Positions 1 through 64,000 of a stretch of 64,000 nucleotides of DNA are shown here, one piece after another; within the stretch, counting starts at the first letter, position 1; each line of letters opens with the position of its first letter. The stretch is from Lucinisca nassula (lineage: Eukaryota > Mollusca > Bivalvia > Lucinida > Lucinidae), in assembly GCA_963580285.1 (NCBI GenBank), contig OY757017.1, positions 110,455,245-110,519,244 of the forward strand, read 5' to 3'. The translations under genes were made by a program, and so were the position numbers. Under the pieces are notes generated by a model. It was not told the origin of the DNA. It saw only the letters and a program-made list of their open reading frames with translations, and searched no databases.

Positions 1-720
1 TTAAACCGCTACGCAGATAGGATAAAAATATCATCCGTAGCATCCTTGATCTGGGTGTTGAAAATTTGTATTTTTCATGATAATCAGTTTTACAGCTTTG
101 TTGCTATGGCAACTTAGATTTTCCATAGACTTATTGTAAAATTTAAAAAAAATCATTTATTGCCAAGCATTTGCATATATTTTGACAAACCTTTCATAAA
201 AATGTTTCTTAGGTAATCTTCTATCTGCCATATGATTTTAGGCATACTGCTCATATTTACTGGTTGCCATGGAAACCAAAATGTCGATAATAATACAAAA
301 AAAAACATTAAAAAATCATCTTCTCAGGAACTACATGCTTTATGGGGCTGCGACTTTATGGAAATATTCACCATATCAGCCTTTACAGAATTCATGATTT
401 TTATGAAATTCTTTTTTAAGAAATTCGTATCTTTAGTTTGGTTGCTATGCCAACTGAATATTTCAATAGACTTATAATGGGGAAAATTGAAAAATGGCAG
501 TAACTGCCAAACCTTTGTAGATATTTTGATAGAACTTTCATAGAAATGTTCCTTAAGCAATCTTCTGTCTTTTATGGAAATCGGCTCTTTAGTTTGGTTG
601 CTATGGCAACTCATATGTCCCGTAGACTAAGATAGGATAATTGAAAAATGACATTATCTGCCAAGTCATTGCAGGTATTTTGACAAAACTTTTATAGAAA
701 TGTTCCATGTGAACCTCTAT
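1..720. repeat. Degenerate tandem repeat, about 3-4 units
   Basis: Units of roughly 160-180 bases share a landmark close to GGTTGCTATGGCAAC (near 100, 260, 438 and 596) followed by a stretch like TCATAGAAATGTTCCTT. The second landmark also occurs in the tandem core at 14683-16686, so this may be the core of an old element of that class. No flanking hairpin ends were seen. No gene is supported here. Confidence 0.5.
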
Positions 721-1445
721 CAGCCGTATACTTTTATGCCCGCGCCGGTTGTGCAAGAGGGTTTCGAAATTCTAAACCGTTGACCCCAAAACGTCTCCTA
801 CGGGGCACGCAAAACTCCACCCAAATTTTGTCCCTACAAGTACTCAATAACTGCTTGATTGATTTGTTTTCTGAAATTTGGGGTGGGGGATATTTCAGAT
901 ATCAAGATGAAAATTTGTAAGAGGTTTTCGAAGGGACCCCCTGGAATTTCCAGGGCTTTGCCCCATCCCCGCCCTCTACTTTATAAGATGCCTATCTCAG
1001 AAACCTTTCAGATCCCCACCCCTGAAATATATACAAAATTGTTCTTTATGATAAGACTCATTTAGTGATTCTAACCAGGCTCCGTCGGTTTATTTTGCAA
1101 GCGTGAGTGCATTTATGTATGCACAGGTGATACATTTAATAGAGCGTTCCGGTAATTACCGGGTTTGAGTAATTGTGACAAATAACTATGATGACCAGTC
1201 AACAGGAAATCATTCAACCAGTCGTGACATTTTCTTAAATGCTTCCGGATCAAAAATCATCATTAGATAGTCTACGCCCGTTGGCGTACACAAATACGTC
1301 CCCCAAGTCCTTTTCCAAACATATATGGCATTTTGATGGACTGCACTTAAAGGGGTTTTTTTTAATAAAAAGATGTTGTTTTATTGACACTCGTAATGAA
1401 GTATGGCTCGATGAAAACAATGTGTGTTTTTTATTCGAATTTTAG
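721..1445 (+). other. Intron sequence before the first visible exon
   Basis: No coding region or recognised repeat was found. The stretch ends in the TTTTAG acceptor of the exon at 1446. Whatever encodes the N-terminus of the host protein lies to the left, outside the window. Confidence 0.5.
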
Positions 1446-1679
1446 TGCCACTTGAAGACAATGTTTTGTTTGTGACAGACTGGTCTCACAATAAAATCTA
1501 CCAGGTTTCTCTAGTTAATGACAGTGACGTGAGAGCCATTGACATAGAGTCTGCTGGAAATCCCAATGCAGTTATTTATAATCCTGTCAACAAACGTGTT
1601 ATATGGGCCGACACGAAAGACAAGAGTATACACAGCGTCTACCTTAATGGCACCGATCATAAAATACTTTATCATAACG
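1446..1679 (+). CDS. LDLR-B/EGF/sushi protein, exon A: propeller blades 1-2
   Basis: Internal exon of a multi-exon gene encoding an extracellular or membrane-anchored receptor-like protein. It is bounded by a TTTTAG acceptor and a GTATGT donor, and is phase 1 at both ends. The 78 codons contain two LDL-receptor class B (YWTD) segments: LFVTDW followed by NKIYQVSL, and RVIWADT followed by SIHSVYLNG. Each YWTD segment forms one blade of a six-bladed beta-propeller used for ligand binding in LDLR, LRP and nidogen relatives. Phase and reading frame continue into the exon at 12397. The start of the protein is not in this window. Domain identity rests on motif reading; orthology to a named LRP is not claimed. 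Confidence 0.88.
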
Positions 1680-1749
1680 GTATGTACCTTATCATGATTG
1701 TTATTTATCATATGGGCCCCGTCAAGCGATTTTGGTACTTATCGCCTAT

Positions 1750-1815
1750 GCGAGCAGCGAAGGTTCAGGCGAGCCTGCACATCCGAGCAGTCTCGCCAGA
1801 ACCTTCGCTGCTCGC
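1750..1815. repeat. Long inverted repeat (hairpin) just after exon A
   Basis: Two arms of about 24 bases beginning GCGAGCAGCGAAGG pair with a single mismatch around a loop of about 18 bases. GC content is higher than in the surrounding intron. It lies about 70 bases past the donor at 1680 and may be the tip of a small foldback element. Confidence 0.6.
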
Positions 1816-2211
1816 TCATACAAGCAGTGAATCAAGAGGAACCTTCAGACAGAAAGCCATATCCCCGGTCCCTCTGAATGGCTGGGCGTGCGCAGTTAAA
1901 ATTTGCCATGACGGAATGCTCGAAGACACAAATTCGCTTGGCGGGGCTCATATAACGTTGCTGTTATTTAGTGGATAACGTAATGTTAAAATATCATAAT
2001 ACCGTACTCACAATAACATGGTTATTGGCGTGTAACGTCAAGGCACCATCCTGACAATCCTATGATTGCTGTTGGACGTCTTCAGCAACGCAAGTTGATT
2101 TAAAACCGCGATATGATAGACAGACTCGTACACACGTGGTCATTTCTTGTGAAAATTATGAAACTCTCCAAATGCTCGTTTCATAAATTCTATATTAAAT
2201 GTAAGATCCTC

Positions 2212-2343
2212 TACAGTACAATTCCTAAATTAAGACCACCTTTGGGACTATTCAGATGGGTTCTTTTAGACTCGTCCAAGTAAGATTTTTAAAGAAGAAT
2301 AAGTCTTGATTGTTGGTGGTCTTTATTGTAGAATTTTACTGTG
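2212..2343. mobile_element. MITE with ACAGTA..AATTCC inverted ends (copy 1)
   Basis: The left end reads ACAGTACAATTCC followed by TTAAGACCACC. The right end is its inverse, GGTGGTCTT...GAATTTTACTGT. A second copy with the same ends lies at 35905-36108. No coding capacity; a non-autonomous DNA element of unknown superfamily. Confidence 0.6.
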
Positions 2344-2580
2344 TATTCACAAAAATACAGCTTTGCCATTGAGACACACCAAGCGCATGCACGCACAGTA
2401 AAGTCTTTGCCGTACTCTATGACCATGGACTAAAACCTTTTTTCTGCATACAGGTATAGCTGTATTCTGACTCCTTTTTATTCTGACTGATTTGATACAT
2501 CGTTGAGACATAATTTCGCTCGACACCGCATAATGTAATTATGTAGTCCAAGATGTAGATGTTATGTTGTGTCTAAAGAG

Positions 2581-2760
2581 GCCTTTGTGGCCAAGTGGAT
2601 AAAAGCTCTAACTCCTAATGTCTCTCACCGCTGTGGTTCTAGCCTTGCTCGGGTCACATGTAAGACGCCAAGTTCTTCAATGGAAGTCAGGTGTATTTTC
2701 TACGGGTAATCCGGTTTTCGCCCACTTCGATGTAGTGAAATAATCTTAAAAAGGTCATAA
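2581..2760 (+). mobile_element. tRNA-headed SINE, family C (copy 1)
   Basis: The head reads GTGGCCAAGTGGATAAAAGC (box A-like) with a degenerate box B near GGTTCTAGCC, then the family body (TCGGGTCACATGTAAGACGCC, GGTTTTCGCCCACTTC) and a tail ending AACAAACAAACAA. Better-preserved relatives are at 12909 and 36651. Confidence 0.7.
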
Positions 2761-3285
2761 CAAACAAACAATAGACTAAGACTACACGTTCATTCCTTGT
2801 CATTCAAAATTCCTATCGTTCAAAACTTGTCAAAATTCAACGAAACCAGATAAGATGAGTTTCAAATTAAGGGACGTGTGATCAACTGTAAGCTGAAAAT
2901 GATAGTTATGAAAACATTAGAAAACAGCCTCACGCCAAAACAGATTTTGGTGGATTGAATGTTAGCAAACATTTTGGCTCTCTCTTTCAAATTCTTTAAA
3001 TCACTATTTAAGACACTTATCATCTCTGCTGGGTCTGCCGAAGAAACACTTACGATGGCAGCCTCTGTATATAGTCTCGTTTTACCCTCTTAATCGTCCG
3101 GTATGTCGTTAATCTAATTTAGAACTAAGAAACGACCAAAAGTCGATCCTTACAAAACTCCAGCGGATAAGCTTGTCTATGATGTACTGCATTTCTTCCA
3201 TTTGCTATTATGTAAATGCTGTTCCATTGGTTGTTCCACTTACTGAGCCGAGTTATTCATATACTGGTAGTAGCCCTGTCCGTGT
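2761..3285 (+). other. Intron sequence without recognised features
   Basis: No open frame, RNA gene or repeat family was recognised here. It separates a SINE from a tandem repeat. Confidence 0.4.
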
Positions 3286-3962
3286 ATCGTGTACAGGGCT
3301 AGGGACACATTACTCTTTGAGTACAGCCCCTGATAGTTTTTACAAAACATAATTTCAGATTTTCGTCAACTGTTTGTGTTACAAAATTGAAATTTGGAAC
3401 ATATGGGCGCCGTATTGATGTATAGTGTATACCGGGTTCAGCGTCAAGGGCCCATAACGCTTTGGAGTTACATCCCTTGATAAGTTAACAATTTAATATT
3501 TATGAAACAAGTTTCATTACATATTTCTCAGGTACTATGAAAACTGTAAAGTTTAAAATCGGTACATATTGACGGTGGCCTGTTGGTTTGTGTATACTAC
3601 AATTAGGGCCAGTGACATATAACTCCTGGAGTTACATCCCTTGATAGGTGTTGCAATTTTTCATTAACGAAAAAGTTTCGTCTCATATTTTGCAAAGTTG
3701 CAATTTGATACAAACTTTGGCAATGGGTTGATATATCTTGTATACTGGATTCAGGACCAAGGTCAAATATTTCTTGGACTTACATCCCTTGATATGTTTT
3801 AAATTTTCCCATTGATGACTCACGTTTCTCAACAACTGTTGGGGTTACAAAGTTGAAATTTGGAACAAACATGGGCAATTGGTGGATGTATCATGTGTAC
3901 CAGAATCAGGGCTTAGAGCCCAGGACTCATGGAGCTAAATCCCTTGACAGGTTTTAAGTTTC
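3286..3962. repeat. Tandem repeat, about 4 units of about 165-175 bases
   Basis: Each unit carries a form of ACATCCCTTGATA and of GGGTTACAAAGTTGAAATTTG, spaced about 170 bases. Units are diverged. The layout resembles the tandem cores of the HINE/pearl-like elements elsewhere in the window, but no terminal hairpins were identified. Confidence 0.55.
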
Positions 3963-4408
3963 CATGTTACCATGTCCTACAATAATATACCTGGTAAATA
4001 TGAATTAAAAATGTTTCAACTCCTCTAGTAGTGCAGCAGCGGAGCTATAGTCAGATCCTCAATTAGCTTTCGATGTTTTAACTTGACTCTTCCTAACGTA
4101 ATTACGCTTGTTCTGAGGTTTTCCTTAAAAGCGATTTGGCACCTCTCTCTTTTAAATAATTTGAAAGAAAGGCCCAGGGAGCGCCAAAATCACAAGACGT
4201 ACAATGTAGGCCACTCTCGAGAAAACATACACAAAACAAGAATAATTACGAGTGTTTATGAAATGGAACAATCAGCCATCTGTTCCCCACACGGGGAGAT
4301 CAAACCATTAGAAATCACTAAACAACAACTCACAACAAATTCGCAGACATACAACAAAAATAACAGCAAAAGCAAAAGACCAACACAAATCTGGAAAAGA
4401 CTTACGGA

Positions 4409-4812
4409 GTGTTCACGGAGATGTTGCACTGGTGAGATAGGAGGCCTTCATGCGGACTGAACAAATTATTTGTCTAAATTGCGGCGGAAATAAGGGCGAG
4501 GATTGTGGCCACGTAAAATCGATTTAAGCCCCCCAGTGGAAATCTTTCCACTGACCGTTCCAAGTGGGTTCTTCTGTGGCGATTTATTTATGTTGTTGTT
4601 TGTTACTTACTGTGTGTATCACTTGTGTCTTTTAATTTTGGATGGTCATATGGCCATTTTGTGGGAAAGTAACTGTCCTTATGGCCTTCCTTTGTGTAGG
4701 TTTCCATTATGGTCTGGTCGCTTAATGTTTGTATTTCTTTCCCTTTGGTGTCTTTGATGGGTGGAGTAAGTTAATTGTATCGATTCCTGATCTTTGTTTT
4801 ACTTCTACTTTA
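4409..4812 (+). mobile_element. Naiad retroelement, 3'-end-only copy
   Basis: It starts GTGTTCACGGAGATGTTGCA and ends GTTTTACTTCTACTTT, matching the last about 400 bases of the Naiad copies N1, N2 and N6. It includes the conserved hairpin CAGTGGAAATC..TTTCCACTG near 4535. No reverse transcriptase sequence precedes it, so it is either a heavily 5'-truncated insertion or a solitary pseudo-LTR. Short open frames inside it are non-coding UTR. Confidence 0.75.
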
Positions 4813-5322
4813 CTATTTTTTGCCTGTTATGCCTCATCAGTGACCCTCACTTTTAAATACTTCCGAAATTCCCAATGGGAACGAAATTCCCAATGGGAAT
4901 CAATGATCCCAAAGGACTAGAATCACATGATAATACTGTTCTATAAAAGTAGAAAATCTTACACACTCACAGTTTTTATGATCTGTCTTGTGGTCCGAGT
5001 TTTCAAATAATTTCTGCAGACCATATCCACCCTGTCGATAAGGCTTCGCCGGGTTTGCTTGATTTGCTGAATGAGCCGTAGCGAGACAAAATCTACAGAA
5101 AAATCCGAGCAAGATGCAAAGTCTCGAGGATGCCTGCGAATGTATGCCAACCTTTGGCTACTTCGGAGACCTATGACGATGCGAAATGAAAACGTCGGAG
5201 CAGGAAGCGCGGATGCGCAGGGTGATTAAAACCTACGCATATCGCAAAGTTCTTATTATTGGTTTTGCTATGTTCTGGCTCAAATATTGCAACATTCCAG
5301 GTTTCAAACCACTACTATGTAC
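4813..5322 (+). other. Intron sequence; small direct repeat of a near-palindrome
   Basis: At 4866-4899 the near-palindrome TTCCCAATGGGAA occurs twice, separated by a few bases. Otherwise nothing recognised. Confidence 0.4.
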
Positions 5323-5442
5323 TTGTCATTTCATCTCAATGTCGGGTAAAAGTCCCACAAAGTTTGGAAGCAACGTCTCCAAAATGACCTTTACAGTGTT
5401 GACGGGGACGTTAAACCTCAAATCAAACAAAACAAAACTACT
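5323..5442 (+). mobile_element. SINE family A, 5'-truncated copy
   Basis: It contains only the 3' half of the family: CATTTCATCTCAATGTCGGG through GACGGGGACGTTAAACC to the CAAATCAAACAAAAC tail. The full copy at 8037-8338 shows what is missing. Confidence 0.75.
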
Positions 5443-5720
5443 ATGTACAATAAAAGGAAAAACAATAAGTACTTAACATGTAAAAATACAATTAATTGCA
5501 AAACATGCATACCGAATGTGCATAAATACAAAAAAATGTGCAAAAATGAGCACCAAGTATGAGGAAAGTTGGTACTTGAGGTTCTTCTTAGTTGCCTATT
5601 GCAGAGTTTTAGGAATATGTGTCTTTTCATATAAACATTGAAATGAAATGTATTTATGCATTCTTTTATACCAGTCACTCAAGATATTTATTTAACAGAA
5701 ATGCATTTTCAGTTTTTTAT

Positions 5721-8683
5721 TAGCTCACCTGTCACGTAGTGACGAGGTGAGCTTTCGGGATCACTTTTCGTCCGTCGTCCGTCGTGCGTCCGTCCGTGCG
5801 TGCGTCCGTCCGTGCGTAAACTTTTTCTTCAAGCGACATATCCTCCTAAACCACTGATTGGATTTTGACCAAACTTCACAAGAATTATCCTTATATGGTC
5901 CCCTTGCAAAGTTGTTCAAATGGTTCCGGTCCGTTGCACATCTAGGCCACAGGAACCAAAAATATTTTTTTTCACCGAAAACTTAAAAAATCTTCTTCTC
6001 TGAAACCACAAGGCCCAGGTCTTTGATATTTGGCATGAAGCTTCATCTAGTGGTCCCCTACCAAGATTGTTCAAATTATAGTGCTCGGTCCAAAAATGCC
6101 CCCGCCCCGGAGCCCTTTGGTTTTACATGGGCTTATATAGGGAAAATCTTTAAAAATCTTCTTCTCTGAAACTGCCAGGCCCAGGTCTTTGATATTTGGA
6201 ATGAAGCTTCATCTAGTGGACCCCTACCAAGATTGTTCAAATTATAGTGCTGGGGCCAAAAATGCCCCAGCCCCGGGGCCCTTTGGTTTTACATAGGATT
6301 ATAAAAGGGAAAACCGTTAAAAATCTTCTTCTCTGAAACTGCAAGGCCCAGGTCTTTGATATTTGGTATGAAGCTTCATCTAATGGACCCTACCAAGATT
6401 GTTCAAATTTCAGCCCTGGGGCCAAACATGCCCCTGCTCCGGGGCCCTTTGGTTTTACATGGGCTTATATAGGGAAAATCTTTAAAAATCTTCTTCACTG
6501 AAACCGCAAAGCCCAGGTCTTTGACATTAGGTATGAAGCTTCATCTGGTGGACCCCTACCAAGATTGTTCAAATTATAGTGCTGGGGCCAAAAATGCCCC
6601 CGCTCAGGGGCCCTTTGGTTTTTCATAGACTTATAAAGGGAAATCTTTAAAAATCATCTTCTCTGAAACCACAAGGCCTAGGTCTCTGATATTTGCCGTG
6701 AAGCTATATCTAGTGGACCATTACCAAGATTGTTCAAAATTTAGCCCTCAGACAAAATATGCCCCCGCCTCGGGCCCTTTGGTTTTACATAGACTTATAT
6801 AGGGAAATCTTTAAAAATCTTCTTCTCTGAAAACTCAAGGCCCAGGTCTTTGAAATTTGGTCTGACGCTACATCTAATGGACCCCTACCAAGATTGTTCA
6901 AATTAAAGTGCTGGGGCCAAAAATGCCCCAGGACCCTTTGGTTTTACATAGGATTATATAGGGAAAACCTTTAAAAAATCTTATTCTATGCAACTGCAAT
7001 GCCCAGATCTTTGATATTTGGTATGGAGCTTCATCTAGTGTACCCCTACCAAGATTGTTCAAATTATAGCCTTGGGCCAAAAATGCCCCCGCCCCAGGGC
7101 CCTTTGGTTTTACATGGGCTTATATAGGGAAAATCTTTAAAAATCTTCTCTGAAACCTCAAGGCCAAGGTCTTTGATATTTGGTATGAAGCTTCATCTAG
7201 TGGTCCCCTACCAAGACTATTCAAATTATAGTGCTGGGGCCAAAATTGCCCCCGCCCCGGGGCCCTTTGGTTTTACATGGGCTTATATAGGGAAAATCTT
7301 TAAAAAATCCTCTTCTCTGAAACCGTAAGGCCCAGGTCTTTGAAATTTGGTATGACGCTTCATCTAGTTGACCCCTACCAAGTTTGTTCAAATTATAGTG
7401 CTGGGGCCAAAAATGCCCCCGCTCAGGGGCCCTTTGCTTTTACATAGATTTATAAAGGGAAATCTTTAAAAATCATCTTCTCTGAAACCACAAGGCCTAG
7501 GTCTTTGATATTTGGTGTGAGCTACATCTAGTGGACCTTTACCAAGATTGTTCAAATTATAGCCCTGGAGCCAAATATGCCCCCGCCTCGGGCCTTTTGG
7601 TTTTACATAGACTTATATAGGGAAAATCTTTAAAAACCTTCTTCTGTAAAACCACAAGGCATAGGTCTTTGATATTTGGTGTGAAATTTCATCTAGTGGA
7701 GCTCTATCAAGATTGTTCAAATTATAGCCCTGGAGCCACAAATGCCCCCGCCCCGAGACCTTTGGTTTTACATAGACTTATATAGGGAAATCTTTAAAAA
7801 TTTCTTCTCTGAAACTGCAACGCCCATGTCTTTGATATGGAGCTTCATCTAGTGGACCTCTACCAAGGTTGTTCAAATTATAGCCCTCTGGCCACAAATG
7901 CCCCCGCCCTGGGGCCCTTTCGTTTTACATAGACTTATATAGAGATAATCTTTGAAAATCTTCGTCTCTGAAATAGCAAGGCCCAGGTCTTTGATATTTG
8001 GTGAAGCTTCATCTAGTGGGCCTCTATCAATAGTGTTAGGCCCTCGCCCATAGGGGCTTGAAGAAATATATGGGCCGCATGATGCTTCCACGCAGAGCTG
8101 AAGCCGGCCCGCACACTAGTACTGGTAAACCGCTTAGAGGATCTAAGCCTGTCCAGGAACCGCAGTGCGAGGCGGACCGTCCATGCTAATAAACCCTATT
8201 GGTTTTATTGGGCGACAGGGCTTGAGATGTCATTTCATCTCAATGTCGGGTAAAAGTCCCACAAAATTGGAAGCAACGTCTCCAAAATGACCTTTACAGT
8301 GTTGACGGGGACGTTAAACCTCAAATCAATCAAACAAATCTATCAATATTGTCTAAATTATAGCCCTGAGGCCAAAAATGTCCCCGCTCCGGGGCCATTT
8401 GGTTTTACATAGGCTTATGTAGGGAATATCTTTAAAAAAATCTTCTTCTCTGAAACCGCAAGGCCCAGGTCTTTGATATTTAGTGTGTAGCTTCATCTAG
8501 TGGACCTTTGCCAAGATTGTTCAATTATAGCCTTTGTTGATATTTGTTATGAAGCTTCACCTTTTTAGACCTCCCTTAACATTGTGCATTTTATAGCCCT
8601 GGGGTCAATAATGGCCCACCCTGGGACCCCCTTGTTACTCTATGGATTAGGTGAGCGATCCAGGGCCATCATGACCCTCTTGT
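5721..8683 (+). mobile_element. HINE/pearl-like element A with 166-base tandem core
   Basis: The 5' end is a hairpin built on TTAGCTCACCT and AGGTGAGCT, followed by a GTCCGTC-type microsatellite. About 14 tandem units of about 166 bases follow (landmark CCTTTGGTTTTACAT at 6121, 6287, 6453, 6619). The 3' end is the subterminal repeat AGGTGAGC, then AGGGCCATCATGACCCT and CTCTTGT. A microsatellite plus tandem core between a 5' inverted repeat and a 3' hairpin is the design of Helitron-derived HINE elements and of bivalve pearl elements. No protein is encoded. A SINE interrupts it at 8037-8338. Confidence 0.75.
8037..8338 (+). mobile_element. SINE family A, full copy inside element A
   Basis: About 300 bases from CCCTCGCCCATAGGGGCTTG to a tail of CAAATCAATCAAACAAA. 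It is flanked by TCTATCAATAGTGT (8023-8036) and TCTATCAATATTGT (8339-8352), a 14-base target duplication with one mismatch. The duplicated bases belong to the tandem core, so the SINE came later. Confidence 0.8.
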
Positions 8684-11155
8684 ATCCATACAGAGTAGTC
8701 CGAGCCTGCTTACTATGTAGACAAGACTCTTGACAGCGTGCTCCCAAGGCAGGTGAACTTGTATGCCGCTTGCAATCTTTGACCTTACCCTGTGATGGTG
8801 GGCTCTTTGTAAGGCTTACCAGGTGCTGGCTGGTAGACAACCTGAGTCTTTTTGATGCTGAGTTTGAGGCCATAGCTACACACAGCCTTGCTTGACTCAC
8901 ATTGTCACAGGGAATGGATCTGAAAGCTCATCGTCATTTTGGACTCGTGCAAGCATACCACTGTGGAACTGTCTTACCATTGCTACGAACTTGCTTGGAC
9001 ATCCGAACTACACCATGATTTTTCAAGGACCCTCACGACTTACTTATCAAATGCTTTGGTAAGGTCAACAAGGGTCATGTAAAGGTCCATGTTCTGTTCC
9101 TGACACTTCTTCTGAAACTGCCTTGCTGTGAAGATCATGATAATTGTTCCTCTGTCTTTCTTAAACCCACACTGGCTTTCTGGTAGAAGCCATGACTGTT
9201 CAAGGTGTTCGTCCAGTCGGTTTAGAAGGACCCTTGCGAGGACTTTCCAAGCAATTGACAATAAAGAGATACCACGATGATTGTCACAGATCTGAGGGTT
9301 CTCTTTCCGTTTGCATAATGCAAGCATCCTTGAATTCTCCACATAATGTGAAATAACCCCGTCATCTTTGAAACTGGAGTACTCCCTGCTTTGTAGATCT
9401 CAGCGGGTATTGCATCTGGTCCTAGGGCCTTACCAGATGCCAGAAGCTTTACTGCTTTCACTGTTTCAGTAACTGTTCGGAACTTGTCAAGCAGCAAATT
9501 ACATTCAACCAGTAGAAGGTTGTTGATAGCATCATCCTTGATAGAGGAAGGCCGATTAAGAGCACTATCAAAGTGCTTAGCCCACCTTTTCAAGATAGCC
9601 CCTTTGTCAGTCAGAAGACCAGTTCCATCTGCACTGAGAAGAGGAGTGATTCCTGAGGTCTGGGGACCGTAAATTTTAGTGAATCAATAACCTTCTTCAT
9701 ATCCTTTCTGTCTGCAAAGGACTGGATTTTATCAGCCTTTTTGCTCAGCCAGGAGATTTGGACTCTCTTGCATATATCTGAATAGGCTGCCTTGTTAGAT
9801 ATGGAGTTGGTATCGCTGAAGTATACCCTGTGGATTAGGTGTTTTTCTTCAAGGAGTCCCTGGATGCCTTTGTCATTCTCATCGACCCAGTCTTGATGTT
9901 TACGAGATACTGGACCTAGGGAATCCATTGCTGAAGAGTTAACACTGTCACTGAAGACTCTCCAGTTCTCTTCTGGATCGTCTGAACTGAATTCCAATAC
10001 ATCTAGTCTGTTGGCGACATCATGAATGAAGACTTGCCTCTTGCTCACTTGTTTCGGTTTTTAGACATCCAGTCTCTTGGGCACCTTCTTTCCTTTGGTC
10101 GCCGCGCAGGCGCGTGTGCAGGTTTCATTTGCTGACAACAACCTTGTGATCTGTCAAGCAGTCCGCACCACACACAGTCTTTGTCACCCAGACATCCTGA
10201 CTGAGATTCTAGTGTTTGGAGCGAGGATGCAGCCATGATGTCTTGTTACGAGTTGGCAGACGGAAGACTTTCTTTCTTTCTACTGCTACTGTGATCGGTC
10301 ATATTTGGCCATTACTCGCAGGTGTATATTACATACAGTCCAGTTTTTGCAGGATGAAAGCCTACATAGTAATCATCTAGTTATGGTAGAGTTCTTTAAC
10401 CTCCGGGACATGATTCTCCCTGCACAGGGGGCCTCCAGTTAACGTCCCGATCCGAAGGACGGTGCACTTTATGACATTCATCCCTGCAGATGATGCCAAT
10501 GGAGCGTGTTCGGACACCCGAAATTTTATCGTCGCTGCCGGGGATCGAACCCGGGACCTCTGGCATCAGACGCAAGTGCACTAACGACTGATCTATCACG
10601 CTCCAGACTTGTTAATGTTCAGCAGTTCAAGCTCTGCAGATCAGGGCATTGCTTTTACACTTTCCGTCTTCTCCATTCCCAATCACCCCTTCCCAGGTTT
10701 GATGGTCTTGGCCCATTCTAGCATTGAAGTCCCCCAGGATGATGAGTTTGTCTCCCTGGGGTGTAGCAGACATCACAGAGTCCATATCATCATAGAACTT
10801 CTTTGATCTCATGTGGGGTGTTCATTGTGGGTGCATAGGCACTTGCAATAGATGCATGCCTCTTACCAGATAAACGTTGTCTCCGTGTCATCAGGCGGTC
10901 ATTCATGCCTTTTGGAAGTCCTGAGAGCTTGTTGGCAAGGTGTGATATGATGGCGAAGCCTACTACTGCTTCATGCCGCTCTTCTTTTGTGCATCCACTG
11001 CAGAAGAAAGTGTAGCCAGCACCAACCTCTTTTGTTAGCCCTTCCTCTACAAGGCGAGCCTCACTAAGAGCTTCAATCCCGACTTTGTAACGATTAAGTT
11101 CTCTACCAACTAGAGCCTGTTCTTCGCTGTGGTCTGTCTGGACCAGCACTGTCCA
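8684..11155 (-). pseudogene. LINE remnant: EEP endonuclease plus reverse transcriptase, decayed
   Basis: Read leftwards from 11150, the pieces follow the order of a non-LTR retrotransposon. An exonuclease-endonuclease-phosphatase domain comes first (GAGYTFFCSG, SAYAPTM, LIILGDFNAR at 10627-11149), then a linker with SRKHQDW (9611-10048), then reverse transcriptase fingers (NHRGISLLS, DLYMTLVDLTKAFD at 9040-9593). Thumb-region sequence near 8700-8890 follows directly. Frameshifts and stops occur throughout. The block with the catalytic xADD motif is missing: the sequence jumps from the VKQGCV region to SYGLKLSIKKTQ near 8887. A SINE splits the endonuclease part at 10271-10604. The domain order matches proteins often misnamed craniofacial development protein 2-like. 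Inactive. Confidence 0.85.
10271..10604 (-). mobile_element. tRNA-headed SINE, family D, full copy with target duplication
   Basis: On the minus strand it starts at the right with GGAGCGTGATAGATCAGTCG (box A region) and box B GGGTTCGATCCCC, and ends in an (AAAG)n tail at the left. The 6-base direct repeat AGACTT flanks it (10265-10270 and 10605-10610). It sits inside the LINE endonuclease region and separates residues that belong together. Confidence 0.8.
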
Positions 11156-12396
11156 TCAAGATGCTACCTTTAAAAATCGGCGCATCGAATGTGCGTATAT
11201 ATATGCGTATTTCTGTCGCTAGATGGGATCCCTACCCATCGCGGTTAACCAGCCAAGGGTTTTTGAAGCAGGCAATTGTTTAGGGCACCTTTTCTAGCCC
11301 CTTCCCCATACTAAAGGGTTGAGCAGTGCGATCCTAAAAGGTCTGCTCAGTCACTCAGTGCGGCTGCCGAATTTCCTGTTCTGCTTCATTCTTCAGGAAA
11401 GCGATCATAAAGAACAAAGCCTCCTGTGTGCAGGTCCGCAACTAAAGCTTCCAGTGTATCCTCACCTGCTGCTTCGCTGCTCGCCCATCGCCACAGGGCT
11501 TTTTGAGTTTCATGCAAATACTGTGTGTATACAATTATCACATGCGCTGTGAATGGAATTATAGTGAGGGGGAGTAGCGCAGAGTCGACCTCACTCTCTC
11601 GTCTTGATGTACATGTAGCTGGATCCAGAGGCAAGACAGTGTCAAGACATCTGGACTTAAGCCTGGATGCAGTTGATTACAACACTAAGATGGGAGGGGG
11701 GAGGGATACATTAGGTTGTGATGTCATTGACCCCATTTTTAAGGGCACATGCTACCAAAACAGTCAACTTTGGACCGAAAATGGCATATTTTCGAGTTCT
11801 GTGGTGTAATCCTTGCTTCCAAAGGATAACCCTTTCTAGAACATATTTGTCTGCACTGACAAACGAATTGATTAATGTGCAATATATCTTAACTACAGAT
11901 ACCGCAGACTAAGTTAGATTTTCTTGATCTTGACCTTACTTTCAAAGGCACAGGATCAAAAAGTGTCATTTTTGGTTTTTGCCTGGTTTCTCGGAAGATA
12001 TTTGAGCAGTCAGCCGAATCGGTATGGTGTTCAAATAAACAACTTGCTCCTTGCTCGGGACCCGGCAAATGTTAATGCATGAAAAACCATGGATGATCCC
12101 TATAATAAAACATTCTCTGCGACGTAATGTGCTGCGTTCTGATGAAAAAAAGTCATACAGAAATGAAGAGCAAAATTCATATAAAGATTTTTCTGACATT
12201 ATAATTGAAATTCGTATTTTTCTTACAGTTGTGTGCATTCTATTAACAGATCGATCATCGCATGTTTCTTCTTATCCCGAATGAACAACTCTATACCAAT
12301 ATAAGAGCTTTTCAAGCTCTTGGCTTGATGTTTGATATCTCCTGCTCATAATACTGGCGATAACGAAAAACTCATTTTTAACTATATTTATTTTAG
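11156..12396 (+). other. Intron sequence between LINE remnant and exon B
   Basis: No gene or repeat family could be assigned. Short open frames on both strands lack recognisable motifs and overlap each other. The stretch ends in the TATTTTAG acceptor of the exon at 12397. Confidence 0.4.
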
Positions 12397-12586
12397 GTGC
12401 TAAGAAAGCCTTTGCTGACAGATTTGCGATCGACTCAACGTCGGGGAATCTCTATTATACGTCTGCTACTGTCGACGGTATCAGTGGCTTTGTTGGGGTG
12501 GCCGTTCTTTCACCAAAAGGAGACCCTTTAGACTTGGTTACTGAAGGATATTCTGTTAGAGACATTGTGGTAGATCCAGCAGAAGG
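12397..12586 (+). CDS. LDLR-B/EGF/sushi protein, exon B: propeller blade 3
   Basis: The acceptor is TATTTTAG and the donor GTAACT; entry is phase 1 and exit phase 2. The exon gives about 63 residues starting AKKAFADRFAID, with the YWTD-type segment NLYYTSATVDG and the following strand GVAVLS, then the start of blade 4 (DIVVDPAEG, completed in the next exon). The F-A-I-D and DIVVDP stretches are the inner strands that precede each YWTD motif in LDLR class B repeats. No stop codon occurs when it is joined to 1446-1679. It is too short and split to appear as an open frame on its own; the call depends on splice sites, phase and motif. Confidence 0.85.
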
Positions 12587-12908
12587 GTAACTGACTTTGA
12601 AACATTAAAATTCTTTATGTTCAGAGGAATCGTTTATTTGAAGATAATTTACAGACTATTGTCAAACCCAGATTTCATATAGGAACATTTGGCGTATTAA
12701 ATATATATCAAGTACTTCGTCTTGTGAGAGTTTGTAATCTTTTAATAAAATTATTAAAATTGCAATATGAAGCATCGAAATCATTGCAAAAAGAATACCT
12801 TGTGTCGGAGTCACTTACGCCACAAGACAACTTAAAGTTTTCAAGAAGTTCTGTTCATACATCTGAATACAAAAATTGGCGCGCTACTCTATCAGGACAA
12901 AGACGTGC

Positions 12909-13130
12909 CACCGTGGCCTAGTGGATAAGAGCGTTGACTCTTAATCATTAGGTCTCTCACCGCTATGGTTCGAGCCTCGCTCGGGTCACATGTGAGACGC
13001 CAAGTTCTGCAACGGTAGGTCAGATGGTTTTTCTCCGGGTACTCCAGTTTTCGCCCACCTCTGATTAACGAGCGGCTCGATATGAGTGTAATAATCTTGA
13101 AAGGGCCGTAAAACCAAAACCAATCAGAAC
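12909..13130 (+). mobile_element. tRNA-headed SINE, family C (copy 2)
   Basis: Box A-like GTGGCCTAGTGGATAAGAG and box B-like GGTTCGAGCC lie about 50 bases apart, followed by the family body (GGGTCACATGTGAGACGCC, TCTCCGGGTACTCC, TTTTCGCCCACCTCTG) and an A-rich tail. The tRNA-like part is continuous with the body, so it is not a free tRNA gene. Confidence 0.8.
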
Positions 13131-13972
13131 AAAATATTGGAATCGGTATACATCTGTCATGTCCAGTTCAGATTTAGTGATCAACCATCCGGCTATGCAA
13201 GTCACTGATTATATGTTAAAATTTATGAGCAAGGCTTCCGGAACTATTCATCGCACTCTTCCTTGTTTTATGACTATAATTGATTTAATTAAGTGGCAGC
13301 CTACATGATAAATTTAAAATATATATAGAATATGTTTTAAAGGGGTTAACCTTTGGATGCAAGGAATACAGAGTATCGTACCGAAAAGTGTCTAGTATAC
13401 AAGATTTTCTGGGTCAGACTAGACAGGACTGGTAAATTAGGCTTAAAAGTGTTGCTCAAATACTCTCAAAACTCAACATTAGAACCTGTGATAATGGAAT
13501 AACAAAAATATAAACTATACTGTGGTGAAGCGCAGGAAGATTTTAACGGCCGCCACGCATTTTCTTAACACCAGCTGCATGTGTAGTGACGTTAGATGTG
13601 TTCTATAAAACAATTATCCTTTGGAAGCAATGAATACACAGTAGAATTGAAAGTTATGGAGCGAGCGAGCTTTTCTGTGTCAGACTAACTAGTTTCGATT
13701 ACAAGTGATCAAGGTCAAAATCTTGATTGCTCAATATAGAAACCCGTGATCATTTATGTCCTGATGTTCCGTAGATAAGTAATCATCGATTAAGAGGATT
13801 ATTTAGTGCACCATTTTCGGTATACTTAATTTTCCGCCCACTCAACTGACAAGTTGAGATAACAGGATGATTTGACTGTTTTGTTGAAGATTTTGGTCTG
13901 CTTCTAAACTCTTTGAAATAAAAACCAGTCAAATCAAAAGTTTTGACAGTAATTCTTTTTTCTCACATACAG
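13131..13972 (+). other. Intron sequence with two related segments
   Basis: Segments near 13340-13500 and 13610-13755 share CCTTTGGA.GCAA.GAATACA and TTTTCTG.GTCAGACTA, suggesting a diverged duplicate or two units of an old tandem core. The acceptor of exon C closes the stretch. Confidence 0.4.
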
Positions 13973-14112
13973 GTTGATGTTTTGGACAGACCACGGCGAA
14001 ATCCCCACAGTAAAGAGGGCTAATATGGATGGAACATATATTACTGTAATCATTTCTAATACTTCTTCAAATGCAATGACATGGCCAAATGGAATCGCCA
14101 TAGATTATCAAG
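13973..14112 (+). CDS. LDLR-B/EGF/sushi protein, exon C: propeller blade 4
   Basis: The acceptor is CACATACAG and the donor GTATAA; entry is phase 2 and exit phase 1. The codon split across the join gives glycine, then LMFWTDHGEIPTVKRANMDG, the best YWTD segment of the protein with the K-R-x-x-MDG strand typical of LDLR class B repeats. WPNGIAIDYQ follows, the usual lead-in to the next blade. The frame is open across both joins. Together with exons A, B, D and E it completes a six-blade propeller. Confidence 0.92.
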
Positions 14113-14340
14113 GTATAATATATCCAAGAGGTTAGGAAATATTAATTCTTCCGCGCCAATCAAAATTGTTTATTCAGAATCCAAAAATTGCATTCCCTGT
14201 TGAATAAATTACCTTTGCCTAAACGAGTACAACTAGCAAATAGTGTTAACTGGGGCAATAAAACCAAATTCAACTAGCAAATTTCAGATGGATATTGATT
14301 ATAGTTCTGATTGTTTCTTTATACTTATAGATTATGTTTG

Positions 14341-14575
14341 CAACATTCTTTCGTGTAGATTGATCATGAAATTTATTCTACGATCATTCTATTCCTTCCG
14401 CTGATTCAAGAAGGGTAGTTGTCATTTTCTGGCGAAAGAATGTGCACTGTGTAGCTAACAACTTACGTATAAGCCTGTCCAATAAAAGTGTTGATAGGTA
14501 AACTGACTGGCCCAAAAATTACCTAAAATAGTGTTGACTGGGCCGTTAAACTCCAATCAAAACAAACAAACAAAT
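14341..14575 (+). mobile_element. SINE family B, 5'-truncated
   Basis: It begins GCAACATTCTTTCGTG without the tRNA head, and contains TTTCTGGCGAAAGAATGTGCA and the 3' end GGGCCGTTAAACTCCAATC with an (AAAC)n tail. The full copy is at 24018-24309. Confidence 0.75.
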
Positions 14576-14682
14576 AGATTATGTTTGCTGTAATGATAAC
14601 TAAAGATCAGAAAAGATGATTACTATTGATATTTTTAATCCCCACGTTTGTCTGCATAAAGTGGGTTTAACACGTACTTTAT

Positions 14683-16686
14683 TAGCTCACCTGAGCACGA
14701 AGTGCTCAAGGTGAGCTATTGTGATCGCCTTTTGTCCGGCGTCCGTCGTGCGTCGTGCGTCGTGCGTCGTGCGGTGTGCGTCGTGCGTCGTGCGTCGTGC
14801 GTCGTCAACAATTCACTTAAATGACATCTCCTCCTAAACCAGTGAATGGATTTCAAAATACTTTCATAGAAATGTTCCTTGGGTGACCTTCTACCAAAAT
14901 TGCTAAAATGGTTCCGCTCCGCAGAACAAAATGGCCACCAGAGCTAAAAATAGAAAAACCTTTAAACGACATCTCCTCCTAGCCCTTTGGCCCGATTTCA
15001 AAATAATTTCACAGAAATGTTCCTTGGATGACCCTCTACCAAAATTGCTAAAATGGTTCCGCTCCGCTGAACAAAATGGCCGCCAGAGCTAAAAATAGAA
15101 AAACCTTTAAACGACATCTCCTCCTAGCCCTTTGGCCCGATTTCAAAATAATTTCACAGAAATGTTCCTTGGATGACCCTCTACCGAAATTGCTAAAATG
15201 GTTCTGCTCTGCTGAACAAAATGGCCACCAGAGCTAAAAATAGAAAAAACCTTTAAACGACATCTCCTCCTAGCCCTTTGGCCCGATTTCAAAATAATTT
15301 CACTGAAATGTTTCTTGGATGACCCTCTACCGAAATTGCTAAAATGGTTCCGCTCCGCTGAACAAAATGGCCGCAAGAGCTAAAAATAGAAAAACCTTTA
15401 AACGACATCTCCTCCTAGCCCTTTGGTCCGATTTCAAAATAATTTCACAGAAATGTTCCTTGGATGACCCTCTACCAAAATTGCTAAAATGGTTCCGCTC
15501 CGCAGAACAAAATGGCCGCCAGAGCTAAAAATAGAAAAACCTTTAAACGACATCTCCTCCTAGCCCTTTGGCCCGATTTCAAAATAATTTCACAGAAATG
15601 TTCCTTGGATGACCCTCTACCAAAATTGCTAAAATGGTTCAGCTCTGCTGAACAAAATGGCCGCCAGAGCTAAAAATAGAAAAACCTTTAAACGACATCT
15701 CCTCCTAGCCCTTTGGCCCGATTTCAAAATAATTTCACAGAAATGTTCCTTGGATGACCCTCTACCGAAATTGCTAAAATGGTTCCGCTCCGCTGAACAA
15801 AATGGCCGCCAGAGCTAAAACTAGAAAAACCTTTAAACGACATCTCCTCCTAGCCCTTTGGCCCGATTTCAAAATAATTTCACAGAAATGTTCCTTGGAT
15901 GACCCTCTACCGAAATTGCTAAAATGGTTCCTCTCCGCTGAACAAAATGGCCGCCAGAGCTAAAAATAGAAAAACCTTTAAACGACATCTCCTAGCCCTT
16001 TGGCCCGATTTCAACATAATTTCACTGTAATGTTTCTTGGATGACCCTCTACCGAAATTGCTAAAATGGTTCCGCTCTGCTGAACAAAATGGCCGCAAGA
16101 GCTAAAAATAGAAAAACCTTTAAACGACATCTCCTCCTAGCCCTTTGGTCTGATTTCAAAATAATTTCACAGAGTTTTCCTTGGATGACCCTCTACCAAA
16201 ATTGCTAAAATGGTTCCACTCCGCTGAAAAAATGGCCTCCAGAGCTAAAAATAGAAAAACCTTTAAACGACATCTCCTCCTAGCCCTTTGGCCTGATTTC
16301 AAAATTATTTCACTGAATTGTTCCTTGGATTACCCTTTACAGAAATTGCTAAAATGGTTCCGCTCCGCTGAACAAAATGGCCGCCAGAGCTAAAAATAGA
16401 AAAACCTTTAAACGACATCTCCTCCTAGCCCTTTGGCCCGATTTCAAAATAATTTCACTGAAATGTTTCTTGGATGACCCTCTACCGAAATTGATAAAAT
16501 GGTTCTGCTCCGCTGAACAAAATGGCCACCAGAGCTAAAAATAGAAATACCTTTAAGCAACATCTCCTCCTAGCCCTTTGGCCTGATTTCATATTATAGC
16601 CTGGGCCAATAATGGCTCTCCCAGGGGCCCACTTGATACCCTATGGATCAGGTGAGCGATCCAGGGCCATCATGGCCCTCTTGTTT
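14683..16686 (+). mobile_element. HINE/pearl-like element B with 145-base tandem core
   Basis: The 5' hairpin is AGCTCACCTGAGCAC pairing with GTGCTCAAGGTGAGCT. A (GTCGTGC)n microsatellite follows at about 14740-14805, then about 11 units of 145 bases (landmark AAAATGGCC at 14926, 15071, 15216) with high mutual similarity. It ends AGGTGAGCGATCC, then the hairpin AGGGCCATCATGGCCCT and CTCTTGT. Non-coding. Same layout as element A, but a different core unit. Confidence 0.8.
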
Positions 16687-17492
16687 TTATTTAACGGACT
16701 TGTTTAGGTGTTGTCTTTTTGATACAAAATCCGTTGACTACGAAAACAATTAACTAGAGGAAAAGGCAACGATCAGGAATCGATACAATTAACTTAAAGA
16801 GCAATTACAAAGAAATTTAATTTTTTTTTAGTATGACGCATGGTGGAAGTAGATGCAAAGAGGGCCATTTTAGTGAAAACCACATGTAAAAATTTCCATT
16901 CGTTCTAAAGTTATGCTCATTTATATTTGATACATACCTGTTTTCCTCTTAGAGTAACCTCCCCTGCATTTTCTTTGATTTTAACCCACAATGCAATATT
17001 CTGTGATGTCGTAGTAGCTTTAAACTTTTTTAAAATAATTTTAAACTGCCATAGTTTCCTTTTGCTGTTGCCTAATGCAGTTTTCTGATGCCCTTTGATT
17101 ACTGTGTATGTTGTTCATCATTTAGGTTAAAAATGAGAAATATGATTTTAAAATTCAAACTAAAATTTAGTTTTAAAGTTGTTTTTTTTTAAATAATTAA
17201 AACTACCATTTCATTCAAAATTTCATTTAAACTAGTAAGTGAAAGTATTTTTACATGTCTTTAAAACAGATTAGTAAGTTCTGAACGTTATTTCATCCCC
17301 TTACAAATACAGAAACTGAAATTTAAATTATTTTTAAAAAAATATTGACAACTTACATCGCTGGGGCAGATGAGTTGCTTATCGAAATAACGGTGGCCTT
17401 AATATAATTTCAAAGTCACAGGCTTTGTCGAATTGTGAGCAGAAAAAATGTTATTGCAAAATCTCAGCATCCAGTGGATTAAATCTGTTAAA
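16687..17492 (+). other. AT-rich intron; short Naiad 3'-end scrap near 16750-16800
   Basis: A short stretch containing GATCAGGAATCGATACAATT is the reverse complement of the Naiad 3' end. The rest is AT-rich sequence without features I can name. Confidence 0.4.
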
Positions 17493-18956
17493 GGTATAGC
17501 ATGGTGGCCGTTTTTCAGAAATTGGCTAAAATTGCTTTCGTTTTACTCTCAGTATAACAGTAATTTTATTCAAGCTAATTGAAGATGAATGTATTGGGCT
17601 TCAGAAAATTGCAGGTGTCATTCCCGGACCACAGGCGTATACGCGTATGACGTCAAAAATGATGACGTCCGAAAATGTAATGAAAACCATACAGAAAAGT
17701 GTTCACCATGTTCTGTTACTAACCCTATACTCTGACCATCTACCACAAAAAAAATGTCAAAGAAATGATTAATTACATATTCTTAAGGAAGGTTTGTACA
17801 TTTTGCATAGGAAAACGGCAACCGGAAGTACGAATCCTGCAGCTATGGAAAAAGCAGCAAACGCTTAGTGATAATTACCTTTCTTAATATGTAACCCTTA
17901 CCTTTTTTCTTTATTTTGTTGTTCAAATTTGTCCGTAAATTGCAGGATTGTCTCATATTTTATCAAACTTTTGGGATTTATGATGGTAAGAAAACTATAG
18001 TATACATTTTCTTCTCATTAATTACGGAGGATGTGAAGGACCACAACATGCAATTATAATGACAATGCAGCACAATGGATCAGATTGGCACTATGCGTTT
18101 TCCAGTGAGATTTCAATTATATACTATTGGTGGAAATGGAAGAGAAAACACTGTTTTTTAAACATGGGCATAACATTGAATATAATATGGTACATACAGA
18201 GGCCTGTTAGTGCCATACAATCTACCGTAGCAACGATATACGACAAAATTTTCAGTTTATTAACGTACCTAAAGTTTTTGGTACTACCTTATCATGCTTA
18301 TTATATACAAAAACCTCTTCATTAATTAATTGTGATACATAAAAGGGTGTGACTGTCCTTGGTCTGGCCGACCAGCATGCATATGCAGAGTTCACAGTTC
18401 GAACGATCGACAAGCAAGCCACACTTAACAATACACGGTGACTGTCTTCAAGGGGGGGGGGGGTATTTATATATTAAAAATCTTTGTCCAATTAAAATAA
18501 TAACTTACGTATATTTCTTAAATATGTCAAGGCTATTATATACATGCCTCATGCCTTCTATAAAAAGCTGTATGCAAGCTGTTTTTCTATTCATTTATCA
18601 CCGTTGAAAACGTATTGTATATTTACATTACGAAATTGCTGATTGTGTTACCATATGTATCCAAGATGTACAGTGTATTAAATACAAGTATCATAATGTT
18701 TTCTATTTGGCTGTAATCTATGTAATTTACATTATTTTATTTTTACATATTTGCATGTATAAGCAATTTATCTTAAGCTAGTTTGAATATGTGCTTATTC
18801 CACTTATAACGTTTTATTATCCACAAATAGTTATATACAGACATATTATAAATACTTATGAGAGTTGAATAATTAAATTACATGTACAATGAACATGAAT
18901 ATACGTCATACAAACTTCACAAAATTGAATAATTCGCAATGAAGTCAGTTGTTTAT

Positions 18957-19240
18957 TTGTTTGTTTGATTTGAGGTTAACGTCCCCTAGGTCATTTTGCA
19001 AATGCTGTTTCCAATTTTGTGGGACTTTTAGCCGACATTGAGATGAAATAACATTTCAAGCCCTGTCACCAAATGGAACTAAATTAGTTTATATACATGG
19101 ACAGGCCGACTCGCAGCGCTTTGCCTGGGCAGGCTTGATCCTCTAAGCGGTTTACTAGTACTCGTGTGTGGTCGGCTTCAGCTCTGTGCGGAAGCATCAT
19201 GCAGCCCAGCTATTTCTTCAAGCCCCGATGCACGGGGCCA
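18957..19240 (-). mobile_element. SINE family A, minus strand
   Basis: Inverse of the family A consensus: it begins (left) with a TTTGTTTGTTTGATTTGAGG tail and continues through GTGGGACTTTTAGCCGACAT and CTCTAAGCGGTTTACTAGTA to TATTTCTTCAAGCCCC. It lies inside the long-TIR element. Confidence 0.75.
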
Positions 19241-19734
19241 ATGAAGTCAATTGCTTACTCAAGTTGCAATGTATTATTTACAAATATTTATTTACAAGTA
19301 TACCTTTTTTATCACAGTTGGATATCAAATGTTTTGAAAGTACAGAATGTCCTTGTTGCAATTATATTTATATCATAGAGGATATTATTGAATGCATTTT
19401 GAAAATGTATGTACAGATATTTCATATACTATATTTTACAGTCGAATTTTTATTGCTTATATACACTGGCTGTCTTTGTATAATGCAGAAATTAACTCAT
19501 AGCACAGAAATTCCAATATGTTTATTTTATATCGGAATCAGTTTTAATTTCTATTTACACATATGTACATGAAAAAGAAGACATTATTTTCAATATTACA
19601 AACTAAACAATCGAGAAAATGTCAATTGCTTACTCAAATTGCAATGTATTATTTTATACAAACATTTTGATGCACAAAAATATTTTCAGCATCACCATCA
19701 TCATCATCATCATAATCGGATTCTTTTTATTAAC

Positions 19735-20347
19735 GTGTAGGTACAGGGACGACATCTACATAAGTGGGCCCTTCTGGGTATCTGGCTTGCTACACACATG
19801 GCAGATCTCACACCAGATCTCCTATGTCTATCATTAGGGTAGATGGCTGAGAGCTTCCACTCACTGCGGCTGCTTTCAGGTCATCTTGGGCCTCCCATGT
19901 CCAGGTTTCTCATCCACCTGTATGTCATAGACTGCCTTGACTGCTCCGTTGGAGCGTTCCACATGTCCATACCAGAGCAGCCTTCTCGCCCCGAGGATGA
20001 GGTCCCGGTCCTCAATGCCAAGCCGCGCGGTGCAAGTAGCTAACTGGACCTGACGGTGCCAGTGACTTGCAGCTTGCTATTGCAGATCTGTCTGAATATT
20101 GCTCTGTCATTGGAGGTTTGGTTTTGTCAATGGTCAAGTCTCGCTGGCATGGAGCCTTGCGCTCCGCACACAAGAGCTGTACACACTGCCACATGTCTTG
20201 AACGAGAGATGGCAGGGAAGACAGAACTGGTAGCAGCTCCTTGAACTTCTTCCAGGCTATTTTCACACGTGATATGGTCGAAAGATCACAGCCACCGGCT
20301 GCAGAGACAATGTCTCGTAGGTAGCAAAAAGAAGCTACAACCTCCAT
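19735..20347 (-). pseudogene. LINE reverse transcriptase C-terminal fragment
   Basis: The minus-strand reading starts EVVASFCYLRDIVSAAGGCD and continues with a VKIAWKKFKELLPVL stretch, the thumb region that follows the RT core in many mollusc LINEs (usually F-x-YLGD-x-[IL]S). Downstream sequence shows the usual C-terminal H-W-R-R region in broken frames. No catalytic core is present. Remnant. Confidence 0.65.
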
Positions 20348-20359
20348 TATGATACCAAT

Positions 20360-20640
20360 AGAAATTCGTGTGACACAGAATGCACATGTGAAATATGAAA
20401 GCCATATCGCTCCAATCGAAAGTTATGGCCAGTGTTAAAGTTTTTAAAACGTAGGTAATACATCAAGGACAAGGTCACAACCTATGGTACCACTGGAAAG
20501 TTCTTATGACAAGGAATGCACATGTTAAATATGAAAGCCATATCAGTTACCATTCAAACGTTAAGCCCAATGTTAGTTTTTGCGGACAAACAAATTGACA
20601 GACAGACCAAAAACTATATGCCCCTGCATCTTTGATTCCG
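20360..20640. repeat. Two diverged tandem units
   Basis: AATGCACATGTGAAATATGAA near 20382 and AATGCACATGTTAAATATGAA near 20516 head two units of about 135 bases. Function unknown. Confidence 0.5.
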
Positions 20641-20960
20641 AAAGATTCGGGTGCATAAAACGTTTTCAATATCTATATGACTAGCATTTCTACTGTTTAT
20701 CTAATATAATTAGTGTGAAATCGCAAAAGAATTGTTCACGTGTTACAAGTAAGTACCCTGTGAATTATCTATGGCTTAATATGACGTCAGAGATATATTG
20801 GCCAGTAGCTCGCTTACGCCCGGGGTGCCGTTCTGACACCTGTCAGGATCATGTAAGGCAGGTATACTTCTCTATGAAAATGTAAAAAAATACATGTACT
20901 GTTATACCGAAAGTAAAACGAAAATAAAAAATTTCCTTAGGGCCACCATTGTATATACTA

Positions 20961-21443
20961 ATCATTGAGAACGTCTTCATGTCCCTCATAGAATTTCAAT
21001 TTTATCGAAAAATTCGTTTTAGCATTGGTACGTAAGATCTATTATCTATAAAACCCATCCTGGTTTACCTTAAGTAGGGAATAACTATTCAACATAGTAT
21101 CGACTGTCATTTTGGGATGTGTAAATATGTTTTACGGCGACGCATTATGAAAACGTCAAACGGAATAGTTGATCGTAAAACAGCTGATTTATCTCATCTA
21201 ATGATACTTCTTAGCACATTGTCGTGTACGATTTCATCTGTTTTGTTAAAATTAAATGTTCTACTTGCACAAAACGCGTTCAGGGAAATTCCAGCCAGCC
21301 CAGCGTTACCTGATAGCGTCGGGTTTCCGACATTATGTCGCAGAATAGATTCGCACATGCTTGGTGTTATTCACTCAGTCGTCATGGTACATTAACCAAT
21401 ACATAACGACGTTTTTGTTGCTGACGGTTATATTATGTTGCAG
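20961..21443 (+). other. Intron sequence before exon D
   Basis: No repeat or gene recognised. A 92-codon open frame at 21117-21395 has no recognisable motif and is probably chance. Confidence 0.35.
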
Positions 21444-21597
21444 ATAAGAAGCTTTATCTCACAGACGGGAATTTGAATACTATAAAACGTTGTACATACA
21501 GCGGCCAGTGTTCAATTATTCATACTGATTTTGGAGCCCACTTGATGGATATAGAACTTTCCGGGCAATATCTTTATTATACTGCTTGGAACAGACC
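21444..21597 (+). CDS. LDLR-B/EGF/sushi protein, exon D: propeller blades 5-6
   Basis: The acceptor is ATGTTGCAG and the donor GTAAGT; entry is phase 1 and exit phase 2. The joined frame reads DKKLYLTDGNLNTIKRCTYSG (blade 5, with YLTD in place of YWTD) and LSGQYLYYTAWNRP (start of blade 6). C-x6-C within blade 5 could form a local disulfide. Clean continuation of phase from 14112, through 7.3 kb of intron that holds element B and the long-TIR element. Confidence 0.9.
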
Positions 21598-21639
21598 GTA
21601 AGTTTTATTTTTGAAATATATATTCTTGTATGAGATAAA

Positions 21640-21960
21640 ATAGAAGTGAAGTCAATGATCAGGAATCAATAAAATTAACCCATATCTTCCATCATAGACA
21701 TCAAAGGGAAAGAAACACAGATATGAAATAACTAGACCCTAATGGAAACATCAATGGAGGAAAGTCAAAACGACAGTTACTTTCCCACAGAATGGCCAAC
21801 TGATTATCCAAAACAAAAAGATAGAGGCGATACACACATTCAAAGACGAACTATAACAAAACAAACCGCGACAGAAGAACCGTCCTGAAACGGTCAGTGA
21901 ATCGTATTTCACTGGAGGGGTGGGGGCGGGCTTAAATCTATTTTACGCGGCCACAGATTT
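21640..21960 (-). mobile_element. Old Naiad 3'-end copy
   Basis: The plus strand reads GATCAGGAATCAATAAAATT near the left edge and GGGCTTAAATCTATTTTACG at the right, the inverse of the Naiad 3' end. It is more diverged than the copies at 39372 or 55353 and carries an expanded G run near 21915. No RT sequence. Confidence 0.65.
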
Positions 21961-23459
21961 CTTTTGGAAGCACGCAGATTTCTTTTGGAAGAAAACAACA
22001 GTCACATAAGAATTACAGCCAAGTATTAATTCTGAACCGGACTAGCCAGTTCCGGCCAATAAAGCTTCAACAGTGGCCCTGAATAATTTGAAATAAAAGT
22101 ATACAGTGCAATAAAGATCGGTACTTAACACCAGTTGCGGGCAAGTAAAATATTTAATGGCAGTTGTTATGGATAAAGGTTAATTTGTCAAAAACATTTT
22201 GATATTGTGTTTCAAGGGCTTACAACCTGCTATTTCATGCATGGGTTATTTTGCTTTTTCGAAATATTTTAAATGTTTACCTTTTTATTTGCATAGCTTT
22301 GCCCGATATTTGGGCTAATGTTTCTTGCATACTGGTATACTCCTTTCTAAAACGATGTACTTATGAGTTTGCCTTTGTAGAACAAAGGGCTTTGCTATCT
22401 AGCTAGTAAGAAAAGGCCTTACTCAAAGGTCGCGGTCATCCCAAGTCACCTAAAGAAAGAAAGCGACAAGGAGGCTCACACAAAACATTAGACGAAACAT
22501 CAACCGACGCCATAAAGCCAATTAACTAATAAAACACTCCAAAAGATCGACTGCCTTGTGACGGTCAGTTGTAAGTCTACTAGTTCGAGAATCTATTTCT
22601 AGAATCTATTCGCTAGCGCAATTTAAGTTATTGTAAAAATTTTTCACTGGCAACCATACATGTTTGCTACACAGATCATGTAACGGGGGTGATATCAACG
22701 TTTTTAATCGGCGATGTTAAAACATTAAAAAAGCCTCATATAGAATGTACTTTTGCGGTCAATAAAGTAGCCTAAAGTTTTTGTTTTTTCCGATCAGAGG
22801 AAGATTTTCTAATACTCCGAAAATAATGTTGTATAAACCGCTATCACGAGTCATTCTTTTGGCTTGTTTGAGATTAGCGTAACTAAAGCAGGTACGGGCA
22901 AGATATGTCTAACACGGGCCGATACCAAGAACAAAATAATTGCTGTTTCTGTTAACTCCAAACCATGAAATAACGACATTGACAAGCTTATTAATATTGT
23001 GCCCGCTGAAAAGCAATAAGCTCTATATGCTACATGGCGTCGGTTTAAGCAACTGCATCTCAGTGAACACTTTAAAACGTTCGCTATACTCTGAATCTCG
23101 TTTACTGTCATATTTTAGATGTTTATGTAATCTAGGTCAGTTGGCACCTGCTGTATTCTATTGCTATTCAACAACTATGGAAACAGAATCCTTATCACAA
23201 AAACATGGGAGTCACTTTTTTATTGAGATTTCCATTTTCACACATAATAAAATAAACTGAATGATCATTGATGAATTAGAATTAAACGAAACCATATTGA
23301 AGTAGAAGAATACTTTCTGTCGGCACCACACGTCACATAACATCAGCTGCGATGAAGTGAAATAAAGTTTTGGACTACCAATTCTGACACTATTCCGTAA
23401 TATAAATATTCTGTATCATTTCATTTGTATTCTATTCCAGGTTTTATATATATCACGTT
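21961..23459 (+). other. Long intron stretch without recognised features
   Basis: AT-rich with scattered short open frames on both strands (for example 22940-23260) that overlap one another and show no motif. Nothing can be assigned. Confidence 0.35.
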
Positions 23460-23650
23460 ATAATAGTGGTTTCCTGTTTGTAGATGAAATCTGTTTCGCT
23501 CCAGACTATTTTTTCTCCTAAGGTTAAGGTTTGATCAAGCCTAGATTTATTTTTTTCAGACCTTGATGTGGTACAGCGCATATAATTTCGAGATTACAGT
23601 CCACTAAATATTAGCAGAGTTATGTCCCCTTGTTAATTTTGCCAAAACTT
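23460..23650 (+). repeat. Single unit related to the tandem core at 33121
   Basis: It contains GACCTTGATGTGGTACAGCG, CATATAATTTCGAG and AGAGTTATGTCCCCTT, matching the core unit of element D (33121-35035). A piece of the same unit follows at 24000, after a Naiad fragment. Confidence 0.6.
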
Positions 23651-23659
23651 TTGCTGCTT

Positions 23660-23990
23660 CTGGATAAATAAATAGAAATGAAAGCAATGATCGGGGATCG
23701 ACATGATTATCATACATCTCTCAGCCAAAACATCAAAGGAAAATAAACCCAACCATAAAACAACATCACCACAGAGAAAACGTCACAAGCGGAAAGCCAA
23801 GCATGCAGTTGTTTTCCTACAAAATGGCCAAACGGCTGTCCATATAAATACAGATATTAGAAATACATACATGTACAGACAAACTATTACAATGGTAAAC
23901 CAAACCAGAAGAAACGCATTGGAATGTTCAGTAAAAAGTATTTTTTTCTGGTGGGGACGGGGCTACTTAAATCGATTTTATGTGGCCACA
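23660..23990 (-). mobile_element. Old Naiad 3'-end copy
   Basis: It runs from GATCGGGGATCGACATGATT to CTTAAATCGATTTTATGTGG on the plus strand, the inverse of the Naiad 3' region. Well diverged. It is inserted in a tandem-core unit of the element D type. Confidence 0.6.
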
Positions 23991-24017
23991 CCAGCTTACA
24001 GTTTACATACAATCAAG

Positions 24018-24309
24018 CCGGCCTCGGCAGCTCAGTCGGATGCGCGTCTGACTGGTAATCAGGAGGACGCGGGTTCGATACCTGCCGGGGTCGGCAACAT
24101 TCTTTCGTGGAGATAGATCATGAAATCTTTTCTATGGTTATTCTCTCCCTTCCACTGATTCAAAAAGGGCAGCTGTCAGTTTCTGGCGAAAGAATGTGCA
24201 CTGCACTGTTTACGCCTGCCCCGGAAAAGTGTGGATAGGTAAACTGACCGGCTCAAAATGACCTATATAGTGGTGACTGGGCCGTTAAACTCCAATACAA
24301 ACAAACAAT
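24018..24309 (+). mobile_element. tRNA-headed SINE, family B, full copy
   Basis: The tRNA-like head carries AGCTCAGTCGGA (box A) and GGGTTCGATACC (box B). The body with TTTCTGGCGAAAGAATGTGCA follows, then the 3' end GGGCCGTTAAACTCCAATAC and an (AAAC)n tail. An exact 13-base duplication, ACATACAATCAAG, flanks it (24005-24017 and 24310-24322). This is the reference copy of the family in this window. Confidence 0.88.
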
Positions 24310-24322
24310 ACATACAATCAAG

Positions 24323-24881
24323 TTGAAACTTGTTTAAGGTCAAGAATACTTAAATGACATCGCCGCCAAACTTAGCGCGCGTTGATCGGCAACGTTATTG
24401 GATACCAAACAAACGTCTTCATTGAAAAGACCATTATTCGTCAATGCCATGTAGGTCAAATGGTACTATTCTTTTCTCCTTATTGCAAAAACAAAATACA
24501 TGATCGTGTCGGGTACAGGACAATGGCCAGTTCACAACCGCAGGCCATTAGCTGAAATCATGCAGATGAATTAAATATGAACTGCATTATAAGAAAATGG
24601 TGTGTAGTATGCACATTCAGCCACATCTCGGACTAGTCAACATTCTCCCACAATCTATTCATTGTCTTCCCAGTGCCAGTTAATCTTACGGTAGAATTTG
24701 CGTTCTTACTACGATGTATAACAGATCATAGCCACAGCACTAAAAAATCTATTTACGAAAAAAGCAGTTTCAGTCTACAGTAATGCTTAGTTTTTTCTAA
24801 AACGATCACTTTGGGTTGTCTACTAAGTAGAACTTACTTCACAGGCACCAGAATCTATCTTTGTGTTAAATTACCTGCATT
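24323..24881 (+). other. Intron sequence without recognised features
   Basis: No gene, RNA or repeat recognised. Confidence 0.35.
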
Positions 24882-25240
24882 TTTCATAGAGGATCTTACA
24901 TGAGTGTTCATGTATTATTGAATTTATTAAACGAGTTGAGGAATAGGGATAAAATGCGAGGCTTTGCCGAGCATTTTATCCCTTTTCCTCAACGAGTTTA
25001 ATAAATTCAATAATACATGAGCACGAATGCAAGATTCTATTTATCATATGACATTTAAAACGCATTTTATTCACGATTGTTTACAAAAATGTCAATATGC
25101 CGCCGTTAGTAAACGCGACGTCGTTAAGGACGTCGGACATGTAACGTTACGGGACGTATCTAGCAAATTTGCTTATTTAATCCACTAGTGGATTATCGAA
25201 AATATTACATGGCGTTATTACACTCTCAGACGCGACGTCA
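24882..25240 (+). mobile_element. Non-autonomous element with terminal foldback plus tail (copy 1)
   Basis: The left part is a near-perfect palindrome: GTTCATGTATTATTGAATTT and its inverse close around AAATGCGAGGCTTTGCCGAG. A tail follows with GACGTCGTTAAGGACGTC, CGTAACG-type sequence and AATCCACTAGTGGATT. A second copy lies in inverse orientation at 61322-61684. Confidence 0.65.
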
Positions 25241-26125
25241 TATGATAAATAAGGGAAATGTGTCTTTAAAGTTAATACTATATTGTGTATGCATAAAGAG
25301 GATATTTGATTTTTTTTCAGTGTAAAATCGATTTTTTTCACCGAATGAACACCGAGAGAAGTTTTTTCAGAAGCCACGAGTAACAATATTTTTTTTGGTG
25401 TTCATGGGTGAAACAAAAACTGACCTTACACTGAAAAATATCAAATTTTCTGTTTCTTTCATACTTTAAATATTAATTTGTGGTGCAATTTCAAAGCATC
25501 AACCATAACAAACTTATTTTTCAGTGCGATTTCTCGTCGATTTAGAGGTGTCAGCGTGTTTACATGGTATAATTGGCTGAAAACTGAAAGTTTGCAGCTG
25601 GAAAAATAGCTTGGAATGTAACGTTATCAAATGGTTCACTTGAAATTTGCATATAAATAGTGTCCGCAGTTGCTAAGCTTGTCTGGCGTCTTGTGTATTA
25701 TTTACGTTGCTTAGGTGCAAAAAGTGTCTTCATCAACAACGGAATAACGTGAAAAAGCGCAGCGCGTGACGTAAATTCTGTCACCCATTAATAACTTTTA
25801 ACTAATCGACTTTTCACAAACAGAGGGTACGTGTTGTTTTTGAGGGTTCATTGAATTCACAAACAGTGTTAAATAAAAACCGAATTTTCACTGTTTGGAA
25901 CAGTGACGATATAGATTTAAATTTCACTGAAAAACCTAAATCATGCATTAAAAGCATGTAAGAAGCATGTATTTGCTAATAATTATGTTCAAGAGATTAT
26001 GTTCTGGTCACTGGTAGACTATGGATTCTAGGAACGTTAACTTTACACACAAATAACGTCAAAATGCGCCCACATTATACACACCCAAGTGTTCTTTATT
26101 CTTGTATAGCTAAGAATGTGAAAAT
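25241..26125 (+). other. AT-rich intron
   Basis: Homopolymer-rich DNA. A poly-T run at about 26127-26146 marks the tail of the minus-strand SINE that follows. Nothing else named. Confidence 0.35.
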
Positions 26126-26146
26126 GTTTTTTTTTTTTTTTTTTTT

Positions 26147-26690
26147 GATTGATTTGAGGTTTAAAGTTCCTGTTACCACTATTAATGTTATTTTGGAGAC
26201 GTTGCTTCTAATATTGTGAGAGTTTTACGCGACATTGAGATAAAATGACATCTCAAGCCCTGCCCACAATGGAAACCAATATGGTTTATATGCAGGTACC
26301 GTCAAACTGGCACCACTTTGGCTGGGCAAGCTCTTACCTTCTAAGCGGTTCTTCTGTTATGGTTTATTTTCGTTATGGTTTGTCTTTTGTTTGTGTGTAT
26401 CCCTTATATTGTTTTTGTTTTGGATACCCAACTGGTCATTTTGTGGGAAAGTAACTGTTCTTTTGGCTTTCCGCTATTGATGTTTCCATTAGGGTTTAGT
26501 TATTTCAGGTTTGTGTTTCTTTTCCTTTGGTGTCTCTGACTGGAGCTGTGGGTTAATTGTATCGTTTCCTGACCATTGCCTTAACCTCTATTTTACCAGT
26601 ACTCATGTGCGGTGTGTTTCAGCTCTACATGGAAACATCATGCAGCGAAATATATTTCTCCAAGCCCCGATGGGCGGGTTGGGGAGGGCC
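26147..26690 (-). mobile_element. SINE family A (minus), split by a Naiad 3' end
   Basis: The plus strand gives the inverse SINE from TTGATTGATTTGAGG to CTTCTAAGCGGTT at 26345, then resumes at ACCAGTACTCATGTG (26597) through GGAAACATCATGCAGC to CAAGCCCC. The two halves join exactly as in the intact copy at 18957-19240. The 250 bases between are Naiad 3'-end sequence. Confidence 0.8.
26346..26596 (+). mobile_element. Naiad 3'-end copy nested in a SINE
   Basis: From CTTCTGTTATGGTTTATTTT to CATTGCCTTAACCTCTATTTT, aligned with the Naiad 3' end but about as diverged as the copies at 21640 and 23660. The left junction shows shared GCGGTT: the SINE has AAGCGGTTTACC and the Naiad has AGGCGGTTCTTC. 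Confidence 0.75.
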
Positions 26691-26777
26691 GAATGTGAAG
26701 ATGTACTCGCATGCATAATTTTAATATATTCTATGGGAGTGCACATTTACATGTACGTATTCTTGACTTTAAGTGAG

Positions 26778-29700
26778 ACTTTATTTCGATGCAAATTCTA
26801 CATCTAGATTCAAAATAATCAAAAGACATGAAACTGAACTGAAATGGATTAAATTTTTACAGACCCCTTTTCCACTGGGATTTAATGACAACATTTATCA
26901 TGAGGGTAATATTTCCAGAATGCCGGACTTTGATATTTTCTCACTCCTGAAATGTCGAAAACGCAGAACTAGATCTCACGGCACCAGGAAAAATGGTAAC
27001 TTTAAACGTAAATCACGTGCGTTTAAACGAAACAATACTAGACTGAAGTGACTGTCAATTATATTATTAAATCATGGACGCCACTCTATGCTTTCATTTT
27101 TAAGTTCATTTCCCGTTTCTGTTTTACGTCTTCTGGACACCGAGGCGAATAAATTCTACGATAGTTCTCATCAGTTATATGATGCGGCTCTCTTAACTAG
27201 AGGCTATACTCAGCATACTCTCCGTCCTTACATCGATTCTGAAATTAATCATAAACGCCATTTCTTCAAAATATCCTTCATTAATAAGGGTATGGATTTT
27301 ATAGATTTGCCCAGTATCTTCCGTGAGAGATCGGTGCTTTCTTCCATTCCTGCTTATTTTCAAAATACTGAAACACCTATAATTTGCTATAAATATAACA
27401 AACCTGTTAGATCTATCATTTTTAATTTCAATAAACTTGTTTCAGATCTTGATATTGATACTAATACTCCTGATTCATGTGATTGTAAAAACTCAAAGTT
27501 TTGCTATCCTGCTGCTGGTCATGTAATTACTGGCAATTTGAAAATTATTCCTGATTCTAGGATAAGGAATATAATTTCTAAAGGACCGAAATATCGGTTT
27601 CCTTCTAAAATTGATTTCAGTAAATGTAGAGATGAAATCGCTGCTTCCTTGAATGAATTCGGTAATCGATGGTGTAAGCGAGAGTATGTTGAGCATAAAG
27701 CCCTTAAGGACTGGAAACTTAGCATTTTAAAACTAGTGAATAAACGCATTTCTTTCTATTCTCAAAATACTAACTTATTACCTCGTAAGCCCAAGACGTC
27801 TTTACGTCATCTTAAACTGGTATTCAAGAATTTCATAAGAAGTTTGTTTTGGCCCCTGCAGACAAGGCCGCTAACAACGTCGTCGATGTGTGACGGCTCC
27901 ACTATGTTAACACGCTTAAGCAGGAGCTTGGTGGTACTAAGGCCTATGAACTTCAGCCTTTAGCTGAAGAGAGAGCTATAGTAGATAAACATGTTTGTCT
28001 TTCAGCCACCAAGTTTGCTGTGTGTGTTAACGAAGGCCAAGACAAGCTTCCTACGCTATACTGGTTACCAAAACTTCATAAAAGACCTTACAAAGCACGG
28101 TTTATTGCAAATTCTAGCTCTTGCACTACCACTGAACTTTCTAAATTATTAACTTCCTGTCTTACTGCTATTAAAACGCATGTAATTAAATATTGTGATA
28201 AAGTCTTTGAAAGATCAGGAAGAAATCTGTTTTGGTCTATGAAAAATTCGAATGAGGTTTTAAATAAATTGAAATCCAGACATTTTCGTGCTTCTAGTCT
28301 GTCTACTTACGATTTTTCCACTCTTTACACTACACTTCCTCATAATCTTATAAAAGAAAAGCTTAATGATTTAATTGAATGGGCTTTTCACAGAGAAGAT
28401 TCTCTCTATCTTGCATGTAATGTCAGAAATGCATTTTTCACTTCTAAAGAGCATAAGAATTATACACTTTGGTCATGTCAGAAAGTGTGTGATGCCCTCA
28501 CCTTTCTACTTGACAATATTTATATTAGGTTCGGTACTAAGTTATTTAGACAAATTGTGGGTATTCCGATGGGTACTAATTGCGCACCTTTTGTGGCTGA
28601 TCTGTTCTTGTATTGTTATGAAAGAGACTTCATTTTGTCGCTTTCCATTGATAACCAATCTGAAATTATTGAAGCTTTTAGCTCCACTTCTAGATATTTA
28701 GATGATTTATTAAATATTGATAATACCTATTTTGATGGTTTGATCAGTCAGATTTACCCCCCAGAACTTCAGTTAAATAAAGCAAATTCTTCTGATACTG
28801 AGGCCCCATTTTTGGATTTACATCTATCTATTGTAGATGGATTTGTTTCGTGCAAAATTTATGATAAACGCGATGACTTTGATTTTGAGATTGTAAATTT
28901 TCCTTTTTTCGATAGTGATGTTCCTCGTGCGCCATCCTATGGCGTTTATATTTCGCAATTAATTCGATTTGCTAGAGTGTGTAGTCATGTAACTGACTTC
29001 AACACTCGTAATAAATTATTAACGGCTAAAGTCCTTAATCAGGGTTACCTGTACCATAAACTACGCAAAGCCTTTTCAAAATTTTATAGGCGCCATTCTG
29101 ATTTAATTTCAAAATTCAATATTGGACTTAAATCTCTTTTCCAACAAGGTCTATCGGAACCCGAATTTTATGGTGACTTAGTATATAAATTCAGAAAAAT
29201 ATATAACCGCAATGACTTCAGCACCCAATTTCGTAAAATCATTCTTCGATATAAAAAGATTGGGTACAACATGGATATTATACGATAGACTGCATGCATG
29301 GTAGTTAACCCAATCACGGTTGGCAACTTTGCTTCCCTCTTTAATTGCACGCCGGTGGGTCGGGCCTCAGATTCTATGACGGCTCCAACGTAAAGGCTTA
29401 TTTAGATTTAGAGCGATCTAATTCAAGGTAATGTTGGTTGGTGCCTTATGCTCTGTCTCTGGTCGGGCCCATCGGAGTCTAACTGTTGGTTTTCTTTTGC
29501 TCCAGCATTTCAGTGGTTTCTTGCTGTCGAGTCCTCACCGTTGTCTCACCTCCTTGGTTCTTTGATTTTTGTGTTCACGGAGATGTTGCACTGATGAGTT
29601 AGGAGGCCTTCATGCGGACTGAACAAATTATTTGTCTATATCGCGACGGAAGTAAGGGCGAGGATTGTGGCCACGTAAAATCGATTTAAGCCCCCCAGTG

Positions 29701-29968
29701 GAAATCTTCCACTGACCGTTCCAAGGCGGCTCTTCTGTGGCGATTTATTTATGTTGTTGTTTGTTACTTACTGTGTGTATCACTTTTGTCTTTTTATTTT
29801 GGATGACCATATGGCCATTTTGTGGGAAAGTAACTGTCCTTATGGCCTTCCTTTGTTTAGGTTTCCATTATGGTCTTGTCGCTTAATGTTTGTATTTCTT
29901 TCCCTTTGGTGTCTTTTATGGATGGATTGAGTTAATTGTATCAATTCCTGATCTTTGGTTTACTTCTA
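26778..29968 (+). mobile_element. Naiad (Penelope-like) retroelement N1, 5'-truncated
   Basis: A Penelope-like element with permuted order: endonuclease part first, then reverse transcriptase, then a 3' UTR of about 580 bases ending GTTTTACTTCTACTT. The 5' break at about 26778 falls within the GIY-YIG endonuclease. The remainder encodes the end of that domain, a basic linker and a complete RT. Similarity to N2 is very high, so both inserted recently. The 3' UTR has a conserved perfect 9-base stem (CAGTGGAAA/TTTCCACTG). No target duplication was seen. Confidence 0.92.
26788..29287 (+). pseudogene. N1 endonuclease tail plus reverse transcriptase, with in-frame UGA codons
   Basis: It reads from ANSTSRFKIIKRHE through a basic linker (CRKRRTRSHG) to a UGA at 27049-27051. 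The same frame then continues through LSIILLNHGRHSML into the RT. Landmarks are the CxC linker motif (Cys 27478, Asp, Cys 27484), motif A DFSTLYTTL, motif B GIPMGTNCAP and the catalytic YLDD at 28695-28706. A second UGA at 27891-27893 follows VV-x-V and is followed by RLHYVNTLKQEL. A one-base deletion near 27822 (N2 has an extra base) breaks the frame, and TAG at 29286-29288 replaces the CAG seen in N3 about 28 codons before the usual end. The UGAs are shared with N2; the deletion and TAG are private decay. Confidence 0.85.
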
Positions 29969-30046
29969 CTTGTTCTATTGTAAGGCCATGACTTAGAGCC
30001 ATGCATATTGTTGCCAGTTTGCAGTACACAAACACTGTATTACGAG

Positions 30047-30048
30047 TA

Positions 30049-30098
<50 letters not shown>
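30047..30098 (+). repeat. (ATT)n microsatellite
   Basis: About 17 uninterrupted ATT units, about 80 bases past the end of N1. The asparagine-rich minus-strand open frame over it is an artefact of the repeat. Confidence 0.95.
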
Positions 30099-30204
30099 GA
30101 AATATATAATATTAGTGACTATATCGAATAGCAATATTCACATATAGAATTACGCAACGCTTGAAACACCGTAGTCGCCGGGATAGGACTACAACACTTT
30201 TAAG

Positions 30205-30368
30205 GAAGCCTGCGTGGTGAAGTAGTTATGCTACTCACCTTGTAAACCAGGGGTCGCGGGATCGATCCGGGCTTCTCCAGACTTCCGGATGAGTCATTTA
30301 ACTGAGGTCCCGTCTTCGTATGACCTTAGCTGTTGGTGAGACTTAAGACTCAAACACTCACTCACAAC
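30205..30368 (+). mobile_element. tRNA-headed SINE, family E
   Basis: The head AAGCCTGCGTGGTGAAGTAG resembles box A, and GGGATCGATCCGG resembles box B. The body contains ACTTCCGGATGAGTCATTTA and CTGTTGGTGAGACTTAAGAC, ending in a CACTCACTCACAAC tail. Only one copy in the window. Confidence 0.55.
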
Positions 30369-30494
30369 ACGTTTTAACGTAATTCATTATCTTTTAAACC
30401 ACTCTTGAACAGTCCCAACAGGATGGTCTCTTAGCAAATGACGTTGAGTGCTGAAAAATTGATACCCTTAACCTTTACCACTCTCTAGGCTAAC

Positions 30495-30657
30495 TCAGCA
30501 GACGACAAACTGTTGATATTTTTTCTTATTTTTCCCAGAAAACCGGACTTGATATCTCGTGCAAATTGCAAATTGTCTCCTAGAAAATTTGCATCAGATA
30601 TCAAATCCTGTTTTCTGGGAAAATTAGAAAAAATATTTTAAAATGTCGTCTGCTGCA
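30495..30657. mobile_element. Foldback MITE with GCAGACGACA ends (copy 1)
   Basis: Almost entirely self-complementary: CAGCAGACGACAAAC...TTTTTCCCAGAAAAC on the left pairs with GTTTTCTGGGAAAA...TGTCGTCTGCTG on the right. A second copy is at 42216-42368. Both are followed by a TTAA-flanked MITE. Confidence 0.75.
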
Positions 30658-30692
30658 CATAACAAGCATGCAGAGCGTTACATGCGTTTTAA

Positions 30693-30897
30693 CCCTTACC
30701 TTTCTGTTCACGACAACCCCTATCTTTGCAAACAGTGTTGCTCCAGATCAGATGGCTTCATCTGATCAGGATCTACACTGTTTGGAATTCAGTTTATGAA
30801 TTTGTAGCAATTAATTACATCAAGTAATTTGATTGGTTGATAGACAAAAATGGGTGTGGCTTAAATGAATATTCAGCAAGATTAGGGTTAAAATAGA
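30693..30897 (+). mobile_element. piggyBac-like MITE, TTAA-flanked (copy a)
   Basis: 205 bases between two TTAA tetranucleotides (30689 and 30898). The ends CCCTTACCTTTCTG and CAGCAAGATTAGGG are imperfect inverted repeats. TTAA target sites with ends starting CCC are typical of piggyBac. Other copies are at 41997, 43268 and 60577. Confidence 0.75.
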
Positions 30898-31039
30898 ATA
30901 CGTTTAAACGTTAGCTGGTCATATAATAGTGGAATTTCATTGTTTTCTCATTAAATGAGTGTCCATGGTGACTGGGAGCTTAACGCAGCGCAATTATCAT
31001 TACGATTGTACCTCAGTGCGACATGGTGCATTATTTCAT

Positions 31040-31145
31040 ATTTCTATAAAGATTAATTTCTGATGAAAATGCGTGATATTTTTCTTATTTGTACTCATTA
31101 ACGGGTACCCACAACCCGTATCTTGGAGCAGAAATAAGAAAAAAA
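31040..31145. mobile_element. Remnant of hairpin-centred MITE next to exon E
   Basis: It contains TTTTTCTTATTTGTACTCATT and ACCCGTATC...GAGCAGAAATAAG, the inner arms of the family best seen at 42850-43120. It ends about 40 bases before the exon acceptor at 31187. Confidence 0.55.
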
Positions 31146-31187
31146 AAGAATTTGTTGATCATGCTATATTGTCATTATTCTTGTCAG

Positions 31188-31306
31188 GTATATCACAAAA
31201 ATGAATAAAGACAATACTAACGATATAACTCACATCGCCACCAATGCAGAATTTGGTAGACTTGACTCTATATCTATCTACAGTTCCTCTGTTACAGCAC
31301 AGCCAG
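31188..31306 (+). CDS. LDLR-B/EGF/sushi protein, exon E: end of propeller
   Basis: The acceptor is CTTGTCAG and the donor GTAGGT; entry is phase 2 and exit phase 1. Joined to exon D it reads PYITKMNKDNTNDITHIATN and then FGRLDSISIYSSS, closing blade 6 with the F-G-x-[IL]-x-x-I-x-[IV]-Y pattern that ends LDLR class B propellers. The Ala-Gln-Pro linker leads to the EGF module in the next exon. There is no large open frame because the exon is short; support comes from phase, motif and position. Confidence 0.88.
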
Positions 31307-31429
31307 GTAGGTTATGGTGGGGAAAACTGGTTTGAATGGGTCAACGCATGAGAGAAAGATTCACAAAATTCTCCGACTTATGAGTTATGCTTGTGCAGGT
31401 AAAGTGTGGTTAAGTAAACTGGCCGGCTT

Positions 31430-31575
31430 GTCGTTAATATCACGAAAACACGGCTTTTTAATTAGGACCCCTTCAACCCCACTTTAATATAGTAAAGCTC
31501 GAGTTTACATAATATATACTATTTTCCTTATATCTGCTCAGAAACAGAGATTGTGGGCACGCGTTAGAACCGTTA
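31430..31575. mobile_element. Half of a hairpin-centred MITE
   Basis: It contains TATCACGAAAACACGGC, ACCCCACTTTAATATAGTAA and ATTGTGGGCACGCGTTAGAACCG, the left half of the 42850-43120 family. The right half is absent. Confidence 0.6.
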
Positions 31576-31821
31576 GAGGAGAATTAAGGGAGGCAACGCA
31601 CCTCTTATAAAAACCTCAGTTTTTTTTTTTTTTGTTGTTGTTGTTTTTGTTGTTTTTTTTTTTTGCCTGTTACTAACACGAGGTCTGAAGGAATGCATGA
31701 GAGCCTTCCGTTAATAAGGTACTTAGTTTTCATGGACGCAAAGAAGAAAACACAAACTTTTCCCCAGGTTCGACTTAATAATTTGCTTTCTTTACTTTAC
31801 AGATTTTATTTTACCTTTGAT

Positions 31822-32753
31822 GGGTTATCGGTTCCATAAACTGCGCAAAGCATTTTCAAAATTTTATAGACGCCATTCTGATTTAATTTCAAAATTTAAT
31901 ATTGGACTTAAATCTCTTCTCCAACAAGGTCTATCGGAACCCGAATTTTATGGTGACTTAGTGTATAAATTCAGAAAAGTTTTACCGCAATGACTTCAGC
32001 ACCCAATTTCGTAAAATCATTCTTCGATATAAAAAGATTGGGTACAACATGGATGTTATACGACAGACTGCATGCATAGTAGTTAACCCAATCACGGTTG
32101 GCAACTTTGCTTCCCTCTTTAATTGCACGCCGGCGGGTCAGGCCTCGGATTCTATGACAGTCCCAACGTAAGGCTTATTGAGAATTAGAGAGATCTAATT
32201 CCAAGGTAATGTTGGTTGGTGCCTGATGCTCTGTCTCTGGTCGGGCCCATCGGAGTCTAACTGTTGGTTTTCTTTTGCTCCAGCATTTCAGTGGTTTCTT
32301 GCTGTCGAGTCCTCACCGTCGCCTCACCTCTGTGGTTCTTTGATTATTTGTGTTCACGGAGATGTTGCACTGATGAGTTAGGAGGCCTTCATGCGGACTG
32401 AACAAATTATTTGTCTAAATCGTGACGGAAATAAAGGCGAGGATTGTGGCCACTTAAAATCGATTTAAGCCCCCCAGTGGAAATCTTTCCACTGACCGTT
32501 GCAAGGCGGTTCTTGTGTGGCGATTTATTTTTGTTGTTGTTTGTTACTTACTGTGTGTATCACTTGTGTCTTTTTATTTTGGATGGCCATATGGCCATTT
32601 TGTGGGAAAGTAACTGTCCTTATGGCCTTCCTTTGTTTAGGTTTCCATTATGGTCTGGTCGCTTAATGTTTGTGTTCCTTTCCCTTTGGTGTCTTTGGTG
32701 GGTGGAGTAAGTTAATTGTATCGATTCCTGATCTTTGTTTTACTTCTACTTGA
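31822..32753 (+). mobile_element. Naiad retroelement N6, 5'-truncated
   Basis: It begins at GGGTTATCGGTTCC in the C-terminal part of the RT (YHKLRKAFSKFYRRHSDLI region) and runs to the 3' end GTTTTACTTCTACTT. The coding remnant is frameshifted near 31980. It keeps CGACAG where N1 has a stop. About 930 bases. Confidence 0.85.
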
Positions 32754-33120
32754 CATTAAAAAAGTCAATATTCCACATTTTGTAGTACTAAGATTAGACA
32801 GTTTTATAACTGTATTTGGTCTTCGTTTAAAGCCATGATATTGAACGGTTTGGAGTCAATAATTATAGATACATAAAACATTTTATTCCTGCCAGGCACT
32901 TTTATCATAAACCAGACTTTGATAATTTAGACTATTTCGGTATCTTTGACAATTGTGTTCTGTTGCGGTAGAGGAGATAACCAGTATTTCAAACTTCTAT
33001 GCAGCTTTAAGGAGTCACAAGAAAAATTGAAACTCCTCAGGTTAATCTTTATCATGTTCTTGAGTTCCAAAGCAACCTTCATAGCTTTATAACAATGGAC
33101 ACTTATTATGTGTATAAGGG
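32754..33120 (+). other. Intron sequence without recognised features
   Basis: No gene or repeat recognised. Confidence 0.35.
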
Positions 33121-35035
33121 ATATTTTTATACGCCCGTTTGAAAAACGGTCGTATTATGTTATGCCCCCCGCTGTCCGTCCGTTTGCCCGTCCGTCTGTC
33201 CATCCGTCTGTAAACTTTTCGTTTCCGGATAACTCCTCCTACAGTTTACATACGATCAAGCTGAAGCTTCATACATAGTAAGACCATGATGTGGGGCAGC
33301 GTATATTGTTTCGAGGTTATGGTCCACCAAATAATAATAGAGTTATGCACCTTTGAAATTGTTTGAAAACTTTTCGTTTCCGGATAACTCCTCCTACAGT
33401 TTACATCCCATCAAGTTGAAACTTCATACATAGTTAGACCACGATGTGGGGCAGCGCATATTGTTTGGATGTTACGGTCCACCAAATAATAATAGAGTTA
33501 TGCCCCTTTGAAATTGTTTGAAAACATTTCGTTTCCGGATAACTCCTCCTACAGTTTACATCCCATCTAGCTGAATCTTCATACATAGTTAGACCATGAT
33601 GTGGGGCAGCGCATATTGTTGCGAGGTTACGGTCCACCAAATATTAATAGAGTTATGTCCCTTTGATTTTTTTTGGAAAACATTTCGTTTCCGGATAACT
33701 CCTCCTACAGTTTACATCACATCAAACTGAAACTTCATACATAGTTAGACCATGATGTGGGGCAGCGCATATTCTTTCGAGGTTATGGTCAGAGTTATGC
33801 CTCTTTGAAATTTTTTGTATTCTTTTCGTTTCCGGATATCTCCTCCTGCAGTTTACATCCGATCAAGCTGAACGTCATACACAGTTAGACCATGTTGTGG
33901 GGCAGCGCATATTGTTTCGAGGTTACAGTCCACCAAATAATTATAGAGTTATGCTCCTTTGGAATTTTTTGTAAACTTTTCGCTTCCGGAAAACTCCACC
34001 TACAGTTTACAGCTGATCAAGCTGAAACTTCATCCTTGGTTAGACCATGATGCGGGGCAGCGCATATTGTTTCGAGGTTATGGTCCACCAAATAACAAAA
34101 GAGTTATGGACCTTTGAATTTTTTTGTAAAGATTTGATTTCCGGATGATTTCTCTTACATTTTACATCCAATTTAGCTGAAACTTCCTATATAATTAGAA
34201 CATAATGTAGGGCAGCGCATATTGTTTCGAGGTTACGGTCCAACAAATGATAAGAGTTATGCCCCTTAGAAATATTTTGTAAACATTTTGTTTCCAGAGA
34301 ACTCCTCCTTCATTTGAGATCCGATGATGTTGAAACTTAACATACAGTGAGACCATGATATGGATCAGTGCATATTATTTTGAGGTTACGGTCTGCCAAA
34401 TATTACAGATTTTTCACACATTTTTTCTAAACATTCGGTTTCCGGATTATTCCTCATACGTTTAGTTTATACCAATTTGTTTTAGTTCGATTGCGATGAA
34501 AGCTTTAAGCTTATTGAATCACTCTCGAACACTCATTCCGGGTGTTTTCACGCGCGCGAGAGAGAGAGGCAGTGGCTTTTACACCACTGCTACCCATTTA
34601 AACCTGGGTGGAGTGGGACAGCATCATTACATGTCTTGCCAAAGGACACACCTCGATACCGGTGGACGGATTCGATCGCACAAACTCTCGATCATAAGTC
34701 GAATGCGCTAACCACTGCGCTATCGAGGCTGGCAATATACTGTACGTTTTACATCTGATGAAGCTGAAACTTTACATATAGTAAGACAATGATGTGGAAC
34801 AGTGCATATTATTTGAGGTTACAGTCTGCAAAATATTAAAACAGTTATTCCCCTTTCACATATTTTTCTAAACATATTTTGTTTCCGATTATGCCTCCCA
34901 CATTTTACTTGTGTTATACTATGATATGGAGCAGCGCATATTATTTCAAGGTTGCAGTCCACCACTTATTGCCAGAGTTATGTCTCTATAATTTTGGGGT
35001 TGTGGTCCACCAACTATTACCGTCAATGAAAATTT
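33121..35035 (+). mobile_element. HINE/pearl-like element D with about 160-base tandem core
   Basis: The 5' hairpin TACGCCCGTTT/AACGGTCGTA is followed by GTCCGTC-type microsatellite DNA. About 10 units follow, with GTTTCCGGATAACTCCTCC, GATGTGGGGCAGCGCATATT and AGAGTTATG. Units decay toward the right. A SINE breaks the array at 34505-34733 and the pattern resumes to about 35035. No 3' hairpin was identified. Confidence 0.7.
34505..34733 (-). mobile_element. tRNA-headed SINE, family F
   Basis: On the minus strand the head reads GCCTCGATAGCGCAGTGGTT (box A) and GCGATCGAATCC (box B), followed by CACCGGTATCGAGGTGTGTCC. It sits in the tandem core of element D. Confidence 0.7.
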
Positions 35036-35458
35036 GTTGGAGACAGGTAGTTTGAGCCATTGAGGGTTATTAATAATGCCACATAAGAATATATGGAGCA
35101 CATATTGTTCCTTGGTTTCATTCCACAAACCCAAACTTGTACAACAGTCAGTATATATATGCTCCATCTTCCTAATTGCCACAGGCGTATAGTGCCCCGC
35201 TGGCGGAGCTCTTGTTCTTATATGGGAACACGTGGTAGATTTTGGCACCGTTTTTCAAAGGGAGACAACTTTCGGGACTTCCTGTTCGCGTTTCTATAAG
35301 CCTTGTCCCACTGAAAAGGGGATCTACTCTTAAAGGAAAGAATTTTCTCCTCAGGAACAAATTCTTTCCTTTAGGACTGAACCCCTATTGACATGAGAGA
35401 CAAAAAATACTTTTATAGGAGTTACCTCCTCCGAAGGTGTTCCCATTCCCCTGAAGAA

Positions 35459-35885
35459 ATAGATCAGCTCTAGCAGTGATTTATTGTGTGAGGTCAGTTG
35501 AAAAGTAGATCAAATGACGAGCGCGTAGTGTGGGTGATTTGTCTACTTTCAACTGACCGTATCACTCAATAAATCACAACACTAGAGCTGATCTATTTTG
35601 TTTCTATACGAAAATGCTATTGATTCCTTCAGATTCTCCCTATCTTGCGCCATTGTTTAAAGGGATCCCGTATCACATGTGTTTACCTGTTTTCAATACA
35701 TATTCGACGCAAAAAAGCGATGTTACACCGTCTAACGTCGAGGGAACAATGATTGACGTCATGAAACTGGATACAATGGCGGCTCTTTGCGTCACGCTCT
35801 TCAACCTAGTGATTTATCACTCGATATATCACTAGATTTTACTATAGGCTATCTAGGCGACAAGTGTTAGGATTCTTAGAAACAC
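35459..35885 (+). mobile_element. Palindrome-plus-tail MITE (copy 1)
   Basis: AGATCAGCTCTAG at 35461 returns inverted as CTAGAGCTGATCT near 35580, with GTCAGTTGAAAAGTAGA arms between. A tail of about 290 bases follows with TTACACCGTCTAACGTCGA and ATTGACGTCATGA. The second copy is at 46618-47062. Confidence 0.7.
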
Positions 35886-35904
35886 ATGCTGTGGTTATAG
35901 TAAA

Positions 35905-36108
35905 ATTCCTTTAATAAGACCACCTTCGGTGCTGTTCAAATGTGGTCTTTAAGACCACATTTGAACAGTACCAAACGTGGTTTCGTATAAGGAGACACTA
36001 GGTGTCAAACACACAGAGAAAGAATTCCTGAAACCTCCTCAATAAGCTTTAAAAACAGATTTAGTCTCAATTTTAGGTGGTCTTAATAGCGGAATTTTAC
36101 TGTAATTG
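35905..36108. mobile_element. MITE with ACAGTA..AATTCC inverted ends (copy 2)
   Basis: The ends are TAGTAAAATTCC..TAAGACCACC and GGTGGTCTTAATA..GAATTTTACTGTAA. It contains an extra palindrome, TGTTCAAATGTGGTC and its inverse, at about 35932-35970. Related copy at 2212. Confidence 0.65.
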
Positions 36109-36650
36109 TTAGAAGCGTCTCATAGAGTTGATTCTAACAAGTACCGACAATATATATTTTAATTTTGAGGTAAGTTACATCTTCTCAAATATTGCTGTTT
36201 GTCAGTCTTTCCAGGAGATTAGGTCGCAACTTCTTTGACTCGTGCTTGTCGTAAAAAAGATCTCCTCATGAGCAAGTTATTACTTCTATGAGTAGGAATT
36301 AGTAAATACAAAAGATGTTTTAAGGGGAATGGCTACACCTTCAGGCGAGGCAACTGCTGCAAAAGTATATTTGTCTCCCATATCAATTGGGTCAACTCTT
36401 AAAAAAGTAAAGGAAAGAGTTGCTACTCAGGGTAGAAAAAAATTCTATCTTTAAGAGTAGACCGCTTTTTCCGTGGGACAGGGCTTATAGAAAAGCAAAC
36501 AAGAAGTCCCGAAAATTGTCTGCCTTTGAAAAATGGCAGCAAAATCTGCTAGGTGTTCCCATTCCCCTTGAAGGGTTACCTCCATTGAAGGTATATCCAA
36601 TGTTCTTCAATTTCGATCATTTAGGTATTTATATTTGCTTTCACGTAACC

Positions 36651-36795
36651 TGGCTTCATGGCCTATTGGGTAAGAGCGCTGACTCTTAAGCATAAGGTTT
36701 ATCACCGTTTGCGCCTCTCTTGCGCCACATGTGAGACGCAACGAAGGGTCGGGTGGTTTTTTCTCTGGGTACTCCGACCTGCACTACGAATAACA
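36651..36795 (+). mobile_element. tRNA-headed SINE, family C (copy 3, truncated)
   Basis: TGGCCTATTGGGTAAGAGCG and CACATGTGAGACGC followed by GGTGGTTTTTTCTCTGGGTA. It stops before the family's 3' end, where a MITE end begins. Confidence 0.7.
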
Positions 36796-36882
36796 TTCAG
36801 TTATCTCGAACTACCCCTATCACAAATTCCCGTAGTCCCGAAGGTTTTCGAGCCACTGAAGTCCAACTTAGTTTTTATTAGC
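36796..36882. mobile_element. Right-hand end of a TA-flanked MITE
   Basis: TCTCGAACTACCCCTATC, then GGTTTTCGAGCCACTGAAGT, matches the right end of the element at 45998-46349. Confidence 0.6.
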
Positions 36883-36885
36883 TCG

Positions 36886-38470
36886 CCTTACGAAAGTAAG
36901 GGGGAGCTATTGCCATACCCCCGGGCGTCCGGCGTCGGCGTCAGCGTCAGCGTCAGCGTCGGCGTCAGCGTCGGCGTCAGCGTCGGCGTCCGCATTTAAA
37001 GTTTACCTGCAAGCTCTTATATGTGATGTTTTACAACTTTATTTTGAATATATAATTAATAATTGCTAAAAAAACAATATTTAACATTATCATTGTACTT
37101 CATTTTACAGGTTTTTTGGCTTAAATTGGACTTTTTGAGAAGTTAATATTTTCCTCTGTATTACCTCCCTTACTTCTCTATGTTAAAGTTTACCTGCAAG
37201 CTGCATGAGTTCAAATCCCGGGGGAGGAACGTTTTTTTTTTTTTTTCTTTTTTAAAACATAGCGGGGTCTGGGGCTCAAGGTCAAGGTCACTGTGGCTAT
37301 TTTTAGAAAAACATTGTCATCGCTCTAGCGCCTTCATTTATTGATGGATTTTAATATAACTTCACTGAAATGTTTTGGGGGAGGAACGTTTTTTTTGTTT
37401 TTTTTCTTCTTTTTAAAAACATAGCAGGGTCTGGGGCTCAAGGTCAAGGTCACTGTGCCTATTTTTAGAAAAACATTGTCATCGCTCTAGCGCCTTCATT
37501 TATTGATGGATTTTAATATAACTTCACTGAAATGTTTGGTATAATGATATCTCGAGTGACTTTGACTTTCAGGGTCTGGGGCCTAAGGTCAAAGTCACTA
37601 CTTTCAGGGTCACGGGGGCAAGGTCACTGTGGCTATTTTTAGAAAAAACATTGTCATCGTTCTTGCACCTTAATTTATTGATGGATTTTAATATAACTTC
37701 ACACAAATGTTGGGTATGATGATATCTCTAGCAAGTTCGACTTTCAGGTTCCGGGGCTGAAGGTCAAGGTCACTGTGGCTATTTTTAGAAAAAACTTTGT
37801 GATCGCTCTAGTGCCTACATTTATGGATGGATTTTAATATAACTTCACAAAAATGTTGGCAATGATGATATCTTGAGCGAGTTCGACTTTCAGGGTCTGG
37901 GGCTGAAGGTCAAGGTCACTGTGGCTATTTTTAGAAAAACTTTGCCATCGCTCTTGCGCCTTCATTTGTTGATGGATTTTAATATACCTTGACACAAATG
38001 TTTGGTATGATGATATCTTGAGTGACTTTGACTTTCCGGGTCAGGGGCTGAAGGTCAAGGTCACTGTGGCTATTTTTTAGAAAAACTTGATCATTGCTCC
38101 AGTGTCCAGATTTATTGATGGATTTTAAGATAACTTCATACAAATGTTGGGTATGAAGTTCAACTTTCAGGGTCTGGGGCTCAAAGTCAAGGTCACTGTG
38201 GCTATTTTTAGAAAAACTTTGTCATCACTCTTAAGTACCTACATTTATTGATGGATATAATGTAATTTTACACAAATGCTAGGCTAGGCTTTTTTTAAAT
38301 TTGTCTTGCTCGAGGGGATTTGTATCGTCTGTGATGCCTTGTTATTACTTGGTAGTTTGTAGAATTTTTTTTATCAAATATAGATTTCTTTTTCATTTTT
38401 TTGATAACTTGCCCTCATCCATCTTAGGCCCCCAAAGGCGAGCTATGTTGTCTTCTGACAACTCTTGTTT
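36886..38470 (+). mobile_element. HINE/pearl-like element C with about 160-base tandem core
   Basis: It starts TTAGCTCGCCTTACG with a GGCGTC-type microsatellite (about 36926-36990). About 7 core units follow, with AAGGTCAAGGTCACTGTGGC and ATTTATTGATGGATTTTAAT. It ends AAAGGCGAGC, the hairpin TTGTCTTCTGACAA and CTCTTGT. Its subterminal repeats are GCTCGCCTT/AAGGCGAGC, compared with GCTCACCT/AGGTGAGC in elements A and B. Its 3' end lies about 13 bases from the next exon. Confidence 0.75.
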
Positions 38471-38483
38471 GTTTCTGTTTTAG

Positions 38484-38615
38484 TAAACAGCGCTTGTTCA
38501 CCAAACCATGGACTTGGTGATTGCAGCACATTATGTTTACCGACAACGTATGGTAGAAAATGCAGTTGTCAGGATGGTGTTTCCTTGTGGCCAAATAGTA
38601 ACATATGCCAAGATT
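38484..38615 (+). CDS. LDLR-B/EGF/sushi protein, exon F: EGF-like module
   Basis: The acceptor is CTGTTTTAG and the donor GTAAGT; phase 1 at both ends, 44 codons. The module starts NSACSPNHGLGDCSTLC and has six cysteines in EGF order. YGRKCSCQDG and ICQD follow. An EGF-like module right after the propeller is the standard LDLR/LRP arrangement, where it packs against the propeller. A single EGF module as a symmetrical phase 1-1 exon is typical of shuffled extracellular domains. The upstream splice region is contributed almost directly by the end of element C. Confidence 0.92.
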
Positions 38616-39030
38616 GTAAGTTACTAGCTTCAACTTCAGCACTTAACTGGTGTGCCCTTGCACATTGTCCCAAACACATAACACAATATAATTATTTGGT
38701 GTCATGTGCCTTCAGCCCTACAAAGATAATGATAGGAAACATGCACCTGTTAGAACATCGGTTAAGTGTTATCTGTAAAACCCGAACGCGAGTGCTGGTT
38801 AGGCAAGAACTCTAGGCCCAGTTTAGGCATCGCTGATTAAATGCAACAGAAAGCGGCACCTGATTGGGGTATACAGTATTTGCGAAAAGTACAGGAGTGC
38901 TAGGGTTAAACAAAAAAGTTTAAATCTCCTTTCAGGTCCATTTACCATCATTCTCTCAGACACAGTCCCGATGTGTCCAAGCAACAATCATAATATGGGC
39001 ATAACAGACACCTGCTCCAGTACCTGGCCA
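38616..39030 (+). other. Intron sequence after exon F
   Basis: No gene or repeat recognised. The open frame that runs past 38615 is exon F read into the intron. Confidence 0.4.
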
Positions 39031-39037
39031 TTACGAA

Positions 39038-39235
39038 AACACGCCTATAACAATACATTGTACACTTTACCGCCCAAAATCTAAAGTTTTTAGATGAAAA
39101 ATTGTGATAGTTTTCTTATTTCTGCTCAAAATATAGACAGAAAAATAAGGTTTACTACTGTAAACCCCAGTTTTACTATATAAAAGTGGGGTTCAAGGGG
39201 ATCAAAAATTTATTGACGTATTTTCGTGATGCTCT
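39038..39235. mobile_element. Hairpin-centred MITE, centre deleted
   Basis: It has outer arms with CGAAAACACGCC and TATTTTCGTGATG, plus TTACTGTAAACCCC-type inner sequence, but lacks the central TTAGAACCG hairpin present at 42850-43120. Confidence 0.65.
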
Positions 39236-39371
39236 GATATTGAGGTTGCTGTCTTGAAACTAAAACTGCTCAATAAATCGATTAAGCGCCCCCATCCCCA
39301 ATCCTTCTATTGTATTGCTTCATTTAACTTCATTCTAGCTGCCATTATGTGCAATGTGATGGATATAGAAA

Positions 39372-41076
39372 AGTAGAAGTAAAACAAAGATCAGGAATTG
39401 ATACAATTAACTTACTCCACCCATAAAAGACACCAAAGGGAAAGAAATACAAACATTAAGCGACCAGACCATAATGGAAACCTAAACAAAGGAAGGCCAT
39501 AAGGACAGTTACTTTCCCACAAAATGGCCATATGGCCATCCAAAACCAAAAGACACAGGTGATACATACAGTAAGTAACAAACAACAACATAAATAAATC
39601 GCCACAGAAGAGCCGCCTTGGAACGGTCAGTGGAAGATTTCCACTGGGGGGGGGGGGGGGGGGGGGGGCTTAAATCGACCCTACGTGGCCACAATCCTCG
39701 CCCTTACCTCCGTCGCGATCCAGACAAATAATTTGTTCAGTCCGCATGAAGGCCTCCTAACTCATCAGTGCAACATCTCCGTGAACACAAAAATCAAAGA
39801 ACCACAGAGGAGAGACAACGGTGAGGACTCGACAGCAAGAAACCACCGAAACACTGGAGCAAAAGAAAACCAACAGTTAGACTCCGATGAGCCCGACCAT
39901 AGACAGAGCATCAGGCACCAACCGACATTATCTCTCTAATTTTCAATAAGCCTTTACGTTGGAGCCGTCATAGAATCTGAGGCCTGACCCACCGGCGTGC
40001 AATTAAAGAGGGAAGCAAAGTTACCAACCGTGATTGGGTTAACTACCATGCATGCAGTCTGTCGTATAATATCCATGTTGTACCCAATCTTTTTATATCG
40101 AAGAATGATTTTACGAAATTGGGTGCTGAAGTCATTGCGGTTATATATTTTTCTGAATTTATATACTAAGTCACCATAAAATTCGGGTTCCGATAGACCT
40201 TGTTGCAGAAGAGATTTAAGTCCAATATTGAATTTTGAAATTAAATCAGAATGGCTTCTATAAAATTTTGAAAAGGCTTTGCGTAGTTTATGGTACCGAT
40301 AACCCTGATTAAGGAGTTTAGCCGTTAATAATTTATTACGAGTGTTGAAGTCAGTTACATGACTACACACTCTAGCAAATCGAATTAATTGCGAAATATA
40401 AACGCCATAGGATGGCGCACGAGGAACGTCACCATCAAAAAAGGAAAATTTACAATCTCAAAATCAAAGTCATCGCGTTTTTCATAAATTTTGCACGAAA
40501 CAAATCCATCTACAATATATAGATGTAAATCCAAAAACGGGGCCTCGGTATCAGAAGAATTTGCTTTATTTAACTGAAGTTCTAGGGGGTAAATCTGACT
40601 GATCAAACCATCAAAATAGGTATTATCAATATTTAATAAATCATCTAAATATCTAGAAGTAGAGCTAAAAGCTTCAATAATTTCAGATTGGGTATCAATG
40701 GAAAGCGACAAAATGAAGTCTCTTTCATAACAATACAAGAACAGATCAGCCACAAGAGGTGCGCATTTAGTACCCATCGGAATACCCACAATTTGTCTAA
40801 ATAACATAGTACCGAATCTAATATAAATATTGTCAAGTAGAAAGGTGAGGGCATCACACACTTTCTGACATGACCAAAGTGTATAATTCTTATGCTCTTT
40901 AGAAGTGAAAAATGCATTTCTGACATTACATGCAAGATAGAGAGAATCTTCTCTGTGAAAAGCCCATTCAATTAAATCATTAAGCTTTTCTTTTATAAGA
41001 TTATGAGGAAGTGTAGTGTAAAGAGTGGAAAAATCGTAGGTAGACAGACTAGAAGCACGAAAATGTCTAGATTCCT
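39372..41076 (-). mobile_element. Naiad retroelement N3, 5'-truncated, minus strand
   Basis: It runs leftward from a break at about 41076 inside the RT (just before the STYDFSTLYTTL motif) to the 3' end at 39372. The RT remnants keep GIPMGTKCAP and YLDD (40385-40861) and an intact C-terminus that ends after SDSMTAPT at 39954 with TAA. A frame break lies near 40378-40440. The 3' UTR carries a G run of about 21 bases at 39648-39668, at the site of six C residues in other copies. It shows that the full-length protein extends about 28 residues beyond the premature stop of N1. Confidence 0.9.
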
Positions 41077-41211
41077 ATTTTTCATCATGCCTAACATGTT
41101 TATCGCCTTTATGGTCATTCAGCCTAATTTAGTAGTTTAGTATTTAAAATAGAGACTTATCCAAGAGCTTTAGCAGTCTTGTAAACATAAAATCTCAGTT
41201 ACACCTAGACG

Positions 41212-41332
<121 letters not shown>

Positions 41333-41571
41333 AAACCTGTATAGCTTTATTTAACCCTTACATGTCTTTCGTCACTAAATCAGAATATTGCCAAACAGTA
41401 AACACCCAGCGTCGTCTGATAGAAATAAGTATTTATAATAAAAATAATAATAATTGACCTTATAGAGAGTAACACATTTAGTAAACTAGTACTAATCTTT
41501 CATGTGGCCCCCTTTTTCCTGGGAAGAAAGCAGTAAAATGGGGTCATACCAGGTTCATGTCATTTGATATC

Positions 41572-41695
41572 AAGTTTATCAGGCAAGGCTTTGAGAACGC
41601 TTGTAGAATCGCGAGGCTTGCCGTCTGATAGAATCGCGAGGCTTGCCGAGCGATTCTACATTCGTTCTCGAAGCCAAGCCTGATGAACTTGATAT
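41572..41695. mobile_element. Foldback element with internal duplication
   Basis: ATCAAGTTTATCAGGCAAGG pairs with the inverse CCAAGCCTGATGAACTTGAT. The centre GAATCGCGAGGCTTGCCG is present twice in a row. Non-coding. Confidence 0.65.
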
Positions 41696-41996
41696 AAAAT
41701 GACGCGAATTTGGTATTTTATTTATCAGTTAATCCCCTTGTACACACTTACAGTTTTGCCAATTTTTCCTGTAGTCAAGTTCATAGAAGTGAAATGCTAC
41801 GTTGACCTGATAGAGCTCACTTGTCAAGAGATAGCATATCTTTATCAGGTCAGTATGTTAAAATGCAATTAATATAGGGGATAACTGATAGATTCACTTA
41901 ACACTTGCTTCGACTATACGACTAAGACAAAACTGATCATCCTTGTTCTATTATTGGAACTAACTTGCTAAACTATTCTTTATTAACCCTTCTCTT

Positions 41997-42180
41997 GCTG
42001 AATATTCATTTTAGCCACACCCATCTCTGACTTTGAACCAATCATAGTACTTAATGTAATTTATGCCTACACATTCATAAAATGAATGTCAAACAGTGTA
42101 GATCCTGATCAGATGGCTTCTCTGATCTGGATCTAAACTGTTTCCAAAGATATGAGTTGTCGTGAACAGCATGATAAGAG
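41997..42180 (-). mobile_element. piggyBac-like MITE, TTAA-flanked (copy b)
   Basis: Inverse orientation relative to 30693. TTAA at 41993-41996 and 42181-42184; ends CCCTTCTCTTGCTG and the inverse of the family's other end. Confidence 0.7.
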
Positions 42181-42215
42181 TTAAATCATTAACACTGCAT
42201 GCCGGGTATTTTTCA

Positions 42216-42368
42216 GCAGACGACATTAAAATAGTTTTCTTGGTTTTTCCAGGAAACACGAGTCGACATTTCGAGCAAAATTTCTCTTATGGAGACAATT
42301 TGCATGAGATGACAAGTCATGTTTTCTGGGAAATATAAGAAAGATTTCAACAATTTGTCATCTGCTGT
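42216..42368. mobile_element. Foldback MITE with GCAGACGACA ends (copy 2)
   Basis: CAGCAGACGACATTAAAATA...TTTTTCCAGGAAAC pairs with GTTTTCTGGGAAAT...TTTGTCATCTGCTG. It is separated from the TTAA MITE by a spacer that resembles the one at 30658-30688. Confidence 0.7.
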
Positions 42369-42436
42369 ATTAGCAAAGATACAGGTAAAGTTTAATGAGC
42401 TTTTATTATTATCGTTTTCATCCTTTGTACCTATAG

Positions 42437-42610
42437 TCCGGCAGTGTCCAAGCAAGATTAATTATGGACGAATACTGGGAAGCTGCTCCTATCTCCATAT
42501 GTCAGAATGTTCCTACACATGTAACAGATTCTACAGACCAACAACTGAGGCGAGTAAGATAGAATGTCAAAACGGTGATTGGGATATTCAGAACCCATGC
42601 ATTTTCTCCA
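42437..42610 (+). CDS. LDLR-B/EGF/sushi protein, exon G: sushi module 1
   Basis: The acceptor is ACCTATAG and the donor GTAAGT; phase 1 at both ends, 58 codons. The module reads CPSKINYGRI, then SCSYLHMSECSYTCNRFYRP, IECQNGDW and NPC. Sushi (CCP/SCR) modules have four cysteines and a near-invariant tryptophan; here the Trp is present and there are six cysteines, as in the selectin type. Sushi modules mediate protein-protein contact at the cell surface or in complement-like systems. The phase matches exon F, though another phase 1-1 exon between them cannot be excluded. Confidence 0.88.
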
Positions 42611-42849
42611 GTAAGTATCCGCTATAACCTGGGGCCATGCAAAATGAAAAGGTGGTGTTCAAGAATGTCAGAATCAGGCTTCATACATGCTCAGACCTTT
42701 CTGGTGTTCATGACGGAGCTTGTTATCACATGGCACTCATATAGCGCACTCCGAAGAATCTGATCAGACAGTTGATCAGCAAGCACATGATCTGAGAAAC
42801 TTTTGCATAGTTAGTGACGTCACCCATGGCGATGCCAGTTATGCGAGCC

Positions 42850-43120
42850 ATCATGTAAACACACCTATATAATCTTGACCCCCTTGAACCCCACTATTAT
42901 ATAGTAAAACTTGGGTTTATAGGGGTAAACCTTATTTTTTCTTATTTCTGCTCTAGAAATATAGATTGTGGGTACTCGTTAGAACCGCCTCGAGTGCCCA
43001 CAGTCTATATTTAAAGCAAAAATAAAAAAAGTATTACAATTTTTCCTCTTAAAGTGTTTAGTTTTTCGGCGGAAATGTTAACAATGCATTTGTATAGGCG
43101 TGTTTTTTAATGCAAATCCA
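42850..43120. mobile_element. Hairpin-centred MITE, best single copy
   Basis: The outer arms are TAAACACACCTATATAATCT and its inverse GTATAGGCGTGTTTTT. The inner arms are TTATTTCTGCTC and ATAGATTGTGGGTACTCG, with a shortened central hairpin TTAGAACCGCCTCGAG. Nearly the whole element is self-complementary. Non-coding. Confidence 0.75.
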
Positions 43121-43240
43121 AGACGAAGTCAAAGTAGATAAGTTCAAGGCTAGAAGGACAGTAATCTAGTTCAACAATTATAACATAATCACAAAAGAAA
43201 AATGTTTGATAGCCATTGAAATCAATAAATATATACAGTC

Positions 43241-43640
43241 GAACTTCAATGGCTCGAACGCTTTTAACCCTTATCTTGCTGTTCCCAACAACCCCAATCT
43301 TTGCAAACAGTGAAGATCAAGATCAGATGGCTTCTGATCAGGATCAACACTGTTTGGCATTCAGTTTATGAATTTGTAGCAATAAATTACATCAAGTAAT
43401 TTGATTGGTTGATAGACAGAAATGGGTATGGCTTAAATGAATATTCAGCAAGATAAGGGTTAAGACCATGAAAATTTGTTCGAGGCAGGGTACTATGCAT
43501 AGTTCTATGCAAATTAGGGAAAATCATAATGTCAGGTCAGAGGACATAATGGTGCATTGTATGGGGATATCTTTTTTGATTTTCTACAACCTATTGTATA
43601 TTGTGTACTCATTTGAATCGCAATGAGCACTAACAATATA
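43241..43640 (+). mobile_element. TA-flanked MITE interrupted by a TTAA MITE
   Basis: It starts ACAGTCGAACTTCAATGGCT as in 45998-46349, is interrupted at 43268-43459, then resumes GACCATGAAAATTTGTTCGAG. It contains a decayed central hairpin (TTGTGTACTCATTTGAATCG). The right end is not clear. Confidence 0.55.
43268..43459 (+). mobile_element. piggyBac-like MITE, TTAA-flanked (copy c)
   Basis: Ends CCCTTATCTTGCTG and CAGCAAGATAAGGG are perfect 14-base inverted repeats; TTAA at 43264-43267 and 43460-43463. Best-preserved copy of the family. Confidence 0.8.
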
Positions 43641-43740
43641 CACTCTTTAGATAAAATGAGAGCAAAAACTCTCCAAATTATCCCTAAGTGTCTCCAAATT
43701 ACACCTAAGTCGAGCGGGAGCTTTTTGAATATTTCCTCTA

Positions 43741-44112
43741 GGACCCCGCCAATCGGGACTTGAAGAAATACATGGGTTGCATGATGCTTCCACGCAGAGC
43801 TGAATCCGACTGCACACGAGTACTGGTAAACCGCCTAGAGGATCTAAGCCTGACCAGGCAAAGAGGTGCGTGTCAGACCGTCCATGCTTATAGACCCTAT
43901 TGGTTACATTGGGCGATAGGGCTTGAGATATCATTTTATCTCAATATCGGGTAAAAGTCCCCAAAAAATGGACGCATATAGTGATGACAAAGACGTTACG
44001 CTTCAAATCAATCAATCAGTCAATCATTCAAATTGGAATCATTCTCAGAGACTCAAAGAACTGGACGCATATATTGTTGACGGTAACGTTAAACTTCAAA
44101 TCAATCAATCAA
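43741..44112 (+). mobile_element. SINE family A with duplicated tail
   Basis: From GGGACTTGAAGAAATACATG through TATCATTTTATCTCAATATC to the tail. The last about 85 bases, including GACGCATATA..GTTGACGGTAACG and the TCAATCAATCA run, are repeated in tandem, with a copy of ATTGGAATCATTC after each. Confidence 0.75.
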
Positions 44113-44394
44113 TCCAATTGGAATCATTCCCTAGAGAATCAGTCATTGTAAACGAGTCATTGGTGTTCGTGCATTTGCAGTTTCAGTGTAGCTACGTGAA
44201 TTTGTATGCAGTGTGTAATTGCAAGGTCCGTTTTCATTCAAGTTTGCATACCATGCCAATTCAAACCGATTCTTAAGTATTTAGGCAGAGTTTGTTGGGA
44301 CAGTTTATTATCATATGAAACAATCAGAACCTATCAGGAAAACACACATCTTTATCAAAGCCAAACTAAGGTAAATAATGGACTACGCATTCAA
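44113..44394 (+). other. Intron sequence without recognised features
   Basis: Nothing recognised. Confidence 0.3.
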
Positions 44395-44515
44395 GGTACT
44401 GTCCTTCAAATGAAGGTCAGGCGGTTTTTTCTCCGACTGAATTGGTTTTCGCCCACTTCTGATTAATGATCGATACGAAAGAAGTGATATAATCTTGAAA
44501 TGGCCATAAAACCCA
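44395..44515 (+). mobile_element. SINE family C, 3' fragment
   Basis: GGTCAGGCGGTTTTTTCTCC and GTTTTCGCCCACTTCTGATT match the family body without the tRNA head. Confidence 0.65.
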
Positions 44516-44644
44516 AAGAGAAAAAAAAGAATCAAGAATCAAGAATGATGTAGCTTTTACGATGACCAAAGAAATGTTGTTTTTCAATATGATTAAGGCA
44601 ATCACTGAAAAATGAGCTGCACACATTTGCATTGGCCGTTTAGC

Positions 44645-44925
44645 GTGCTACAGTGCATCTTCATTGACTCAAACACCAGTGCCTCGTTTGCCGTGTCAGG
44701 TTCGAACTCGTTCCTGAGTCCCTAATGCTTTCTCATATATATTTAGGATGACCTGGCTTGAAATTGTATGATGTGTGTACTCATTAGAAGATGTGTCATC
44801 GATGCGATTCTAATGAGTGTACGCAGCATACCAGTATTTTATATAAAATTGAAAAGATACCTTTAAATCATCCCCATTATGCCACTTGACCTTGTGTTTT
44901 GATTAACCCATATCTCGAAGAAATT
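44645..44925 (+). mobile_element. Diverged TA-flanked MITE copy
   Basis: It follows the layout of 45998-46349: ACTCAAACACCAGTGCCTCG, GGTTCGAACTCGTTCCTGAG, and a central TGTACTCATTAGAA / TTCTAATGAGTGTAC hairpin at about 44772-44822. Ends decayed. Confidence 0.6.
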
Positions 44926-44967
44926 CCATTTTATCACATTTTGTCGCTGTTATTTAGTGATTTCGCC

Positions 44968-45127
44968 ATATTTGCATTATTTGCTGGCTCCCAGCTTGCA
45001 CATTGTCAATATTGAAAAAAAACAGATAACCAGACCCCCTGACCTTTCAAGGTCAGGGGTGTCTGGTTACCTGTTTTTCCCAACACTGATAACCTTCAGA
45101 CTAGGAACCAGCAGTTAATGCAAATAA
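44968..45127. mobile_element. 160-base foldback MITE
   Basis: The outer ends ATTTGCATTATTTGCTGG and the inverse CCAGCAGTTAATGCAAAT match. The core is a strong hairpin: CCAGACCCCCTGACCTT pairs with AAGGTCAGGGGTGTCTGG. Non-coding. Confidence 0.75.
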
Positions 45128-45384
45128 GGTGAATAATGTCATGTAATAATATCATGTGCCTGCAGTTGTAAAATACACAGGGTTGTTGGCGCGTTCTGTC
45201 ATGAAACCGTTCGTGACACCTCTGTTTTCTATTGAGCTTCTTCAGCGATAAAATCGGATTTTAAAATCCTTTTAAGATAAACAGAATATTATACTCGTGG
45301 TCAGTTCTTGCGAAATATATTTAACTCGCCGCAGGCTCGTTTCAAAAGTCTCTCCGGTGGCTCGTTTCAAAAGTGCGTGTGAAA

Positions 45385-45930
45385 TGCGTTCGTTTAAGAG
45401 CCTCTATGTTCCAGAGGTGTTTGCGTCTAGGGTTTCTTAGATGCAATTTGGCTTTTTCTCCTAGGCAGAAAAGGATGTTGAATACAAAACTTTGGTTCGA
45501 CCTCAACTCCAGTATGCATCACCTGTTTTGCATCCCCATGTTAAAACTCAAGTTCAACAGGTTGAGAAGGTTCAGAGGACGGCTGCCCGATGGACCTACA
45601 GGTGATGGTGGAACAGAAACAGTGTTGGTAAAACGCTCGATGAGCTGGAGTGGCCATCATTGGAGGCCCGTCGTGAGCAGTCCTCTAACCTTCTTTTATA
45701 AGATACACTCTGACACAGTGTCTCTTAATAAAGATAAATTCTTGACCCCTGTGACTACCATAACTCAAACAAGGGCATCAAAATTCAACAACAGTCAATA
45801 TCGTAGGTACCAGGCCTACAGTGATGCCCTAAAGAATTATTTCGTTCCTCAGTAGAATAGTCTTCCTTCCTCTGTGGTTAATGCCAAAACTGCAGAGGAG
45901 TTCAAAGGCCGCATGGTGTAGATTGGGACC
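45385..45930 (+). pseudogene. LINE reverse transcriptase C-terminal remnant
   Basis: In shifted frames the plus strand gives LGFLRCNLAF, YKTLVRPQLQYASPV-like sequence, then EWPSLEARREQ, FYKIHSDTVSLNKDK and YRRYQAYSDALKN, followed by SLPSSVVNAKT-AEEFKGR-like sequence. This is the thumb and tail common to CR1/L2-type LINE reverse transcriptases. At least two frameshifts. The catalytic core is absent. Confidence 0.8.
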
Positions 45931-45997
45931 CAGAGGTATGTGTTTTAGTACACGTATGAAAGTAAATTGTAAGTAGTTATAAGAACTCATCTAGTGA

Positions 45998-46349
45998 GTA
46001 CAGTAGAACTTCGATGGCTCGAACACCGATGGCTCGTTTACCACGGCAGAGTCGAACCCGTTCTTGAGGCCCTGGGGAATTTCTCTACATAAGAGATAGT
46101 GAGGGGAAAGTTCGGATATTTTCGCCTTTTATCTTGCAAATGTATGCTGTGTGTACTCATTAGAATCGCCTCAATGAGGCGATTCTAATGAGTACACACA
46201 GCATATATTTATATTATAGAACACCGAAAAGATGTCCAAAATTATCCACGTTATGCATCCTGGCAGTAGCCATCAGTGGCTCGAACTACCCCTGTCTCGA
46301 ACAGATCTTCGAGGTCCCAATGGTGTTCGAGCCATTGAAGTTTGACTGT
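45998..46349. mobile_element. TA-flanked MITE with internal long hairpin
   Basis: Terminal inverted repeats CAGTAGAACTTCGATGGCTC and GAGCCATTGAAGTTTGACTG are flanked by TA, which is typical of Tc1/mariner-type elements. In the centre (46147-46206) the arm GTGTACTCATTAGAATCGCC returns inverted almost without a loop. Non-coding. Confidence 0.8.
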
Positions 46350-46393
46350 ATTTTGTTTTGCTAAATTCTCTAGTATGTGTCCTCATTTTTTAG

Positions 46394-46573
46394 CCGAGAA
46401 GTGTCCAACACCAGCTGATAATGTGATATTCAATACAACCTGTAGTTATGCAAACGGAGCCGCATGTGAATACAGCTGTGCTCATGGTTATACTCCAACT
46501 GCCACAACTGCAATTGCAACTTTAATATGTGACAGAGGGTCCTGGGAAAACCAAAATCCCTGTGAGAAAATTG
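46394..46573 (+). CDS. LDLR-B/EGF/sushi protein, exon H: sushi module 2
   Basis: The acceptor is TTTTTTAG and the donor GTGAGT; phase 1 at both ends, 60 codons. It reads EKCPTPADNVIFNTTCSY, then ACEYSCAHGYTPT, LICDRGSW and NPCEKI. Six cysteines sit in the same relative positions as in exon G, with the Trp before the last Cys. Phase and spacing continue the series of one sushi module per exon. It lies just right of a TA-flanked MITE whose last bases are about 44 bases from the acceptor. Confidence 0.93.
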
Positions 46574-46617
46574 GTGAGTGTTAACCTATTACAGTTTTCA
46601 GCTGCATTGTGTTTAAG

Positions 46618-47062
46618 ATATAGATCAGCTCTAGCTGTGATTTGTTGAGTAATAAATCACAGTGTGGAGGTCAGTTGTAAAGTCGACAAATCACGAGCGC
46701 GTGTGGGTTTTATTACTCAACAGATTACCGACTAGAGTTGATCTATTTCGATTCTAACACGCTTGAAATCGGCAATAATGTTGTTGTTTCCTTCATATTT
46801 TCACATCTTTTCGCCATTGTTAGAAGAAATCCCGCAAAAATTATTGACTATAATACATGATTTTATGTTCTTTTGTAACATATTTGGGGCGAGAAAGTGA
46901 CATTACACCGTCTAGCGTCAACGAATCTATGAGTGACGTCATAAATTGGCAGCTTTTAATGACGTCACTCAGCACGCTCTTCCGTACCGTGATTTGTTGC
47001 ATAATAAAACACAGTTGCTTTCCAGTGCTGATATAGGCGCGCTGTGTTAGAATTTCAAACAA
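46618..47062 (+). mobile_element. Palindrome-plus-tail MITE (copy 2)
   Basis: TAGATCAGCTCTAG near the left edge returns inverted at about 46731. The tail has TTACACCGTCTAGCGTCAA and GAGTGACGTCATAA, as in 35459-35885. It starts about 45 bases after the exon H donor. Confidence 0.7.
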
Positions 47063-47097
47063 AGAGTTCCTTTAATTAATTCGCTTCTTCTGCTGAT

Positions 47098-47680
47098 GGA
47101 AGGAAAATGTAAAATATTAGTTGTTATTCCTTCTCCAAGTAATCTCCCTTCGACCTTATGCACTTGTTCCACCTGTCTTTCCAAGGGACGAAAACATGTG
47201 ACAGGTCAACACGTGGCATCTACCGCAATACCTTCAATATGGCACTACCCAGCTTGTCTTGGGACTCAAATCTATTTCCTTGTAGCCTATTCTTCATTGT
47301 TGGGAATATCCAAACATCACAAAGCCAGGTCCGGGCTATAAGTGGGATGTGAGAGAATTTTTATTCCTAGTTCTCAATTAGTGGCTTGGCCAGTGCGACT
47401 CATGTGAACCGCGGGAGCGTTGTCTTGGTGTATTATGAACCCGAGTGACAAAGTTAACTGTAGTATTTTGTAGAACCAAATGGAAAAGTACAACACCTCT
47501 AATGTCACAGAAAATAATGGCTTTACCAGTCGACTTGGCAAGACGTGCTTTAACTGGTGAAGGTGAGGTTGGGTGCTTCCATACGGAACTCGGTTGTTTA
47601 CTCTCGGGTTCAAAAAAGTGTACCAATGTTTCATCACATATGATTATTTTTAGTCATGAAATTTTCTGCATCTGCATCAT
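47098..47680 (-). pseudogene. mariner-type transposase remnant
   Basis: DNA transposase of the Tc1/mariner superfamily, cut-and-paste at TA sites. The minus-strand frames give ICDETLVHFFEPESK, then VWKHPTSPS and TGKAIIF, then HQDNAPA, and after further frame changes HPTYSPDLA followed by CDVWIFPTMKNRLQ and a C-terminal VPWKDRWNKCI. The three catalytic Asp positions (C-D-E-T, H-Q-D-N and the late C-D) are all readable, with the spacing of the D,D34D class apart from a likely one-codon insertion. Stops and at least two frameshifts make it inactive. The N-terminal DNA-binding half is missing; a Naiad 3' end begins at about 47684. Confidence 0.85.
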
Positions 47681-48175
47681 GAATAAACTAGACCCTAATG
47701 GAAACACCAGTAGCGGAAAGTCAAAAGGACAGTCACGTTGCCACAAAAAGGCCAATTAGCTATCCAAAACTACAAGTATAAGCGATACACACACTCTAAT
47801 AAACCGAGACAGAAGAACCGCATTGGCACGGTCAGTGAAAGGAATTCCACTGCGGGCGTGTGGGGGGGGGGGTGCTTAAATAGAGTTTACGCCGATGCAA
47901 ACCTCGCCCTTACTTCTGTCCACATGAAGGCCTTCTAACTCATCAGTGGAAAATCTCCGAGAACACAAAAAAAAAATACAAACAACCACAGAGAGGAAAC
48001 AACGATGAGGACTCGACAGCAAGAGATCACTGAAATGCTGGAGCAAAAAAAAACCAATAACTAGACTATGATGGGCCCGACCAGAGCCAGAGCGTCAGAC
48101 ACCAACCTACGTTACTTAAAATTAAATTCTTTCTAATTCTCAGTAAGTCTTTTCGCTGGAACAGTCATAGAATTA

Positions 48176-48545
48176 AGGTGTAACTATACCAAATTTAGTG
48201 ACACAGAGGCCTTTTTGATATTTAATCTTCATCAGTGTGTCTCAACCCCAAAGTTTGGAAACCGAAATGGATGATGGGCAACACCCGGCTGACACAGCAC
48301 ACGCCCCTCCGAGCACACACCGACCGACGTAGCTCATCAGACAGGTCAACTGGAGGCATCAGGCAAGAGACGCCTACCCTAGGACTTAAAGGCGTCTCCA
48401 ACCGAGCCAACATCAGCAAACATGGCCCGGAAGTCCCTGGCATCAGGAAGGAGATGACCAAAGTAGCGAGACTTGCAAAATTTAAAATATAACAAAAAGT
48501 GGCCACCAAATCCGCTAAGATACATGTCTCACCTGACAGTCAGTC
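48176..48545. other. Unidentified 370-base insertion in N4
   Basis: N3 reads straight through GTCATAGAATCTGAGGCCTG, whereas N4 reads GTCATAGAAT, about 370 foreign bases, then AATCTGAGGCATG. The insert is more GC-rich than its surroundings, has overlapping open frames on both strands (48235-48492 plus, 48222-48509 minus) and matches nothing else in the window. GAAT/AATCT at the junction may be a short target duplication. Confidence 0.6.
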
Positions 48546-48753
48546 GGAATCTGAGGCATGACCCACCGGCATGCAAATAAAAAAAGGAAGCAAAGTTGTC
48601 AGTCGTGATTGGGTTAAATTCAATGCATGCAGTCTGTCAAATATCATCTATGTTGTACCCAATCTTTATATATCGAAGAATGATTTTACGAAACTGGGTG
48701 CTGAAGTTATTGCAACATTATATTTTTCTGATTTTTGATACTAAGGCACCATA

Positions 48754-49045
48754 TGGCCCTGCCGATCTGGGCTTAGGGGCGGGCTTGAACAAATATAGGG
48801 GCTGCATGATGCTTCCACGCAGATCTGAAACCGACCTGTACACAAGTTCTGGTAAACCGCTTAGAGGATCTAAGTCTGTCCAGGGCAAGCGTTGATTAAA
48901 AACCCTATTGGTTTCATTGTGTGACAGGGCTTGAGATGTCAGTTCATCTCCATGTCGGGTAAAAGTGCCACAAAATTGGAAGCAACATCTCCAACATGAC
49001 ATTTACAGTATTAACGGGGACGTTAAACCTCACATCAAACAAACT
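48754..49045 (+). mobile_element. SINE family A inserted in N4
   Basis: Full-length family A from GGGCGGGCTTGAACAAATAT to CACATCAAACAAACT, flanked by CACCATA on both sides (48747-48753 and 49046-49052). The duplicated bases are Naiad coding sequence. Confidence 0.85.
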
Positions 49046-50134
49046 CACCATAAAATTCGGGCTCCAATGGATCTTGTTGCAGAAGATATTTAAGAACATT
49101 TTTGAATTTTGAAATTAGATCGAAATGACGTCTATAAAATTTTTAAAACGATTTGCGTAGTTTGTGATACCGATAACCCCGATTAAGAGGATTAGTAGTT
49201 AACAATTTATTACGAGTGCTGAAGGCAGTTAGATGACAACACACTCTGGCAAATCGAATTAATTGTGAAATATAAACGGCATAGGATGCCCCACGAGGAA
49301 CATCACCATCCAAGAAAGGAAAATTTACAATCTTAAAATCAAAATCATCGCATGTATCATAAATTTTGCAGGAAACAAATCCATCTGCAATAAAATGATG
49401 TAAATCCAAAAACGGAGCCTCGGTATCAGAAGAATTTGCTTTATTTGACTGACGTTCTGGGGGGGGGGGGTAAATTTGACTGATCAAACTCTCGAAATAG
49501 ATATTGTCAGTAATAAATCATCCAAATATCCAGAAGTTGAGCCTAAGGCTTCAATGATTTCAGATTAGTTTTCAGCAGAAGAGACATCATCAAGTCTCTT
49601 TCATAACAAAACAAGAACAGATCAGCCACAAGGGATGCGCAATTCGTACCCATCGGAATACCCCCAACTTAGTACCAAATCTTATGTAAATATTGTCAAG
49701 CAGAAAGGAGAGAGCTTCACACCTTTTCTGACATGACCATAAAGTGTAATTTTTATGCTCTTCAGAAATGAAAAAAAAAAATCATTTCTTACATTACATG
49801 CAAGATAGAGGGAGTCTTCCCGAAGACTTGTCCATTCAATTAAATCATTAAGTTTTTCTTTTATAAGATTGTGAGGAAGGGTATTGTAAAGGGTGGAAAA
49901 ATCATATGTAGACAGACTTGAAGCACGAAAACGTCTGGGTTTCAATTAATTTAAAACTTCATTAGAAATTTTGTAGATCAAAACAGATTTCTCCCTGATC
50001 TTTCAAAGACACCGTCGCAATATTCAATCACATGTTTCTTGATGTCAGTAAAACATGAAGTTAATAATTTGGAAAGCTCAGTGGTGGTACAAGAGCTTGA
50101 ATTTGCAATAAACCGTGCTTCGTATGGTTTTTGG

Positions 50135-50445
50135 CGCGATTGTCTCACAATCGCACCAGAGGGGACACTTAAGCTAAAATCTGATCGCCAATGCAAACGG
50201 CCGAAGAACCCCAACATTCTCCGTGAAACAATATTTTTCCATATTCAAAACCGTTTGAAAAGTTTCACAATAGGCTTTCAGTTAAACTAAATGTTGTAAT
50301 TTGTATGTTCTATTAATCAGCATCATGAACGCACATATCCTGCTGTTTATTTTTCAATTATTGATTTTTTTTGTTCGAAAGAATTCTTATCAATGAAAAG
50401 CATTGATGACGTATCCGCGGAAGAATAAAAGGCACGCCAATGGTT
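50135..50445 (+). other. Intron sequence with short hairpin
   Basis: GCGATTGT/ACAATCGC forms an 8-base stem at about 50138-50156. Nothing else recognised. Confidence 0.35.
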
Positions 50446-50777
50446 TTGTTTGTTTGTTTGACTTAAGACTTAACGCCCCCGTCAAAACTGTAAAGGTCAT
50501 TTTGGAAACGTTGCTTCCAATTTTGTGGGACTTTTACCCGACATTGAGATGAAATGACTTCTCAAGCCCTATCGTCCAATGAAACCAATAGGATTTATAA
50601 GCATGGACGGTCCGACACTCACACTGCTTTGCGTGGGCAGGCTTAGATCCTCTAAGCGGTTAGGATCTAAGCGGTTAGAGCCTCTATGCGGTTTACCAGT
50701 ACTCGTGTCCGGATCGGATTTAGCTCTGCTCGGAAGCATCATGCAGCCCATCTATTTTTTCAAGCCCCGGCACGCCA
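50446..50777 (-). mobile_element. SINE family A, minus strand
   Basis: It starts (left) TTTGTTTGTTTGACTTAAGA and continues through TGGGACTTTTACCCGACATT and ATCATGCAGCCCATCTATTT to CAAGCCCC. The segment CTCTAAGCGGTTAGGATCTAAGCGGTT is locally duplicated near 50650-50695. Confidence 0.78.
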
Positions 50778-51175
50778 TTGGTTAAACCTGTTACAACCGC
50801 GGTAACGAGTCGTTTCGAGACATAGACGTTTCGCCCCAAACCAGTCTCAAAACGGGAACGGAAGCTGATTACCCCATCCGAAAAATCCCTTCCATCAACC
50901 AAGAATCTTTTGGTTTTAACATTTTATTTAATAGGAATTCTTCATAGATCAGGACAATTAACCACTTTTATGCTGCCTCAGTACAATAAACCCATTTTGT
51001 ACCGGAATTTAAAAACAAAACTGGTAACTGGCAAACAGTGCAGACCAAGATCAGATACCAAAGAACGAAGCGTCATATCAGGGGCTTACACGGCATGTTT
51101 ACGAAGGGTTCAGACATTTTCCAGATAAATTTTGAAGAAGCCGCAACCTGAAACCCCTAAGTTTTGAAATGGACT
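50778..51175 (+). other. Intron sequence; scrap of hairpin repeat
   Basis: GGCAAACAGTGCAGACCAAG at about 51029 matches an arm of the repeat seen at 55710, 59895 and 60228. Nothing else recognised. Confidence 0.35.
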
Positions 51176-51372
51176 TGTATCACTTGTGTCTTTTTATTTT
51201 GGATTGCCATAAGGCCATTTTGTGGGAAAGTGGCTGTCCTTATGGCCTTCCTTTGTTTAGGTTTCCATTATGGTCTGGTCGCTTAATGTTTGTGTTTCTT
51301 TCCCTTTGGTGTCTTTGATGGGTGGAGTAAGTTAATTGTATCGATTCCTGATCTTTGTTTTACTTCTACTTT
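51176..51372 (+). repeat. N2 left pseudo-LTR
   Basis: It matches 55353-55549 over 197 bases with one or very few differences. It shares three variants with that end and with no other copy in the window: GATTGCC, CATAAGG and AAAGTGGCTG. Such a leading partial copy is the pseudo-LTR known from Penelope-like elements. Confidence 0.88.
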
Positions 51373-51730
51373 GCATATCAGGGCTGTTTTGTTTGTGCCG
51401 TGTGGCGGCTGTAAAAGGTACATACATTTAATGTTCTTATTTTTCCAATCCTCAGGGATTGCTTATGCAATTGCTTTTCACTGTTCAATCAATTGACACC
51501 TTTAGATACCTGTTGAAGGTCATTATTAAACCGATGTTCGTTCCTCGTTGTATAACAACTGCTTGTTTGACATCCCTTGACTTTAAGTAGACTAAGATGT
51601 TTTGTGGGCTTTTGTTGTACCTTCCTTCTATTCGAAGGAATTATCTTCAGTAATTTTATATGCTGTTTTACATAATGACCGGTATGAAGATCGCTTTAGT
51701 TTTGATGGTATCAAAACCTTCTAAACCCAC

Positions 51731-54700
51731 ATGAGTATCACAAATACTTTTAAAATATCAATATCACCCCTTAGGTTACACTCTGCTTCTTCTGTACGGA
51801 TTCCCCATTCTATTAAGAACTTTAATACTATGTTGCCTTCGGTATTGGTTAGACCCTTAAATTTGTCTTCTGTAATTTCAGTCAATCTCAATGGAGCAGG
51901 CAATACCAATGTTTTTGGGAGTAGTCTTCGTATAAGACTATCTCCTCTCAAATAGCCCATCCTTCGAAAATATACTAATCCGTGGAAAAGAAGTGGAATG
52001 TATCCTAGTATTTCTAAGTGCAATGCCAAGAGGTGCAGATGTTGTTCGCATTTAAGAACCGCGTCTACCGTTACTTCATCTGTAAACGGTAGACGCTTCT
52101 CTGTAGTTAACATGTCTGATTTGACATGATAGTCTACAGATTTAATTTATCTAATTACATGACGTGCTGCAAACTGTAATATGCAGTACGTCGGTCAAAC
52201 TAACCGCGTGCTTAAAACTAGATTAAACGAGCATTATCGTAGAATGAGTAAGCCTAAGAAAACTGACACTTTCTTGTACTGTCACTTTCGACGTACAGGT
52301 CATTCTGTAAATAACATTATTATACAACCAGTGGAAAAACTTTATTACTATGCAAATTCTACATCTAGATTCAAAATCATCAAAAGACATGAGGCTGAGC
52401 TGAAATGGATAAAAAAATTTACAGACCCCTTTTCCACGGGGATTTAATGACAACATTTATCATGAGGGTAATATTTCCAGAATGCCGGACTTTGATATTT
52501 TCTCGCTCCTGGAATGTCGAAAACGCAGAACTAGATCTCACGGCACCAGGAAAAATGGTAACTTTAAACGTAAATCACGTGCGTTTAAACGAAACAATAC
52601 TAGACTGAAGTGACTGTCAATTATATTATTAAATCATGGACGCCACTCTATGCTTTCATTTTTAAGTTCATTACCCGTTTCTGTTTTACGTCTTCTGGAC
52701 ACCGAGGCGAATAAATTCTACGATAGTTCTAATCAGGTATATGATGCGGCTCTCTTAACTAGAGGCTATACTCAGCATACTCTCCGTCCTTACATTGATT
52801 CTGAAATTAATCGTAAACGCCATTTCTTCAAAATATCCTTCATTAATAAGGGTATGGATTTTATAGATTTGCCCAGTATCTTCCGTGAGAGATCGGTGCT
52901 TTCTTCCATTCCTGCTTATTTTCAAAATACTGAAACACCTATAATTTGCTATAGATATAACAAACCTGTTAGATCTATCATTTTTAATTTCAATAAACTT
53001 GTTTCAGATCTTGATATTGATATTAATATTCCCGATTCATGTGATTGTAAAAACTCAGTGTATTGCTATCCTGCTGCTGGTCATGTAATTACTGGCAAAT
53101 TGAAAATTATTCCTGATTCTAGGATAAGGAATATAATTTCTAAAGGACCGAAATATCGGTTTCCTTCTAAAATTGATTTCAGTAAATGTAGAGATGAAAT
53201 CGCTGCTTCCTTGAATGAATTCGGTAATCGATGGTGTAAGCGAGAGTATGTTGAGCATAAAGCCCTTAAGGACTGGAAACTTAGCATTTTAAAACTAGTG
53301 AATAAACGCATTTCTTTCTATTCTCAAAATACTAACTTATTACCTCCTATGCCCAAGACGTCTTTACGTCATCTTAAACTAGGTATTCAAGAATTTCATA
53401 AGAAGTTTGTTTTGGCCCCTGCAGACAAGGCCGCTAACAACGTCGTCGTTGTGTGACGGCTCCACTGTGTTAACACGCTAAAGCAGGAGCTTGGTGGTAC
53501 TAAGGCCTATGAACTTCAGCCTTTAGCTGAAGAGAGAGCTATAGTAGATAAACATGTTTGTCATTCAGCCACCAAGTTTGCTGTGTGTGTTACCGAAGGC
53601 CAAGACAAGCTTCCTTCGCTATACTGGTTACCAAAACTTCATAAACGACCTTACAAAGCACGGTTTATTGCAAATTCTAGCTCTTGCACTACCACTGAAC
53701 TTTCTAAATTATTAACTTCCTGTCTTACTGCTATTAAAACGCATGTGATTAAATATTGTGATAAAGTCTTTGAAAGATCAGGAAGAAATCTGTTTTGGTC
53801 TATAAAAAATTCGAATGAGGTTTTAAATAAATTGAAATCCAGACATTTTCGTGCTTCAAGTCTGTCTACTTACGATTTTTCCACTCTTTACACTACACTC
53901 CCTCATAATCTTATAAAAGAAAAGCTTAATGATTTAATTGAATGGACTTTTCACAGAGAAGATTCTCTCTATCTTGCATGTAATGTCAGAAATGCATTTT
54001 TCACTTCTAAAGAGCATAAGAATTATACACTTTGGTCATGTCAGAAAGTGTGTGATGCCCTCACCTTTCTACTTGACAATATTTATATTAGATTCGGTAC
54101 TAAGTTATTTAGACAAATTGTGGGTATTCCGATGAGTACGAATTGCGGACCTCTTGTGGCTGATCTGTTCTTGTATTGTTATGAAAGAGTTTTCATGTTG
54201 TCGCTTTCCATTGATAACCAATCTGAAATTATTGAAGCTTTTAGCTCCACTTCTAGATATTTAGATGATTTATTAAATATTGATAATACCTATTTCGATG
54301 GTTTGATCAGTCAGATTTACCCCCCCCCCCCCACCCCCCAAACTTCAGTTAAATAAAGCAAATTCTTCTGATACCGAGGCCCCGTTTTTTGGATTTACAT
54401 CTATCTATTGTAGATGGGTTTGTTTCGTGCAAAATTTATGATAAACGCGATAACTTTGATTTTGAGATTGTAATTTTCCATTTTTGGATGGTGATGTTCC
54501 TCGTGCGCCATCCTATGGCGTTTATATTTCGCAATTAATTCGATTTGCTAGAGTGTGTAGTCATGTAACTGACTTCAACACTCGTAATAAATTATTAACG
54601 GCTAAACTCCTTAATCAGGGTTATCGGTACCATAAACTACGCAAAGCCTTTTCAAAATTTTATAGACGCCATTCTGATTTAATTTCAAAATTCAATATTG

Positions 54701-54970
54701 GACTTAAATCTCTTCTGCAATAAGGTCTATCGGAACCCGAATTTTATTGTGACTTAGTATATAAATTCAGAAAAATATATAACCGCAATGAATTCAGCAC
54801 CCAATTTCGTAAAATCATTCTTCGATATAAAAAGATTGGGTACAACATGGATGTTATACGGCAGACTACATGCATGGTAGTTAACCCAATCACGGTTCGC
54901 AACTTTGCTTCCCTCTTTAATTGCACGCCGGTGGGTCAGGCCTCAGATTCTATGACGGCTCCAACGTAAA
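51731..54970 (+). pseudogene. N2 GIY-YIG endonuclease-reverse transcriptase with in-frame UGA codons
   Basis: The frame opens at ATG 51731 (MSITNTFKISISPLRLHSAS). After TAG at 51953 the same frame goes on with a cysteine-rich segment CNAKRCRCC, UGA at 52127 (followed by TAG), LIYLIT, UGA at 52160, RAANCNMQYVGQT, LKTRLNEH and FLYCHFRRTGH: a GIY-YIG nuclease with its zinc ligands. A one-base indel near 52396 shifts the frame. The linker ends at UGA 52611, after which the RT runs to UGA 53454 and on to RLHCVNTLKQEL without a break. CxC is at 53040-53048, motif B is altered (GIPMSTNCGP), YLDD is at 54258-54269. The frame breaks at the C-run (about 54320), and TAA at 54721 replaces CAA. Confidence 0.87.
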
Positions 54971-55352
54971 GGCTTATTGAGAATTAGAGAGATCTAATTC
55001 TTGGTAATGTTGGTTGGTGCCCGATGCTCTGTCTCTGGCCGGGCCCATCGGAGTCTAACTGTTGGTTTTCTTTTGCTCCAGCATTTCAGTGGTTTCTTGC
55101 TGTCGAGTGCTCACCGTTGTCTCACCTCTGTGGTTCTTTGATTTTTGTGTTCACGGAGATGTTAAACTGATAAGTGAGGAGGCCATCATGCGGACTGAAC
55201 AAATTATTTGTCTAAATCGCGACGGAAGTAAGGGCGAGGATTGTGGCCAGGTAAATTCGATTTAAGCCCCCCAGTGGAAATCTTTCCACTGACCGTTCCA
55301 AGGCGGTTCTTCTGTGGCGGTTTATTTATGTTGTTGTTTGTTACTTACTGTG

Positions 55353-55549
55353 TGTATCACTTGTGTCTTTTTATTTTGGATTGCCATAAGGCCATTTTGT
55401 GGGAAAGTGGCTGTCCTTATGACCTTCCTTTGTTTAGGTTTCCATTATGGTCTGGTCGCTTAATGTTTGTGTTTCTTTCCCTTTGGTGTCTTTGATGGGT
55501 GGAGTAAGTTAATTGTATCGATTCCTGATCTTTGTTTTACTTCTACTTT
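55353..55549 (+). repeat. N2 right pseudo-LTR / 3' terminus
   Basis: Last 197 bases of N2, from TGTATCACTTGTGTC to ACTTCTACTTT, paired with 51176-51372. Confidence 0.88.
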
Positions 55550-55709
55550 GTTCTATACTGATATAAGGTTGATGATTCTATTCAGTATAAAATGGGTTAA
55601 AAGTACGCGGTGTAGGTCGATTATGTAATTCTATGCATCATTGGACGGAATCTCCAAGTTTATGCGTTTGCAGTGGCCCATGCCCAATTTATATTGTTAG
55701 CAGTAATCA

Positions 55710-55835
55710 GCACTTCAGCAAACAGTTAGGAACCAGATCAGACGCCGCTCGATGTGGCGTCTGATCAGGGTCTGCAATGTTTGCAAGATGTCCCCAAAAC
55801 GACGCTTGGTATATATGGGTTAATGGGGTGTTTAA
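55710..55835. mobile_element. Small hairpin repeat (GCAGACGCC type), copy 1
   Basis: GATCAGACGCCGC / GTGGCGTCTGATC hairpin followed by GGGTCTGCAATGTTTGC and a TATGGGTTAAT end. Related copies at 59895-60010 and 60228-60352. Confidence 0.6.
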
Positions 55836-55879
55836 ATCAATAGCAAGGAATAATGTTAGTTTGGTTTTCAGAGACCCAT

Positions 55880-56470
55880 CACGAAAACACACATATATAA
55901 TTTTGACCAAGCCCCCGCCCGTAGGGGCTTGAAGAAATATATGGGCTGCATGATGCTTCCACGCAGAGCTGAATCTGGCCCGCACACTAGTACTGGTAAA
56001 CCGCTTAGAGGATCTAAGCCTGTCCAGGAACCGCGGTGCGAGGCGGACCATCCATGCTAATAAACCCTATTGGTTTCATTGGGCGACAGGGCTTGAGATG
56101 TCATTTCATCTCAATGTCGGGTAAAAGTCCCACAAAATTGGAAGCAACGTCTCCAAAATGACCTTTACAGTGTTGACGGGGACGTTAAACCTCAAATCAA
56201 ACAAACAAACAAATATAATTTTGACCCCCTAAAACCCCACTTTTATATAGAAAAACTGAGGTTTACAGGGTATACATTATTTTTCATTTTGCTTAAAAAC
56301 ATAGATTGTGGGTTCTCGTTAGAACCGCTTCGCCGAAACGGTTCTTACGTTTACCCACAATCTATATTTTGAGCAGAAATAAGGAAAATACAACAATTTT
56401 CGAACAGAAAATTTTCAGTTTTTTGTGGTAGAATTTTCAATATATTTAGATAGGCATGTTTTCGTAATAT
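55880..56470. mobile_element. Hairpin-centred MITE interrupted by a SINE
   Basis: Left part CACGAAAACACACATATAT to 55908, then the SINE at 55909-56212, then the remainder from ATATAATTTTGACCCC through the central GTTAGAACCGCTTCG hairpin to TAGGCATGTTTTCGTAAT. Confidence 0.8.
55909..56212 (+). mobile_element. SINE family A, full copy with 14-base target duplication
   Basis: From AAGCCCCCGCCCGTAGGGGC to an (AAAC)n tail. Flanked by exact ATATAATTTTGACC on each side (55895-55908 and 56213-56226). Best-preserved family A copy. Confidence 0.9.
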
Positions 56471-56540
56471 AAGGACAAAGAGTCTGCGCCCTACACTAGG
56501 CCATGGAGGCTGGGTGAACCCAAAGATATCATAACAATAC

Positions 56541-56686
56541 AGTCGGCCTCGGTTGCGGAGTCGGATGAACGTCTGACTGATGATCGGTAGGACGCGGGTT
56601 CGACATTGCCGGGGTCGGCAACATTCTTTCGTGGGGATTGATCATGAAATTATTTCAACGATAGTTCTCTCTCTTCCGCTGAGGCG
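56541..56686 (+). mobile_element. tRNA-headed SINE, family B, 3'-truncated
   Basis: GTCGGCCTCGGTTGCGGAGT and GCGGGTTCGACATTGCC are the tRNA-like head; TTTCGTGGGGATTGATCATG is the body start. It stops at CTTCCGCTGA, where a MITE hairpin scrap (GGCGGTTCTAACGAGTACCC) follows. Confidence 0.78.
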
Positions 56687-56726
56687 GTTCTAACGAGTAC
56701 CCACAACTCCATTCACCTCTTCAGAT

Positions 56727-57005
56727 GCGACTTGATTGAGGTTTAACGTCCTCGTCAACACTGTATAGATCATTTTGGGAGACGTTGCTTCCAATGTTGT
56801 GAGACTTTTACCCGACACTGAGATGAAATGACATCTGAAGCCCTGTCGCCCAATGAAACCAATAGGGTAAATAAGCATGATGGGCCCAAATAGCACAGCG
56901 TTCCTTGGCAGGCTTAGATCCTCTAAGCGGTTTACCACGTGTTCGGTCTGTTTCAGCTCTGCATGGAAGCATCATGCCGCCCATCTATTTCTGCAAGCGC
57001 CGACG
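56727..57005 (-). mobile_element. SINE family A, minus strand
   Basis: GATTGAGGTTTAACGTCCTC through GAGACTTTTACCCGACACTG and CCTCTAAGCGGTTTACCACG to ATCTATTTCTGCAAGCGCC. Confidence 0.75.
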
Positions 57006-57169
57006 AGAGAGGCCGCAGATGCGACCGTAAAACTAACATGGCATGGTGGCTACTTCAAAAGTTAAAACGATAGCGCCTGTTCCGCAGTGACGTCACCATA
57101 AAACATTAAATTGCTACGTTCATGGCAACGACGTTACATCGCTCAAACATAACGTAAACAAAGCAAAGA

Positions 57170-57455
57170 CCATTACGATAACACACCCGTACGACATAGA
57201 GCATTTTTTCACACTTCCTAAATGACTACTTTTGTAATGAAATTCTGTGATATTTCTTTATTGTTTTTCCTTCAAACATAGGTTTTTGGGTGCTCGTTAG
57301 AACCGCCTCATCGAGGCGGTTCTAACGAGTACCCTAAAACTATGTCTTGGGGCAGAATTAAGAAAATAATGTATACCGCCGTAAACCCCAGGTTTCCCAA
57401 TATAAAGTGGAGTTTAAGTGGGTGTTCATTTCACGGACATGTTCACGTGATGCAT
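57170..57455. mobile_element. Hairpin-centred MITE, inverse orientation
   Basis: It contains GGGTGCTCGTTAGAACCGCC and its immediate inverse at 57290-57335, followed by GCAGAATTAAGAAAATAATG and GTAAACCCCAGGTTTCCC. Outer ends are diverged. Confidence 0.7.
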
Positions 57456-57669
57456 TTTTATAGCCAACGTTCAAAACCCATATATAAGCAGCACGTTAAT
57501 TTTATATTTTCAACATGAATATGCCTTCTGGCCCAGAATAGCTTCAAACATCTATGCTAATAGGAGTTTATGCAAGAGTATTCTTTATAAGTCTGATTTA
57601 AACTACCGACCAGATGCAAAATCCAAAGATCACAGACAATCGCACCATCAGCACTCTCAGTGCTTTGAT

Positions 57670-57843
57670 TTATGTAGGTAACAAATATAACGTAGGAAGC
57701 TGGTCTTGGCCTTCTTTAACACATACAGCAAACTTGGTGGCTAAATGACAAATGTGGTCATCAATTACAGCCCTCTCTACAGCCAAAGGCTGCAGTTCAT
57801 AGGCCTTAGTACCACCAAGATCTTTCTGAAGAGTGTTAACATT
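57670..57843 (-). pseudogene. Naiad RT fragment N5
   Basis: The minus-strand reading contains VNTLQKDLGGTKAYELQPLA, then ERAVIDDHICHLATKFAVCV and GQDQLPTLY. It covers only the 55 or so residues between the UGA site and the KLHKRP block. Both ends are broken, so it does not show whether this copy had UGA. Confidence 0.85.
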
Positions 57844-58029
57844 TAATTTGGCAAAATGGCATGATAATCCAAAGAAAAATAGAAAAGTCCAGAGCAAAAC
57901 TTGTATGTAAGCTTAGAAAGTGGTATTGTGTGATTCATATTTGAAATATCAAAAAATATCAAGTGGTCCTGAACAGAATTTTTGACCATGAAAAGTAGTC
58001 CAAAGACTCAAGCATCCTTATCCACTTTT

Positions 58030-58200
58030 TGTTTGTTTGTTTGATTTGAGGTATAACCTCCCCGTCAACACAGTATAGGTCATTTTGGAGACGTTGCTTC
58101 AAATTTTGTGTGACTTATACCCGACATTGAGATGAAATGACATCTCAAGCCCTGACGCCCAATGAAACCAATAGGGTTTATAAGCATGAACGGACAAATT
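58030..58200 (-). mobile_element. SINE family A, minus strand, truncated
   Basis: TTTGTTTGTTTGATTTGAGG to CCAATAGGGTTTATAAGCAT; the 5' part of the family is missing and a family C fragment follows. Confidence 0.72.
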
Positions 58201-58214
58201 CGCACCGCTTTTCT

Positions 58215-58289
58215 TAACATGTGAGACGCCAAGTTCTGCAACGGAAGGTCAGGTAGTTTTTCTCCGGGTACTCCGGTTTTCGCCGGTAA
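58215..58289 (+). mobile_element. SINE family C fragment
   Basis: ACATGTGAGACGCCAAGTTC through TCTCCGGGTACTCCGGTTTT, ending in CGCC. It joins directly to the short repeat cluster at 58292. Confidence 0.65.
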
Positions 58290-58291
58290 CC

Positions 58292-58470
58292 AGTCCTTTC
58301 GTACCCAAGTCATTTCGTACCCTAGTCATTTCGTACCCGTTTTTTGGTCATTACGTACCCACTCACAGCCATTTCGTACACAAGTCATTTCGAAAACCGT
58401 TTTGGTCATTGCGTACCTGGGTATAAATTGACCAAAATGTACGAATTTACCAAAACACTTACGAAATGAC
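58292..58470. repeat. Cluster of short GTCATTTCGTACCC repeats with inverted ends
   Basis: Five to seven variants of GTCATTTCGTACCC at 14-30 base spacing (for example 58292, 58309, 58326, 58353). The last units are inverted: ATGTACGAATTTACC and TACGAAATGAC. The outer ends are inverse of each other. Confidence 0.65.
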
Positions 58471-58667
58471 TTTAAAATAGTAAAATACTGCAAGAACTAA
58501 CAACCATTACGGGTTGGAATCCCCTTCCCGATTCGATCATTTTAACAGCTGAGGATTCTGTAGCTAAGTTTACCTCTTTAGTGAGAGGAAGGGGCTAGCT
58601 TCCCATCACAGGTCCTGATGTATGAATATCATTTGATGTGTCACCAGTAACATTTCTGATTCTGATT

Positions 58668-59395
58668 CCTATGGTCTAACTATGTTGTAAGTTTAAGCTT
58701 CACTGGATCTAAATTGCTGGCGAGGTTAGCTGGAACAAAAACTGTATACAAATTTTATAAGGGGCATAACCTTATTTTTATTTGGTGGACCGCAACTTGA
58801 AACGATATACGCTGCTCCAAATTATGGTCTAATTATATATCAAGTTTCAGCTTGTTCGAATGTTTATTGCAGGAGGAGTTAGCCGGAAACTAAATGTTTA
58901 CAAAAATTTTTAAAGGGGGATAACTTTATTAAGATTTGGTTGACGGTTAATTTAGAAACTTTACACGCTATTCCACATCATAGTCTTATTATATATATAC
59001 CAAGTTTCAGATTCATCCGATGAAAACTGTGAAGTAGTCATCCGGAAAAGAAACAATTAACATACATTTTCAAAGGAGCATAACTCTATAAATATGTGAT
59101 GAACAGTTAATCTCAAAACTTTACGCGCTACTTCATATCTTTGTCTTACTATCTACTAAGTTTCAGCTTTTTCAAATGATAATTGGAGGAGGAGTCATCC
59201 GGAAACGAAAATGTTTATAGAAAGTTTCAAAAGGCATAACTCTATTTATATATTCTGGGCGGTTTACCTCGAAACTTTACGTGCTACTCCACAGCAAAGT
59301 CTTACCATCTAGCCAGTTTCAATCTCTCCGATGAAAACTGTATAAGGGGTTACCAGGAAACGAAAATAAAACCTTTTTTGAAAACGGGCGAATAA
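58668..59395 (-). mobile_element. HINE/pearl-like element E (inverse of type D)
   Basis: About four units with AGGAGGAGTTAGCCGGAAAC and GGCATAACTCTATT, the inverse of the element D core. It ends at the right with GAAAACGGGCGAATAAAAAC, the inverse of the D-type 5' end. Units are well diverged. Confidence 0.65.
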
Positions 59396-59527
59396 AAACG
59401 TCAAAGCAAAAAAAGGAAAATCTATTTTGATGTACATTTATATGAGCATTTAAACAAAACTTGAGCTCCTTGATTTCGGATTTCTATTTATTTATTTAAG
59501 TATTTAATTATTTTGTATATATACATT

Positions 59528-59905
59528 GTAAGCTCATTTGAGCACGACGTGCTCAAGGTGAGCTTTTGTGATTACCATTGTCCGTCGTACGTTCGCCACA
59601 CGTCGCTCGTCGACAACATTTTTTCAATCTTCATGCAGCTTCACCATAATGTTAGTCGTGACGATATTTCGGTCAGGTTAGATATGGGTCATTTGCGATA
59701 AAAAAAAATGGTCACTAGGTCAAATTTCTTTAAAACTTTGTTCACCCTCAAGAGGCCACAGTTTTTATTCAGTCTTCGTGCAATTTTACCAGAATTTTTA
59801 ACTTGACAATATTTAGGTAAAATTCGAATATGGGACATGTCGGGTGAAAATTTACATCACAGGTCAATTTGCGTTAAAACCTTGTTCACGCTCAACTTTT
59901 TGCAA
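59528..59905 (+). mobile_element. HINE/pearl-like element F, 5' part only
   Basis: The 5' hairpin TGAGCACGACGTGCTCAAGG and a GTCCGTCGTACG-type stretch are present, followed by two diverged core units (CTTCATGCAGCTTCACC, CTTCGTGCAATTTTACC). No 3' hairpin. Confidence 0.6.
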
Positions 59906-60010
59906 ATAGTGGAAGCCCTCTTCAGACGCCGCGTTCTGCGGCATCTGATCTGTGTCTGCACTGTTTGCCAAGGTATCCATTTAGGGGTTTCTGGTACTCA
60001 GTGGGTTTAA
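59895..60010. mobile_element. Small hairpin repeat (GCAGACGCC type), copy 2
   Basis: TTTTTGCAAATAGTGGAAGC, CAGACGCCGCGTTCTGCGGC and TCTGCACTGTTTGCC. Confidence 0.6.
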
Positions 60011-60227
60011 TTAGAAGTTATCAGCATATATTATGTTATTATTTGCAAACTACAAAATAAAAAGTCACCAATAATATTTCTAGAATTCTTTGTTGTGTTT
60101 TGTAGTGTACAAGCGTGGTTAAAACCCTTTTTGTACCAAATGGAATATTCCTCCTTATATATAGCAGGAATCCATTTCAAACTTTAGGGGTGTCAGGCTG
60201 TGTTTTCTTCAAAATTGTTTTGCAAAA

Positions 60228-60352
60228 TGGCTGAAACTTTTGCAAATCGTGAAAGCCCTGATCAGACGCCGCGTTCTGTGGCGTCGGATCTGGGCCTGCA
60301 CTGTTTGCCAGGGTACCCGTTTAGGGGGGTTTTCCGGTACAAAATGGGTTAA
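60228..60352. mobile_element. Small hairpin repeat (GCAGACGCC type), copy 3
   Basis: CTTTTGCAAATCGTGAAAGC, TCAGACGCCGCGTTCTGTGG and CTGCACTGTTTGCC, ending in ATGGGTTAAT as in copy 1. It ends about 50 bases before exon I. Confidence 0.6.
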
Positions 60353-60400
60353 TCTTCTAGATTTGTCACAACTTTCAGTTTTTATTCTTCTATGTTTTAG

Positions 60401-60562
60401 AACCAGATTGTCCTGCTACAGTTGAAAAAGTGACATTTTCCAAGACATGTTTATTTCAAAATGGCGAACAGTGTTCCTACACGTGTAAGACAGGCTTCTT
60501 TCCAACTGCCAGAAGTATAATTTGCATAGGTGTCATCTGGAATGTAGCTGAGCCGTGCAAAG
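60401..60562 (+). CDS. LDLR-B/EGF/sushi protein, exon I: sushi module 3
   Basis: The acceptor is ATGTTTTAG and the donor GTAAAT; phase 1 at both ends, 54 codons. It reads EPDCPATVEKVTFSKTC, then EQCSYTCKTGFFPTA, IICIGVIW and EPCK: six cysteines and the conserved Trp in the same pattern as exons G and H. This is the last exon I can recognise. The donor and the open phase show that the gene continues, either beyond the right edge or in small exons I could not see between 60563 and 62190. No transmembrane segment or stop was found. Confidence 0.9.
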
Positions 60563-60576
60563 GTAAATAATCTTTA

Positions 60577-60756
60577 CCCTTATCGCGCTGAACACGACAA
60601 CGCCTACCTTTGTAAACAGTGTAGATTCAGATTAGATGGCCATCTGACCAATATCTATACTGTTATGAATTGAATGAATACATTACATCACATAATTTGA
60701 TTGGTGAATACATAGAGACAGGTGTGTCTAAATTAATGTATTCCGCAGGATGAAAG
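60577..60756 (+). mobile_element. piggyBac-like MITE, TTAA-flanked (copy d)
   Basis: CCCTTATCGCGCTG at the left and a decayed right end followed by TTAA at 60757; the left target is TTTA. The body resembles copies a-c (AACAGTGTAGATTCAGATTAGATGGCC-like). It starts about 14 bases after the exon I donor. Confidence 0.6.
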
Positions 60757-60760
60757 TTAA

Positions 60761-61321
60761 ATACTAGAGTATGTTATTAGTTTCTTAACATCTGGCTTAA
60801 ACTTCGGTGCTGAAACATTATGAGGCCATTTGAAACTCATAGTATTTCAAAAAATGTTTTGGTGTGTAAGATTTTAGATTCAGATACAGATGTCGTGTTT
60901 TAAACGGATTTTGACATTTTTCTTTTCTCTTTCACGAGTGGCTCTCCAGAGAACTACCTCCAAAATGCGTCAATGGAACTTTGCTTCTTTGACACCTCCG
61001 AAAAGTTTCAAGCTAGTACCACTAACACAAAAGCGGTAAAAATGTATGTCTCGAAAAATTGTATCATTCATTACATCTTTATTAGCATTTTATTATAAAT
61101 TCCAGCAATGCTTTTGTGTGTAGTTAATTTATTTATTTCTCTATAGAGTTTACCCAAGAAATATGCAGGGCTTGAATATAATTCTGCCATTTAAATGCGG
61201 AGCTACAAAGACTGTTAGTTTCTGTAACACGGAGATTTGGAAACCCAGTCTTTCATTTACCATCTTATCTATAAACGCTGACGCCCGAGGCATCATCACA
61301 TGATATAACGCATGAAAATCA
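60761..61321 (+). other. Sequence after exon I without recognised features
   Basis: I looked for a further phase 1 sushi exon and found none. A CTCTATAG acceptor-like site at about 61144 is followed by only eight open codons and shows no module motif. Confidence 0.4.
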
Positions 61322-61684
61322 ATAAATCAGTCGCGTCAGAGAGTGTAATAGCGCCATGTAATATTTTCGATAATACACTAGTGGATTTAATATGCAAATT
61401 AGGTAGATACGTCCCGTAACGTTACATGTACGACGTCCTTAACGACGTCGTGTTTACTAATGGCAGAATATTGACATTTTTGTAAACAAACGTGCATAAA
61501 ATGCATTTTAAATTTCATATGATAAATAGAATCTTGCATTCGTGCTCATGTATTATTGAATTTATTCAACTCGTTGAGGAAAAGGGATAAAATGATCGGC
61601 ACAGCCTCGCATTTCATCCCTTTTCCTCAACTCGTTTAATAAATTCAATAATACATGAACACTCAGGTAAGATCGTCTATAAAA
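61322..61684 (-). mobile_element. Non-autonomous element with terminal foldback plus tail (copy 2)
   Basis: Inverse of 24882-25240: tail with TACGACGTCCTTAACGACGT on the left and the palindrome ATTATTGAATTTATTCAACT and its inverse on the right. Confidence 0.65.
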
Positions 61685-62053
61685 ATACCGGCTTAGAAAA
61701 AGTATCTGGAGAATAATGACAAAATGACTGACCGAAATTAATTTCCTCAACAGAGTGGTAGTACTATCGAAAGGAGCTAGTTCTATCGGCCTTATTTATC
61801 ACGATAAATCCTTGGAATATTGAGTCTTAATCAACATTGGTCTTTAAGGTAGCTTCTCTCATTTTTCTGCTGGTAAGACCGATTATGTCTTGTAAGTTAA
61901 ACATATTTTATTGCCTTTCATGATAGCATATGGGGTTGGGCCACAAGTTCTACCAACATTACTCACGGCCTTTCCCCTACAATTTTGTACAAAAAGTGAA
62001 CAATGGCCAAAATTACATAACACATACAAAATGATACAAATTAGAGAAATAAT

Positions 62054-62054
<1 letters not shown>

Positions 62055-62103
<49 letters not shown>
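62055..62103 (+). repeat. (AG)n microsatellite
   Basis: About 24 uninterrupted AG units. Dipeptide-repeat open frames over it are artefacts. Confidence 0.97.
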
Positions 62104-62108
<5 letters not shown>

Positions 62109-62189
62109 TTGTATGGTCCAGTCACGCGCTGCCACCGTTCCAAAGTGGACATGAACACAGCCCATCATCTGTTAACTATATAAATGCTT

Positions 62190-64000
62190 GATTTATTTAA
62201 ACCTTCCGCTGTCCTTGATAAATTGGTGCACTGCCTGAAAAAGAAAGAAATTATCACTATCAGAAACACCTTGTTTACCGTATAACAGACTGTAAGTATT
62301 CAAGGGGTGTTGGTTACGTGTTTTCCTAAACATATCAATTCGTACCACAGCATAATTCGGACAGTCAAAGAAAAAATGTTTAGCGTCTTCAATTTCAAAG
62401 CCACATCGGCATGAAGGATCATCTGTCAAGTGGTTTCGGAAAAGGTCATGGTTTAAATTACTGCAGTTGTTCCTTATTCTTGCCTGCAATACACTAATGT
62501 AACGATTACCTTTAAGGAAATATTCAGGGATTTTTCTTGAACCAAATAAGTGCAGTTTAAGTTTATACTGAAAGTTAGAAAATGAATCGCACCGTTTCAC
62601 TTCGGGCGTTAACTCGTTCCATTAAGAAACAGAAGACGGCATGCAGGACTTACGAAAAGTTTCTGTTCGAGTATAATAATTAGAAAGATCTGAAGAATTT
62701 CTTAAGTGATAACTAGAGACTTCGCCCACCAAAGGTGGCATAAGTTGCGATAGATATTCAGGCGCCTGTCCATTCGCAACTTTGTACATGAAACATAATT
62801 TTTGGTATTTTCTGCGCTCTGCTAAACTTGCCCATCCACACTCATTATATAGGTTTATTAATGAGACTGATCTAGTTAAGCCAGTGACCACCCGGGCTGC
62901 TTCGTTCTGTAACTTTTCAAGACATCGCGATCTTGATTGGTACACCCATCCCAAACAATAGATGAATATTCGAGCAACGGCCTTAGATATGAAAAATACA
63001 TTTGGTTAAGAGCTTGGTGACTAAATGAAAATTTCAGTCGTCTCATCATCCCTAAAACCTTGTACCCAGACTTCAAAATATTTTCGATATGCGTGTGCCA
63101 CTGTCCATTACAAGATAAAGTTACCCCTAAGTGTTTATGAGAATCTACAAATTCTATATCCGTATTGTCAAAACGTAAATTTGGCATAACATGATTTCGT
63201 CTCAGAGAGAACATGATGGCTTCTGTTTTAAGTGGATTAAAAGTTTCTAGCCATTGCTTAGCCCAAAGAAGTATGACAGATAGATCATGGTTAATGATAC
63301 CTTCAATATCTTGCACACTGGATGCAGAGACGAAAAGAGAGCTATCATCTGCAAATAGCCGGGTCAAACTTAAAAGACTGTTCGTTATATCATTAACATA
63401 TACGAGGAAAAACAACGGACCCAACACAGAACCTTGTGGAACTCCCGCAGACACATGCTTAACATCAGAGACAGAGGAGTTGACACGCACTTTTTGTCTG
63501 CGGTTAGACAGATAATTAGATATCCAAGTCAGGAGAGGGCCCTTGATACCATTTTGGCGAAGTTTGAATAAAAGACCTGTATGCCAAACACGGTCAAAGG
63601 CTTTAGATATATCACAAAAGACCATGCACGAGTACTGCTTTTAATCAAAAGATTGGCAAATTAGGTGGAAGATATCAACTAATTGATAAGTAGTAGAATG
63701 ACCAGGTAAGAAACCAGATTGATATTTATAGATGAGGATATTTTCATTAAGGAAGTTATATATATGCTTAAAAACAACTCTTTCCATTATTTTTCCTACT
63801 GAGCTTAGGAGTGATACGGGGCGATAATTTGTTGGCAAATTACTTTCACCCTTCTTGAAAAGAGGAATGACCAGAGAGGATTTATACTTATCTGGAAATT
63901 CACATTCTTGAAGAAAACGATTAAACATCATAGACAGAGGTACGGAAATGGCAGAAGAGACACCTTTAAGCATTCTATGACTTATCAAATCCGGTCCAGA
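62190..64000 (-). pseudogene. LINE reverse transcriptase (jockey/CR1-like), 3' part, runs off right edge
   Basis: Read leftwards from 64000: RT fingers with NYRPVSLLSSVGKIMERVV and YQSGFLPGHSTTYQL, then motif A MVFCDISKAFDRVWH, motif B GVPQGSVLGPLFFLVYVND, the catalytic block LFADDSSLF, thumb LGVTLS and LEYSSIVWD, and a C-terminal C-x-C-G-x7-HFFFDCP zinc-knuckle-like motif followed by the end at 62193. Two nonsense codons (TAA in the QSFD-KQYSC join at about 63641 and TAA near 62622) and one frameshift near 62930 show it is dead but fairly young. The 5' part, including the endonuclease, lies outside the window. Confidence 0.93.

Follow-up and report, generated by a model that had tools for sequence, protein, structure and literature searches.

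Naiads are Penelope-like elements of the N-terminal EN+ type, in which a GIY-YIG endonuclease lies upstream of a telomerase-like reverse transcriptase (RT). They also have an insertion-in-fingers domain (IFD), a CxC linker motif, tandem copies or pseudo-LTRs and a microsatellite insertion bias, and they lack a hammerhead ribozyme. Naiads that code for selenocysteine (Sec) were reportedly described in clams and spiders by Craig, Yushenova, Rodriguez and Arkhipova in 2021 (Mol Biol Evol 38:5005), and the kind of element reported here is therefore already known. When compared by the features ascribed to the clam and spider elements, the family studied here resembles them in having an endonuclease N-terminal to the RT, a CxC linker motif, several in-frame UGAs, a very high copy number and an invertebrate host; here there are four UGA sites, and a SECIS-like hairpin lies over the stop codon. 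A literature search outside the 2021 work on clam and spider Naiads gave no apparent description of these four positions or of a stop-spanning SECIS, and the set of four UGA positions together with a SECIS across the stop codon may be new.

The DNA analysed here is a 64-kb stretch (64,000 nucleotides, hereafter the window) of Lucinisca nassula, for which an initial annotation had proposed that two Naiad copies, N1 and N2, share in-frame UGAs and derive from a Sec-coding retroelement. That reading is supported by UGAs that are nearly fixed in the family, purifying selection on the ORF, Cys at corresponding columns of homologues, a SECIS-like hairpin and tRNA-Sec in the genome. We consider it very probable that four UGAs are read as Sec by means of one SECIS straddling the stop codon, and that N1 and N2 both belong, as dead copies, to an abundant Naiad family.

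Naiad copies in the window and in the genome

Copy N1 (26776..29968, plus strand) is truncated at its 5' end at about position 26776, and tblastn with an open copy of the family covers 26776-29390; its ORF is broken by one frameshift and by a TAG at 29286, and it is 98.6% identical in nucleotides to the open copy L004. In N2 (plus strand) the ORF begins at the Met codon, ends with the family stop codon (51731..54969) and is decayed by TAG at 51953, TAG at 52130, TAA at 54721 and frameshifts. Because frameshifts and private TAA or TAG codons occur in both, N1 and N2 are dead copies. The private stops at 29286, 51953 and 54721 had been listed initially and were confirmed, as were the UGAs on which the proposal was built, namely the TGA codons at 27049-27051 and 27891-27893 in N1 and their homologues at 52611-52613 and 53454-53456 in N2, all four on the plus strand and all found in the sequence itself, by tblastn and in the copy alignment.

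The number of sites had been underestimated, since N2 carries two more in-frame UGAs on the plus strand (52127-52129 and 52160-52162), located by alignment directly upstream of the endonuclease motif, in a part that the truncated N1 does not have. The total is thus four, and in L004 and similar copies, whose single frame of 1,074 codons starts at the first Met in the conserved part, these UGAs stand at residues 133, 144, 294 and 575 (U1 to U4). U1 and U2 correspond to the first and second Cys of the Cys cluster that precedes the endonuclease motif in homologues, and the two sites noted initially are U3 and U4, the latter following a VVVV or VVDV run. The claim that the frame continues for 12 to 42 codons around the UGAs was too modest for N2, which is open for 280 codons between U3 and U4 (52614-53456). 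In N1 the loss of one base a little ahead of the second UGA places the two in different frames (ORFs 27052-27963 and 27894-29288), so that they do not belong to one continuous frame.

Two further copies are present in the window. The third, N3 (39374..41080, minus strand), consists of the 3' part only, beginning after U4; it is 94.9% identical to N1 and was also found by tblastn. The fourth is a 3' end (31822..32748, plus strand) with a SECIS-like match to RF00031 at 32144-32235 (18.8 bits, E 9.5, 7 kb searched). A fragment at 57842 has no readable reach to U4.

Domain order, CxC motif and tandem pairs fit Naiads. N-terminal to the RT there is a stretch IYLIT..MQYVGQT that aligns with the homologues P0025, P0027, P0039 and P0042, among which P0039 has precomputed domains PF01541 and PF00078; RT and GIY-YIG domains are annotated in some homologues. 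Because a direct Pfam scan of the family protein found no family, the GIY-YIG assignment rests on homology. A PDB sequence search with the family protein was also tried and returned insulin only, with E 0.19 or worse. The 13 best PDB matches of the AlphaFold model of P0025 (mean pLDDT 80.9) are all telomerase reverse transcriptases, with low TM-scores (0.25-0.31 by query), the modelled protein being a homologue and not the element's own; on this structural comparison the RT appears to be telomerase-like. The CxC motif is found as DSCDCKNS at residues 435-442 (329-336 in the 968-residue numbering), and both of its Cys are also present in L051, a Cys-coding Naiad lineage of the same genome. Neighbouring copies on the same strand are spaced by 4,150-4,161 bp, the tail of one copy running into the next. 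A single case of a microsatellite close to a copy was seen, a (TTA)n run near 30,050, about 75 bases past the 3' end of N1. Hammerhead ribozyme families gave no match at E<=10 in the window or in 12 copies.

The family is abundant in the genome assembly that holds the window (2.93 Gb, 696 contigs). A DNA search with N1 gave 5,340 candidates, the best 40 of which were scored and showed 98-100% identity. The surroundings of U4, searched as a 35-base pattern with the codon left open and at most three mismatches, were found at 10,008 places and at none in a reversed control; among 100 listed places, all with exact flanks and all on contig C1, the codon was TGA in 99 and TGG in one.

Counting codons at the UGA columns over family copies, as had been proposed initially, gave UGA in nearly all copies examined. 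Fifty-one distinct copies were used, comprising L002-L050, N1 and N2 (L001 is N1 itself and was dropped); L001-L030 are the best matches to N1 and L031-L050 are 20 of the 100 listed U4-pattern places. The codon was TGA in 28 and TAA in one of the 29 copies covering U1 (22 uncovered), TGA in 29 of 29 at U2 (22 uncovered), TGA in 39 of 39 at U3 (12 uncovered), and TGA in 49 and TGG in two of the 51 at U4. Pairwise identity among 22 long copies was 98.0-99.98%, and two subfamilies could be distinguished by a long or a short SECIS loop, with the UGAs kept in both.

Searches of the genome with homologous proteins led to similar counts, which favour open copies because only top-scored matches were taken. 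With P0014 (residues 6-840), a Cys-type homologue with Cys at U3 and U4, the best 54 of 102,203 candidates all had exactly two TGA and no TAA or TAG, indicating that the agreement on UGA is more than chance. With P0025, a UGA-free homologue with Cys at U1, U2 and U4 and Ser at U3, the best 46 of 82,018 candidates were scored; three top-ranked ones, the best of which was inspected in sequence, seem to be other lineages by identity and stops, and among the remaining 43 family matches 38 had exactly four TGA, five had three TGA and none had TAA or TAG.

A SECIS-like hairpin at the end of the ORF

A match to the Rfam model SECIS_1 was detected in L004 at 3498-3589 (24.1 bits, E 0.039 over 4,227 families and 821 bases), with the core AUGA-C-GGC-U-CCAAC-GU-AAA ... 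GUUGG-U-GCC-UGAU; the invertebrate SECIS consensus is given as AUGA_AA in PMC3473315. All 12 copies tested (52.8 kb) have the match at the end of the ORF, at 24.1-25.8 bits, with AUGA, an apical A run and UGAU, and no other Rfam match at E<=10 was found in them. The initial suggestion that the 3' UTR be searched for a SECIS thus yielded a candidate in open copies, and none in N1 and N2 themselves. A scan of the whole window at E<=10 gave a single SECIS match, located at 39902-39981 (minus strand), at the ORF/3'UTR boundary of N3; this short-loop form, at 26.5 bits, is the best-preserved SECIS-like stretch of the window. The gathering score of Rfam for SECIS (RF00031) is 35, and all of these matches (24.1-26.5 bits) lie below it.

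The stretches of N1 and N2 that are homologous to the hairpin by copy alignment (29366..29457 and 54942..55033, both on the plus strand) gave no Rfam match at E<=10, and their cores are mutated, with UUAU in N1, on the 3' side of the core, and CGAU in N2 in place of UGAU. The ORF stop codon, TAA at 29391-29393 in N1 and at 54967-54969 in N2, falls inside this stretch. The interval first proposed for the search in N2, from 54970 on, would therefore have started inside the hairpin, whose 5' arm is formed by the last codons. It had also been held that the UGAs would be mere inactivating mutations if no intact copy had a SECIS; a SECIS-like element, though under the curated cut-off of Rfam, is present in copies with an open frame.

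The hairpin occurs in two forms. The long-loop form has an extra apical hairpin (GAAUUAGA/UCUAAUUC) and the short-loop form has about 12 nt less loop, its arms still being able to form; in L031 a G-U replaces a G-C in the stem. The hairpin encloses the UAA stop codon, whose A residues are aligned with the conserved apical A run. Its 5' strand codes for a conserved C-terminal tail, which is also present in P0002 and P0005, both with Cys at U4. No SECIS match was found in the 3' part of the Cys lineage L051 or in the Cys-type loci L052-L054. A home-made SECIS pattern scan gave two matches in the window, neither of them in a Naiad SECIS-like hairpin, against one to six in each of eight random sequences, and was uninformative because it was too strict for the mismatches of the stem.

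A hairpin across the element's own stop codon is unusually placed. PMC8310308 describes the 3'UTR as the location of cellular SECIS elements, an exception being fowlpox virus, with a SECIS in a coding region. As in the glutathione peroxidase of that virus (Mix et al. 2007, as related in PMC8310308), the element described here has a candidate SECIS that is not restricted to the 3'UTR, whereas the viral one lies inside the coding sequence and this one spans the stop codon.

The scores under the curated cut-off leave room for another reading of this match, in which the UGAs are Sec codons and the hairpin has arisen by chance, the true signal being elsewhere in the 3'UTR. We regard this as very improbable, given that 52.8 kb of sequence contain no Rfam match at E<=10 other than the hairpin, that it occupies one place in every copy tested, that AUGA, the apical A run and UGAU are all present in it, that the window's sole match at this threshold falls at the same place of N3, and that the short-loop subfamily lacks loop sequence and yet has arms able to form.

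For decoding by a SECIS the host must be considered as well. Two matches to the tRNA-Sec model were found in the genome, at 80 and 77.4 bits, together with seven further ones at 47.2-49.5 bits, over the cut-off of 47, which are probably other tRNAs. The claim of a host tRNA-Sec rests on the two high scores, because the model also matches in 14 of 14 prokaryote control genomes, above the cut-off in five. The mollusc and the annelid studied retained their selenoproteomes, as stated in PMC3473315.

Selection on the ORF and the state of the family

Variants of the 51 copies were scored relative to L004 by simple site counts without transition bias. Those common to at least four copies comprise 10 non-synonymous and 24 synonymous changes (per-site ratio 0.12) and no stop, and are distributed as follows: none non-synonymous and six synonymous before U1, three and three from U1 to U3, three and one from U3 to U4 (too few to show selection there), and four and 14 after U4 (ratio 0.08). 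Variants found in two or three copies comprise 30 non-synonymous and 33 synonymous changes. Private variants comprise 238 non-synonymous and 155 synonymous changes (ratio 0.43, which lies below 1 in part because copies of high similarity were chosen), along with 17 TAA or TAG stops and seven new TGA, every one of them a singleton. Shared and private variants differ both over the whole ORF (Fisher p 5e-4) and after U4 (p 0.006). These counts show that purifying selection has acted on the entire ORF and also on its part after U4.

This pattern bears on the possibility, raised by the initial annotation itself, that the UGAs are shared inactivating mutations of one dead source copy, here spread in trans by an intact Cys-coding relative. 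Consistent with such an origin, N1 and N2 are both broken, a distinct Cys-coding Naiad exists in the same genome (C5:124073217-124075799, its matched part without stop and 43% identical to P0025), and some sister copies have a Cys codon at U1 or U2. The pattern of shared variants seen here, in which purifying selection extends beyond U4, is not what would be expected of a dead family copied in trans, and TAA and TAG are all private singletons.

The sister copies argue in the same direction. Four of the five copies with three TGA were read, the fifth being the tandem neighbour of L059: TGT (Cys) stands at U1 in L057 and L058 and at U2 in L059, and the fourth, which overlaps L025, has TGG at U4. 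Each of the four keeps UGA at its other three sites, and none of the copies examined has sense codons at all four. The family thus does include copies with a single Cys codon, located exactly where relatives carry Cys; the P0025 ranking gives no measure of how frequent they are, because the Cys of this query at U1 and U2 lifts such copies.

The Cys lineage of the same genome is, moreover, probably too distant to have driven the family in trans. L051 shares with it the domain order and the CxC motif, has TGC at U4 and has Cys at the third Cys of the N-terminal cluster; its protein is only 38% identical to that of the family, and unlike the family it is free of UGA between the endonuclease motif and the end of its ORF, has CTC (Leu) at U3 and lacks a SECIS match. 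The initial annotation would have taken UGA confined to a small dead lineage as a sign of inactivation, and what we found instead is UGA near-universal in the examined copies of an abundant family. Spread from a dead source is accordingly very improbable, and Sec coding remains our preferred reading.

Cysteine columns in homologues and the proposed decoding

Sixty-two homologous proteins were found. Cys is present in all 28 homologues covering U1 and in all 30 covering U2, and at U4 it is present in 51 of 61, the other 10 having Trp; the initial annotation was therefore right that the second site is normally a cysteine after a run of valines. The first site, U3, is not a generally conserved Cys, although Cys is found there in P0014 (one of 33 homologues aligned at this column) and in the DNA of L052. 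Thus U1, U2 and U4 are aligned with Cys in protein and in DNA, and U3 weakly so.

Ordinary UGA readthrough without a SECIS, inserting Trp, Arg, Cys or another near-cognate amino acid, is very improbable, for although stop-codon readthrough is common in animals and TGG stands at U4 in two of 51 copies, four successive readthroughs would leave almost no full-length protein, all four shared stops are UGA and none is UAG or UAA, three of the four columns are Cys in relatives, and a SECIS match lies at the 3' end.

At U4, relatives with 65-79% identity have Cys in 15 cases and Trp in seven, and more distant relatives with Trp at U4 are P0021, P0024 and P0037 (47-50%). Nine of the ten Trp proteins were checked column by column, P0008 being absent from that alignment. 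P0001 and P0003 have seven Trp, five of them on columns with Trp in other homologues and two on columns that are Cys in all other types, one at U4 and the other at the CxC motif, where it replaces the first Cys; the homologous part of P0004 has the same pattern. In P0026 Trp also stands at many further columns, and this protein is no proof by itself. Judging from these protein sequences, Trp at U4 probably reflects a UGA read by another code in gene calling (TGA as Trp).

A FastTree tree with U4 masked and a midpoint root, built from the family and the 53 proteins that cover residues 445-820 (nine were dropped), places the family among Trp lineages with a Cys clade nested inside. Trp-type and Cys-type relatives are interleaved in it. 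Supports are 0.89-0.93, with 0.06 at one deeper node, which makes the number of Cys/Sec switches uncertain. Five contaminant loci were found in bacterial or archaeal assemblies (L052-L056); the Naiads L052-L054 reach the Sec columns and have TGY in DNA at U1, U2 and U4, and L055 and L056 do not reach them. No relative of the element was found in IMG/VR.

Taken together with the hairpin, these columns suggest the following scheme. The protein of source copies would be 1,074 residues long and contain four Sec decoded from UGA, two in the Cys cluster fronting the GIY-YIG-like endonuclease, one in the linker and one in the N-terminal part of the RT. A single SECIS hairpin at the end of the ORF would direct decoding, its 5' strand consisting of the last codons and the UAA stop and its 3' strand lying within the first 52-64 nt of the 3'UTR. 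The UGAs would be decoded by SBP2, eEFSec and tRNA-Sec of the host, and the protein would presumably work with Sec where its relatives use Cys. The location of U3 at a poorly conserved position suggests that extra UGAs are tolerated once a SECIS is present.

More tentatively, and in our opinion with rather less than even chances, the SECIS may have been built across the element's own stop, the last codons of the conserved SDSM(T/M)xxT tail and the UAA supplying the 5' strand, the quartet and the apical A run, and the initial 52-64 nt of the UTR the loop and the 3' strand. Termination would then compete with Sec decoding for the same RNA, and whether the four UGAs are read through would depend on ribosome traffic. 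Relatives with Cys at U4 conserve the tail too, so that a Naiad could turn into a selenoprotein gene by little more than a change in the UTR, and so easy a change would explain the Cys/Sec switching among relatives and sister copies.

If the UGAs are decoded as argued, the roughly 10,000 places bearing U4 would account for a very large part of all selenoprotein-coding sequence in the host, and propagation of the element would depend on selenium and on the Sec machinery of the host. A Cys-coding relative in the same genome, relatives in which Cys and a probable UGA alternate, and sister copies with Cys at a single site would make Cys/Sec exchange testable in a fast-evolving protein, and the hairpin over the stop codon would offer a natural way to test in which places a SECIS is able to work.

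Cysteine and probable selenocysteine codons in the host genome

Among the Naiad copies of the host genome, three members of the family (L057 and L058 on contig C6, and L059 on contig C16) carry TGT (Cys) at U1 or U2, two of the four in-frame UGA sites argued to encode selenocysteine (Sec), and retain UGA at the remaining three sites. As read from these codons, this is a Cys/Sec polymorphism inside a single family. The same genome also harbors a Cys-coding Naiad lineage (L051, G000:C5:124072600-124076000), in which no stops were found across the 2,583-base match.

Tryptophan and cysteine among homologous proteins

Five homologous proteins (P0001, P0003, P0004, P0008 and P0026) have Trp, presumably a TGA read by another code, where CxC, the linker motif between endonuclease and RT, has its first Cys, and the same five have Trp at U4. 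From the alignment, this CxC column is probably an extra UGA/Sec site in these proteins, unused by the family in the window. Fifteen close relatives have Cys at U4 (P0002, P0005-P0007, P0009, P0010, P0012, P0013, P0015-P0020 and P0023), and in all of them the alignment stops short of the CxC motif. It looks as though their annotated starts were preceded by an in-frame stop, which may be UGA, and partial Sec coding may still occur in these relatives. Long Naiad-like proteins are also encoded by L052, L053 and L054, on contigs filed as bacterial and archaeal MAGs, which are most likely animal contamination of the MAG bins.

Further copies and remnants in the window

The top-scoring SECIS-like hairpin in the window belongs to the 3' part of a third Naiad copy (39374-41080, minus strand) and is of the short-loop form; the loop is long in N1 and N2, so that the window contains both forms. 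Two older Naiad fragments lie on the minus strand at 49039-50132 and 47914-48753 (81-85% identity to N1). Immediately upstream of N1, and in the same orientation, there is a diverged (76%) Naiad-like 3' tail (26333-26572), an arrangement resembling the partial tandems of Penelope-like elements. A tRNA-like match at 24021-24093 (plus strand; 32.6 bits, slightly above the cut-off of 29) is possibly a tRNA-derived repeat.
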